A DNA stretch of 37,839 nucleotides, from positions 1 to 37,839 of the forward strand of contig JAENXC010000027.1 in NCBI GenBank assembly GCA_016649715.1, in the 5' to 3' direction. Below are positions 1 to 37,839 of the stretch, piece after piece. Source of the stretch: Flavobacteriaceae bacterium. Lineage in GTDB: Bacteria > Bacteroidota > Bacteroidia > Flavobacteriales > Flavobacteriaceae. How positions within the stretch are numbered: position 1 is the stretch's first letter; every line of letters begins with the position of its first letter. Below the pieces are notes generated by a model. The model was not told the DNA's origin. It saw only the letters and a list, made by a program, of their open reading frames with translations, and did no database searches. The position numbers were made by a program, and so were the translations under genes.

Positions 1-137
1 ACAAAACGAACCGAGACAACTGGCACAAAACGAACCGTTATAGGTCCGGCTAAACAGCTGAAAGTGGCACAAATTGAACCGAAATGCCTGGCACTAACCG
101 ACCGAAATCACTGGCACCATTTGATCCGAGTTATCCA
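1..137. mobile_element. Terminal region of an IS21-family insertion sequence
   Basis: The first 130 bases carry a motif of the form TGGCACAAAACGAACCG several times: a partial copy at 1-13 and variants at 20-37, 64-81, 88-104 and 111-128. Clusters of such transposase-binding repeats near the tips are typical of IS21 elements, and this wording is common in Bacteroidota IS21 ends. Read from the minus strand the tip would start TGGATAACTCGG, matching the TG...CA termini of the family, so I place the edge at about 137. The transposase (istA) and helper (istB) genes would lie to the left, outside the window. The element interrupts the gene to its right. The exact boundary and target duplication are inferred. 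Confidence 0.72.
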
Positions 138-468
138 CTTGTAGCCAATATTCCTTTATTTCTTTATCAAGTGGCCGAGAATGGTACTTCTTCCTTCCTC
201 TGGGGTTGGGTTCAAAGCCGAGTACAATTTTTACATTCTTTAGTTTTTGGTAATCGTTATTTCCGAAAATATCTATTAGATAAGATAGAGAGGTGAAGCC
301 AGTTATTATTGTAAAAAAAGATGAAGAATTTAAATCTTCGAGAACTATAGTTTCAACGCTCCTATTATTTTCTTTTATATTTAATGGAAAATCTCTATTG
401 TGAGGCCAGATTTGTAAAGGCTTGAGTTCTTTATCGAAGTCAAATAGAAGTTGATTGACATCTGGCAT
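138..468 (-). pseudogene. Truncated helicase/PLD-like protein, N-terminal part only
   Basis: This reading frame runs from the ATG at 468 leftward, but only about 110 codons are native. From residue 111 on (VDNSDQMVPV...) the frame reads through the IS21 tip and stops at 94. The native part has a beta-strand/helix pattern (FFTIITGFTSLSYLIDIFG, then VKIVLGFEPNPRGRKK) that resembles the N-terminal phospholipase-D-like module of SNF2-type helicases in defence loci; I make this link from memory of the family and it is tentative. It lies 14 bp after the PD-(D/E)XK gene and is the last gene of the leftward operon. Loss of the rest of the protein could disable the system. Confidence 0.5.
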
Positions 469-482
469 TTTTAAATATTTTA

Positions 483-1514
483 TTAATAAAGGTTGATTTC
501 CTTCTCAATCATCTTAAACTCATCCTTCACAGCATCTCCCATATAAAAATCTAAAAGATCTTTCTTAGTTAGGGTTCCAGTTTGTAAAAACTGAGTCAAA
601 TATTTTTGGTTAAAGTCCATCAACAGCATTGACTTTTCTATCTGCTTTAAGATCTCTCGGTTGGTGTCAATGTTCCGTTCCACCAAAGTTTTAATGGCTT
701 TTATTTCGTGGATGTCTTTTATGATACGGGTAACAAGTACACTTAAAACATCTTTATCCAATTCAACATTTCTGGCATTAAGTGCTATATCGCGTGCCAA
801 CATATAAGCAATAACCAAATTGGTATAATCTCCTTTTTGTGAATCTATAATAGCTATAAACCCAATCTCAGGGATATAACCCACATTCTCGCAAAACTTT
901 AAAATAGAATTATCCACAAATGAAATGTCAAAAACAATCAAGCTTACTTTACTATTCCTATTGGCATCTGCCTCTATCAGCTGGCTCCAAGCCGTATCTG
1001 TTTTTCTGACAAACAAATCCTTGCCCTCAATTGGGCCAAGTTTTACGCTTTTATCAAACTTGCATTCTATGGTTATTTTTAAATCAGGATTGCCATTTAC
1101 CTCACAAATAATATCCCCTGTTTTATTTCGTACCAAAGCACCAGCAGCATTTCCAGTTAACAATGCTCTATCTGTCATCCGCTTACTTTGAAAATACTCA
1201 TTCAAAAACTCGGCAATATCATCTTCTGCTAAGGAACCTTTTATGGTGGATTTATAAAACAACTCCTTCTTCATTTCAAAGATCATTTTCAGGCTTTCCA
1301 ACTCTGTGCCCAACTCATTGGATGTTTTTGAAAGGAAAGATGAAATACGGTCTTCCATCAATGCTAAAACACCGATGTAAATTGCTCTAAGCAGTTTATC
1401 GTCTCTTTCACCTGCAGAAAGATTATTAAAGTAATTGAAAACAATTTGATTCTCCATTTCAAATTCTTTGATTTCAATTCTTTTGAGTTGTTGGTTTATT
1501 TTTATTGTTGCCAT
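483..1514 (-). CDS. PD-(D/E)XK nuclease-like protein of a defence operon
   Basis: This is a 343-residue soluble protein I cannot assign to a named family. The N-terminal 100 residues are helical. The middle holds a pattern fitting a PD-(D/E)XK nuclease core: acidic residues near E98-E102, D133 in a strand-like TGDIICEV, and E150-C-K152 in ITIECKFD, followed by strands SLIVFDISF and IGFIAIID. The C-terminal 90 residues look helical. It starts 2 bp after the stop of the RloC-like ATPase gene and is certainly co-transcribed with it. The pairing suggests an effector or partner nuclease for that ATPase. The fold assignment rests on motif spacing only; a non-catalytic partner with the same fold is possible. 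Confidence 0.55.
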   Translation of the reverse strand: MATIKINQQLKRIEIKEFEMENQIVFNYFNNLSAGERDDKLLRAIYIGVLALMEDRISSFLSKTSNELGTELESLKMIFEMKKELFYKSTIKGSLAEDDIAEFLNEYFQSKRMTDRALLTGNAAGALVRNKTGDIICEVNGNPDLKITIECKFDKSVKLGPIEGKDLFVRKTDTAWSQLIEADANRNSKVSLIVFDISFVDNSILKFCENVGYIPEIGFIAIIDSQKGDYTNLVIAYMLARDIALNARNVELDKDVLSVLVTRIIKDIHEIKAIKTLVERNIDTNREILKQIEKSMLLMDFNQKYLTQFLQTGTLTKKDLLDFYMGDAVKDEFKMIEKEINLY

Positions 1515-1516
1515 CT

Positions 1517-3826
1517 TTAAATATTAATTGCATTTTCCAGAGCTTCAAAATGAAGTTTGTCTTTTTTCTTTATATGTTTAATTAATTCACTACAAGCAAC
1601 TGGAATATCTGCCACATATTCACTTTGTTTGCCAATTCTATCTATGTTGTCTAAATGACTAAAATAATGAAATGGCTTACAAATTCTCTTGGAAATTTCA
1701 GGTGAAAAAATCTTGTCCGCTCTTCTATCTACATTTTGATCACTTGGATATTTAGTTAATGTGTACATTTCCAAAAACCTTCTTAATGTATTTGGTATTA
1801 GAAGTAGCTTGTCTGATTTTAAAGGTTTTTTTAGTTTGTTAAATTCGTAGATTTCTTTAAATAAATAATGATACTCAGACTTGTACTTGTCTAAAATGGC
1901 AGGTAATTCCTTGATTATGGTAGTATTGTCTGTAAAACTCCTTTCAATATAATATTTTGACTCTTTGCTAGGCTTCTCCATTGGTAATTCTCTTAATAAA
2001 TTGAAAAATTCGAAGTTGTGAGTTGAAAAAAATAATTGAAGACATTTCAGTTTCCACTCCCCCCCTGGATTGTCATTGGAAAAGAGCATTTCTTTTAAAA
2101 TCGAGTTTATTTGAAAAATGTGATTCCCATCTAAACTTGAGATCGGGTCGTCAATAAAAACGATATAATCTTTAAAAATACTTTTAGACTCTAACGATTT
2201 TATGGTAACTAAAAAATGTGAAAATGCTATTGCAGTTTTTTCGCCCTCACTCAAATTTGATGCATTCTCACCGCCTCTAAGGAGTAAAAACTTTTTGGAT
2301 CTTGGCTCTAATATTATTTCTATGTCATTTCGATTTAAAAAGCTTTGAATAAAGTATGTGTATCTTAAAGCACCTTCAGCATCACTAACCTTTTTTGATT
2401 CATAAAAGTGAATTTGCTTTTCATAATCACTAACTTGGGTATTTAGTTTCTCAATTTGTTCAATTGCAGAATTGTATTTCTTTTCCTTATCAAGATATTT
2501 TTCTCTCCTTAAAAATGAAGAAATTAAATGGTTTTTGTAGATATTTCGTTCATTTTCAATACGGTGTTTGAAACCCTTTGAAAAATCATTATTGCTTCTA
2601 ATTATATTGTTTAGCTGTTCTATTTTATAAGTTATTAGCGAGAAATCAAATTCCTTTATTTGGTCAATTTTAGCGTGTAAAGATTTGTTCAGCTTTAACT
2701 CTAGTTTTGTTGCAAGAGTTTTTAAGTGCTTTTTGTAGAATGTAAAAATTTTATCAAGTTCTTTTTTTAAACTTAAATATTCATCAATGTATCCCAGATT
2801 TAGGTCATTGCTACTTGAAGGAAAATTAATTTGCTTTAAATTATTTTCTTCATCACTGAGTTCTGTTTTTAGATTGTTAATACCCTCTTTTATAGTTGAG
2901 GCTTCACTATTGAAAAATTCAGTTAAATATTGAAACCTATCGGGTTTAATTTCATTATCACAAAACAGACATTTATCACCTTTTGAATGTAGCTCTTTGC
3001 CCTTTTTTACCCAACTATATATTTCTGAATTACTATCTAATATTTTATCTAATTGATTTTTATCAGGAATTTTCACCAATAAAGCATTTACCGATTTAAT
3101 GATTTTTTCATAGGTAGAGTCGAAATAAACCTCATCGAGAACCTCTTTAGGCTCTTTTGATAAAACTATAGCTTTAAGTTGTGCTAGTTTCTTTTTGTCT
3201 GTTATGATAAATTCAGATAAATTATGTTTTACTTTAGATATAATAGGTTTTAGGTTTGCTTTGGTAAAATCAATTTCGCTTCCAAAATGATCAATTTTAA
3301 TCTCTTTTGCGAAATGAGTAAACTTGCCTGATGTTGCTCTATCATAAATTTCGAAATCATCAAGAGTTTTTAGGTATGGGCTTTTCTTACCTACAATAAC
3401 TTCAGTACCATTTATTAAGTCAATTTTGTTTTTATGCTCTAAAATTTTCTCTGTGTATTTTGCATTATCACCAACTTCAAATAAAATTGTTTTGGACTCA
3501 GAAATTTCATCTTTATGAATACTGAAGTTAAGATTGTCTTTTACATAATCAGAGTTAAAAACAAGAATTTCAAAAGGAAAGTTTTGTAAGGTTGTAGAAT
3601 CAAAATCACCAGCAGATGTATTTACTTTGAAAAAACTCTTGTTATAACTGTCGTGAATTTTTTTATCACGTAATGAACTGAATATTCGAGATACAGTTGT
3701 TTTTCCAGAATAATTCCAACCATAAAATAAGTTCTTATGTTTGAAATTTTTTAATCCTGTAACAGAACTCCAAGAAAAGTTCTTGTACACACCAAAATCC
3801 CTAATATTTTCAATTCTATTTATCAT
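1517..3826 (-). CDS. RloC-like AAA_13 ABC ATPase with zinc hook, candidate anticodon nuclease
   Basis: This 769-residue protein has a split ABC ATPase of the PrrC/RloC (AAA_13) type: P-loop GWNYSGKT at 36-43, signature NLSEGEK at 524-530, Walker B YIVFIDD at 554-560, and an H-loop histidine at 603. Between the two halves is a long coiled-coil region with a CLFC motif (C286, C289), as in the zinc hook of RloC. After the ATPase, R682-x3-E686 and a histidine 34 residues on (H720, or H724) match the order and spacing of the R-E-H anticodon-nuclease triad of PrrC and RloC. The length also fits RloC. RloC is known to cut out the wobble nucleotide of a tRNA in response to DNA damage. Similar RRxLE...H patterns occur across AAA_13 proteins, so the nuclease role is not proven. 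The 5' end overlaps the 73-residue gene by 11 bp. Confidence 0.72.
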   Translation of the reverse strand: MINRIENIRDFGVYKNFSWSSVTGLKNFKHKNLFYGWNYSGKTTVSRIFSSLRDKKIHDSYNKSFFKVNTSAGDFDSTTLQNFPFEILVFNSDYVKDNLNFSIHKDEISESKTILFEVGDNAKYTEKILEHKNKIDLINGTEVIVGKKSPYLKTLDDFEIYDRATSGKFTHFAKEIKIDHFGSEIDFTKANLKPIISKVKHNLSEFIITDKKKLAQLKAIVLSKEPKEVLDEVYFDSTYEKIIKSVNALLVKIPDKNQLDKILDSNSEIYSWVKKGKELHSKGDKCLFCDNEIKPDRFQYLTEFFNSEASTIKEGINNLKTELSDEENNLKQINFPSSSNDLNLGYIDEYLSLKKELDKIFTFYKKHLKTLATKLELKLNKSLHAKIDQIKEFDFSLITYKIEQLNNIIRSNNDFSKGFKHRIENERNIYKNHLISSFLRREKYLDKEKKYNSAIEQIEKLNTQVSDYEKQIHFYESKKVSDAEGALRYTYFIQSFLNRNDIEIILEPRSKKFLLLRGGENASNLSEGEKTAIAFSHFLVTIKSLESKSIFKDYIVFIDDPISSLDGNHIFQINSILKEMLFSNDNPGGEWKLKCLQLFFSTHNFEFFNLLRELPMEKPSKESKYYIERSFTDNTTIIKELPAILDKYKSEYHYLFKEIYEFNKLKKPLKSDKLLLIPNTLRRFLEMYTLTKYPSDQNVDRRADKIFSPEISKRICKPFHYFSHLDNIDRIGKQSEYVADIPVACSELIKHIKKKDKLHFEALENAINI

Positions 3827-4037
3827 AAAGGTTCTTCACATAACGATTAATGTAGCTATTCAATCCACTTCCACACTGTGCAAGTCGTTTCAAATTCTCT
3901 ACGTGATTTTGTCCAGCTTTTCGATAACTATATCTATATGTTCTAGCTATTCCAGAAAATTTCACAATAATATAATCAGAACCTATTTCATAGGCTGAAA
4001 CACCTGAATCACCACCTGAATTTCTATATCTTTCCAT
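3816..4037 (-). CDS. Small KTSC-like protein
   Basis: This 73-residue protein contains YEIGSDYIIVKF, then a YRY triplet (RTYRYSY), then a conserved-looking tail GSGLNSYINRYVKN. Strand-strand-YxY followed by a helical end is the layout of KTSC domains, and the two genes before it carry clear KTSC domains. I have seen single-domain proteins of this type in many bacteria with no known function. It starts 2 bp after the stop of the free KTSC gene and overlaps the ATPase start by 11 bp, so translation is probably coupled. The KTSC link is by pattern, less certain than for its neighbours. Confidence 0.6.
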   Translation of the reverse strand: MERYRNSGGDSGVSAYEIGSDYIIVKFSGIARTYRYSYRKAGQNHVENLKRLAQCGSGLNSYINRYVKNLYDK

Positions 4038-4039
4038 AA

Positions 4040-4294
4040 CTACATTTTTTCATACTCATAGTCATTCCTGATATTTGCCGAAAAATAAACTCCGTGTGAA
4101 TCTGCATTCATCAATTCCTCAAATACATCTTCAGGAACATGAAAATATTGATAAATACCTCCGTGTTTAAACTCTACTTCAAGAATTTCATTTGCTGCAT
4201 CATATCCTATTGATGCCAGATTTGAGGATTCTACTGATTGTCTTTTCATAGTATTACTTGTTTGTGCTATAATTATATTTCTCTTTGATTTCAT
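4040..4294 (-). CDS. KTSC domain protein
   Basis: This 84-residue protein is almost entirely one KTSC domain: ESSNLASIGYD, ILEVEFKHGGIYQYF with the central YxY (YQY), then HVPEDVFEELM and a C-terminal helix. KTSC is named after the C-terminal domain of some lysyl-tRNA synthetases and has been proposed, not shown, to bind RNA. It is clearly a paralogue of the last 65 residues of the upstream 617-residue protein (SSNxAS.GYD, YQYF.VPE and ELM shared in the same order). Its start lies 41 bp inside that gene, so it may have arisen by duplication of the domain and be translationally coupled. Confidence 0.78.
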   Translation of the reverse strand: MKSKRNIIIAQTSNTMKRQSVESSNLASIGYDAANEILEVEFKHGGIYQYFHVPEDVFEELMNADSHGVYFSANIRNDYEYEKM

Positions 4295-6107
4295 TCATAA
4301 AATAAGCTCCTGGAGAAGGGGAACTCATCAACTCCTGATACGTCTTTTCCGGCACATCAAAATACTGATAAACAGCCCCGTGATGAAATTCTATTTCTAA
4401 TACTTTCTTTTCCAAATCATAGCCTACTGAGGCAATATTCGAAGAAACTACTGGAATGCGTTTTGTTTTTCCTGTTTTACCTTTTTCTAAAAATGATAGC
4501 AATTGCTTTCCAAGAGCAGTGCTAAGATATTGCTGGTCTCTACTCGTGGGTGTATTAGGAAGCGTGAGTTGAAGCCAACCTGCATCTATTAATGGCTTGA
4601 GATGGTTTCTAAAATTTTTGGTGTTATTGTATAGCCCAATTTTATTGAAAATTGCCTCTCTTGATTTTGGCTCTATACAATATTGGAGCAACTGTTTGGC
4701 TTTAGGTGTAATGCTGTTTCTAATTGCTTCTTGGTCTCTGTCTCCAATTTTAGAAACAGAGAGCCTAAGATAAGGATTTATATCACTTAAGTTTTTGAAT
4801 TCAAGCGCTTTATATTCGTCTCTTCTCAGTTCCTCTTGCAAGCCTAAGATGGAATTCGTGAGCGGGTGTACGGATAGGATACACAAAAAGTAAGCATTGT
4901 TTTCATCTGTTTCAAAAATGGGCGGAGGTGAACCATTTTCAGCTAAACTTTTGTGAATAATAGGCAATCCCGTTCCTCTGCCTTCTGTAAGTTTTAATTC
5001 CTTTAAAAATCCACCTATTTTACGATTTCTATAATCCCGTGCTACTACTCTTTGCTTATTGAGCATGGCCTGATTAATAGGTGGCAAAGGACCAGGAAAA
5101 CTTAAGATTTCAATTTTATCTTTATGGATTTGAATCTCAACAGGATTTGCTCGTTCATAACTTTTATGATAAACGGCATTAACCACCGCTTCTTCAATGG
5201 CCTGAAAAGGATAGTTGAAGAAGCGTATGGATTCAGCTTGCAAAGCAGATTTTACAACCAATTCTTCAACAATATTTGATTTAAAATACTGCAATACCTC
5301 CCTAATCTGCTGAATAATAGAGCCGTAAAATATTTTTTCGGTATAATCTTTCCCAACTTGATTTTTATGAATCACCAAATCAACAGTCGCTCCGGAAAAA
5401 TATTTTTCAGGTTGTTCATTAAACAGGAGCAAACCAGCATTTGTAGGTCGTAATAGTTCGTCAGAACCTTTAGCTATCATTAGATGTCTGCACAATTCAG
5501 AAAATGGAATTTTTGTACTATCTTCATACAAGGAACTCATCACTTCTTTTAAGTAGTTTTGGATCAAGCGCAAATTCAGATCATCTAAGGTAGTGGTTTG
5601 GTTTATTCGGTCATCAAATGGGATGCGTGCCGTGAGTTCAATGAGTCTTCTTTCATCATCAGAACCATCTTTTACTTTTATCGTTTTTGAGCCGCGTTTG
5701 ATGTACATTGCTCTTTCAGCTTTTTTTTCACTTAAACTAATGGGAGCTTTGTAGGGGCGGTTATCTCCAGCGGGAGCAAAAACAACCAAAATATGCCTCT
5801 CATTCATTAAATAAGGTTGAAAAACAGGAGTATAAGTTGGACTTAATTTATGAGACAGTTCAATAAGTTTTTTCTGGATGGCATCCAATTCTTGAACCTG
5901 TAAACCAATAGGTGGCAACTTGGCTTTCCCATTTTCTTCTTCTATTCCAATAATGACATAACCTCCATCCCAATTGTTGATATCATTAGCGTATGCGCAT
6001 AAAGAGTGAATTATATCCTCAGGATTCCATCCTTTTTTTAACTCAATACGATCCCATTCAACGGTATTGCCGTGCAGTAGTTCTTCTATGTTTATGGGTA
6101 ATGACAT
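4254..6107 (-). CDS. Schlafen/AlbA_2-type ATP-binding protein with C-terminal KTSC domain
   Basis: This is a 617-residue protein. Residues about 15-150 form an AlbA_2 (Schlafen-type) domain: VEWDRIELKKGW, then GGYVIIGIEEENGK. Residues about 300-410 resemble the RecG-like C-terminal ATP-binding module: AIEEAVVNAVYHKSY (the N-box), IEILSFPGPLPP, and GRGTGLPIIHKSL (glycine-rich lid). A winged-helix-like part follows, and residues about 545-610 are a KTSC domain (GAVYQYFDVPE). AlbA_2/HATPase proteins are widespread regulators or nucleic-acid-binding proteins, and several occur in phage defence. It is the first gene of the leftward operon, suggesting a sensor or regulator role; that role is inferred. 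A TATATTTG element 128 bp upstream, inside a repeat, could drive it. Confidence 0.75.
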   Translation of the reverse strand: MSLPINIEELLHGNTVEWDRIELKKGWNPEDIIHSLCAYANDINNWDGGYVIIGIEEENGKAKLPPIGLQVQELDAIQKKLIELSHKLSPTYTPVFQPYLMNERHILVVFAPAGDNRPYKAPISLSEKKAERAMYIKRGSKTIKVKDGSDDERRLIELTARIPFDDRINQTTTLDDLNLRLIQNYLKEVMSSLYEDSTKIPFSELCRHLMIAKGSDELLRPTNAGLLLFNEQPEKYFSGATVDLVIHKNQVGKDYTEKIFYGSIIQQIREVLQYFKSNIVEELVVKSALQAESIRFFNYPFQAIEEAVVNAVYHKSYERANPVEIQIHKDKIEILSFPGPLPPINQAMLNKQRVVARDYRNRKIGGFLKELKLTEGRGTGLPIIHKSLAENGSPPPIFETDENNAYFLCILSVHPLTNSILGLQEELRRDEYKALEFKNLSDINPYLRLSVSKIGDRDQEAIRNSITPKAKQLLQYCIEPKSREAIFNKIGLYNNTKNFRNHLKPLIDAGWLQLTLPNTPTSRDQQYLSTALGKQLLSFLEKGKTGKTKRIPVVSSNIASVGYDLEKKVLEIEFHHGAVYQYFDVPEKTYQELMSSPSPGAYFMNEIKEKYNYSTNK

Positions 6108-6370
6108 AGTAATATTTCTTATTTACTCTTTTCTTAAATAAGATTGTTTTTATTAATATTTCAAATATAAATAAATCTTAGGCATAACTTTTACGGAAAA
6201 CCGTAACAGCAAGCATTTTAACCGGGGAGAATACCAAATATAAAGTTTTTTGTTAAAAAGAACCGCTATCTATTTCATTTTTAGAAGATACCGAAAAAAC
6301 AAAGCCTTTCAAAGCGGCTTATATGTATTCGGTTTTTAAAAATTATGGGGTTGTGCAATGGGTAATGTTG
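6108..6370. other. Intergenic region with hairpins before the defence operon
   Basis: This region holds the first copy of a 53-bp repeat (6191-6243) and a nested inverted repeat: ACCGAA at 6290-6295 pairs with TTCGGT at 6328-6333, enclosing AAGCC (6302-6306) with GGCTT (6316-6320), followed by TTTTT. This could act as a rightward terminator. A second small hairpin (GGTAA / TTACC, 6361-6375) overlaps the stop codon of the HNH gene. A frame open from 6257 to about 6440 on the plus strand is discussed in the findings. Confidence 0.45.
6191..6243. repeat. 53-bp repeat, copy 1, with hairpin and leftward promoter element
   Basis: This copy matches 7345-7397 at 48 of 53 positions by my count, in the same orientation. 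It begins with a perfect hairpin (TTACGG-AAAA-CCGTAA, 6191-6206) and contains GGGGAGAATACCAAATATAA. The last part reads TATATTTG on the minus strand (6235-6242), an exact Bacteroidota -7 element pointing at the 617-residue gene. The -33 side is weak. Confidence 0.75.
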
Positions 6371-7147
6371 TTACCTGCTGGCTTTATTATTATGTTCATC
6401 ATATTTTTTTTCAATTTCCGTTTTTGTTCTATAATCTAATGGAATCGGTAAATATGTTGGGTATTTGTAAAGTCCAATGTCAAATGAGTGAGTTCTCTCG
6501 TCAGTGTAATTTTTCCAACCACTAATTTCAGTCAGATGATTAATTTCAGTACCATTGTCAATATTTAAGACATAACCAAAAGGTGGAAAAGTCAATTCGC
6601 AAACAATTCCGTGAGTGTTGGTTGCAGTCCAACTCAAATTTCTAATCTGTCCCTCATTATTCAAATAATGATATATTTTGTATTTGTCCGAAAGAGTTTT
6701 TAATTCAGGGTTTTTTACAAAATCAAGTAGTTCATTATATTCTTCTGTAAACCAAGGTTCATTCATAGCGATAAACATTGATACTATTTGTTTTAAAATT
6801 CTAAAAGGATTTTGATTCATTGCTGTAAACTGAACATACTTAAAATCAAATTTCAAGTTTAAATCCATTCCGATATTTGCCCATTTTGAAAATGAACGAA
6901 CATAATGTTTATTTAAAAATCCATTACAAGTTTCGCACAAAGTAAAATATCCAATTCCGCCTTGATTAACATTTCCTTTTGGCTTGTGCTCAATGAAATT
7001 CGGGCTTTTTGCAAACTCATCAAATGGAATAGAATAGTAGCGAGTATTTTTATTGAAAGCAACTCTTGGTGGAATATGTTCAAAAGTCAGTTTTTGTTCT
7101 TTCTTACAAATTCGGCAAATACCAATTTCTGTTTTCTTTCTACTCAT
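6371..7147 (-). CDS. HNH-type nuclease-like protein with zinc-binding cysteines
   Basis: This is a 258-residue protein. The N-terminus has CRICKKEQKLTFEHIPPR and then LCETCNGFLNKHY: two CxxC pairs around an EHIPP motif, the signature of a diverged HNH/endonuclease-VII-like zinc fold. The remaining 170 residues have no motif I recognise. It is a single leftward gene lying between two direct copies of a 53-bp repeat, and short inverted words (GTTACCTGC) occur at both ends of the gene, so it looks like a separately moved cassette. A stand-alone HNH gene in a defence island is probably a nuclease, but substrate and partner are unknown. Confidence 0.62.
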   Translation of the reverse strand: MSRKKTEIGICRICKKEQKLTFEHIPPRVAFNKNTRYYSIPFDEFAKSPNFIEHKPKGNVNQGGIGYFTLCETCNGFLNKHYVRSFSKWANIGMDLNLKFDFKYVQFTAMNQNPFRILKQIVSMFIAMNEPWFTEEYNELLDFVKNPELKTLSDKYKIYHYLNNEGQIRNLSWTATNTHGIVCELTFPPFGYVLNIDNGTEINHLTEISGWKNYTDERTHSFDIGLYKYPTYLPIPLDYRTKTEIEKKYDEHNNKASR

Positions 7148-7344
7148 TTTTTTTCAGCTTGCAGGTAACTTGTTTATATCGGCTACATTAGTTTCTTTAT
7201 CCTCCCCTTTTGGGTGCTATGCACAAATTTTAATAAATAAAATACCTCTATTTTCTTCGAAAGTTTGGCATCTTACAATTCGCAATTTAAAAGATTATTG
7301 TAATTTTTGAACTTTCAAATATAAAACAAACTCAAACCCACCCA

Positions 7345-7397
7345 TTACGGAAAACCATAACTGCCTGCATTTTAATCGGGGAGAATACCAAATATAA
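7345..7397. repeat. 53-bp repeat, copy 2
   Basis: This copy differs from 6191-6243 at five positions, one of which weakens the terminal hairpin (TTACGG-AAAA-CCATAA). Together the two copies bracket the HNH gene as direct repeats about 1.15 kb apart. A third, degenerate relative lies at 20025-20064. Confidence 0.75.
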
Positions 7398-7418
7398 CTG
7401 TTTCTGCATCAGGACAAT
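7389..7418 (-). promoter_or_regulatory. Candidate leftward promoter inside repeat copy 2
   Basis: On the minus strand ATTG (7415-7418), an 18-bp spacer and an exact TATATTTG (7389-7396) match the Bacteroidota primary-sigma consensus TTTG-N19-TAnnTTTG with one change at -33. It would transcribe the HNH gene. Confidence 0.4.
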
Positions 7419-7466
7419 TTCGTGTCTGTCAATTAAAAGTTAGCCATTTAGAAGTTACCATTTAAC

Positions 7467-7946
7467 TCACCGCCTCTTATAAAAATTAACCCTCCCTTTC
7501 TTACTAACCTTCAACTTGCCCTCTCCTACTTTTCTATTTAAGATAACAGATACATTGGAAGTTTTAGTTTTGATTTCATAAACCGCTGAAAGTTCATTTA
7601 CTACATCATTTGCTGAACGTTCTGTTTTAAGGAAGTCGGTTTCTATAAGATGATCTATTCTTGGGGTGAGTCGGCTTTTCTCTTTTCTTGGTTCAGAAAG
7701 TTCAAAAAGAGGCTTGAGTATAATCTTAATATCGACCATATCTTTTGGATGCATGTCAATAGCAAGGCACACAGCAAAAAAATTGGAAAGATAAGTTTCT
7801 TTGCCATTTTCAATATTACGAATGGTAGCAGCCGTTAGACCAGTCATCTCGGCAACATCTTCTGGCTGCAGATCTTGACTTATGCGGTGTTCTTCAATTC
7901 TTTTACCTATGGTAGCTAGGAGAGTTTTAAGAGTATCATCTTCCAT
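7467..7946 (-). CDS. XRE-family transcriptional regulator
   Basis: This is a 159-residue protein. Residues about 13-72 are a Cro/C1-type helix-turn-helix (IGKRIEEHRISQ...PEDVAEMTGLTAATIRNIENGKE). The C-terminal half (LIETDFLKTERSANDVVNELS...SVILNRKVGEGKLKVSKKGRVNFYKR) looks like a second, winged-helix-like domain with a basic end. It is divergent from the promoter of a candidate small RNA, and a 10-bp inverted repeat lies between them, 23 bp before its start codon, so autoregulation and control of the RNA are likely. Whether it also controls the defence operon cannot be seen. Confidence 0.75.
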   Translation of the reverse strand: MEDDTLKTLLATIGKRIEEHRISQDLQPEDVAEMTGLTAATIRNIENGKETYLSNFFAVCLAIDMHPKDMVDIKIILKPLFELSEPRKEKSRLTPRIDHLIETDFLKTERSANDVVNELSAVYEIKTKTSNVSVILNRKVGEGKLKVSKKGRVNFYKRR

Positions 7947-7968
7947 AGATTAAAAAGAATAATATTGG

Positions 7969-8007
7969 TAACAACAAAAAATATATTGTAATTATAATTT
8001 GTTGTTA
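7969..8007. promoter_or_regulatory. 10-bp inverted repeat, probable operator of the XRE regulator
   Basis: TAACAACAAA (7969-7978) and its exact complement TTTGTTGTTA (7998-8007) are separated by 19 bp. The right arm contains the -33 TTTG of the small-RNA promoter, and the left arm is 23 bp from the XRE start codon, so a bound dimer would cover both divergent control regions. Confidence 0.5.
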
Positions 8008-8028
8008 ATTAAAAATTTTATATATTTG
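7998..8028 (+). promoter_or_regulatory. Consensus Bacteroidota promoter for a small RNA
   Basis: TTTG (7998-8001), a 19-bp spacer and TATATTTG (8021-8028) match the Bacteroidota primary-sigma consensus exactly. Transcription would start near 8034-8036 and run into the folded region. It is the best promoter in the window. Confidence 0.72.
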
Positions 8029-8034
8029 ATTTAG

Positions 8035-8245
8035 AATATTAAATTTGCGATTCTTCTAAGTACAAAAAATTAGAAGCTTTCGCTTTGAATCTCGATCTGA
8101 AAACTGGTAATTTTAAAGCAACGAGAGGATAAGCAGATTGCTCACGACCCGGGACGTGGGCTCTCTTATCGTTGCAAGGTATACCAGTACCCCAGATTGG
8201 TAAGTGGAGTTCCATGTCCTTTTGTATTGGTCTTGGTACTTTTTT
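8035..8245 (+). ncRNA. Candidate structured small RNA (6S-like is one possibility)
   Basis: Downstream of an exact promoter the sequence folds into one long broken hairpin. ACTGGTA (8103-8109) pairs with TACCAGT (8182-8188). GCAAC (8118-8122) pairs with GTTGC (8171-8175), then after a 5-nt bulge GATAAG (8128-8133) pairs with CTTATC (8165-8170). GCTCACG (8140-8146) pairs with CGTGGGC (8155-8161) around an 8-nt loop. A terminator with six Ts follows. The internal loop between the two outer helices carries TAATTTTA, close to the -7 consensus, which would suit a 6S-type RNA polymerase decoy. I infer this and have not matched it to a family. A leader RNA for susC is the main alternative. Confidence 0.58.
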
Positions 8246-8246
8246 C
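8186..8246 (+). terminator. Intrinsic terminator of the small RNA
   Basis: AGTACC (8186-8191) pairs with GGTACT (8235-8240), with a further AGA/TCT pairing inside, followed by a T run (8240-8245). The left arm shares AGT with the outer helix of the RNA (8182-8188), so the two structures compete for three bases, which might allow switching. Confidence 0.5.
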
Positions 8247-8285
8247 TTCCCTCAACTTCCGTTCAAGGCAACTGTTTCTTCCAGC

Positions 8286-8319
8286 AATAAGACTTCGTAT
8301 CTAATAAGACTTCGTATCT
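8286..8319. repeat. 17-bp exact tandem duplication
   Basis: AATAAGACTTCGTATCT occurs twice in a row (8286-8302, 8303-8319). Confidence 0.95.
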
Positions 8320-8364
8320 AAATAGTATAACCATTAAGTGAATGCCTATGAACAAAAATTAAAA

Positions 8365-8450
8365 ATTGAAAATTGAACATTGAACATTGAACATTGAATA
8401 TTGAACATTGAACATTCAAATAACTCAATAACTCAGTAACCCAATAACCC
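8365..8450. repeat. 7-bp and 8-bp tandem word repeats
   Basis: ATTGAAC and one-base variants repeat at a period of 7 from 8365 to 8413. Directly after it TAACTCAA and variants repeat at a period of 8 (8421-8450). Such tracts can vary in copy number; no phase-variable gene is evident in frame. Confidence 0.9.
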
Positions 8451-8465
8451 AAACAAAAAAGACCC

Positions 8466-8493
8466 GCTCCCAGTTTTGCAAGACCGAAGGAGC
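8466..8493. promoter_or_regulatory. Hairpin in the susC leader
   Basis: GCTCC (8466-8470) pairs with GGAGC (8489-8493) about 50 bp before the susC start. On the minus strand it is followed by a T run and would look like a leftward terminator; on the plus strand it would lie in the susC leader. Confidence 0.35.
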
Positions 8494-8540
8494 AGGCCAA
8501 CAGTTAAAACATTGTATAACACCTTAACCATTGCAAAATT

Positions 8541-11540
8541 ATGAAAAATAATTACAGACAACGGCTTGTGCTTGCCATTACTTTTGCCCTCTTCTTAAAT
8601 TACAACTCCTCAATTTTTTCACAGAACCTTCCACTAAAAACCATTAGTGGAACCATTACCGATACAGATGGTCCCCTTAGTGGCGTCAATGTTTTGGTAA
8701 AAAATACCGCCCGTGGGAGCATCAGCGATTTGGAGGGGCGGTATTCTTTAACCGCCACTGCCACTGATACACTTGTATTTACTTATTTGGGGTATAAAAC
8801 TCAGGAGCTTTCCATTGGCATCAGAAGTGTGTTAGATGTTCTAATGCAACTGGATGCTACCACGCTTGACCAGGTAGTTATCAATGCGGGCTACTATAAG
8901 GTTTCTGATAGGGAGCGAACCGGAAGTATCACCAAAATTACGGCAAAGGAAATAGAAAACCAACCGGTGTCCAATCCCTTGGCGGCAATCCAAGGCAGGA
9001 TAGCAGGCGTGTTTATCTCCCCATCCACTGGCTTGGCAAGTGGGGGATATACTTTGCAAATAAGAGGACAGAACAGCATTGCTTCCGGCAATGAACCCCT
9101 ATATATTATAGATGGGATTCCCTATGATTCAAATAATATGGGATTTTCCTATGTGGGTTCCGCTACACTCCCTTTGGGTGTATTAAGTCCTTTAAGTTTA
9201 ATTGATACAGATGACATAGAAAGTATAGAGATTTTAAAAGATGCCGACGCCACCTCAATTTATGGTTCAAGAGGAGCAAATGGGGTTGTCCTAATCACTA
9301 CTAAAAAAGGTTCCAAAGAAAAAACCACTTTTACCATAAATACCTACACCGGGACGGGGCAAGTTGCCAAAACCCTCGACTACATGAAAACGGATCAGTA
9401 TCTGGCCATGCGCCGGGAAGCGTTTAAGAACGATGGCCTTACTGAATATCCCCAAAATGCATACGACCTTAACGGCACCTGGGACCAAAACCGATATACC
9501 GATTGGCAAAAGGAACTCATTGGAGGCACTGCCTACCTTACCCACTTGGGCGCAACCGTAACAGGTGGCACAAAAAGAACACACTTTCTGCTGAATGGGG
9601 GCTACCATAATGAAACCACCGTTTTCCCTAAGGACTATAATTATAAAAGACTGTCTTTAAGGGCGGGTATAGACCACTCAAGTAATGACGATAAGTTCAA
9701 AGTCTCCTTCGCCACCAATTATGCCGTTGACAACAACGATTTGCCAGGGATGGATATATCCAATCTTATACGGCTTTTGCCCCCGAATGCCCCCGCTCTT
9801 TACAATGAAAACGGCAAGTTGAATTTTGAAAATGGAACCTTTAACAACCCACTGGCGGAACTGGAGGGAAAATATCTTTCTAAACGGAATAACTTGGTTG
9901 TCAACAGTCAAATATCCTATGAATTGTTTTCAAACTTCACCCTTTTGGCAAATCTTGGATTTACCAAAAGTGATCTAGATGAGTCCCGCACTATTCCCCA
10001 TACCAAGTACGATCCCGCTCTTGGATATGACAGTAGGTTTTCCTTTCTCTATACAAATACCTCGACACGGGAATCTTGGATAGTGGAGCCCCAATTAAGG
10101 TGGGAACAACCACTCGGTCTAACAAATTTAGAAATATTGTTGGGCGCTACTTTTCAAGAGCAAACCGACAATATTCTTTCCCATTATGCCAGTGGGTTTC
10201 CAAGCAACAGCCTTATATACAACTTGGCCGCTGCCTATAGTTTAACGGTTCAGAGAGATGCCCTGAGCGAGTATAAGTATCAAGCATTTTTCGGACGTTT
10301 AAATTACAATCTTTCAAATAAGTATATATTCAACATAACTGGCCGGAGGGACGGTTCCAGTCGTTTTGGGCCCAACCGTCGCTTTGCCGTCTTTGGTGCC
10401 ATTGGCGCCGCGTGGCTGTTCGGGGAGGAAGAGGGGGTGAAAAACTTCATGCCTGTTTTGAGTTTCGGAAAACTCCGAGGCAGTTATGGAGTAACTGGCA
10501 ACGATCAAATTGGCGATTATGAGTACTTGGAAACCTATAGTACAGATGGCACTGAATATCTCACCATAAGGGGTATATCCCCGACAAGAATCAATAACCC
10601 CGATTTTGGATGGGAAACCAATCGCAAGTTTAATGTGGCCTTGGAACTGGGCTTTCTCAAAAATAGAGTAAACCTAACAGCAGAGTATTTCCAAAATCGA
10701 TCTTCTAACCAGTTGGTAGGTATGCCGCTTCCTGGCACTACCGGCTTTTCCACCCTACAGGCCAACCTCGAGGCAATAGTAGAAAACACTGGCTTTGAAA
10801 TATCCCTAAATACTATAAATATTAAAACTGAGGCTTTTAGATGGTCCACGGATTTTAATTTAACAATTCCCAAAAATCGATTGGTTGACTTTCCCATGCT
10901 TAAAGGTTCCCCTTACGCCAACCAATATGTAATTGGGGAATCCTTAAACATAAAGAAGTTATACCATCTAATAGGGGTCGATCCAGAAACAGGCTTATAT
11001 CAATTTGAGGATTACAACGCCGATGGCACTATTAGTGCCCCAGAAGATAGACAGTATATAGCAGATCTAACTCCCAAAGTCTTTGGGGGGCTCAACAATA
11101 TGCTCACCATAAAAAACTGGGAACTGGCATTTTTGTTCCAGTTCACCCAGCGTAAAAACTACAACAAATTATTGGGAAGCTCCGCTCCTGGCCGAATGGC
11201 CAACCAGCCGGACTTTATCTCTGGTCAATGGCAAAATCCGGGAGATAGTTCCAACACCCAATTGTTCACTGCGGGTTACAATCCAGATGCCGTTACCGCA
11301 TATTCTCAATATATGTTTAGTGATGCCTCAATTTCCGATGCTTCCTATATCCGACTAAAAAACGCCTCCTTGGCCTATTCAATTCCTTCAAATGGGATGA
11401 GAAACGTTAAATGCCGAGTATACCTACAAGGAGAGAATCTTTTTCTTTTGACTAAATTCAAAAGTGGCGATCCCGAACAACTAGGCGAATACCTGCCTCC
11501 ATTGAGAAAAATAACTTTGGGCCTACAACTAACTATCTAA
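8541..11540 (+). CDS. SusC/RagA-type TonB-dependent outer-membrane transporter
   Basis: This is a 999-residue outer-membrane protein. A signal peptide (about 1-28, ending near SIFSQ) is followed by a carboxypeptidase-regulatory-like domain (ISGTITDTDGPLSGVNVLVKN...GYKTQEL, about 34-105), a plug domain (NPLAAIQGRIAGVFIS, YIIDGIPYD, ILKDADATSIYGSRGANGVVLITTKKG, about 125-255), then a 22-strand-type barrel to the end. It is the usual length for the family. SusC proteins import ligands captured by the SusD lipoprotein, using TonB energy. The SusD gene follows 1 bp later and a secreted peptidase gene after that, so peptides are a more likely cargo than glycans; no glycoside hydrolase is present. 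The cargo is inferred. Confidence 0.93.
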   Translation: MKNNYRQRLVLAITFALFLNYNSSIFSQNLPLKTISGTITDTDGPLSGVNVLVKNTARGSISDLEGRYSLTATATDTLVFTYLGYKTQELSIGIRSVLDVLMQLDATTLDQVVINAGYYKVSDRERTGSITKITAKEIENQPVSNPLAAIQGRIAGVFISPSTGLASGGYTLQIRGQNSIASGNEPLYIIDGIPYDSNNMGFSYVGSATLPLGVLSPLSLIDTDDIESIEILKDADATSIYGSRGANGVVLITTKKGSKEKTTFTINTYTGTGQVAKTLDYMKTDQYLAMRREAFKNDGLTEYPQNAYDLNGTWDQNRYTDWQKELIGGTAYLTHLGATVTGGTKRTHFLLNGGYHNETTVFPKDYNYKRLSLRAGIDHSSNDDKFKVSFATNYAVDNNDLPGMDISNLIRLLPPNAPALYNENGKLNFENGTFNNPLAELEGKYLSKRNNLVVNSQISYELFSNFTLLANLGFTKSDLDESRTIPHTKYDPALGYDSRFSFLYTNTSTRESWIVEPQLRWEQPLGLTNLEILLGATFQEQTDNILSHYASGFPSNSLIYNLAAAYSLTVQRDALSEYKYQAFFGRLNYNLSNKYIFNITGRRDGSSRFGPNRRFAVFGAIGAAWLFGEEEGVKNFMPVLSFGKLRGSYGVTGNDQIGDYEYLETYSTDGTEYLTIRGISPTRINNPDFGWETNRKFNVALELGFLKNRVNLTAEYFQNRSSNQLVGMPLPGTTGFSTLQANLEAIVENTGFEISLNTINIKTEAFRWSTDFNLTIPKNRLVDFPMLKGSPYANQYVIGESLNIKKLYHLIGVDPETGLYQFEDYNADGTISAPEDRQYIADLTPKVFGGLNNMLTIKNWELAFLFQFTQRKNYNKLLGSSAPGRMANQPDFISGQWQNPGDSSNTQLFTAGYNPDAVTAYSQYMFSDASISDASYIRLKNASLAYSIPSNGMRNVKCRVYLQGENLFLLTKFKSGDPEQLGEYLPPLRKITLGLQLTI

Positions 11541-11541
11541 A

Positions 11542-12957
11542 ATGAATATTATGAAAATCAGTAAAAACTTATATGCCAAACCATTATACACTCATCGTTT
11601 AGCCGTGAATTTCAGGGCTATGGTTCTAGTGTGTCTGGGTTTTTTATCCTGTGATAGCTTTACGGAGATCGACTTTCCCGATTCCCAACTCACGGGTGTC
11701 GAGGTGTTTGACTCCCCAGCTACAGTCAATGCCGCCTTTGCCAGTATATATGCCAAACTGCGGGATGAAGTCCTTACCACGGGTAATACTGGATTAAACG
11801 TTTTAATGGGCCTATACGCCGATGAATTGGATTATTACGGTGCCTCCAGTGAGAACGGGCAATACTTTTACAACCATACAGTCCTGGCATCAAATACAAA
11901 AGTAGCATCCATCTGGAATGGGAGCTACAATCTGATATATGGTACAAACAGTATCCTCTCTGGCCTCCAAAATTCACAAGCCCTCTCCGAAAAAGAAAGA
12001 GCCGAATTTAGAGGGGAAGCCTTGTTTTTAAGAGCTTACGTACATTTTTATCTCCTTAATCTCTATGGACCTATTCCATATATTACCACCACAGACTATC
12101 GCATCAACCAAAATGTTTCCCGCATGGCGGAAGAGGAGGTTTACGCTTTGATGATTCAGGATCTGGAAGAGGCCGAAGCTTTGCTTCCCAATGTTTCGGG
12201 CTCTGAACGTACCAAACCTACAGCTATTGCCGCAATGGCCCTTTTGGCACGAATCCATCTCTATGCCAAAAATTATTCCGCAGCCGAATACTATGCTAAT
12301 GAAGTAATCAATAACAGTGGTTTTGTGTTGGGGGAGAATACAGAAAAAGTTTTTCTGAAAAATAGTCCCTCCACTATATGGCAGTTGCAACCAAAAACAG
12401 GCAGTAATACTTGGGAAGCTTTTATCTTTATTTTTAAAAATCCACCTCCGCCTTTCGTGGCACTATATCCGGAATTGGTGGCTTCCTTTGAAGATAACGA
12501 CCAACGTAAGGCAAATTGGATTGGCGAGGTCAATGGAGGGGGCGTAACCTATTATTACCCATTTAAATACAAAGAGGTAAACACTGGAAGTGCCAAGGAA
12601 TACTCTATTTTGTTTCGCTTGGCCGAACAGTTTTTGATCAGAGCCGAAGCAAGAGTGTTTCTTGGAGATTTGTCAGGCGCAAAAGAGGATTTGGACCAAA
12701 TTCGGGAACGGGCCAAACTCCCACCTCTAGCGATTAACTCGGCTCCCGAACTGCTGGAAGCGGTAGAAAAGGAAAGACTACACGAATTCTTTAGTGAAAA
12801 CGGTCACAGATGGTTCGACCTTAAGCGATGGGGTAGGGCGGCAGCTGTCCTCGCACCGATAAAACCGGCTTGGAAAGCCACGGATATACTTCTTCCATTG
12901 CCAGAATCCGAACTATCACTAAATCCAAATCTTCAACCTCAAAACCCTGGATATTAA
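11542..12957 (+). CDS. SusD/RagB-type ligand-binding lipoprotein
   Basis: This is a 471-residue surface lipoprotein. After a rather long N-terminus (about 25 residues, with a second possible start at codon 4) comes a hydrophobic stretch and a lipobox ending FLSC, so the mature protein would start with a lipidated cysteine. Features of SusD follow: GSYNLIYGTNSILSGL and EARFRGEALFLRAYVHFYLLNLYGPIPY-like wording in the helical N-terminal half, and ERLHEFFSENGHRWFDLKRWGR near the C-terminus. It follows the transporter gene after a single base and is followed by the peptidase gene after one base, so the three form an operon. Confidence 0.92.
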   Translation: MNIMKISKNLYAKPLYTHRLAVNFRAMVLVCLGFLSCDSFTEIDFPDSQLTGVEVFDSPATVNAAFASIYAKLRDEVLTTGNTGLNVLMGLYADELDYYGASSENGQYFYNHTVLASNTKVASIWNGSYNLIYGTNSILSGLQNSQALSEKERAEFRGEALFLRAYVHFYLLNLYGPIPYITTTDYRINQNVSRMAEEEVYALMIQDLEEAEALLPNVSGSERTKPTAIAAMALLARIHLYAKNYSAAEYYANEVINNSGFVLGENTEKVFLKNSPSTIWQLQPKTGSNTWEAFIFIFKNPPPPFVALYPELVASFEDNDQRKANWIGEVNGGGVTYYYPFKYKEVNTGSAKEYSILFRLAEQFLIRAEARVFLGDLSGAKEDLDQIRERAKLPPLAINSAPELLEAVEKERLHEFFSENGHRWFDLKRWGRAAAVLAPIKPAWKATDILLPLPESELSLNPNLQPQNPGY

Positions 12958-12958
12958 G

Positions 12959-15568
12959 ATGGATTCAAAAAGAAACTATTGCCAGCTATGGCATAGACTT
13001 TTGTTTGTTCTCGTTTTCTTGATAGCCCTGGCTGTCTGTCCCTTGCACGGGCAGACGGCTGGCAAGAAAACAATCGCCCCTGAGGATTATAAGTTATGGG
13101 GAAAGCTCGCCAATACAAAATTATCGAGTGATGGAAAATGGATCGCGGCCCGAATGGTTTATAAACAATCCCAGGATACATTGATCATCATCAATACTGA
13201 AAGCAAGGAGAAAACTAAACGCGCCAATTGTTTGGATTTCGAATTTAGTCCCAATGGAGAATGGTTGATGACATTCGCAATCGATCAAGGGATCGATCTG
13301 ATAAAACTGGGCTCCGAAGCTTCCAGAAACTTTGATTCAAGGAATTATGAATTTTCAAAACAGCGGGATAAAATGGGAATTATAGATAATGCGAATTCGT
13401 TTTTCTTAATAGACTTAGAAAACGATAACACAAGTGAAATTAAGGACGCCAAGGAATTCGCCTTCTCCCCGGATGGAAAATGGCTTGCCCTGGTTACGGA
13501 AATAGGCCAAGAACATAAGGTGGAATTAGTGGACACAAAAACCTTGAAAAGAACTATGCTCCTTACTAGTGCAAAGCGTGAATTTTCAAATCTGGTATGG
13601 AATGATCAAAGCAACGGCTTGGCATTTATGGAAACGGAAAAGGATAATGAGGGAAGGTCAATAAATGCTATTTTATATGAATACAGACAGGGAACTACTC
13701 CCCAATTGCATTCGCTATATCCAGAGGGAGAGTCTCGATTCCCTATTGATACTTATATCTCAGCTACTGATGAGCTTTTTTATGCCGCGGATGGACAGCG
13801 TATTTTTTTTAATGTCCGTCTAAATCTTTATTTAAGCCGAAATCTCGATTCTTTAAAGCAAAATGTGCAGGTCTGGAAAGGTGATGACCCATGGATCATG
13901 CCCGAGCAGATAATAAAGGTTGAACCCGATTTTGGACCGTGGTTAATGAAGTGGACACCCAAAAACAATGATTTACTTCAAATTGGAACCCACGAATTGC
14001 CAATTGCATATCTCGGGGCCCAAGAGAATTTTGCTCTTGTCCATAACCCTAAACAATATGAACCCAATTATAAATTTAAAAGCGAGGTAGATCTTTATCT
14101 GTTAGATTTATTCACTGGAAAAAAAGAATTATTCTTGGAAAGGCAAACCAACTCCTTCAGTAACTTTGTAAGTTCTCCAAGTGGTCGTTATATAACCTAT
14201 TACAAAGAAGGGCATTGGTGGGTATATGATGGAAAAAATAAAGTCTATAACAATATTACACTTAACCTTCCTTTTCCCCTCGATGAACATGAAAAAAGCT
14301 ATGCAAATAGCTTTGAGATTTTTGGATGTGGGGGGTGGGATGAGAATGAAAAATGGGTGTTTATATATGATGAGTTCGACATTTGGAAGATATCCCCAAA
14401 TGGGCGGGAAAGCCATAAAATAACCGACGGAAGAAATACCCAAACAACATTCAGAATATATAAACGTCTATATGAAGATTTTCCATTTCAACGTTTTGGT
14501 AAATTTCCTGTTTTGAAAGTACCGACAGAAAATGAAATAATACTCTCTGCCATTGGGCCCGACAAATCTGGTTACTACACCTGGAGCAACAAAAATGGAG
14601 TGAAGGAATTAATATGGAAGGAAACACAAATAAATAGCCTAAAAAAATCCAAAGTTGGAGAGAATTATATTTTTAGGGAAGAGTCCTACAATTTTCCTAG
14701 ACGTTTATACTTCCAAAAAGGAAATCAAGAACCGGAAATTATTTATGAAAGCAATCCGCATTATACTGCTTTTGTGGAACCTCGACAAGAATTAATAACT
14801 TATGAGGGCCCAGAAAATGAAGAGTTACATGGCATTTTGATGTATCCTGATAATTATCAGGAAGGGCATCGTTATCCTATGATAGTACACATCTACGAAA
14901 AGTTATCCGATCAGCTTCATGATTATATAAATCCTACTCTGTACAATACCACTGGGTTTAATCCCAAGTTATATACCAGCGATGGATATTTTGTTCTATA
15001 CCCTGATATTGTTTATAAGTTAAGAGATCCGGGTGTTTGTGCCACCAAATGTGTCACCAGGGCGGTAGAGACAGTTTTGAAAACTGGCTTAGTGGATAAA
15101 GCAAGAGTTGGGCTACAAGGACATTCCTTTGGTGGCTATGAGGCGGCTTTTATTGCTACTCAAACCGACATCTTTTCTGCTATAGTTGCTGGCGCTGCCG
15201 CAACAGATTTGACCAGTTTTTATTTTACAATAGGTTGGAATGATGGGCGCCCGGATATGTGGCGCTTTGAAAGTCAACAATGGCGCTTTGGGTGCTCTTT
15301 TTACGAGGACCCACAGGCATATTATAGGAATTCTCCCCTTCATCAAGCCGAAAATATAAAAACGCCATTATTATTATGGACAGGCGCAAATGATTGGCAA
15401 ATAAACGCTAATCAAAGCATAGAATTTTATCTCGCCCTACGCAGATTGAACAAGGAGGTCACGTTTTTGTATTATCCAAATGAAAATCACGCCCTCAATT
15501 CCCCCAAATTTCAAGTAGATCTAACCAAACGGATGAAAGAATGGTTTGGACAGCATTTAAAATATTAA
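12959..15568 (+). CDS. S9 (prolyl oligopeptidase) family secreted serine peptidase
   Basis: This is an 869-residue protein. A signal peptide (about 12-32, LLFVLVFLIALAVCPLHG) sends it across the inner membrane. Residues about 40-600 carry beta-propeller-like repeats (FSPNGEWL, FSPDGKWLAL, SSPSGRYITYY). The C-terminal alpha/beta-hydrolase domain has the nucleophile in GHSFGG (S723), with D812 in TGANDW and H844 in NENHAL completing the triad. Family members cleave peptides, often dipeptides or after proline. It is the third gene of the SusC/SusD operon, which suggests that it digests imported peptides in the periplasm. Confidence 0.88.
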   Translation: MDSKRNYCQLWHRLLFVLVFLIALAVCPLHGQTAGKKTIAPEDYKLWGKLANTKLSSDGKWIAARMVYKQSQDTLIIINTESKEKTKRANCLDFEFSPNGEWLMTFAIDQGIDLIKLGSEASRNFDSRNYEFSKQRDKMGIIDNANSFFLIDLENDNTSEIKDAKEFAFSPDGKWLALVTEIGQEHKVELVDTKTLKRTMLLTSAKREFSNLVWNDQSNGLAFMETEKDNEGRSINAILYEYRQGTTPQLHSLYPEGESRFPIDTYISATDELFYAADGQRIFFNVRLNLYLSRNLDSLKQNVQVWKGDDPWIMPEQIIKVEPDFGPWLMKWTPKNNDLLQIGTHELPIAYLGAQENFALVHNPKQYEPNYKFKSEVDLYLLDLFTGKKELFLERQTNSFSNFVSSPSGRYITYYKEGHWWVYDGKNKVYNNITLNLPFPLDEHEKSYANSFEIFGCGGWDENEKWVFIYDEFDIWKISPNGRESHKITDGRNTQTTFRIYKRLYEDFPFQRFGKFPVLKVPTENEIILSAIGPDKSGYYTWSNKNGVKELIWKETQINSLKKSKVGENYIFREESYNFPRRLYFQKGNQEPEIIYESNPHYTAFVEPRQELITYEGPENEELHGILMYPDNYQEGHRYPMIVHIYEKLSDQLHDYINPTLYNTTGFNPKLYTSDGYFVLYPDIVYKLRDPGVCATKCVTRAVETVLKTGLVDKARVGLQGHSFGGYEAAFIATQTDIFSAIVAGAAATDLTSFYFTIGWNDGRPDMWRFESQQWRFGCSFYEDPQAYYRNSPLHQAENIKTPLLLWTGANDWQINANQSIEFYLALRRLNKEVTFLYYPNENHALNSPKFQVDLTKRMKEWFGQHLKY

Positions 15569-15693
15569 AAAAGTGCCCCCGTGAATTAGAAATAAATTAA
15601 TTCCAAAAGGAATTTCATAATCCTAAATACAAGACCACAAAGGTGGACTGTTTTTGAACTAAATATACTCTATTTCTGTGGGCACTCTTTTTT
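15567..15693. terminator. Bidirectional terminator with an internal branched fold
   Basis: AAAAAAGTGCCC right after the peptidase stop is complementary to GGGCACT plus a T run (15680-15693), so both converging transcripts end in a G/C stem and a T run. The 100-nt loop contains two hairpins of its own: AATTCC-AAAA-GGAATT (15599-15614) and CCAC-AAAG-GTGG (15635-15646). The branched layout is unusual for a simple terminator. Confidence 0.5.
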
Positions 15694-15705
15694 TAATAAC
15701 TGAGA

Positions 15706-15957
15706 TTAATTGTAATACAAAGGCCGGTTACATCCTGTAGACCCATCCATTGCAAAAACTAAGGATTCCTCCCAAGTACATTGGTTAATCCCAATACTGT
15801 TACATGTAACAGCTATTTTACAGGGTTGGGTTGTGTGTACGTAACCCTGTTCTAAAACGAGATTTTCAGAAACCTCATTTTGGGTGGCAAATGCAGCACT
15901 AATGGCAAATACGATAGCCAAAAGTGGAAATACGAGTTTAAATTTTAATGTTCTCAT
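15706..15957 (-). CDS. DUF6520-type small secreted cysteine-containing peptide
   Basis: This is an 83-residue protein with a clear signal peptide (KFKLVFPLLAIVFAISAAFA). The mature part of about 58 residues has four cysteines (PCKIAVTC, NQCTW, TGCNRP) and the pattern VLEQGYVHTTQPC typical of DUF6520 proteins, which I know as short exported proteins of Bacteroidota with unknown function. Four cysteines would allow two disulfides. It lies 85 bp after the MauE/DoxX gene, in the same direction. A secreted signal, bacteriocin-like peptide or structural peptide are all possible; nothing in the sequence decides between them. Confidence 0.7.
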   Translation of the reverse strand: MRTLKFKLVFPLLAIVFAISAAFATQNEVSENLVLEQGYVHTTQPCKIAVTCNSIGINQCTWEESLVFAMDGSTGCNRPLYYN

Positions 15958-16042
15958 ATGTGAAAAAGATTTATATTAATTTAATGATCTACTTTTTTAT
16001 ACAGGTTTTCGATCTTCATCCCTGATACTGGCCAGTATATTT

Positions 16043-17569
16043 TTAAATGTGTTTGTCTTTAAAATAAGTCGGATTGAGCCTATACAGCACCAGGTAATCA
16101 CCCATCACTGCATAAAGTAAGTTGTTCCTCACGTTAAAGGATGTTAGTTTGGATTGTTTATAATCGTAGATATAAAAACTAAAAACATAGATTTCCTTCT
16201 CAAAATCATATACATCAATGGTCGCCGCCCGTTTCAAATTATCTGCGTCCTCATATTTTCCTAACCTATCCGATTGCACAAAAAGAAAACTGCCATCTGT
16301 ACTAGACGTTTTATTGATGCGCAGGGCATTGGGACTTAACTTGTTCTGTCCCGTGGATGAAATGTGATGGATTTCTAATCTTGCCCTAGTAACAGTATCA
16401 ATAGTTCTAAGCCGTTTTTCAAGAACAAGGTCTCTGTCAAATGCAAAGTATTGATTGCGATAGTAATAGATATAAATAAACTTTTTATGATCCAGATTGT
16501 ATAATAACTGTCCATCAGTATCAAAAACGCCATCCATTTGACTTTCGAGTAAGTTGCCGTTCTTTTTTAAAACCGAATCCTTATACCCATAGCTTGCAAT
16601 AATATTTTGATGGGATTGCCCATCGATGGTTCGCATTACAAACTGTGTAGTATCCACAGGTATAAACTGGGAAAAATAGGCGTAGTCCTTCATAAGTGTT
16701 CTGCCAAACCACTGATGGGTATTGCCCTGTAAAACAATTGGTACATTGCCGTCACTAACAAAAAAATGGGGAGGTTGAACATCTACTTGGATGTTTTGAT
16801 ACTGAACGTCCATATCTTCCAGCTGTATCCTTAAAGAATCAAGGATCACCAAATGCTTGTCCAGTTTCAGAATATTAAGCGGTGCGGTTACATTCCCCAA
16901 GTAAATAACGCTATCCGTTATCCCCGCTAAATAATATGAATTATATCCCAAATTAATAGCCGCTATTTCTTCTATCGGGTGCGGCACAAACCGTCTCTGA
17001 AAGGCGTTGTTTTGCTGCATCTTCTTTTCTGAAAATACGAATAGGACACTTATCACAGCAATTCCACCCAAACCCAAACTAATAAGCGAAATCGTTTTCT
17101 TTTTCTGGCCCCAAGAGTCGGTAAGCGCTATTGCCACTGCAGCCAAAACAATAAAAACAACATTAAAGATGAGGTGTTGCCTCCAACTCAGTTTTTCCAA
17201 GACCCCACCACAGGAGCAGGGGATAAAATCGGAGAGATTAAGGATGATATAGATATAGGCTGTAAACATTACCATTAGGGTAAAGGCAGCGTAGAGGGCC
17301 AGTGTTCTGAACTTAGGAACCATCAACAAAATGGCGATAGCTATTTCTATCCCCGGGATCAGCCAAGCGATGATACCTGCATAAGCACTGAGTAGGGGCG
17401 ATTGTGCCAATTGCACGGTAAAGGTTTCAAAGTCTAGGAGTTTGCTGGTAGCGGCGTAGAGAAATAACAACACAAACATATAGGAAACCACAACTGCGGC
17501 ATTCCTTTTTAATGTTTCTCTATAGTGTTGCGCCAAGGTCATAATTTTAAATAAATGTTGTTTTAACAT
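16043..17569 (-). CDS. MauE/DoxX-type redox membrane protein with C-terminal exported domain
   Basis: This is a 508-residue protein. Residues 25-180 hold about five membrane segments (near 25-43, 64-84, 90-110, 132-150, 160-179) and a CSCGG motif (C118, C120) just before the fourth, as in MauE proteins, which support disulfide chemistry of exported proteins. Residues 180-508 are a soluble, strand-rich domain with weak repeats (LLYNLDHKKFIYIYYYRNQYFAF), perhaps a beta-propeller on the outer face. An alternative start is codon 10. The fusion of a MauE part with a large sensor-like domain next to a four-cysteine peptide gene suggests that it oxidises or handles that peptide; this is inferred. 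Confidence 0.72.
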   Translation of the reverse strand: MLKQHLFKIMTLAQHYRETLKRNAAVVVSYMFVLLFLYAATSKLLDFETFTVQLAQSPLLSAYAGIIAWLIPGIEIAIAILLMVPKFRTLALYAAFTLMVMFTAYIYIILNLSDFIPCSCGGVLEKLSWRQHLIFNVVFIVLAAVAIALTDSWGQKKKTISLISLGLGGIAVISVLFVFSEKKMQQNNAFQRRFVPHPIEEIAAINLGYNSYYLAGITDSVIYLGNVTAPLNILKLDKHLVILDSLRIQLEDMDVQYQNIQVDVQPPHFFVSDGNVPIVLQGNTHQWFGRTLMKDYAYFSQFIPVDTTQFVMRTIDGQSHQNIIASYGYKDSVLKKNGNLLESQMDGVFDTDGQLLYNLDHKKFIYIYYYRNQYFAFDRDLVLEKRLRTIDTVTRARLEIHHISSTGQNKLSPNALRINKTSSTDGSFLFVQSDRLGKYEDADNLKRAATIDVYDFEKEIYVFSFYIYDYKQSKLTSFNVRNNLLYAVMGDYLVLYRLNPTYFKDKHI

Positions 17570-17669
17570 TCATAAAATTAGACACTTACCCTAGCTTGTA
17601 AATCAGATTTTCCCGCGTATTTTTTACGGTACTATAGGAAATCTTGGAGGGAAATCCTGTTAGGCACTT

Positions 17670-18374
17670 TTATATCGACCCCCTCTCACGGGCTTTAAGT
17701 ATCAAGGCCCAATCATCCCCATCCCTTACATCAAAGAGTTCCTTTAAGTGTTTTTTTCGCTTTTCAATAGAACTGATGGAATAGTTCATTAAGGTAGGCA
17801 GAGTCGCCATCCGCGTTCCCTTCGAAAGTTCGTACAGTAACATTTGGTCAGATTCGTCAAGGTTAATCTCACGCTGTAAATACAGGTGAATGGCATTGCG
17901 AAAAGTATCGCAGTAAAAGGGAGGGTTTTTAAACAGTTGCACTATTTGTGAAGGTAAGTCGGTAGGGCTATTGAATTCCTCAGAAATTAACGCATTTGGT
18001 TTTACGGTTTTAATAAGCTTCCATATATTAAAGTTTTGTGAGAAATTAGTGCCCAAAATAATGGTAGCCGTAGGGAACCGATTGCGCAGGCTACTGCCAA
18101 ATATGCCCCCCTCCTCATAGTGCGCCGTATTTCCTAAGGGAATGCTTATATGTAAATACACAATCTCAAGAGCATAGGAAGGATCCAGGCTTTCCAGGCT
18201 CCTCAAGGCAGCCTCAGGGGAATGGTGCTCCGTTATATCAAATGAATAATGCATCCAAGACTTTTCAATACTCTCAAATGCCGCCCTATAGGCCCCCAAA
18301 TAAAATGCCTTGTCTGATACTAACCATAAGTTCCGTACTTCGCTTTCCATCTCCAGCCATAAAATATAAATCAC
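17670..18374 (-). CDS. Response-regulator-like protein with LuxR-type helix-turn-helix
   Basis: This is a 234-residue protein. Residues about 15-150 look like a diverged receiver domain (strands LWLVSD, LEIVYLHISIPLG, TIILGTNF, ALISEEF) but without a clear phosphorylated aspartate at the usual place. The C-terminus (DQMLLYELSKGTRMATLPTLMNYSISSIEKRKKHLKELF) is a LuxR/GerE-like DNA-binding domain. The longest frame starts with GTG; an internal ATG at codon 9 (18350) is also possible. It lies 100 bp upstream of the MauE gene, in the same direction, and probably controls the locus. No histidine kinase gene is nearby. Confidence 0.65.
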   Translation of the reverse strand: MIYILWLEMESEVRNLWLVSDKAFYLGAYRAAFESIEKSWMHYSFDITEHHSPEAALRSLESLDPSYALEIVYLHISIPLGNTAHYEEGGIFGSSLRNRFPTATIILGTNFSQNFNIWKLIKTVKPNALISEEFNSPTDLPSQIVQLFKNPPFYCDTFRNAIHLYLQREINLDESDQMLLYELSKGTRMATLPTLMNYSISSIEKRKKHLKELFDVRDGDDWALILKARERGSI

Positions 18375-18651
18375 ATAAACTTAAGGACACTTTTTAATAA
18401 TTTGAAAATCATTTCCCTTAATTTCTTAGGGGGTATTCCGCCTTTTTCAGGAGCAATTTCCATAACTGTCTTTTTCAAATCTCTTTATTGTGATTAGTGT
18501 TAAGAATATTTTCTTTAAAAATATATTCCATAAATTTTACTATTGTATGGTTCAACAATAAAATTGGCAAGGTTGAAACAAACACTTTTCTCAAGAAAAA
18601 TTTATAGGTCAATTTGTTTTGGGGAAAATAAATAATACAAATAACAAAGAA

Positions 18652-18690
18652 TGAGGGTTTTGCCCTCAATATTGAGGGTAAACCCCTCAA
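18652..18690. promoter_or_regulatory. Two adjacent GAGGG hairpins around a 16-bp palindrome
   Basis: TGAGGG-TTTTG-CCCTCA (18652-18668) is followed at once by TTGAGGG-TAAAC-CCCTCAA (18672-18690). The inner arms form the perfect palindrome CCCTCAATATTGAGGG (18663-18678). It could be a double terminator, an RNA switch between two folds, or a binding site about 280 bp upstream of the LuxR-type gene. Confidence 0.45.
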
Positions 18691-18989
18691 TTTTCATTTC
18701 AAAAAAAATAAAAATAGGCCAAAGCCCAAAATATAAAAGCAAACCTTGCATTTCTAACAATTAACTACTGACCACAAATTTCGCAACAAAACATAAAATC
18801 CTCACCCTCACAAGTTTTCCCTAAGGGATTATTTGTAGTATAGAAAGGATTATTTAATAAAATTTCAAGAGGTTCCCATTAAATGATGCAATTAGAATGG
18901 CTATTCACAGGAGGGCAAACCATTTTCATTAACCCCACCCCCTCAAAACTTCCATAATTTAAAATAGTAGAGCAAGAGTATTTGTATCT

Positions 18990-19107
18990 TTCTTCAATTT
19001 CATTTTTTCATCTTCATCTTCATCTTCATCTTCAACTTCATCTTCAACTTCAACTTCAATTTCGATTTCGATTTCATTTTCGATTTCGATTTCATTTTCA
19101 TTTTCCT
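18990..19107. repeat. Hexanucleotide repeat tract (TTCATC, TTCAAC, TTCGAT)
   Basis: About 19 hexamers of the form TTCNNN follow each other, first TTCATC, then TTCAAC, then TTCGAT and TTCATT. On the minus strand this reads as GAAATC/GAAGTT words, the same vocabulary as the tracts around the four-helix-bundle gene at 37316-37839. Confidence 0.9.
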
Positions 19108-19148
19108 CCAGTCATGTCTCCAACCGTCGTGGCTCAAACCGTCGGCCA

Positions 19149-19934
19149 TTAAAACACCCCCAAAACCTTCATCGCCAAACTATCCTTCACCTCCAACAAC
19201 TCCCCATTCACATTCCTAAAAAATACAACTCCCACAGCAGTCACCACCGCCACCTCTTCGGGTACAGCAGTAGCTTCAGCTAACTTCAAGATCATCTTTA
19301 TGGGTGCAATACTCTTTTGCTTTAAAGCAATCGGTTCACTTTCCACAAAATCCCCAAGGCTTCTAAATTTTGGTTCCAACGGCGTATATTCTTTTCGCTC
19401 TACACTGTATTCATAATTGCTCACAGTCCCTGCCCCTAATATGAACTTAAAATGTGTCGCATTTTCTGGTGCGGTTATTTGTTCCTTGCTGTTGAGGGCA
19501 GGAGTGGACCAGTAAACCTCGGTTCTCTCGCTGTTTAAAGTTGGCTTCTCCTTTATTCCGCCTACACTATACACCAATGGTCGTGCTCTTCTAAACTCAA
19601 AGTTTTCCAAGACGCCTCCATTTTTCCGTATATCCAATTTTCGTTGTCCGGGCACACCCTCCCCCAAAGCTACCACCCTCCGCATTATCCCGCTCAACCT
19701 ACCCGAAAAATATTGATCCTCGAGTCCTCGCTTTTTCGAGTTTAGGGTCCGTCGTAATGCTTTCACAGCCCTGCTCGCACCACCCATCTCCACATTGCCA
19801 TCCCGCGTCCCTTTAGTAAGTTTATAGGGCCCCTCTGGCTTCTTTCTTGCAATCGTCCCAAGCTCATCTTGGCTAAATGTCATCCCGCCCAAACTTCCGC
19901 TGAGCTTAAAAATATCATTGTTAATTCGTGCCAT
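19149..19934 (-). CDS. Conserved hypothetical protein
   Basis: This is a 261-residue protein without signal peptide or membrane segment. The N-terminus (MARINNDIFKLSGSLGGMTF...ARKK) resembles a family of Bacteroidota hypothetical proteins that begin MARxxGIxKLxGTLGxLTFY; their function is not known to me. The first 90 residues are rich in R, K and G; the second half looks strand-rich (HFKFILGAGTVSNYEYSVE, VVTAVGVVFFRNVNG). It stands alone with long gene-free regions on both sides. Confidence 0.6.
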   Translation of the reverse strand: MARINNDIFKLSGSLGGMTFSQDELGTIARKKPEGPYKLTKGTRDGNVEMGGASRAVKALRRTLNSKKRGLEDQYFSGRLSGIMRRVVALGEGVPGQRKLDIRKNGGVLENFEFRRARPLVYSVGGIKEKPTLNSERTEVYWSTPALNSKEQITAPENATHFKFILGAGTVSNYEYSVERKEYTPLEPKFRSLGDFVESEPIALKQKSIAPIKMILKLAEATAVPEEVAVVTAVGVVFFRNVNGELLEVKDSLAMKVLGVF

Positions 19935-20024
19935 AATAAAAAGTTTTTATAAATCTGGGTAATTCCCAAAAGGAAACAACCCAAAAATTGGTTGAACATA
20001 AATACTAAAGTGTCAGGAGTTACC

Positions 20025-20064
20025 TAACGGCCGCCTGCATATCAAATACGGAGAATAATTATAA
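20025..20064. repeat. Degenerate third copy of the island repeat
   Basis: The order TAAC, CCTGCAT, CGGAGAATA, TATAA is shared with 7358-7397, with substitutions between. The TATATTTG promoter element is not kept. Confidence 0.4.
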
Positions 20065-20352
20065 TGTTTCAAACGGGCAGTGGCCCATCCGTAAAACGGA
20101 CTATAAACCTAAACTAAATCAATTTTTTGTAATAATCAAATTTTTTAGACCAACGGCATTTCCTAAATGCTTGTACAACAATAGTCTATTTACATCCGTG
20201 ATATAATCGCATACAAAATTGGGCTTTTTAAACCTTTTTGTATACCGTACAGTTATCGAAGCTTGGAAAACCTAATTTATACTGTGTAAACCCTTTAGTT
20301 TTAAGGCATAGATACCTCACGGACACCCCTAAGATGCCCCTACTAAAGTCTA

Positions 20353-20396
20353 GGTCAAGTCCGGGTCAAGTCCGGGTGAGGTCTGGGTAGTCATTG
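20353..20396. repeat. 11-bp tandem repeat
   Basis: GGTCAAGTCCG occurs twice exactly (20353-20363, 20364-20374), followed by GGTGAGGTCTG and the start of a fourth unit. Confidence 0.9.
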
Positions 20397-20739
20397 AGTT
20401 GTATTTAGGTTATTTTAAAGCATTCTAACTATCACTACATACATTCCCTTCAGCCCAAGACCTAAAAAGTGTTCTGCAAAAATAGGATTGCCCTAGGCTT
20501 TTTCACCAATTCAGCAAATGTAATTGTAATCTGTGGTTCAGATTACGGCCTTCAAAAACGTAAGTATTTGGATACTACAAATATAACCCATTATTACCCC
20601 AAATTTACAAAGCCATCGAAAATTACCGTCCATCCCCCTTCTAGGCGCTGAGTATTTTCCGCAAAACCATTGCCGTTACTGGCATTTTCAATAGTAGTGC
20701 AATATGATAATTATTGAAAATACTGCTTGTGAATTCGCA

Positions 20740-20982
20740 TCACTCAGCACATTCCCCCTCTGCCCAAGAGGTAAGTCCGGCGTGGTCCGCCATACAGGGG
20801 TTGCCATAGGTTTTCCCATCGCAACCGCAAACGGGCTTGTGTTCCAAAGTGCAGGGCCCATCGCTTATTTTAGTTTTGTCTATACACGCCACAGTTTTGC
20901 CCGCCCCGCAGGAGGACAAAGCCAACATCCCCACCAAAAGCAGTGATGTGGCAAAAGAAGATTTTTTATACAGTGCAGGCAT
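20740..20982 (-). CDS. Kazal-type protease-inhibitor domain lipoprotein
   Basis: This is an 80-residue lipoprotein from the start at 20982; a start 7 codons earlier is possible but gives a poorer signal. The signal ends in a lipobox LALSSC. The mature part has six cysteines in Kazal order (CIDK..., PCTLEHKPVCGCDGKTYG, NPC, AEGEC) with the typical CGCDGKTY core. Kazal domains inhibit serine peptidases; bacterial lipoprotein forms may protect the cell surface from proteases. It follows the NTF2-like gene in the same direction at a short distance. Confidence 0.85.
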   Translation of the reverse strand: MPALYKKSSFATSLLLVGMLALSSCGAGKTVACIDKTKISDGPCTLEHKPVCGCDGKTYGNPCMADHAGLTSWAEGECAE

Positions 20983-21016
20983 AGTTGTACAGTTTATTTG
21001 CAACTACTAAACTACG

Positions 21017-21364
21017 CTAAACTTGCATAACATAGGAGGTAAGCTTCTTAATTTTCCCACCTTCAAAGTGAAAGACATCGCAAAAAACGGCATTCATACT
21101 ATCGCCATTCTTAAATTGGCCCTTCACTTTCCCTTCAGCCACCACAATATTGTCTTCTTCCACAAGCCTAGTGTGTGTAATGGTTGGGCTGCCTGTAAAA
21201 GCAGGGTTTTCTATCTCGCCGTCAAAGGCTTCCTTTCCCACTAAGTGAAAGGCGCCGGGCATTTCCCAAACCACATCATCCGTCAAGCACGAAAGAATCT
21301 GTGCGTGGTCGCTCTTCCTAAACCCTTCCATATAGGTGGTTACGGTTTGTTTATTTGTTGGCAT
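21017..21364 (-). CDS. NTF2-like (SnoaL-type) protein
   Basis: This is a 115-residue protein. I place the start at 21364 (MPTNKQTVTTYMEGF), because the longer frame to 21484 runs into the preceding VOC gene and adds no family-like sequence. The pattern YMEGFRKSDHAQILSCLTDDVVWEMPG, then VVAEGKVKGQFKNGDSMNAVFCDVFHFEGGKIKKL, is that of the cone-shaped NTF2/SnoaL fold. Such proteins are small isomerases, hydrolases or binding proteins; the substrate is unknown. It lies 44 bp after the VOC gene and is probably co-transcribed with it. Confidence 0.82.
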   Translation of the reverse strand: MPTNKQTVTTYMEGFRKSDHAQILSCLTDDVVWEMPGAFHLVGKEAFDGEIENPAFTGSPTITHTRLVEEDNIVVAEGKVKGQFKNGDSMNAVFCDVFHFEGGKIKKLTSYVMQV

Positions 21365-21408
21365 ATTTAAAGTTAATGGTTCAATGTTAATGGTTAATAG
21401 GGGAATCG

Positions 21409-21831
21409 TTATTGAGGATTGGTAAAATTGATCATCCACTGTATCCCAAAGCGGTCGCGAAAGGAGCCAAAGTAGTCGCCCCAAAACATATCGTCCATCG
21501 GCATTTCAATTTTGCCGCCTTCCGAAAGGCCCTTAAAAAGTCGGTCCGCTTCCGCGCGACTGTCCGGACATAACATTACATAGCTTTGGTTGCCAAGTGT
21601 TAACTTTTGTCCCATAGATTCCACACAGTCTGATGCCATTAAAAGAGTGTCCTGCCCAATGGGCAAACAAATGTGCATAGTATAGTTCTGTTCATCTTTT
21701 GGAAGCTTGTCGCCGCCCGGTGCATCTTTCATTTTCATATTGGCCATATACTCGCCCCCGAAAACAGTTTTGTAAAGCTCAAATGCCTCCTGGGCATTGC
21801 CGTTGAAATTTAAATAAGGATGTACTTTCAT
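21409..21831 (-). CDS. VOC-superfamily (PhnB-like) protein
   Basis: This is a 140-residue protein of the glyoxalase/VOC superfamily, PhnB-like branch: YLNFNGNAQEAFELYKTVFGGE at the start, HICLPIGQDTLLMASDC in the middle, and DMFWGDYFGSFRDRFGIQWMINF at the end are the typical landmarks. Members bind small molecules and some are metal enzymes; this branch is mostly uncharacterised. It is the first gene of a likely three-gene leftward unit with the NTF2-like and Kazal genes. Confidence 0.85.
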   Translation of the reverse strand: MKVHPYLNFNGNAQEAFELYKTVFGGEYMANMKMKDAPGGDKLPKDEQNYTMHICLPIGQDTLLMASDCVESMGQKLTLGNQSYVMLCPDSRAEADRLFKGLSEGGKIEMPMDDMFWGDYFGSFRDRFGIQWMINFTNPQ

Positions 21832-22100
21832 GATTTAGTTTCTTAGATTATTGACTTAAGTATATTTATTTTTTTGGTTTTACTATTCCCACAACCCACT
21901 ACCCACTAATGTAAAGATAATCAGGAAATTCTATATTTAAAAGAGGTGTTTGCGACATACATTTAAATTATAACCATAAACCAGAAACTGAAAACCTCCG
22001 TGATATACTTTCTTCCATTAGCATTTCCGTTGTTGGGTTGAACTGGATTTTAAATGTTAATTTTGCAGCGTAAAACAAAATGATTGTCAAATTTACCAAA

Positions 22101-22157
22101 ATGAAAAAGACCTTCGATGTCCTCATAGAAATCCCCAAAAGCAACCACAACAAATAA
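22101..22157 (+). pseudogene. Duplicated 5' fragment of ppa
   Basis: The first 18 codons read MKKTFDVLIEIPKSNHNK and then TAA. They match the start of ppa at 23597 (MKKTFDVLIEIPKGSRNKY) almost base for base: the first 32 bases are identical, followed by a few substitutions, one of which turns the TAT codon into TAA. It is in the same orientation as ppa, 1.5 kb upstream. The remnant may be translated as an 18-residue peptide, but is most likely a dead partial duplication. Confidence 0.85.
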
Positions 22158-22191
22158 GAGTGGCGCCAACAATACTAATTTATTAAATAAA

Positions 22192-22214
22192 AAAACCTCC
22201 CATTGGGAGGTTTT
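22192..22214 (-). terminator. Intrinsic terminator of the DUF4382 gene
   Basis: A perfect 10-bp stem (AAAACCTCCC / GGGAGGTTTT) with a 3-nt loop lies 30 bp past the stop of the leftward DUF4382 gene; on that strand seven Ts follow. It may also work in the other direction. Confidence 0.85.
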
Positions 22215-22243
22215 AAGTAATGGCTGATTAGTGTTTGCGAAGC

Positions 22244-23188
22244 TTATAAAATAGCGAGTAAAATCACTATAAGTGTTACTTCCGTATTCGCGTTTACGGG
22301 GATATCCAATAGATTTAATCCTAAATTCCCTTCGGTTTCAATCATTCCATCAAATTCGTATACGCCATCATTATCAACATCCTCATAGGACGCAAAATGT
22401 AACTCATACGCGCCTTCAGTTAGAAAATAGAGACCAAATTGATTGTTTGCTCCTGTAATACGGCTACTTGTTATCGCATTTGAAAAACGAACCCCGGCAG
22501 CATTTTCATTTTGTTCGCTGGCGGTAAAGCTACCTTTTGCATAAGCATAAGCAACAGTAATATTTTCACTGTTACCTGTGTTGTTGGTGGCGGTTCCAGT
22601 AATTGCACCGGCCTTCAACTTGTTCACAACTCTAATGCTGCTTTCAAGTTGTGTTTGTGTAGCAAAGTTATACCCCGAGTTTCCTGCATCTGTCACTATA
22701 GACTTACGCAAATCGAAATCTATTACTACCTGGTTGGAAGTACTGGCAGTAATATCAAAACTACTGTTTACATTTATAGTGTTGTTTTCAGCTGTTAACT
22801 CAATTTTGTCGTTGTTTGTGGTAAGTACATAATTGGCAGGTGAATTTCCAGATGCATCACTTTGAGGGTCTAATACTAAAGTCACCTGGTTGTATGTGTT
22901 TGCAGCTAAGTCAATATCGCCCAACAATTGGGTTTCACCGTTTTGAAGCGCGTGCAAATCCACTGTGGTTTTAGTAAAACCATTTACGCTTTTACCGTTA
23001 AGCTTAAGGTCTGCAATGGTCACAAAAACTCCTTGTACCTCCGCATTGTCTATCGGTCCATCGGTTATATAAACCTTGGTGTTATAGGTTGCTTGATCAG
23101 TGGGCGAATCGTCATCTTTACTACAAGAGGCAAATCCTACTACTAATAATAGAGCAATCATCATTCTGTAAATTACATTTGTTTTCAT
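22244..23188 (-). CDS. DUF4382 domain lipoprotein
   Basis: This is a 314-residue lipoprotein when started at 23188 (MKTNVIYRMM); a start 8 codons earlier (23212) is open too. The signal ends in a lipobox GFASC. Residues about 35-190 match DUF4382: KVYITDGPIDNAEVQGVFVTIADLKLNG, then HALQNGETQLLGDIDLAANTYNQVTLVL. The rest is strand-rich and includes DVDNDGVYEFDG, a calcium-binding-like loop. The function is unknown; such proteins are exported and probably bind the cell surface. It stands alone, with a strong terminator after it. Confidence 0.85.
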   Translation of the reverse strand: MKTNVIYRMMIALLLVVGFASCSKDDDSPTDQATYNTKVYITDGPIDNAEVQGVFVTIADLKLNGKSVNGFTKTTVDLHALQNGETQLLGDIDLAANTYNQVTLVLDPQSDASGNSPANYVLTTNNDKIELTAENNTINVNSSFDITASTSNQVVIDFDLRKSIVTDAGNSGYNFATQTQLESSIRVVNKLKAGAITGTATNNTGNSENITVAYAYAKGSFTASEQNENAAGVRFSNAITSSRITGANNQFGLYFLTEGAYELHFASYEDVDNDGVYEFDGMIETEGNLGLNLLDIPVNANTEVTLIVILLAIL

Positions 23189-23212
23189 AGTTTTTTTAAG
23201 TTTTGTTCGCAT

Positions 23213-23596
23213 TATTTAGATTTGTTAATCGTGACAGACAAATGTGTTGCCACCCTGCAATATTAGCGTATGTTGGGGGAGTATATTATGCCTTTTAACG
23301 TACCTTAACTTTTTTTGTGAAATAGTGGAAAATAGAGAATGTTCTAAATTTTTTAAAAGATGAATACTCTAAATCCTCTGATATATAGCTATTTAAAATA
23401 ATGAAACAAAAAAATCCTGTAGAAAAAGCATGATTTATAGCATAGAGAATATAACTTAATGTTAACACAACATACCTTGATATATTTAACATTCAAAAAC
23501 ACTTATTTATATAGATAGTGAAAAAATAATATGATTCTTTCCCTGTATAAAGAAAGCATTACTTTTGTATTCTTTAAATAATTTACTGAAAAGACC
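23213..23596. other. Divergent intergenic region upstream of ppa
   Basis: This AT-rich stretch holds the control regions of the leftward DUF4382 gene and of ppa. The only clear element is TACTTTTG (23560-23567). A 65-codon minus-strand frame at 23295-23492 is not convincing. Confidence 0.5.
23560..23567 (+). promoter_or_regulatory. -7 promoter element of ppa
   Basis: TACTTTTG matches TAnnTTTG and would give a start of transcription near 23573, about 24 bp before the ATG. No good -33 TTTG is seen at the expected distance. Confidence 0.5.
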
Positions 23597-24109
23597 ATGA
23601 AAAAGACCTTCGATGTCCTCATAGAAATACCCAAAGGCAGCCGCAACAAATATGAATACGACTTCGAACTGAAGAAAATCCGTTTTGACCGTATGCTTTT
23701 CAGCAGTATGATGTATCCGGCCGATTACGGTTTTATACCGGAAACCCTAGCCCTGGACGGCGACCCGCTCGATGTATTGGTCTTGGGAGGTGAGCCAACC
23801 TTCCCCATGTGCGTGATGGAAGTGAAACCCATAGGCGTTTTCCACATGGCAGATGAAAAAGGCCCGGATGAAAAAGTGATCTGCGTCCCCGTCTCCGATC
23901 CTATTTGGAGCAGTTTGAATAATCTTTCAGATATGAACCCCCATTTGGTAAGGGAGATTGAGCATTTCTTTCAGGTTTACAAAGACCTTGAAAGAAAAAA
24001 AGTGGACGTTGGCGGTTGGGGCGATGCTGACGAAGCTATCGAGATCTACAACCAATGCGTAAAACGCTACAAGGAAACGCCTGAGGTTCAGGGGCATTTC
24101 AGTATTTAA
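23597..24109 (+). CDS. ppa: Inorganic pyrophosphatase (soluble, family I)
   Basis: This is a 170-residue cytoplasmic enzyme that hydrolyses pyrophosphate to phosphate with Mg2+. Family I landmarks are present: RNKYEYDFE (substrate-binding region), MMYPADYGFIPET, and the metal-binding signature DGDPLDVLV, with VSDPIW and HFFQVYKDLE later. The length is normal. The next gene in the same direction is the membrane pyrophosphatase, so both ways of using pyrophosphate lie together. Its 5' end also exists as a fragment at 22101-22157. Confidence 0.96.
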   Translation: MKKTFDVLIEIPKGSRNKYEYDFELKKIRFDRMLFSSMMYPADYGFIPETLALDGDPLDVLVLGGEPTFPMCVMEVKPIGVFHMADEKGPDEKVICVPVSDPIWSSLNNLSDMNPHLVREIEHFFQVYKDLERKKVDVGGWGDADEAIEIYNQCVKRYKETPEVQGHFSI

Positions 24110-24115
24110 AAAAAA

Positions 24116-24211
24116 AAGCTAAGACTAAAGGACGTAAGACGTAAGACTAATGTGGAATTCCTTTATTAGTCCTATGTCTTAAGTCTTACCGTCCTATGTC
24201 ATTTTCATAAG
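24116..24211. repeat. Inverted GTAAGAC/GTCTTAC word repeats between ppa and hppA
   Basis: GACGTAAGAC and GTAAGACTAA words on the left are matched by TTAGTCC, GTCTTAAGTCTTAC and GTCCTATGTC on the right, around a short A/T centre. RNA from here could form an interrupted hairpin between the two genes. The same words occur at 32870-32913 and 36917-37001. Confidence 0.75.
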
Positions 24212-24245
24212 TCATTTTACTGTTTCATATCCCAAACCATTTCCC

Positions 24246-24253
24246 TATTTTTG
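24246..24253 (+). promoter_or_regulatory. -7 promoter element of hppA
   Basis: TATTTTTG matches TAnnTTTG; a TTTC near 24223-24226 at about 19 bp could serve as a weak -33. The predicted transcript starts about 34 bp before the ATG, so hppA has its own promoter. Confidence 0.5.
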
Positions 24254-24292
24254 CAGTCGCAAATTTGAAAACCAATCTTAATTAAATAAATT

Positions 24293-26827
24293 ATGGAATC
24301 AATGATGATTTACGCGCCAATTGCAATGGCGGTAGTAGGCTTAATCTTTATGGCCGTTAAACGTTCTTGGGTGTTGAAACAAAACCCTGGCGATGGTAAA
24401 ATGAAAGAAATAAGCGACCACATTTACGAAGGTGCTTTGGCCTTTCTAAACGCTGAATACAGGTTACTTGCCGTTTTTGTTGTTATTGTTAGCATCGCGT
24501 TGACAGCAGTGTCATTCATTGTTCCTACCACACATATATTAATTGTTATTGCATTTATATTCGGTGCATTTTTCTCTGCCTTGGCAGGAAATATGGGGAT
24601 GAAAATCGCTACAAAAACAAACGTTCGTACTACGCAAGCGGCGCGCACAAGCCTTCCAGATGCCCTAAAAATATCTTTTGGCGGTGGTACCGTAATGGGC
24701 TTAGGGGTTGCAGGCCTTGCGGTTTTAGGTCTCACTTCGTTCTTTATCATTTTCTTCCACGTTTTTATGAACGGTGTTTGGGAGCCAGCAACTATAGATG
24801 GTGTTACGAGAGCGCCACAGGAATTAATGACTATCGTGCTGGAAACTTTGGCTGGTTTTAGCCTGGGTGCTGAATCTATCGCGCTTTTCGCACGTGTTGG
24901 TGGTGGTATTTACACAAAAGCTGCCGATGTTGGTGCTGACCTTGTTGGTAAAGTTGAAGCCGGTATTCCAGAAGACGATCCGCGTAACCCAGCAACTATT
25001 GCCGATAACGTTGGCGATAACGTGGGCGACGTTGCAGGTATGGGTGCCGATTTATTCGGTAGTTATGTAGCAACGGTACTTGCCGCGATGGTTTTAGGAA
25101 ATTACGTTATAAAAGATATGGGCGGTGCCGTTAATGATGCCTTTGGCGGTATTGGTCCAATCCTATTGCCAATGGCTATTGCGGGTACAGGTATTATCAT
25201 TTCGATGATTGGTACAACGCTGGTAAAAATAAAAAGTAACGATGCGAAAGAATCCCAAGTTATGGGCGCCTTGAATATTGGTAACTGGGTTTCGATAGTT
25301 TTAGTGGCTATTTCGTGTTTTGTCCTTGTAAAATGGATGCTTCCAGAAACCATGAATATGAGTTTCTTCGGGGAAGGACTTCAAGAAATTTCTTCAATGA
25401 GAGTGTTCTATGCCACCTTGGTCGGTTTGGTTGTAGGCGCTGGAATTTCATCGGTAACAGAATACTACACTGGTTTGGGTAAAAAACCAATTCTTAAAAT
25501 AGTACAACAATCATCAACTGGTGCAGGAACCAACATTATTGCAGGTTTGGCAACGGGGATGATTTCTACTTTCCCTTCCGTATTACTTTTTGCGGGTGCT
25601 ATCTGGGCATCCTACGCTTTCGCTGGCTTTTACGGGGTTGCACTTGCTGCTTCCGCAATGATGGCTACAACCGCTATGCAACTTGCTATTGATGCTTTTG
25701 GCCCTATTAGCGATAACGCGGGTGGTATTGCCGAAATGAGCGAGCAAGATCCAATCGTGCGGGAACGTACCGATATTTTAGACTCTGTTGGTAATACAAC
25801 TGCTGCAACTGGTAAAGGTTTTGCCATCGCTTCTGCTGCCTTAACATCATTGGCACTTTTTGCTGCTTATGTAACCTTTACGGGAATTGACGGGATTAAC
25901 ATCTTTAAAGCTCCAGTTTTAGCGATGCTTTTTGTGGGAGGTATGATTCCCGTTGTGTTTTCTGCCTTGGCAATGAATGCCGTTGGTAAGGCTGCGATGC
26001 AAATGGTAAATGAAGTGAGAAGGCAGTTCCGCGAGATTCCAGGAATTATGGAAGGTACGGGTAAACCAGAATACGCTAAATGTGTTGATATTTCTACCAA
26101 AGCAGCTTTAAGGGAAATGTTGCTTCCGGGTGTGTTAACCATTGGCTTTCCTTTGGTGATTGCCTTCGTGCCGATGATTTTTGGAATGGACAATATGGAA
26201 ATCGCAGAAATGTTGGGTGGTTATATGGCAGGGGTTACCGTTAGTGGTGTACTTTGGGCTATTTTCCAAAACAACGCTGGTGGAGCTTGGGACAACGCTA
26301 AAAAATCTTTTGAGGCAGGTGTAATGATTGACGGTGAAATGACCTACAAAGGTAGCGAGGCTCACAAAGCGGCCGTTACTGGCGATACTGTTGGTGATCC
26401 TTTTAAGGATACTTCAGGACCTTCTATGAATATTTTGATCAAACTTACCTGTTTGATTGGACTCGTAATCGCACCTATCCTTGGAGGGCACACTAACGAA
26501 GTAGCTGCTAAAGAAACGTCTTCCCAAGAAGTTTACTTTATTGATGCAGAAGGGAACAAAACTATTTTGACCGAAAAGCAGGTTCAATACATTGAAACTG
26601 GAAGCACCATTGCTGAAGGTGAAGACCTAAAGGACAAAACAGAAGTTGTGGTTGAAATGTTGAAAAACGATAACAATGATCAAGTTACTGCAAATGTTAC
26701 TATCACCACTACAGTAGATGGCGTAGAAACCACCGAAACCCAATCTTTTACTGGCACAGAAGCCGAAGTTCGTTCTCAATTGAAAGATGTTGAGGGAATG
26801 AAGATTAAAATTAAGGATAAGGAATAA
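24293..26827 (+). CDS. hppA: Membrane-bound ion-translocating pyrophosphatase, K+-dependent type
   Basis: This is an 844-residue membrane protein that couples pyrophosphate hydrolysis to export of H+ and/or Na+. The substrate-binding signature [31 protein letters not shown] is present in part at about residues 227-256, and many membrane segments follow. The motif [10 protein letters not shown] (500-509) has A504 and G507 in the positions that mark K+-dependent enzymes. Whether it moves Na+, H+ or both cannot be told. After the last membrane segment (about 715-732) the protein has an extra 112-residue hydrophilic tail (733-844), rich in T, E and V, which the family usually lacks. A strong terminator follows. 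Confidence 0.95.
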
Positions 26828-26865
26828 AAGGGGAAACCTCAAATAACAAATAACAAATAACAAAG

Positions 26866-26899
26866 CCTGCACGGTCTCTAAGATCTTGCAGGTTTTTTT
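26866..26899 (+). terminator. Intrinsic terminator of hppA
   Basis: CCTGCA (26866-26871) pairs with TGCAGG (26887-26892), followed by seven Ts, about 40 bp after the hppA stop. Confidence 0.85.
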
Positions 26900-26962
26900 A
26901 TTAAGTGCGAAAACAGTCTTTGCACAAACCGTCCTGTGTCTTGTTTCTCTTTAGTCCTGTTT

Positions 26963-27037
26963 CAAAAAGTCGTGACTCAAAAAGTCGTGACTCAAAAAGT
27001 CGTGGTTCAAACAGTCGTGCCTCAAAAAGTCCATTAA
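26963..27037. repeat. 15-bp tandem repeat
   Basis: CAAAAAGTCGTGACT occurs twice exactly, followed by three progressively changed copies, the last of which runs into the stop codon of the HigA-like gene. Related words occur at 19110-19138. Confidence 0.92.
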
Positions 27038-27390
27038 CTATTCAAAATCAAATTTGCGTCAATGTTCAATTTTTTATGAAGATTTTTGGCCAAATCTATA
27101 TTTAAACTACGTTTGCCATTCATAATCTCGCTAATACGGGATGGAGTAGTTCCTAAAATTTCAGCTAAATCTTTTTGCTTCAATTTACGCTGGTACATCC
27201 TTAATTCTATCATTTCTTTTAATGTTTCAGGTTCAAAGGGAAAATTTATTTCTTCATAAGTTGCAATTTCAGAAGAAATCTCATCGAGTTCTTTTTCCTC
27301 TTTTTTTGAAAGTGTACCTGCTTCAGTTAATTTTTTCAGCAGCATTTCCATCCTACTTTTTTTCACTTTATATTCTTTTGTTGTTAGCAT
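27034..27390 (-). CDS. HigA-like antitoxin/XRE regulator, apparently orphan
   Basis: This is a 118-residue protein from the start at 27390 (MLTTKEY); a start 9 codons earlier is open. The N-terminal 60 residues are helical (KKSRMEMLLKKLTEAGTLSKKEEKELDEISSEI in part). The C-terminal part is a helix-turn-helix (RKLKQKDLAEILGTTPSRISEIMNGKRSLNIDLAKNLHKKL in part), as in HigA antitoxins. HigA is usually preceded by the HigB toxin gene, but only a hairpin and the kinase gene lie upstream, so no toxin is visible. It may be a leftover or a stand-alone regulator. Confidence 0.75.
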   Translation of the reverse strand: MLTTKEYKVKKSRMEMLLKKLTEAGTLSKKEEKELDEISSEIATYEEINFPFEPETLKEMIELRMYQRKLKQKDLAEILGTTPSRISEIMNGKRSLNIDLAKNLHKKLNIDANLILNS

Positions 27391-27419
27391 GTTTTTAAAC
27401 GTAAGGAACTTTTTCAATA

Positions 27420-27440
27420 CCCCCTTTGGGGGTTAGGGGG
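27420..27440 (-). terminator. GC-rich hairpin after the kinase gene
   Basis: CCCCC-TTT-GGGGG (27420-27432), with another GGGGG at 27436-27440 that could compete for pairing, lies just past the stop of the leftward kinase gene. There is only a weak T run, so termination strength is uncertain. Confidence 0.5.
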
Positions 27441-27443
27441 CTT

Positions 27444-28058
27444 TTAAAACAACCCGTGAAGCTCCGCATCTATCTTGTTGATAACCTCTCCCAAATGCTC
27501 GGGATCGTCCACAAAGTTGATGTTGTCCACATCAAAAATGATGAGGTTTCCCTTGTCGTAATCGTGTATCCAAGCCTCGTAACGCTCGTTTAAGCGGCTT
27601 AGGTAATCAATGCTTATGGAGTTTTCATATTCGCGGCCGCGCTTGTGTATTTGGCCCACCAAATTTGGGATGCTGCTTCGCAAGTAGATAAGCAAATCAG
27701 GACCTTTGGTAACGCTTTCCATAAGGTCAAAAAGCGAGCGGTAGTTCTCGAAATCGCGGTTGGTCATCAATCCCATGGCGTGCAGGTTTGGCGCAAAAAT
27801 ATGTGCGTCTTCGTAAATGGTCCTGTCCTGGATCACATTTTTCCCCTTTTCGCGGATTTCAAGGATTTGCCGAAAACGACTGTTCAAAAAGTAAATTTGA
27901 AGGTTGAAGGACCAGCGTTCCATTTGGTTGTAAAAATCGTCCAAATAGGGGTTGTCCTCCACATCTTCATAGTGGGCCTGCCATTTGTAATGTTTCGCCA
28001 ATAAACGGGTAAGGGTGGTTTTTCCGGAACCTATGTTTCCTGCAATTGCAATGTGCAT
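27444..28058 (-). CDS. Deoxynucleoside kinase
   Basis: This is a 204-residue cytoplasmic enzyme that phosphorylates deoxynucleosides for nucleotide salvage. The P-loop GNIGSGKTT is at 7-15, followed by YEDVEDNPYLDDFY (substrate-binding region), the DRT motif in VIQDRTIYED, and the lid-like stretch QIHKRGREYE. The family includes deoxyadenosine and deoxyguanosine kinases; the exact substrate is not clear from the sequence. It starts 2 bp after the preceding gene's stop and is co-transcribed with it. Confidence 0.9.
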   Translation of the reverse strand: MHIAIAGNIGSGKTTLTRLLAKHYKWQAHYEDVEDNPYLDDFYNQMERWSFNLQIYFLNSRFRQILEIREKGKNVIQDRTIYEDAHIFAPNLHAMGLMTNRDFENYRSLFDLMESVTKGPDLLIYLRSSIPNLVGQIHKRGREYENSISIDYLSRLNERYEAWIHDYDKGNLIIFDVDNINFVDDPEHLGEVINKIDAELHGLF

Positions 28059-28060
28059 AG

Positions 28061-28861
28061 CTATTCTTTTGTTGGGATGGTTAGTTTAAAAGTGTGCAAA
28101 ATTTCGCCGTCATAAATATACAGGAAATCATTGGTTAGCTGCAAGTCTTTAATTTTTATTTCGGGGAGAGACAGCTTTGCGGTTTCGTGTGGAATGGCAT
28201 CATTTCGCTTTGCGAAATCTGGAATGTAGTAAAGTGAATTTTCCTTCAAAGCGACCAAATTCTCGTTCTGCTGAACTATTTTTTCATAGCCTTCCGAAGC
28301 CGTTTCATTCAGAATGCTTCCGTAAATATTGAAGGCGCGTAGATTCTTTTCGGTCAAAGTGAAGCAATAATTAAAGTTGCTGGCCTGCGAAATCAATTTC
28401 CCCGGAAAGGGTTGCGAAACCACGGTCTGCAGATTGGAACCGTAGTTGTAGAGTTCCAGTTGCTGGGTGTCCACGTTAAAAAGCCAAAGACTGTTGCTTC
28501 CCGCATTGCTGGCGGTACTCACGTTCAAAAATTGTGGCAGGTTGTTGAAATTGATGCGCTGGATTTCATTCAACTTATTGTCCAACAAAATCACCGTATT
28601 TGTATCCTGAAAAAACGCCACCACTTTCAGCGGATTTATAATATCTACCGAAGTGAGCCTCCCCAATTGCAGATCGTTGAAACGAAAATTGCCGTCCGGC
28701 CCTTTTTTGTGAAGCACTCTGTCCTTAATGAAATAGGCATTTTTATAATTGTCAAGACCAATAAAACGGTCTGCAGCCAACGGAACATCGCTGACAGAAG
28801 CGAGGCTTTGTGCGATTCCGAATTGGCAAAAGAGCAGAAAAAGTAGAAAAAAATCCTTCAT
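28061..28861 (-). CDS. Exported protein of unknown function, perhaps a beta-propeller
   Basis: This is a 266-residue protein from the start at 28861 (MKDFFLLFLLFCQFGIAQ), which gives a clean signal peptide; the longer frame to 28879 adds six residues before it. The mature part has repeating strand patterns (KNAYFIKDRVLHKKGPDG, NTVILLDNKLNEIQRI, DFLYIYDGEILHTFKL) that suggest a propeller. I know similar proteins next to the deoxynucleoside kinase in other Flavobacteria but not a function. The two genes are separated by 2 bp. Confidence 0.68.
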   Translation of the reverse strand: MKDFFLLFLLFCQFGIAQSLASVSDVPLAADRFIGLDNYKNAYFIKDRVLHKKGPDGNFRFNDLQLGRLTSVDIINPLKVVAFFQDTNTVILLDNKLNEIQRINFNNLPQFLNVSTASNAGSNSLWLFNVDTQQLELYNYGSNLQTVVSQPFPGKLISQASNFNYCFTLTEKNLRAFNIYGSILNETASEGYEKIVQQNENLVALKENSLYYIPDFAKRNDAIPHETAKLSLPEIKIKDLQLTNDFLYIYDGEILHTFKLTIPTKE

Positions 28862-28954
28862 AGCTTCGGCAAGATACAAAATGTGAAGATACTCTTAAAC
28901 AGAGATTAATGTAACAGATTATGTTTAAATTCGTCTTAATTCACGTAGCCCAAA

Positions 28955-28982
28955 TTTGTTTAAACCAATTGAATTAACTTTA
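28955..28982 (+). promoter_or_regulatory. Candidate promoter of the GLPGLI gene
   Basis: TTTG (28955-28958), a 16-bp spacer and TAACTTTA (28975-28982) resemble the Bacteroidota consensus with one mismatch and a slightly short spacer. Confidence 0.4.
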
Positions 28983-29018
28983 GACATTTCAAAGCGGGAT
29001 TCACCAAAAATTTAATTT

Positions 29019-29906
29019 ATGAAAATATATATATTTCTCTTTCTACTTCTTATTTCCATCGGAGCAAACGCCCAAAACATCAGCGGCCAAGCCTTTTACG
29101 AATCCAAAACCACGGTAGATATGGATGCCTTTGGCGGGGGTCGTGAAATGAGCGAGGAGATGAAAAAAACCGTGGCAACAATGATGAAAAGTGCCTTAGA
29201 GAAAACCTACATTCTCACCTTTAACAAAGACGAATCCATTTATAAAGAACAGGAAAAACTGGATGCTACTCCAATAAACCCAGGTTTTAAAATGATGATG
29301 AGCAGTTACACCCCGGGAGCGCAGTACAAAAACCTGAAAACGGGACAAATTGTGGAGGAAAACGAATTCTTCGGAAAACAGTTTCTGGTAACAGATTCTA
29401 TTAAAACCTTGGATTGGAAAACAACGAATGAGTCCAAACAAATTGGGCAATACATCGCTTTTAAAGCAACCGCAATAAAAAAAGTAGATCCAAACGATTA
29501 CAGTATGGCGCGCCCAAAACGCGATCGAAAAGATAAAAATGAAAAAGAAAACACCGAAGCAAAAAAAGACTCAACAAAACCTGAAGACCCGATGGATATG
29601 ATTGAAATTCCAAAGGAAATAGAGGTTACCGCTTGGTTTACGCCTCAAATCCCAGTAAGCAATGGCCCAGGCGAATATAGTGGACTTCCAGGTTTAATTT
29701 TGGAATTGAATGCCTACAGGACCACACTGCTGTGCTCCAAAATAGTGATGAACCCGAAAACGGCGGAAAAAATTGAACCCCCCACAAAAGGCAAACAAGT
29801 TACGCGTGAAGAATACACTAAAATTGTAAAGGAGAAGACAGAAGAACTTCGTGAAAATTTTAGAGGCAGAGGAGGAAACCGTGGCGGACGTGGCGGTGGA
29901 TTTTAA
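29019..29906 (+). CDS. GLPGLI family exported protein
   Basis: This is a 295-residue protein with a signal peptide (MKIYIFLFLLLISIGANAQ). The family name motif is seen as YSGLPGLILEL near residue 225-235, preceded by EIEVTAWFTPQIPVSNGPGEY. The family is found in Bacteroidota and its function is unknown. It is usually followed by a TonB-receptor-like barrel gene, as here. The C-terminus is a short glycine/arginine-rich tail (RGRGGNRGGRGGGF), which is unusual for an exported protein and could bind nucleic acid or polysaccharide. Confidence 0.9.
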   Translation: MKIYIFLFLLLISIGANAQNISGQAFYESKTTVDMDAFGGGREMSEEMKKTVATMMKSALEKTYILTFNKDESIYKEQEKLDATPINPGFKMMMSSYTPGAQYKNLKTGQIVEENEFFGKQFLVTDSIKTLDWKTTNESKQIGQYIAFKATAIKKVDPNDYSMARPKRDRKDKNEKENTEAKKDSTKPEDPMDMIEIPKEIEVTAWFTPQIPVSNGPGEYSGLPGLILELNAYRTTLLCSKIVMNPKTAEKIEPPTKGKQVTREEYTKIVKEKTEELRENFRGRGGNRGGRGGGF

Positions 29907-29995
29907 TTAGAAGTCTGGCTTTGTGAACTCTGTGAAAACCTCCGTGTCCTTTGTGGTTAAAACAGTCCTTTACCTTATTAACGTTTAAAATTTCA

Positions 29996-32755
29996 ATGAA
30001 CAAATTCATCTTTCTTTTAATTTGTGTTTTCCCTCTGTTTCTTTCCGCCCAAAGCATAAAGGTAAAAGGAACCATCAAAGACAGCATCGGCAATCCGCTG
30101 GAATTTGCCAATGTTATTGCCAGTATCAAAACTACCGGTAAAACCGAATCTTACGGCATTACCAATCACGACGGTCGCTACCAACTTGATCTTCCAAAAG
30201 GGAATACATACATTTTAAGAGCGAGTTTTCTGGGTTTCGAAACTGTGGAACAGTCCGTAAATGTTCCTTCCGATGCTGAAAATATAAATCTGGATTTTGT
30301 TTTGAACCCAAAAGAAAACCAATTGGACGATGTGGAAATTGTTTACGAAATGCCCGTTACCGTAAGGGGCGACACCATAGTTTACAACGCAGACAGTTTC
30401 ACCAACGGCGACGAACGCAAACTGGGCGACGTGATGAAAAAACTCCCCGGCGTTGAAGTAAACGATGATGGCGAAATACAAGTGGAAGGGAAAACCGTCA
30501 CCAAAGTAATGGTGGAGGGAAAAGATTTCTTTGACGGCGACAGCAAGCTCGCCACCAAAAACATTCCCGCAGACGCCGTGGACAAAGTGGAGGTTTTGAG
30601 AAACTACAACGAAGTGGACCAAATGCGCGGCCTTGGCAACGACCGAGATAATGTGGCCATAAACATCAAACTAAAAGAGGGGAAAAAGAATTTCTGGTTT
30701 GGCGAAGTTACCGCCGGCGCTGGAATTGCAGATGAATACGGCGAAGAAAACGGTCGCTATCTGGTTCATCCGAAACTTTTCTATTACAGCCCGAAATACA
30801 GCATCAATATAATTACTGATTTCAACAATATCGGAGAAGTGCCCTTCACGTTTCGGGATTATTTCAACTTCACCGGTGGGTTTAAAAATTTCAACAAAGG
30901 CGGCGGAACCAATTTAAACATTAACAATAGTGATCTTGGGTTTGCAGTTTCGCAAAACGACCGCGCAAAGGACATTCAAGCTAAATTTATTGCGGGAAAT
31001 TTCAGTTATGCCGTAAATGACAAACTGGATATCAGCGGTTTTGGAATTTTGAGCGATAACAAAACAAACATTGTAAACAACAGCATTCGCCAATATATTT
31101 TAACGGGAATTACCGAAAATACCAATGCCGAAAACGACCAACGCAACCAGTTGGCAATGCTGAAACTGAGCAGCACCTATAAACCCAACCACAATTTTGA
31201 GTTGGATTATGACGCTTTGCTGAAAACTTCAAAACAAACAGAGGATGATGCCACAATTTCAATAGTTGGAGGTAATCAAAACGATATATCCGAAGTAAAA
31301 GAAAACAAGCCGTTTTCCATCAATCAGACGGCGAACGCTTATTATACCTTAAACGACAAAAACATTTTTGCCGCCGAAGTTCAGCATTTGTACCAAAACG
31401 AAGACCCTTTTTACAATGCGGTGCAGGATTCCATTCCGTTTCGGGGAGTCTTTACGGTTATAAATCCGCTGGATCCGTTCAATAGCGATGCCGACACCTT
31501 TGATCCTTTGGAACAATCGGACCGCTACAACATCAATCAAAACAAAACCGTAAAAAGCAATAAGCTGGACGCAAAGGTTGATTATTACTACGTTCTCAAC
31601 AATTTGAGCAATCTTAATTTTACCGTGGGAACTACTTATAGCAACCAAAAATTCAACTCCAGTATTTTTCAGATTTTGGATAACGGCATTCAGAATTCTT
31701 TCACCGAAGATGATTTCAATAACGACGTGTCCTACACTTTTACAGATGCTTTTTTTGGGCTTCACTATAAACTGAAATCTGGGAAATTCATTTTCACGCC
31801 GGGCGTTACGCTTCACAATTACAATTTGAGAAATGAACAGTTGGGAACAACTGCAACCCAAAATGATTGGATGGTTTTGCCAGATATTAACGTGGTTTTG
31901 GAACTGAAGAAAAGTGAGAATCTGCGTTTCAATTATTCCATCACTTCAGAATATAGCGATGTAAACAATTATGCCCAAGCCTACGTTTTCAACAATTACA
32001 ACCGTCTTTTCCGAGGAAACCGAGAGCTGGAAAATTCACTTTCGCACAGTTATAATTTAACGTATTTCAGTTTTAATCTTTTCAACTATACAAATATTGG
32101 AGGAAATTTAAGTTACACCCGAAGAATTGATGCGATTAAAACTAACACCGAATTGGTGGGCATTAATCAAGTGAGTAGTCCAGTTAATTTTGACAGCAAT
32201 TTCCCCGATGAAACATTTTCGGCAGTGGGAAGATTTAGTAAAACGATAAAAAAAGTTCAGTTCAAAGTTGATGCAGCGGTGTTTTTGAGCAAAACGAACA
32301 ACACCATAAATAATGAAATTCGAGAGAGCCAAAGTCTTACTCAGAACTATAACGCCAGCTTTCAGAGTAATTTCAAAAGCTTTCCAAATTTTGAAGTGGG
32401 CTATCGTTTTATGAAAAATGATTACGACAACGGCGGCGTGAAACAGACTTTTTTTACGAACCGCCCGTATGCAAATGTAAACCTTCGATTTTTGAAGGAT
32501 TTCAACCTTTTTGCCGAATGGGATTATTACAAATACACCAACGATGCCAAAACGGTTGAGAACAGTTATTCCTTTTTCAACGCCAATCTGTACTACAAAC
32601 ACGGCGAAAGCCCTTGGGAATTCTCGGTGCAGGCCACGAATATTTTGGATACTAAATCAATAAACAACGACAGTTTTAACGACCAGTTCAACACAACTTC
32701 GCAATATTTTGTGATGCCGAGGATTGTGATGTTTGTGATAAAATATGATTTGTAA
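29996..32755 (+). CDS. Outer-membrane beta-barrel protein, TonB-receptor-like
   Basis: This is a 919-residue protein from the start at 29996 (MNKFIFLLICVFPLFLSAQ, a clear signal peptide). Residues about 20-110 are a carboxypeptidase-regulatory-like domain (KVKGTIKDSIGNPLEFANVIA...LGFETVEQSV), then a plug-like domain (LGDVMKKLPGVEVNDDGEIQVEG, VEVLRNYNEVDQMRGLG), then a large barrel ending in aromatic-rich strands (YFVMPRIVMFVIKYDL). It probably forms a functional pair with the GLPGLI protein 89 bp upstream. The cargo is unknown. Confidence 0.9.
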   Translation: MNKFIFLLICVFPLFLSAQSIKVKGTIKDSIGNPLEFANVIASIKTTGKTESYGITNHDGRYQLDLPKGNTYILRASFLGFETVEQSVNVPSDAENINLDFVLNPKENQLDDVEIVYEMPVTVRGDTIVYNADSFTNGDERKLGDVMKKLPGVEVNDDGEIQVEGKTVTKVMVEGKDFFDGDSKLATKNIPADAVDKVEVLRNYNEVDQMRGLGNDRDNVAINIKLKEGKKNFWFGEVTAGAGIADEYGEENGRYLVHPKLFYYSPKYSINIITDFNNIGEVPFTFRDYFNFTGGFKNFNKGGGTNLNINNSDLGFAVSQNDRAKDIQAKFIAGNFSYAVNDKLDISGFGILSDNKTNIVNNSIRQYILTGITENTNAENDQRNQLAMLKLSSTYKPNHNFELDYDALLKTSKQTEDDATISIVGGNQNDISEVKENKPFSINQTANAYYTLNDKNIFAAEVQHLYQNEDPFYNAVQDSIPFRGVFTVINPLDPFNSDADTFDPLEQSDRYNINQNKTVKSNKLDAKVDYYYVLNNLSNLNFTVGTTYSNQKFNSSIFQILDNGIQNSFTEDDFNNDVSYTFTDAFFGLHYKLKSGKFIFTPGVTLHNYNLRNEQLGTTATQNDWMVLPDINVVLELKKSENLRFNYSITSEYSDVNNYAQAYVFNNYNRLFRGNRELENSLSHSYNLTYFSFNLFNYTNIGGNLSYTRRIDAIKTNTELVGINQVSSPVNFDSNFPDETFSAVGRFSKTIKKVQFKVDAAVFLSKTNNTINNEIRESQSLTQNYNASFQSNFKSFPNFEVGYRFMKNDYDNGGVKQTFFTNRPYANVNLRFLKDFNLFAEWDYYKYTNDAKTVENSYSFFNANLYYKHGESPWEFSVQATNILDTKSINNDSFNDQFNTTSQYFVMPRIVMFVIKYDL

Positions 32756-32756
32756 C

Positions 32757-32788
32757 CGTCATTGCAGCCGAAGCGAAGCAATCTCAAT
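32757..32788. repeat. Short dispersed ATTGC/GCAAT repeat
   Basis: ATTGCAGCCGAAGCGAAGCAAT can fold as a 5-bp stem (ATTGC / GCAAT) and resembles the REP-like element containing CGAAGCGAAGCAATC that is scattered in Flavobacteria genomes. It lies right after the barrel gene stop. Confidence 0.55.
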
Positions 32789-32867
32789 AAATTTTCTTAA
32801 AGTATAATTAATGGTATATTCATTCCAGTTGAATTATGATTATTTTTGAACACCATCTTCGCAATCT

Positions 32868-32913
32868 TAAGAGTCTTATGTCTTACGTCATATAGCGAAG
32901 CGGTCTTAAGTCT
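32868..32913. repeat. GTCTTAAG word repeats, including a 23-bp unit shared with 36979-37001
   Basis: The words GTCTTATG and GTCTTACG lead to a 23-bp stretch (32891-32913, core AGCGAAGCGGTCTTAAG) that recurs without change at 36979-37001. It ends only 5 bp before the DUF4230 start codon. Confidence 0.9.
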
Positions 32914-32918
32914 ATCAC

Positions 32919-33533
32919 ATGCGAAACATCTTCCTTGGAATTGTAATTGCCTTTGTTATCGTTTTCGGCCTGCGCTATTGCGAAAACCGAAAGGATACCC
33001 GCGAACAGTTGGAAGCCAATACAGCTTTAATTCAAAAAGAATTGAAAAACGTGGGCAAACTGATTGTTACCGAAGGCAGTTACGCGCAGGTTTACACCTA
33101 TAACGACAGCAAAGATTTAATGTACGGTCTTTTTGATGCCCGAAAAAAAGCATTGGTTGTAGTGAACGCAAAGGCGAGTATTGCTTATGATTTAAGCAAA
33201 GTGAAGACTGAAGTTGACGAAACCACAAAAACCGTTACCATTACAAACATCCCGGAACCCGAACTTTCCATCAATCCAAATATTCAATATTACGATGTTA
33301 CCCAAGATTATTTGAACCAATTTACAGCTGAGGATTATAACAAAATAAAACAACGGATTGAAAAATCGCTTCGCAAGAAAATTGAAGCTTCCGAGTTGCG
33401 CACAAATGCTGGAAATAGATTGATTTCAGAACTCCAAAAAATCTATATTTTGACGAATTCCTTGGGGTGGACATTGAAATATGATGGAAACCCCATTGAA
33501 GAAGAACAAGATCTTCAAAAGTTAAAATTATAA
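32919..33533 (+). CDS. DUF4230 domain protein
   Basis: This is a 204-residue protein anchored by one N-terminal membrane segment (IFLGIVIAFVIVFGLRY, about 4-20). The rest matches DUF4230: KLIVTEGSYAQVYTYND, then KALVVVNAKASIAYDLSKVKTEVDETTKTVTITNIPEPELSINP in part, then helical DYNKIKQRIEKSLRKKIEAS. The function is unknown. Its 3' end overlaps the converging rhodanese gene by 6 bp. Confidence 0.88.
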   Translation: MRNIFLGIVIAFVIVFGLRYCENRKDTREQLEANTALIQKELKNVGKLIVTEGSYAQVYTYNDSKDLMYGLFDARKKALVVVNAKASIAYDLSKVKTEVDETTKTVTITNIPEPELSINPNIQYYDVTQDYLNQFTAEDYNKIKQRIEKSLRKKIEASELRTNAGNRLISELQKIYILTNSLGWTLKYDGNPIEEEQDLQKLKL

Positions 33534-33833
33534 TTTTCTGCTCAAACTGAACCAACCCCCGCCATTCATCGCTTCCACGCCGTTGCTTTTTAAAATTCCG
33601 GCGGCACTTGCACTTCGCATTCCACTGGCGCAACAGCAAATTACGGGTTTGTTCCACTTTTTTATTTCATTCATTTTCGAAGAAATATTCTGTAGCGGAA
33701 TACATCTTGAGCCAGGAATTGCTCCTCCGTCATATTCGCCTTTGCTGCGAACATCAACGATGATGGCTCCGCGGCTTTTAAAATCTTGAATTTTCTTTGA
33801 TTTGTTTTCGAATAAAAAGTCTAAGAGGCCCAT
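33528..33833 (-). CDS. Rhodanese-like sulfurtransferase domain protein
   Basis: This is a 101-residue single-domain protein. IIVDVRSKGEYDGGAIPGSRCIPL is the start of the rhodanese fold and CASGMRS (68-74) is the active-site loop, with C68 the likely sulfur carrier. Two more cysteines stand directly before it (CCC). Such proteins transfer sulfur or act in cyanide or redox chemistry. The gene converges on the DUF4230 gene. On the minus strand TAATTTTG (plus 33856-33863) about 25 bp upstream is a plausible -7 element. Confidence 0.9.
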   Translation of the reverse strand: MGLLDFLFENKSKKIQDFKSRGAIIVDVRSKGEYDGGAIPGSRCIPLQNISSKMNEIKKWNKPVICCCASGMRSASAAGILKSNGVEAMNGGGWFSLSRKL

Positions 33834-34193
33834 TTGTTGTAGTTTTTAGAGACGGCAAAATTACAATATTCACTTATAAATACTCCTTAATTATTCGTTA
33901 TATTGTAATCGAAGAAACACTTTCCCGAAAGAGAGAAACCAGTAAAGTGTAAACCCCACTTTTCCTCTTCACTTTGCGACCCCTTTATTTGTGATATTAA
34001 AAAAGAGGAAAGGTAGAAGTGAGTATTTTAAAAAAGGATAGGGTTTCGGTTTTGGTAAAGGAAATTGTTTAATTTTAATGATTATGGAAAATGGAGCTGC
34101 AAAGAATTTAGTAGAAATAATATTGTCAAAATGCAACCTTGCAATTCTAACTAACAACCGTTAGTTTTGTTAATCTAATTCGATAAAAAACAA
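33834..34193. other. Divergent intergenic region before the paa genes
   Basis: The region holds control signals for the rhodanese gene and paaE and an imperfect inverted repeat: CACTTTTCCTCTT (about 33958-33970) against AAGAGGAAAGGTAGAAGTG (about 34003-34021). A 62-codon minus-strand frame at 33969-34157 is not convincing. No PaaR-like regulator gene is present. Confidence 0.5.
34138..34169 (+). promoter_or_regulatory. Promoter of the paa operon
   Basis: CTTG (34138-34141), a 20-bp spacer and TAGTTTTG (34162-34169) fit the Bacteroidota consensus with one change at -33. The start of transcription would be near 34175, less than 20 bp before the GTG start of paaE. Confidence 0.55.
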
Positions 34194-35267
34194 GTGGCGA
34201 AATTTCATAAAATAAAAGTAAAGTACATATACAAAGAAACCGACGACTGCTCGGTAATAAGCTTTGATGTCCCTGAGAATTTGGCGGAGGAATTCCACTT
34301 TCGGCAGGGCCAACATTTAACGCTGAAAGCCGATATAAATGGCGAAGACATCCGCCGTTCCTACAGTTTGTGCTCCAGTCCAATAGACAATGAATGGAAA
34401 GTTGCCGTAAAAGTGATTCCCACCGGTGCTTTTTCAACATTTGTGAATTCAAAATTGAAAACTGGGGATACGCTTGAAATAATGGAGCCCAGCGGAATGT
34501 TTGGCGTGGATATTCAAGCAGATAGAGCTAAGAACTACCTTTTTTTTGCTGCCGGAAGCGGAATTACGCCCGTGCTTTCAATGATTAAAACACATTTGGC
34601 ATTGGAACCCAACGCAACTTGCAAGCTGTTTTATGTGAATAGGACCGCGAAATCAATTATCTTTAAAGAAGCTTTGGAGCAGTTGCGAAACCAATACTTC
34701 GGGAGGCTGGAAATCTATTATTTCCTTACAAAAGAACGCCGCGATATTGAACTTTTCAACGGCCGTTTTGACGATGAAAAGATGCGAATTTTGACAAAAA
34801 ACTTCATCGACATTCCCGATACAAGTGAAGTGTTTTTGTGCGGCCCCGAAGAAATGGTGAATTATGTGAGCAGCTATTTAATTGGAGCAGGTTTGCCGAA
34901 GGAACTGATTCATTTTGAATTGTTCGTAACAGGTTTAACCGAAGAAGATAAAAAACGTGCCGAACGCTTGGCGCAGCAAAATGTGGAAGGGGTTGAAGTG
35001 ACCATCGTGGATGCTGGAAAGGAATTCCAGTTCACAATGACCAAAGATTTTGACAACATCCTCGATGCCGCCCTCGCTGCTGGGGCCGATTTGCCCTTTG
35101 CTTGTAAAGGAGGGGTTTGCAGCACTTGCAAATGCCAGATTTTGGAAGGCAGCGTAGAGATGAAAGTAAATTACGCTTTGGAAGAAAAGGAAGTGGCACA
35201 GAACTTTATATTGAGTTGCCAATCTGTTCCAACTTCCGATAAAGTAAAAGTGAATTTTGATGTTTAA
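34194..35267 (+). CDS. paaE: 1,2-phenylacetyl-CoA epoxidase, reductase subunit PaaE
   Basis: This is a 357-residue flavin and iron-sulfur reductase that passes electrons from NAD(P)H to the epoxidase in aerobic phenylacetate breakdown. The N-terminal part is ferredoxin-reductase-like: RRSYSLCSSP (FAD binding, about 54-63), GAFSTFVNSKLK, AAGSGITPVLSMI (about 121-133), and FLCGPEEMV. The C-terminal 2Fe-2S ferredoxin domain has cysteines C304, C309, C312 and C342 (CKGGVCSTC ... LSC). It starts with GTG. It is the first gene of the paa set here, separated from paaA by a toxin-antitoxin pair. Confidence 0.93.
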   Translation: MAKFHKIKVKYIYKETDDCSVISFDVPENLAEEFHFRQGQHLTLKADINGEDIRRSYSLCSSPIDNEWKVAVKVIPTGAFSTFVNSKLKTGDTLEIMEPSGMFGVDIQADRAKNYLFFAAGSGITPVLSMIKTHLALEPNATCKLFYVNRTAKSIIFKEALEQLRNQYFGRLEIYYFLTKERRDIELFNGRFDDEKMRILTKNFIDIPDTSEVFLCGPEEMVNYVSSYLIGAGLPKELIHFELFVTGLTEEDKKRAERLAQQNVEGVEVTIVDAGKEFQFTMTKDFDNILDAALAAGADLPFACKGGVCSTCKCQILEGSVEMKVNYALEEKEVAQNFILSCQSVPTSDKVKVNFDV

Positions 35268-35321
35268 TTAAATAAACCTCAATGGTTTTAAAAACCTTTG
35301 AGGTTTGAAGTAATAATCTTT

Positions 35322-35342
35322 GTTATGAGTGAAAAAGAAGTA
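35322..35342. repeat. 21-bp direct repeat, left copy
   Basis: These 21 bases, GTT ATG AGT GAA and on to GTA, are identical to 35928-35948. They include the start codon and the first six codons of both the DUF433 gene and paaA. The repeats flank the toxin-antitoxin genes exactly. Confidence 0.95.
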
Positions 35343-35561
35343 TTAAGTAGAATAACAATAAATCCTGAAATATGTCACGGAAAACCAGTAGTTCGTTCTA
35401 TGCGCTGGCCTGTGGAAGTTATTTTGGATATGTTGGGCTCTGGGATGACTAATAAAGAAATACTCTTTGACCATCCTGAGCTTGAATTGCAGGATATACA
35501 AGCTTGTCTGCAATACGCAAAACTTTCAGTTTCAGGAAAATCAATTTTAGCAGCAAGCTAA
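35325..35561 (+). CDS. DUF433 antitoxin
   Basis: This is a 78-residue protein from the ATG at 35325. LSRITINPEICHGKPVVRSMRWPVEVILDMLGSGMTNKEILFDHPEL (shown in the family as SRIxxxPxxxxGKPxIRGxRxPV) is the DUF433 domain, the antitoxin partner of PIN-like toxins. Its first six residues, MSEKEV, are identical in protein and DNA to the start of paaA, so its own N-terminus was probably replaced at insertion. It ends directly at the ATG of the toxin gene. A longer frame upstream to 35298 adds nothing. Confidence 0.85.
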   Translation: MSEKEVLSRITINPEICHGKPVVRSMRWPVEVILDMLGSGMTNKEILFDHPELELQDIQACLQYAKLSVSGKSILAAS

Positions 35562-35927
35562 ATGGAGTTTTTGTGTGATGTACATATTTCTATAAAAATA
35601 GCTAAATCAATTGAAGATTTAGGCTATAAATGTGAACACGTAAATAGAATATTGAAAAAATGGAATACTACTGATGAAGAAATTATAAATTATGTAGGTA
35701 AAAATAATCTCATCTTGATAACAAAAGACCAAGATTTTCGCAATTCATTTTTATTGAATTCGACACCAAACAAATTGATAAAGATTGATCTGGGAAATAT
35801 ATCAAATGAAGATTTTTTAAAGATTATAACGAACCTTCTACCAATGATTTACAATGTAAATCGAGAAAATAAAAAATTTATGATTGAAGTATCTAAATCT
35901 ACTTCATCCGTAATAATAAAAGAATGA
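35562..35927 (+). CDS. DUF5615 PIN-like toxin
   Basis: This is a 121-residue protein with the Mut7-C/PIN-like pattern: FLCDVHISIKIAKSIEDLGYKCEHV (first acidic residue D6), TDEEIINYVGKNNLILITKDQDF (acidic residues in ITKDQDF). DUF5615 proteins are predicted RNA-cleaving toxins paired with DUF433 antitoxins. The usual first motif is FLxDxNLS/P; here it is FLCDVHIS. The gene starts with no gap after the antitoxin and ends 3 bp before the paaA start codon. Confidence 0.85.
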   Translation: MEFLCDVHISIKIAKSIEDLGYKCEHVNRILKKWNTTDEEIINYVGKNNLILITKDQDFRNSFLLNSTPNKLIKIDLGNISNEDFLKIITNLLPMIYNVNRENKKFMIEVSKSTSSVIIKE

Positions 35928-35948
35928 GTTATGAGTGAAAAAGAAGTA
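35928..35948. repeat. 21-bp direct repeat, right copy
   Basis: This is the second copy of the 35322-35342 sequence; it spans the true paaA start codon. Confidence 0.95.
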
Positions 35949-36911
35949 AAAAACACTTGGGCTGAGCGCAGTCGAAGCCTAGAGGAAATTTTCGAAGCCC
36001 GAATAGCACGCGACGAAAAGATAGAGCCAAAAGATTGGATGCCGGAAAAGTACAGGCAAACCCACATCAGGCAGATAAGTCAGCATGCACATAGTGAGGT
36101 GGTGGGAATGCTTCCCGAAGGAAACTGGATAACACGAGCACCTTCATTACGCAGAAAAGCCGCCCTTTTGGCAAAAATTCAAGATGAAGCTGGACACGGA
36201 TTGTATCTGTATTCGGCTTGTGAAACATTAGGCATTTCCCGCGATGAGCTTTATGAACAACTACATTCCGGAAAGGCGAAATATTCCTCCATTTTCAACT
36301 ACCCAACAATCACTTGGGCCGATATGGGCGCCATTGGTTGGTTGGTGGATGGAGCGGCAATTATAAATCAAGTACCGCTTTGTAATACTTCTTTCGGGCC
36401 TTATGCAAGGGCAATGGTTCGTGTATGTAAAGAGGAAAGTTTCCATCAGCGCCAAGGGTATGAAATTATGCTTACCCTTTGCCGTGGTTCCGAAGAACAA
36501 AAAGCAATGGCGCAAGATGCGCTAAACCGTTGGTGGTGGCCAAGTTTAATGATGTTGGGACCCACCGATGCCGAATCGGTCCATACCGAACAATCCATGA
36601 AATGGAAACTGAAGCGCAAAAGTAATGACGAATTGCGCCAACAGTTTATAGACCAAACAGTCCCTCAAGCTGATATTTTGGGAATCACAATGCCAGATCC
36701 AGATTTGAAATGGAACGAAAAAACCGGACATTATGATTTTGGCGAAATTGATTGGGAAGAATTCTGGCAAGTAGTAAAAGGCCACGGCCCCTGCAACAAA
36801 GAACGAATGACCGCACGAATAAATGCCTGGAACAATGGCGAATGGGTGCGCGATGCCGCAATGGCCCACGCTGAAAAGAATGCAAATAAAAAAGTAGCAA
36901 AAGCAAGTTGA
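35931..36911 (+). CDS. paaA: 1,2-phenylacetyl-CoA epoxidase, catalytic subunit PaaA
   Basis: This is a 326-residue ferritin-like diiron protein and the catalytic subunit of the epoxidase that turns phenylacetyl-CoA into its ring epoxide. [43 protein letters not shown] (in part) and [13 protein letters not shown] carry the diiron ExxH motifs (DEAGH, EESFH). [38 protein letters not shown] (in part) is typical of PaaA. The length is normal. It works with PaaB, PaaC, PaaD and PaaE; only B and E are in the window. Confidence 0.96.
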
Positions 36912-36916
36912 AAAAT

Positions 36917-37001
36917 GATGTAAGACAGTAGGATTTAAGACGTAGGACAAATAATTCATAGTCTTACGCCCTAAGTCCTATAGCGAAGCGGTCTTAAGTC
37001 T
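36917..37001. repeat. GTAAGAC/GTCTTAAG word repeats between paaA and paaB
   Basis: The left side has GTAAGAC-, TTTAAGACGTAGGAC-type words, the right side GTCTTACGCCCTAAGTCC and the 23-bp unit at 36979-37001 shared with 32891-32913. They are inverted around a short centre and could form a hairpin in the paa transcript, 22 bp before the paaB start. Confidence 0.88.
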
Positions 37002-37023
37002 CAATACTAAAATCTAACATATC

Positions 37024-37317
37024 ATGTCTGTAAAGAAAAAGAACTGGCCCCTTTGGGAAATATTTGTCCGTAGCAAAAACGGACTGGAGCACCGTCACTT
37101 CGGAAGCCTGCATGCCGCGGATGCTGAAATGGCTATGGAAAACGCCCGCGATGTTTACACCCGTAGAAATGAAGGCGTGAGCATTTGGGTAGTAGAAAGC
37201 AAGAATATTACTGCCTCGAATCCCGCAGAGAATGGCGAAATGTTTGAACCCGCGCAGGATAAAGTGTATCGTCATCCAACGTTTTACCATCTGCCGGATG
37301 AGGTGAAGCATATGTGA
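37024..37317 (+). CDS. paaB: 1,2-phenylacetyl-CoA epoxidase, subunit PaaB
   Basis: This is a 97-residue protein. WPLWEIFVRSKNGLEHRHFGSLHAADAEMAMENARDVYTRRNEGVSIWVV (in part) is the typical PaaB pattern, and the C-terminal HPTFYHLPDEVKHM is conserved in the family. PaaB bridges and stabilises the PaaA-PaaC core. The paaC gene would normally follow directly; here a four-helix-bundle gene and repeats come first. Confidence 0.95.
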   Translation: MSVKKKNWPLWEIFVRSKNGLEHRHFGSLHAADAEMAMENARDVYTRRNEGVSIWVVESKNITASNPAENGEMFEPAQDKVYRHPTFYHLPDEVKHM

Positions 37318-37351
37318 AATCGAAATCGAAACTGAAATCGAAACTGAAATC
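37316..37351. repeat. GAAATC hexamer tract, left of the four-helix-bundle gene
   Basis: Six hexamers, GAAATC or GAAACT, follow the paaB stop without a gap. The complement of this wording forms the 46-bp repeats on the other side of the next gene, so the gene is bracketed by inverted tracts. Confidence 0.92.
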
Positions 37352-37356
37352 AAAAA

Positions 37357-37701
37357 ATGAAGAATTATAATTTAGATAGTCGTTTTGAAGATTTCGCAGC
37401 TTCAGTTGTTGTACTATTTAAGATGCCACCAATATCTTTTGCTGCAGATTATTTGGCGAAGCAACTTATAAGATCTGCTTGTTCTTCTGCATTAAATTTC
37501 GGTGAATTTGAAGGAGCAGGTTCAGATAAGGATAGAGCAAATAAATTAAGGATTACATTGAAAGAACTACGTGAGTCACTTAGAAATTTTAATATTCAAG
37601 TTAAAGCAGGTTTGATAGACGTCAATAATGTAACGGCAATACGAAATGAGAATGACGAACTTATAAGAATCGTTGTTACACTAATAAAAAAATATAGTTA
37701 A
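37357..37701 (+). CDS. Four-helix-bundle protein (23S rRNA intervening-sequence type)
   Basis: This is a 114-residue all-helical protein. FEDFAASVVVLFKMPPISFAADYLAKQLIRSACSSALNFGEFEGAGSDKDRANKLRITLKELRES (in part) is the pattern of the family first found encoded in intervening sequences of bacterial 23S rRNA genes; IRSACSSALNFGE and FxxxLxIxLKEL-type wording are the landmarks. The function is unknown; such proteins form pentameric bundles and relatives assist diversity-generating retroelements. Here it sits in the middle of the paa operon, between inverted hexamer tracts. Confidence 0.88.
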   Translation: MKNYNLDSRFEDFAASVVVLFKMPPISFAADYLAKQLIRSACSSALNFGEFEGAGSDKDRANKLRITLKELRESLRNFNIQVKAGLIDVNNVTAIRNENDELIRIVVTLIKKYS

Positions 37702-37839
37702 ACCCCTCGATTTCGATTTGAGTTTCGATTTCGTTTTAACTAACTAAACCCCTCGATTTCGATTTGAGTTTCGATTTCGTTTTAACTAACTAAACCCCTC
37801 GATTTCGATTTGAGTTTCGATTTCGTTTTAACTAACTAA
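37702..37839. repeat. 46-bp tandem repeat, three exact copies to the window edge
   Basis: The unit (starting ACCCCTCGATTTCG and ending TAACTAACTAA) is repeated at 37702-37747, 37748-37793 and 37794-37839 with no difference that I can see. The array reaches the last base of the window, so the true copy number is not known. Each unit carries GATTTCGATTTGAGTTTCGAT, of which the complement matches the hexamers at 37316-37351. There are no spacers, so it is not a CRISPR array. Confidence 0.95.

What the first reader, a model, noticed from the sequence alone, without database searches (positions are those of the whole stretch)
138..6107. Candidate new defence operon: AlbA_2/KTSC protein, two KTSC-type proteins, RloC-like ATPase and PD-(D/E)XK-like protein
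Six genes lie in one tight leftward unit with overlaps of 41 and 11 bp and gaps of 2, 2 and 14 bp. The 769-residue ATPase has the layout of RloC: split ABC ATPase, CxxC hook and a spaced R-E-H triad of an anticodon nuclease. KTSC is named after lysyl-tRNA synthetase C-termini and has been proposed to bind RNA. Three KTSC or KTSC-like domains next to a candidate tRNA nuclease suggest that the system senses or guards tRNA. RloC is usually described beside type I restriction genes; I do not recognise this gene set as a named system. The link between KTSC and tRNA is inference.
Basis: partly seen in the sequence, partly recalled or inferred. Interest (0 to 1): 0.85.

Follow-up and report, generated by a model that had tools for sequence, protein, structure and literature searches.

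The report
Plug-in nuclease beside RloC-like ATPase
A bacterial gene cluster pairs an RloC-like tRNA-cutting-type ATPase with a strongly conserved DNA-cutting-type protein, and that same protein turns up directly behind several unrelated antiviral-type ATPases in other bacteria, so it may be a shared plug-in weapon against phages.

Summary
In detail: six leftward ORFs, tightly packed. The 769-aa ATPase meets the sequence criteria of RloC (CxxC and R-x3-E-x37-H invariant in 30 of 30 aligned sequences). KTSC is confirmed in two proteins by Pfam; the 73-aa protein fails Pfam, but the first four rows of its structure comparison are KTSC entries.

The six genes are not a conserved unit. The core is [KTSC, KTSC-fold or WYL-like small protein]-ATPase-PD-(D/E)XK protein.

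The 343-aa PD-(D/E)XK protein is 56-95% identical across 17 full-length copies, with six motif positions checked and all invariant. In all 17 it lies directly behind a defence-type ATPase unit: RloC-like/PDC-S06 (7 loci), SIR2-HerA-KTSC (7), LmuB-like, OLD-like, PDC-S46 (1 each). Its tree mixes partners. Betaproteobacterial RloC-like ATPases carry an unrelated Mrr-nSTAND3 gene at the same place, once fused.

Best reading: an exchangeable DNase effector, here giving an RloC-like ATPase a second arm; KTSC-fold proteins as adaptors. KTSC as tRNA sensor is not supported. No activity was tested. New variant of a known kind.

The parts
483..1514 (-). 343-aa PD-(D/E)XK-type protein; putative site D134-x15-E150-C-K152, plus E97 and Q178; the exchangeable core component
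   Evidence: PDDEXK_15 2.3e-5, below cut-off; nearest to Bax1, McrC and Can2-type chains over residues 91-249, low-confidence model; E97, D134, E150, K152, Q178, N185 invariant in 17 of 17
1517..3826 (-). 769-aa RloC-like ATPase (AAA_13; PADLOC candidate PDC-S06): Walker A about 36-44, C286xxC289, LSEGE 525-529, Walker B about 555-566, T602-H603, R682-x3-E686-x37-H724
   Evidence: (30 sequences)
3816..4037 (-). 73-aa KTSC-fold protein (no PF13619 match); overlaps the ATPase start by 11 bp, as also in L002 and L003 (8 bp from the matched ATPase start)
   Evidence: no Pfam KTSC; pLDDT 82.6; first four rows are KTSC entries
4040..4294 (-). 84-aa KTSC protein; likely true start at 4249
   Evidence: 1.2e-26; 7x8c, 8wiv, 4rgi
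4254..6107 (-). 617-aa SLFN_AlbA_2 + HATPase_c_4 + Fic-like_C + C-terminal KTSC protein; neighbour, probably a separate acquisition
   Evidence: (six plasmid records match, none beyond residue 538, so without the KTSC tail)
94..468 (-). 124-aa protein of unknown family beside the contig end; not seen with the core elsewhere, probably not part of the system
   Evidence: no family; 2 of 99 genomes: its own, and one at E 8.4e-4; no plasmid record

Best explanation
The core is a defence module of a KTSC-fold small protein (or two), an RloC-like ATPase and a PD-(D/E)XK nuclease-like effector. Likely working: (1) the Rad50-like ATPase head and zinc hook sense DNA ends or a phage-made DNA state (inferred from RloC biology); (2) the C-terminal HEPN-type site, intact here, cuts tRNA anticodon loops and stops translation (inferred from the intact R-E-H triad); (3) the PD-(D/E)XK protein, docked on the ATPase possibly through a KTSC-fold adaptor, is licensed by the same ATPase to cut DNA (inferred from gene order, intact site and recurrence). 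The nuclease-like protein is an exchangeable effector that other bacteria couple to other ATPase sensors: SIR2-HerA-KTSC, LmuB-like, OLD-like and PDC-S46. Shown: the genes, motifs, conserved order, the five partner types and partner mixing on the tree. Not shown: any activity, any protein contact, any phage defence.
For: 17 of 17 full-length copies lie directly behind an ATPase gene, or behind the KTSC gene that follows HerA; computed spacing is -4 to 6 bp in 16, and 1 bp in L042 as read from its sequence. Six motif positions checked, all invariant in 17 of 17; 108 of 343 positions invariant. Partner types: PDC-S06 by PADLOC for window, L004, L019, L064 and by tblastn for L002, L003, L056; SIR2 and HerA by PADLOC and Pfam for L040 (Pfam SIR2 also for L046), by tblastn from L040 for the others, and by record annotation for L045; LmuB 3.7e-16, Old 5.9e-57, PDC-S46 3e-247. 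Tree: L040 (HerA) and L054 (OLD) are sisters at 99/98; well-supported branches force at least 2 changes of the HerA label. Independent pairing: an Mrr_cat-nSTAND3 gene 4 bp behind RloC-like ATPases in L005, L009, L011, L015, L020, fused in L014 (Pfam on L009, L011 and L014, the rest by tblastn). Defence surroundings: type I R-M genes on both sides in L056, AbiEi/AbiEii beside L054, Wadjet-like genes beside L003 and L064 (my reading of the sequences, not tested). RloC criteria met. KTSC fused to HerA in the solved SIR2/HerA complex.
Confidence: 0.55

Rival explanations
1. The PD-(D/E)XK protein is a guard: a regulator, immunity or DNA-repair factor that restrains the ATPase's toxic arm, rather than a weapon.
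For: In L004, L019 and L064 the ATPase is damaged but the PD-(D/E)XK gene is full length, as expected if the toxic partner is lost first and the guard is harmless. Its slow divergence beside fast-diverging ATPases (74% against 46% for window-L003; 64% against 29% for window-L056) is unusual for a weapon.
Against: Intact D-ExK site in 17 of 17; recurrence with SIR2-HerA, whose toxic arm is unlike that of RloC; a different nuclease-type gene sits at the same place in betaproteobacteria.
Confidence: 0.2
2. Ordinary RloC/PDC-S06 beside an unrelated passenger gene of a defence island; the adjacency carries no shared function.
For: 29 of the 33 RloC-like loci have no match to this gene (some loci are cut); the 14 viewed have varied neighbours; islands mix genes freely.
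Against: Spacing of -4 to 6 bp with five ATPase types; high conservation; the HerA version is found in both Bacteroidota and Pseudomonadota.
Confidence: 0.15
3. One reading: KTSC domains sense or guard tRNA for the RloC-like anticodon nuclease.
For: One review calls KTSC a lysyl-tRNA synthetase RNA-binding domain (PMC7824862, passage read); RloC acts on tRNA.
Against: KTSC is a regular part of SIR2-HerA operons: 5 of 5 plasmid operons opened, and fused to HerA in 8wiv/8wld. Another paper of the same group calls it DNA-binding (PMC9503650). Of the 33 RloC-like loci only L002 has a match to the 84-aa KTSC protein.
Confidence: 0.08

Closest known systems
RloC anticodon nuclease (PMC2610378, passages read)
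   Same: Split ABC ATPase, CxxC hook, Arg-x3-Glu-x36-52-His with Ser before His (x37 here); same AAA_13 family
   Different: Here it has a dedicated downstream PD-(D/E)XK protein and KTSC-fold proteins upstream. tRNA cleavage not tested
SIR2-HerA defence (PDB 8wld/8wiv; PADLOC SIR2 and HerA)
   Same: Seven loci carry the same PD-(D/E)XK protein and a KTSC protein
   Different: The window has neither SIR2 nor HerA; the five plasmid SIR2-HerA operons opened have KTSC and no PD-(D/E)XK gene (the only plasmid match is Paracoccus pPZ02)
HerA-KTSC-endoDNase variants (one sentence, unpublished observation, PMC9503650, passage read)
   Same: A DNase and a KTSC gene next to a HerA-like ATPase
   Different: That text has the DNase in place of the sirtuin; here both are present in 7 of 7, and the DNase-like gene also pairs with ABC-type ATPases
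Nuclease-protease pairs taken up by AVAST, Lamassu, Hachiman and DRT (PMC12799240, abstract and start of introduction read)
   Same: One nuclease module shared by unrelated antiviral systems
   Different: That nuclease is of the metallo-beta-lactamase superfamily with a trypsin-like protease; here a PD-(D/E)XK-type protein with KTSC- or WYL-like small proteins, and I saw no protease gene
DUF4297/Cap4-type nucleases of HerA-DUF4297, CBASS, Avs (PMC11291478, passages read)
   Same: Nuclease effectors driven by an ATPase or sensor
   Different: No Pfam match (window, L045, L056, L070) or PADLOC match (window, L045) to those families for the copies scanned; here one full-length protein of 56-95% identity is shared

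Membership tests
RloC | ABC-type ATPase motifs (Walker A, signature, Walker B) | tested here: met
   N32, S40-K42, G528-E529, D559-P561, D566, T602-H603 invariant in 30 of 30; AAA_13 3.1e-95
RloC | CxxC zinc-hook motif inside the ATPase domain | tested here: met
   C286 and C289 invariant, 30 of 30
RloC | Arg-x3-Glu-x36-52-His, Ser often before His | tested here: met
   R682-x3-E686-x37-H724, with S723; R, E and H invariant 30 of 30 (rule)
RloC | tRNA anticodon cleavage with wobble-nucleotide excision | not testable with these tools
   Needs expression and tRNA analysis
KTSC (PF13619) | Pfam score above gathering cut-off: 84-aa protein and C-terminus of the 617-aa protein | tested here: met
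   92.6 and 88 bits against 25
KTSC (PF13619) | Same for the 73-aa protein | tested here: not met
PD-(D/E)XK superfamily | D-xn-(D/E)-x-K signature, conserved | tested here: met
   D134, E150, K152 invariant in 17 of 17
PD-(D/E)XK superfamily | PD-(D/E)XK core fold | tested here: inconclusive
SIR2-HerA system | SIR2 gene and HerA gene in the operon | tested here: not met
   The window operon has neither
Schlafen / AlbA_2 | Pfam SLFN_AlbA_2 above cut-off in the 617-aa protein | tested here: met
   52.5 bits against 25.3
Schlafen / AlbA_2 | tRNA nuclease site and activity | not tested
   Not examined; plasmid relatives are annotated RNA-binding, ATP-binding or helix-turn-helix domain proteins, or not at all

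The most novel reading that the evidence does not exclude
A single, strongly conserved PD-(D/E)XK protein acts as a general plug-in DNase that at least five different ATPase sensors (RloC-like, SIR2-HerA, Lamassu-like, OLD-like, PDC-S46) drive through one common docking surface, with KTSC-fold or WYL-like small proteins as interchangeable adaptors. Its slow divergence would then reflect a fixed partner or target common to all these hosts. The RloC-like version would be a two-armed system that cuts tRNA and DNA from one trigger.
Probability: 0.3. Interest if true: 0.82.

Novelty: new variant of a known kind. Interest (0 to 1): 0.62.

Why it matters
It gives a concrete handle on how antiviral systems swap parts: the same protein behind five ATPase types that probably sense infection differently. 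If it is a DNase, it would show that RloC-type anticodon nucleases can have a DNA-cutting arm, which bears on what RloC senses and why it carries a Rad50-like head. It also ties the poorly understood KTSC domain to defence ATPases (HerA and RloC-like) rather than to tRNA, which can be tested directly.

Tried and rejected
KTSC as tRNA sensor: dropped as main reading (see rivals). The 124-aa gene as part of the system: rejected. The 617-aa AlbA_2 gene as core: rejected, because L002, L003, L004 and L019 show no match to its AlbA_2 part (L064, on a 4.3-kb contig, shows none either); but AlbA_2 genes lie directly behind the PD-(D/E)XK gene in L040 and L066, so a loose link remains.

Solved relatives by sequence: none for the ATPase or for the PD-(D/E)XK profile. 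Foldseek for the nuclease and 73-aa models: no hit under E 0.001; only the VIA second look gave an order worth reading. The WYL-like protein has no Pfam, PHROG, NCBIfam or clear PDB match; the name comes from the annotation of two plasmid relatives. Twelve genomes with an RloC-like ATPase had no PD-(D/E)XK match (which warned that it had no positive control). The IMG/VR scans work from short peptide patterns and can miss distant copies.

Rows dropped before counts: G263 and G508 (only the last 30 or so residues match) and G723/L067 (the gene is in two pieces in different frames; no ATPase gene stands in front of it on its strand, though an ATPase-like gene lies on the other strand). They are not among the 17. 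Of the 33 loci, five (L004, L010, L018, L019, L021) were left out of the ATPase alignment: L004, L018 and L019 because broken or partial, L010 and L021 without need. Tallies share genomes (G224, G263, G482) and must not be added; each count the genome of a query row.

Literature: searches showed, in the listings and abstracts that I saw, no paper on this nuclease-like protein with RloC-like ATPases; the library holds open-licence papers only and I did not read the listed papers through, so this does not show that none exists.
Full report
WHAT IS THERE. The window starts at the first base of contig C38 of the genome. Searches confirm six minus-strand ORFs at 94-6107. In the direction of transcription: 617 aa (SLFN_AlbA_2, HATPase_c_4, Fic-like_C, C-terminal KTSC), 84 aa (KTSC), 73 aa, 769 aa (AAA_13), 343 aa (PDDEXK_15 below cut-off), 124 aa (no family). 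PADLOC knows the ATPase as the candidate PDC-S06 (2.1e-128), with a weaker partial match to PrrC (5.7e-11); the AlbA_2 protein gives partial hits to three Argonaute-system models (7e-20 to 5e-14); the other four give none. NCBIfam has no match above a cut-off for the six. An HNH-type gene (6371-7147) and an HTH gene (7467-7946) lie upstream on the same strand.

THE ATPASE IS RLOC-LIKE. Reference criteria from the RloC paper (PMC2610378, passages read): ABC motifs, a CxxC zinc hook, and Arg-x3-Glu-x36-52-His with Ser often before His; changing any of the three triad residues abolished activity there. In an alignment of 30 sequences (window, L056 and 28 of the 33 loci) C286, C289, R682, E686 and H724 are each invariant, 30 of 30, and the spacing in the window is R-x3-E-x37-H with S723. 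The HEPN survey (PMC3710099, passages read) places this domain with HEPN RNases and reports a subset of RloC-like genes with R-M genes. Sequence membership is met; tRNA cleavage is not testable here.

WHICH GENES TRAVEL TOGETHER. Of the 33 loci, four carry the PD-(D/E)XK gene behind the ATPase: L002, L003, L004, L019; 29 show no match. L002 has KTSC, 73-aa gene, ATPase, PDDEXK; L003 has 73-aa gene, ATPase, PDDEXK; L019 has a WYL-like gene, the 73-aa gene, an ATPase with a large internal deletion, and PDDEXK; L004 keeps only the ATPase C-terminus and PDDEXK. The AlbA_2 part of the 617-aa protein and the 124-aa protein match none of the four. The core is therefore [small protein]-ATPase-PDDEXK. 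For window-L003 the ATPase is 46% identical and the PD-(D/E)XK protein 74%; for window-L056 29% and 64%.

THE SAME PROTEIN BEHIND OTHER ATPASES. Searches for the PD-(D/E)XK protein: 3 of 296 and 3 of 395 genomes of the window's phylum (each tally counts a short fragment, and the window's own genome), 7 of 164 genomes of the order of G224 (two are fragments, two were known), 5 of 344 of the order of G612 (one is L002's genome, one is broken), 2 of 398 of the phylum of G617, the Polaromonas locus, 1 plasmid of 72,556, 1 viral contig, no phage record of 50,697. Seventeen full-length copies could be placed. Partners: RloC-like AAA_13 in window, L002, L003, L004, L019, L064, L056; SIR2-HerA-KTSC in L040, L042, L045 (Paracoccus zhejiangensis plasmid pPZ02), L046, L066, L070, L071; a LmuB-like ATPase in L055 (PADLOC 3.7e-16); an OLD-like AAA_15-TOPRIM protein, cut by the contig end, in L054 (5.9e-57); PDC-S46 in L065 (3e-247). 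SIR2 and HerA were typed by family models only for L040 (SIR2 also L046); in the other loci they are tblastn matches to L040 or record annotation. Spacing to the gene in front is -4 to 6 bp in the 16 loci computed from ORF or match ends, and 1 bp in L042. E97, D134, E150, K152, Q178 and N185 are invariant in 17 of 17; 108 of 343 positions are invariant; pairwise identity runs from 56 to 95%.

PARTNER EXCHANGE. In a maximum-likelihood tree of the 17, L040 (HerA) and L054 (OLD) are sisters (99/98; 83% identical), while the HerA-linked rows L042, L045, L070 and L071 form a separate clade (100/100); the well-supported branches force at least two changes of the HerA label. For the AAA_13 label they force only one, so a single origin of that pairing is not excluded, and labels are somewhat clustered (15 of 200 shuffles as low); six of the 14 inner branches are poorly supported. 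The LmuB-like and OLD-like cases each rest on one contig, of 9.6 and 5.2 kb, in genomes of 77% completeness; L065 is on a 4.3-Mb contig.

A SECOND, INDEPENDENT PAIRING. In betaproteobacterial relatives the RloC-like ATPase is followed 4 bp later by an unrelated Mrr_cat-nSTAND3 gene: L005, L009, L011, L015, L020; in L014 the two are one open frame of 1479 codons; L006 and L012 match only its first 35 and 30 residues (Pfam was run on L009, L011 and L014, the rest are tblastn matches). A nuclease-type gene directly behind an RloC-like ATPase is thus a repeated pattern. Against it, other relatives have different neighbours or none (14 loci viewed).

SMALL PROTEINS SWAP TOO. A WYL-like 95-103-aa protein precedes the unit in L019, L055, L056 and L065, with three ATPase types; in L065 the 73-aa gene after it is interrupted. 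On plasmids, the WYL relative is beside an AAA ATPase in 2 of 2 loci opened; the 73-aa relative is in or beside SbcC/D-like genes in 2 of 3 and has no clear ATPase operon in the third. This fits small adaptors or sensors of ATPase systems, weakly.

MECHANISM AND LIMITS. Most likely the ATPase senses a DNA state, stops translation through its HEPN-type site and licenses the PD-(D/E)XK protein to cut DNA. The sensing and tRNA steps are carried over from RloC; the DNA-cutting step is inferred from motif, order and recurrence. The guard reading is a serious rival because three of seven AAA_13 loci have a damaged ATPase and an intact PD-(D/E)XK gene.

COMPARISON. PMC9503650 has one sentence on HerA-KTSC-endoDNase sets in place of the sirtuin (unpublished observation); here sirtuin and DNase-like gene are together in 7 of 7. 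Sharing of one nuclease module by unrelated systems is known for a metallo-beta-lactamase nuclease with a protease (PMC12799240, abstract and start of introduction). This is the same kind of evolution with a different protein and different partners, hence a new variant of a known kind. The literature searches and their limits are listed under Tried and rejected.

CHANGES ON CHECKING. On holding the report against the calls I mended several counts (29 of 33 loci without the gene, 4 bp before the Mrr gene, six motif positions) and wordings; none of these called for a change of the odds.

Noticed in passing
L077 (Pseudomonas phage 201phi2-1, gp455, locus 2797-5103); phage hits: The 73-aa KTSC-fold protein has relatives inside large proteins of jumbo Pseudomonas phages (64 phage records matched, 62 of Pseudomonas), several annotated as virion structural proteins; gp455 was identified in virions by mass spectrometry according to its record.
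   Followed up: partly
L072-L076: The five plasmid SIR2-HerA operons opened have a separate KTSC gene right after HerA; KTSC could be a third component of this HerA type.
   Followed up: partly
L014:8001-12437: RloC-like ATPase and Mrr_cat-nSTAND3 protein in one open frame of 1479 codons; the ATPase part ends soon after the His of its triad.
   Followed up: partly
L056: The WYL-like-ATPase-PDDEXK unit lies between a type I restriction subunit C-terminus (EcoEI_R_C) and an HsdM gene.
   Followed up: no
L004, L019, L064: ATPase truncated, internally deleted or interrupted while the PD-(D/E)XK gene stays full length.
   Followed up: partly
window:6371-7147 and 7467-7946: HNH-type gene (HNH_5 below cut-off) and HTH gene upstream on the same strand; not tested for a link to the operon.
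   Followed up: no
L078, L080: Two Arcobacteraceae plasmids hold an operon with SbcC- or SbcD-like genes in which the 73-aa relative or a WYL protein sits near DUF2779 and unknown genes; possibly another defence set.
   Followed up: no
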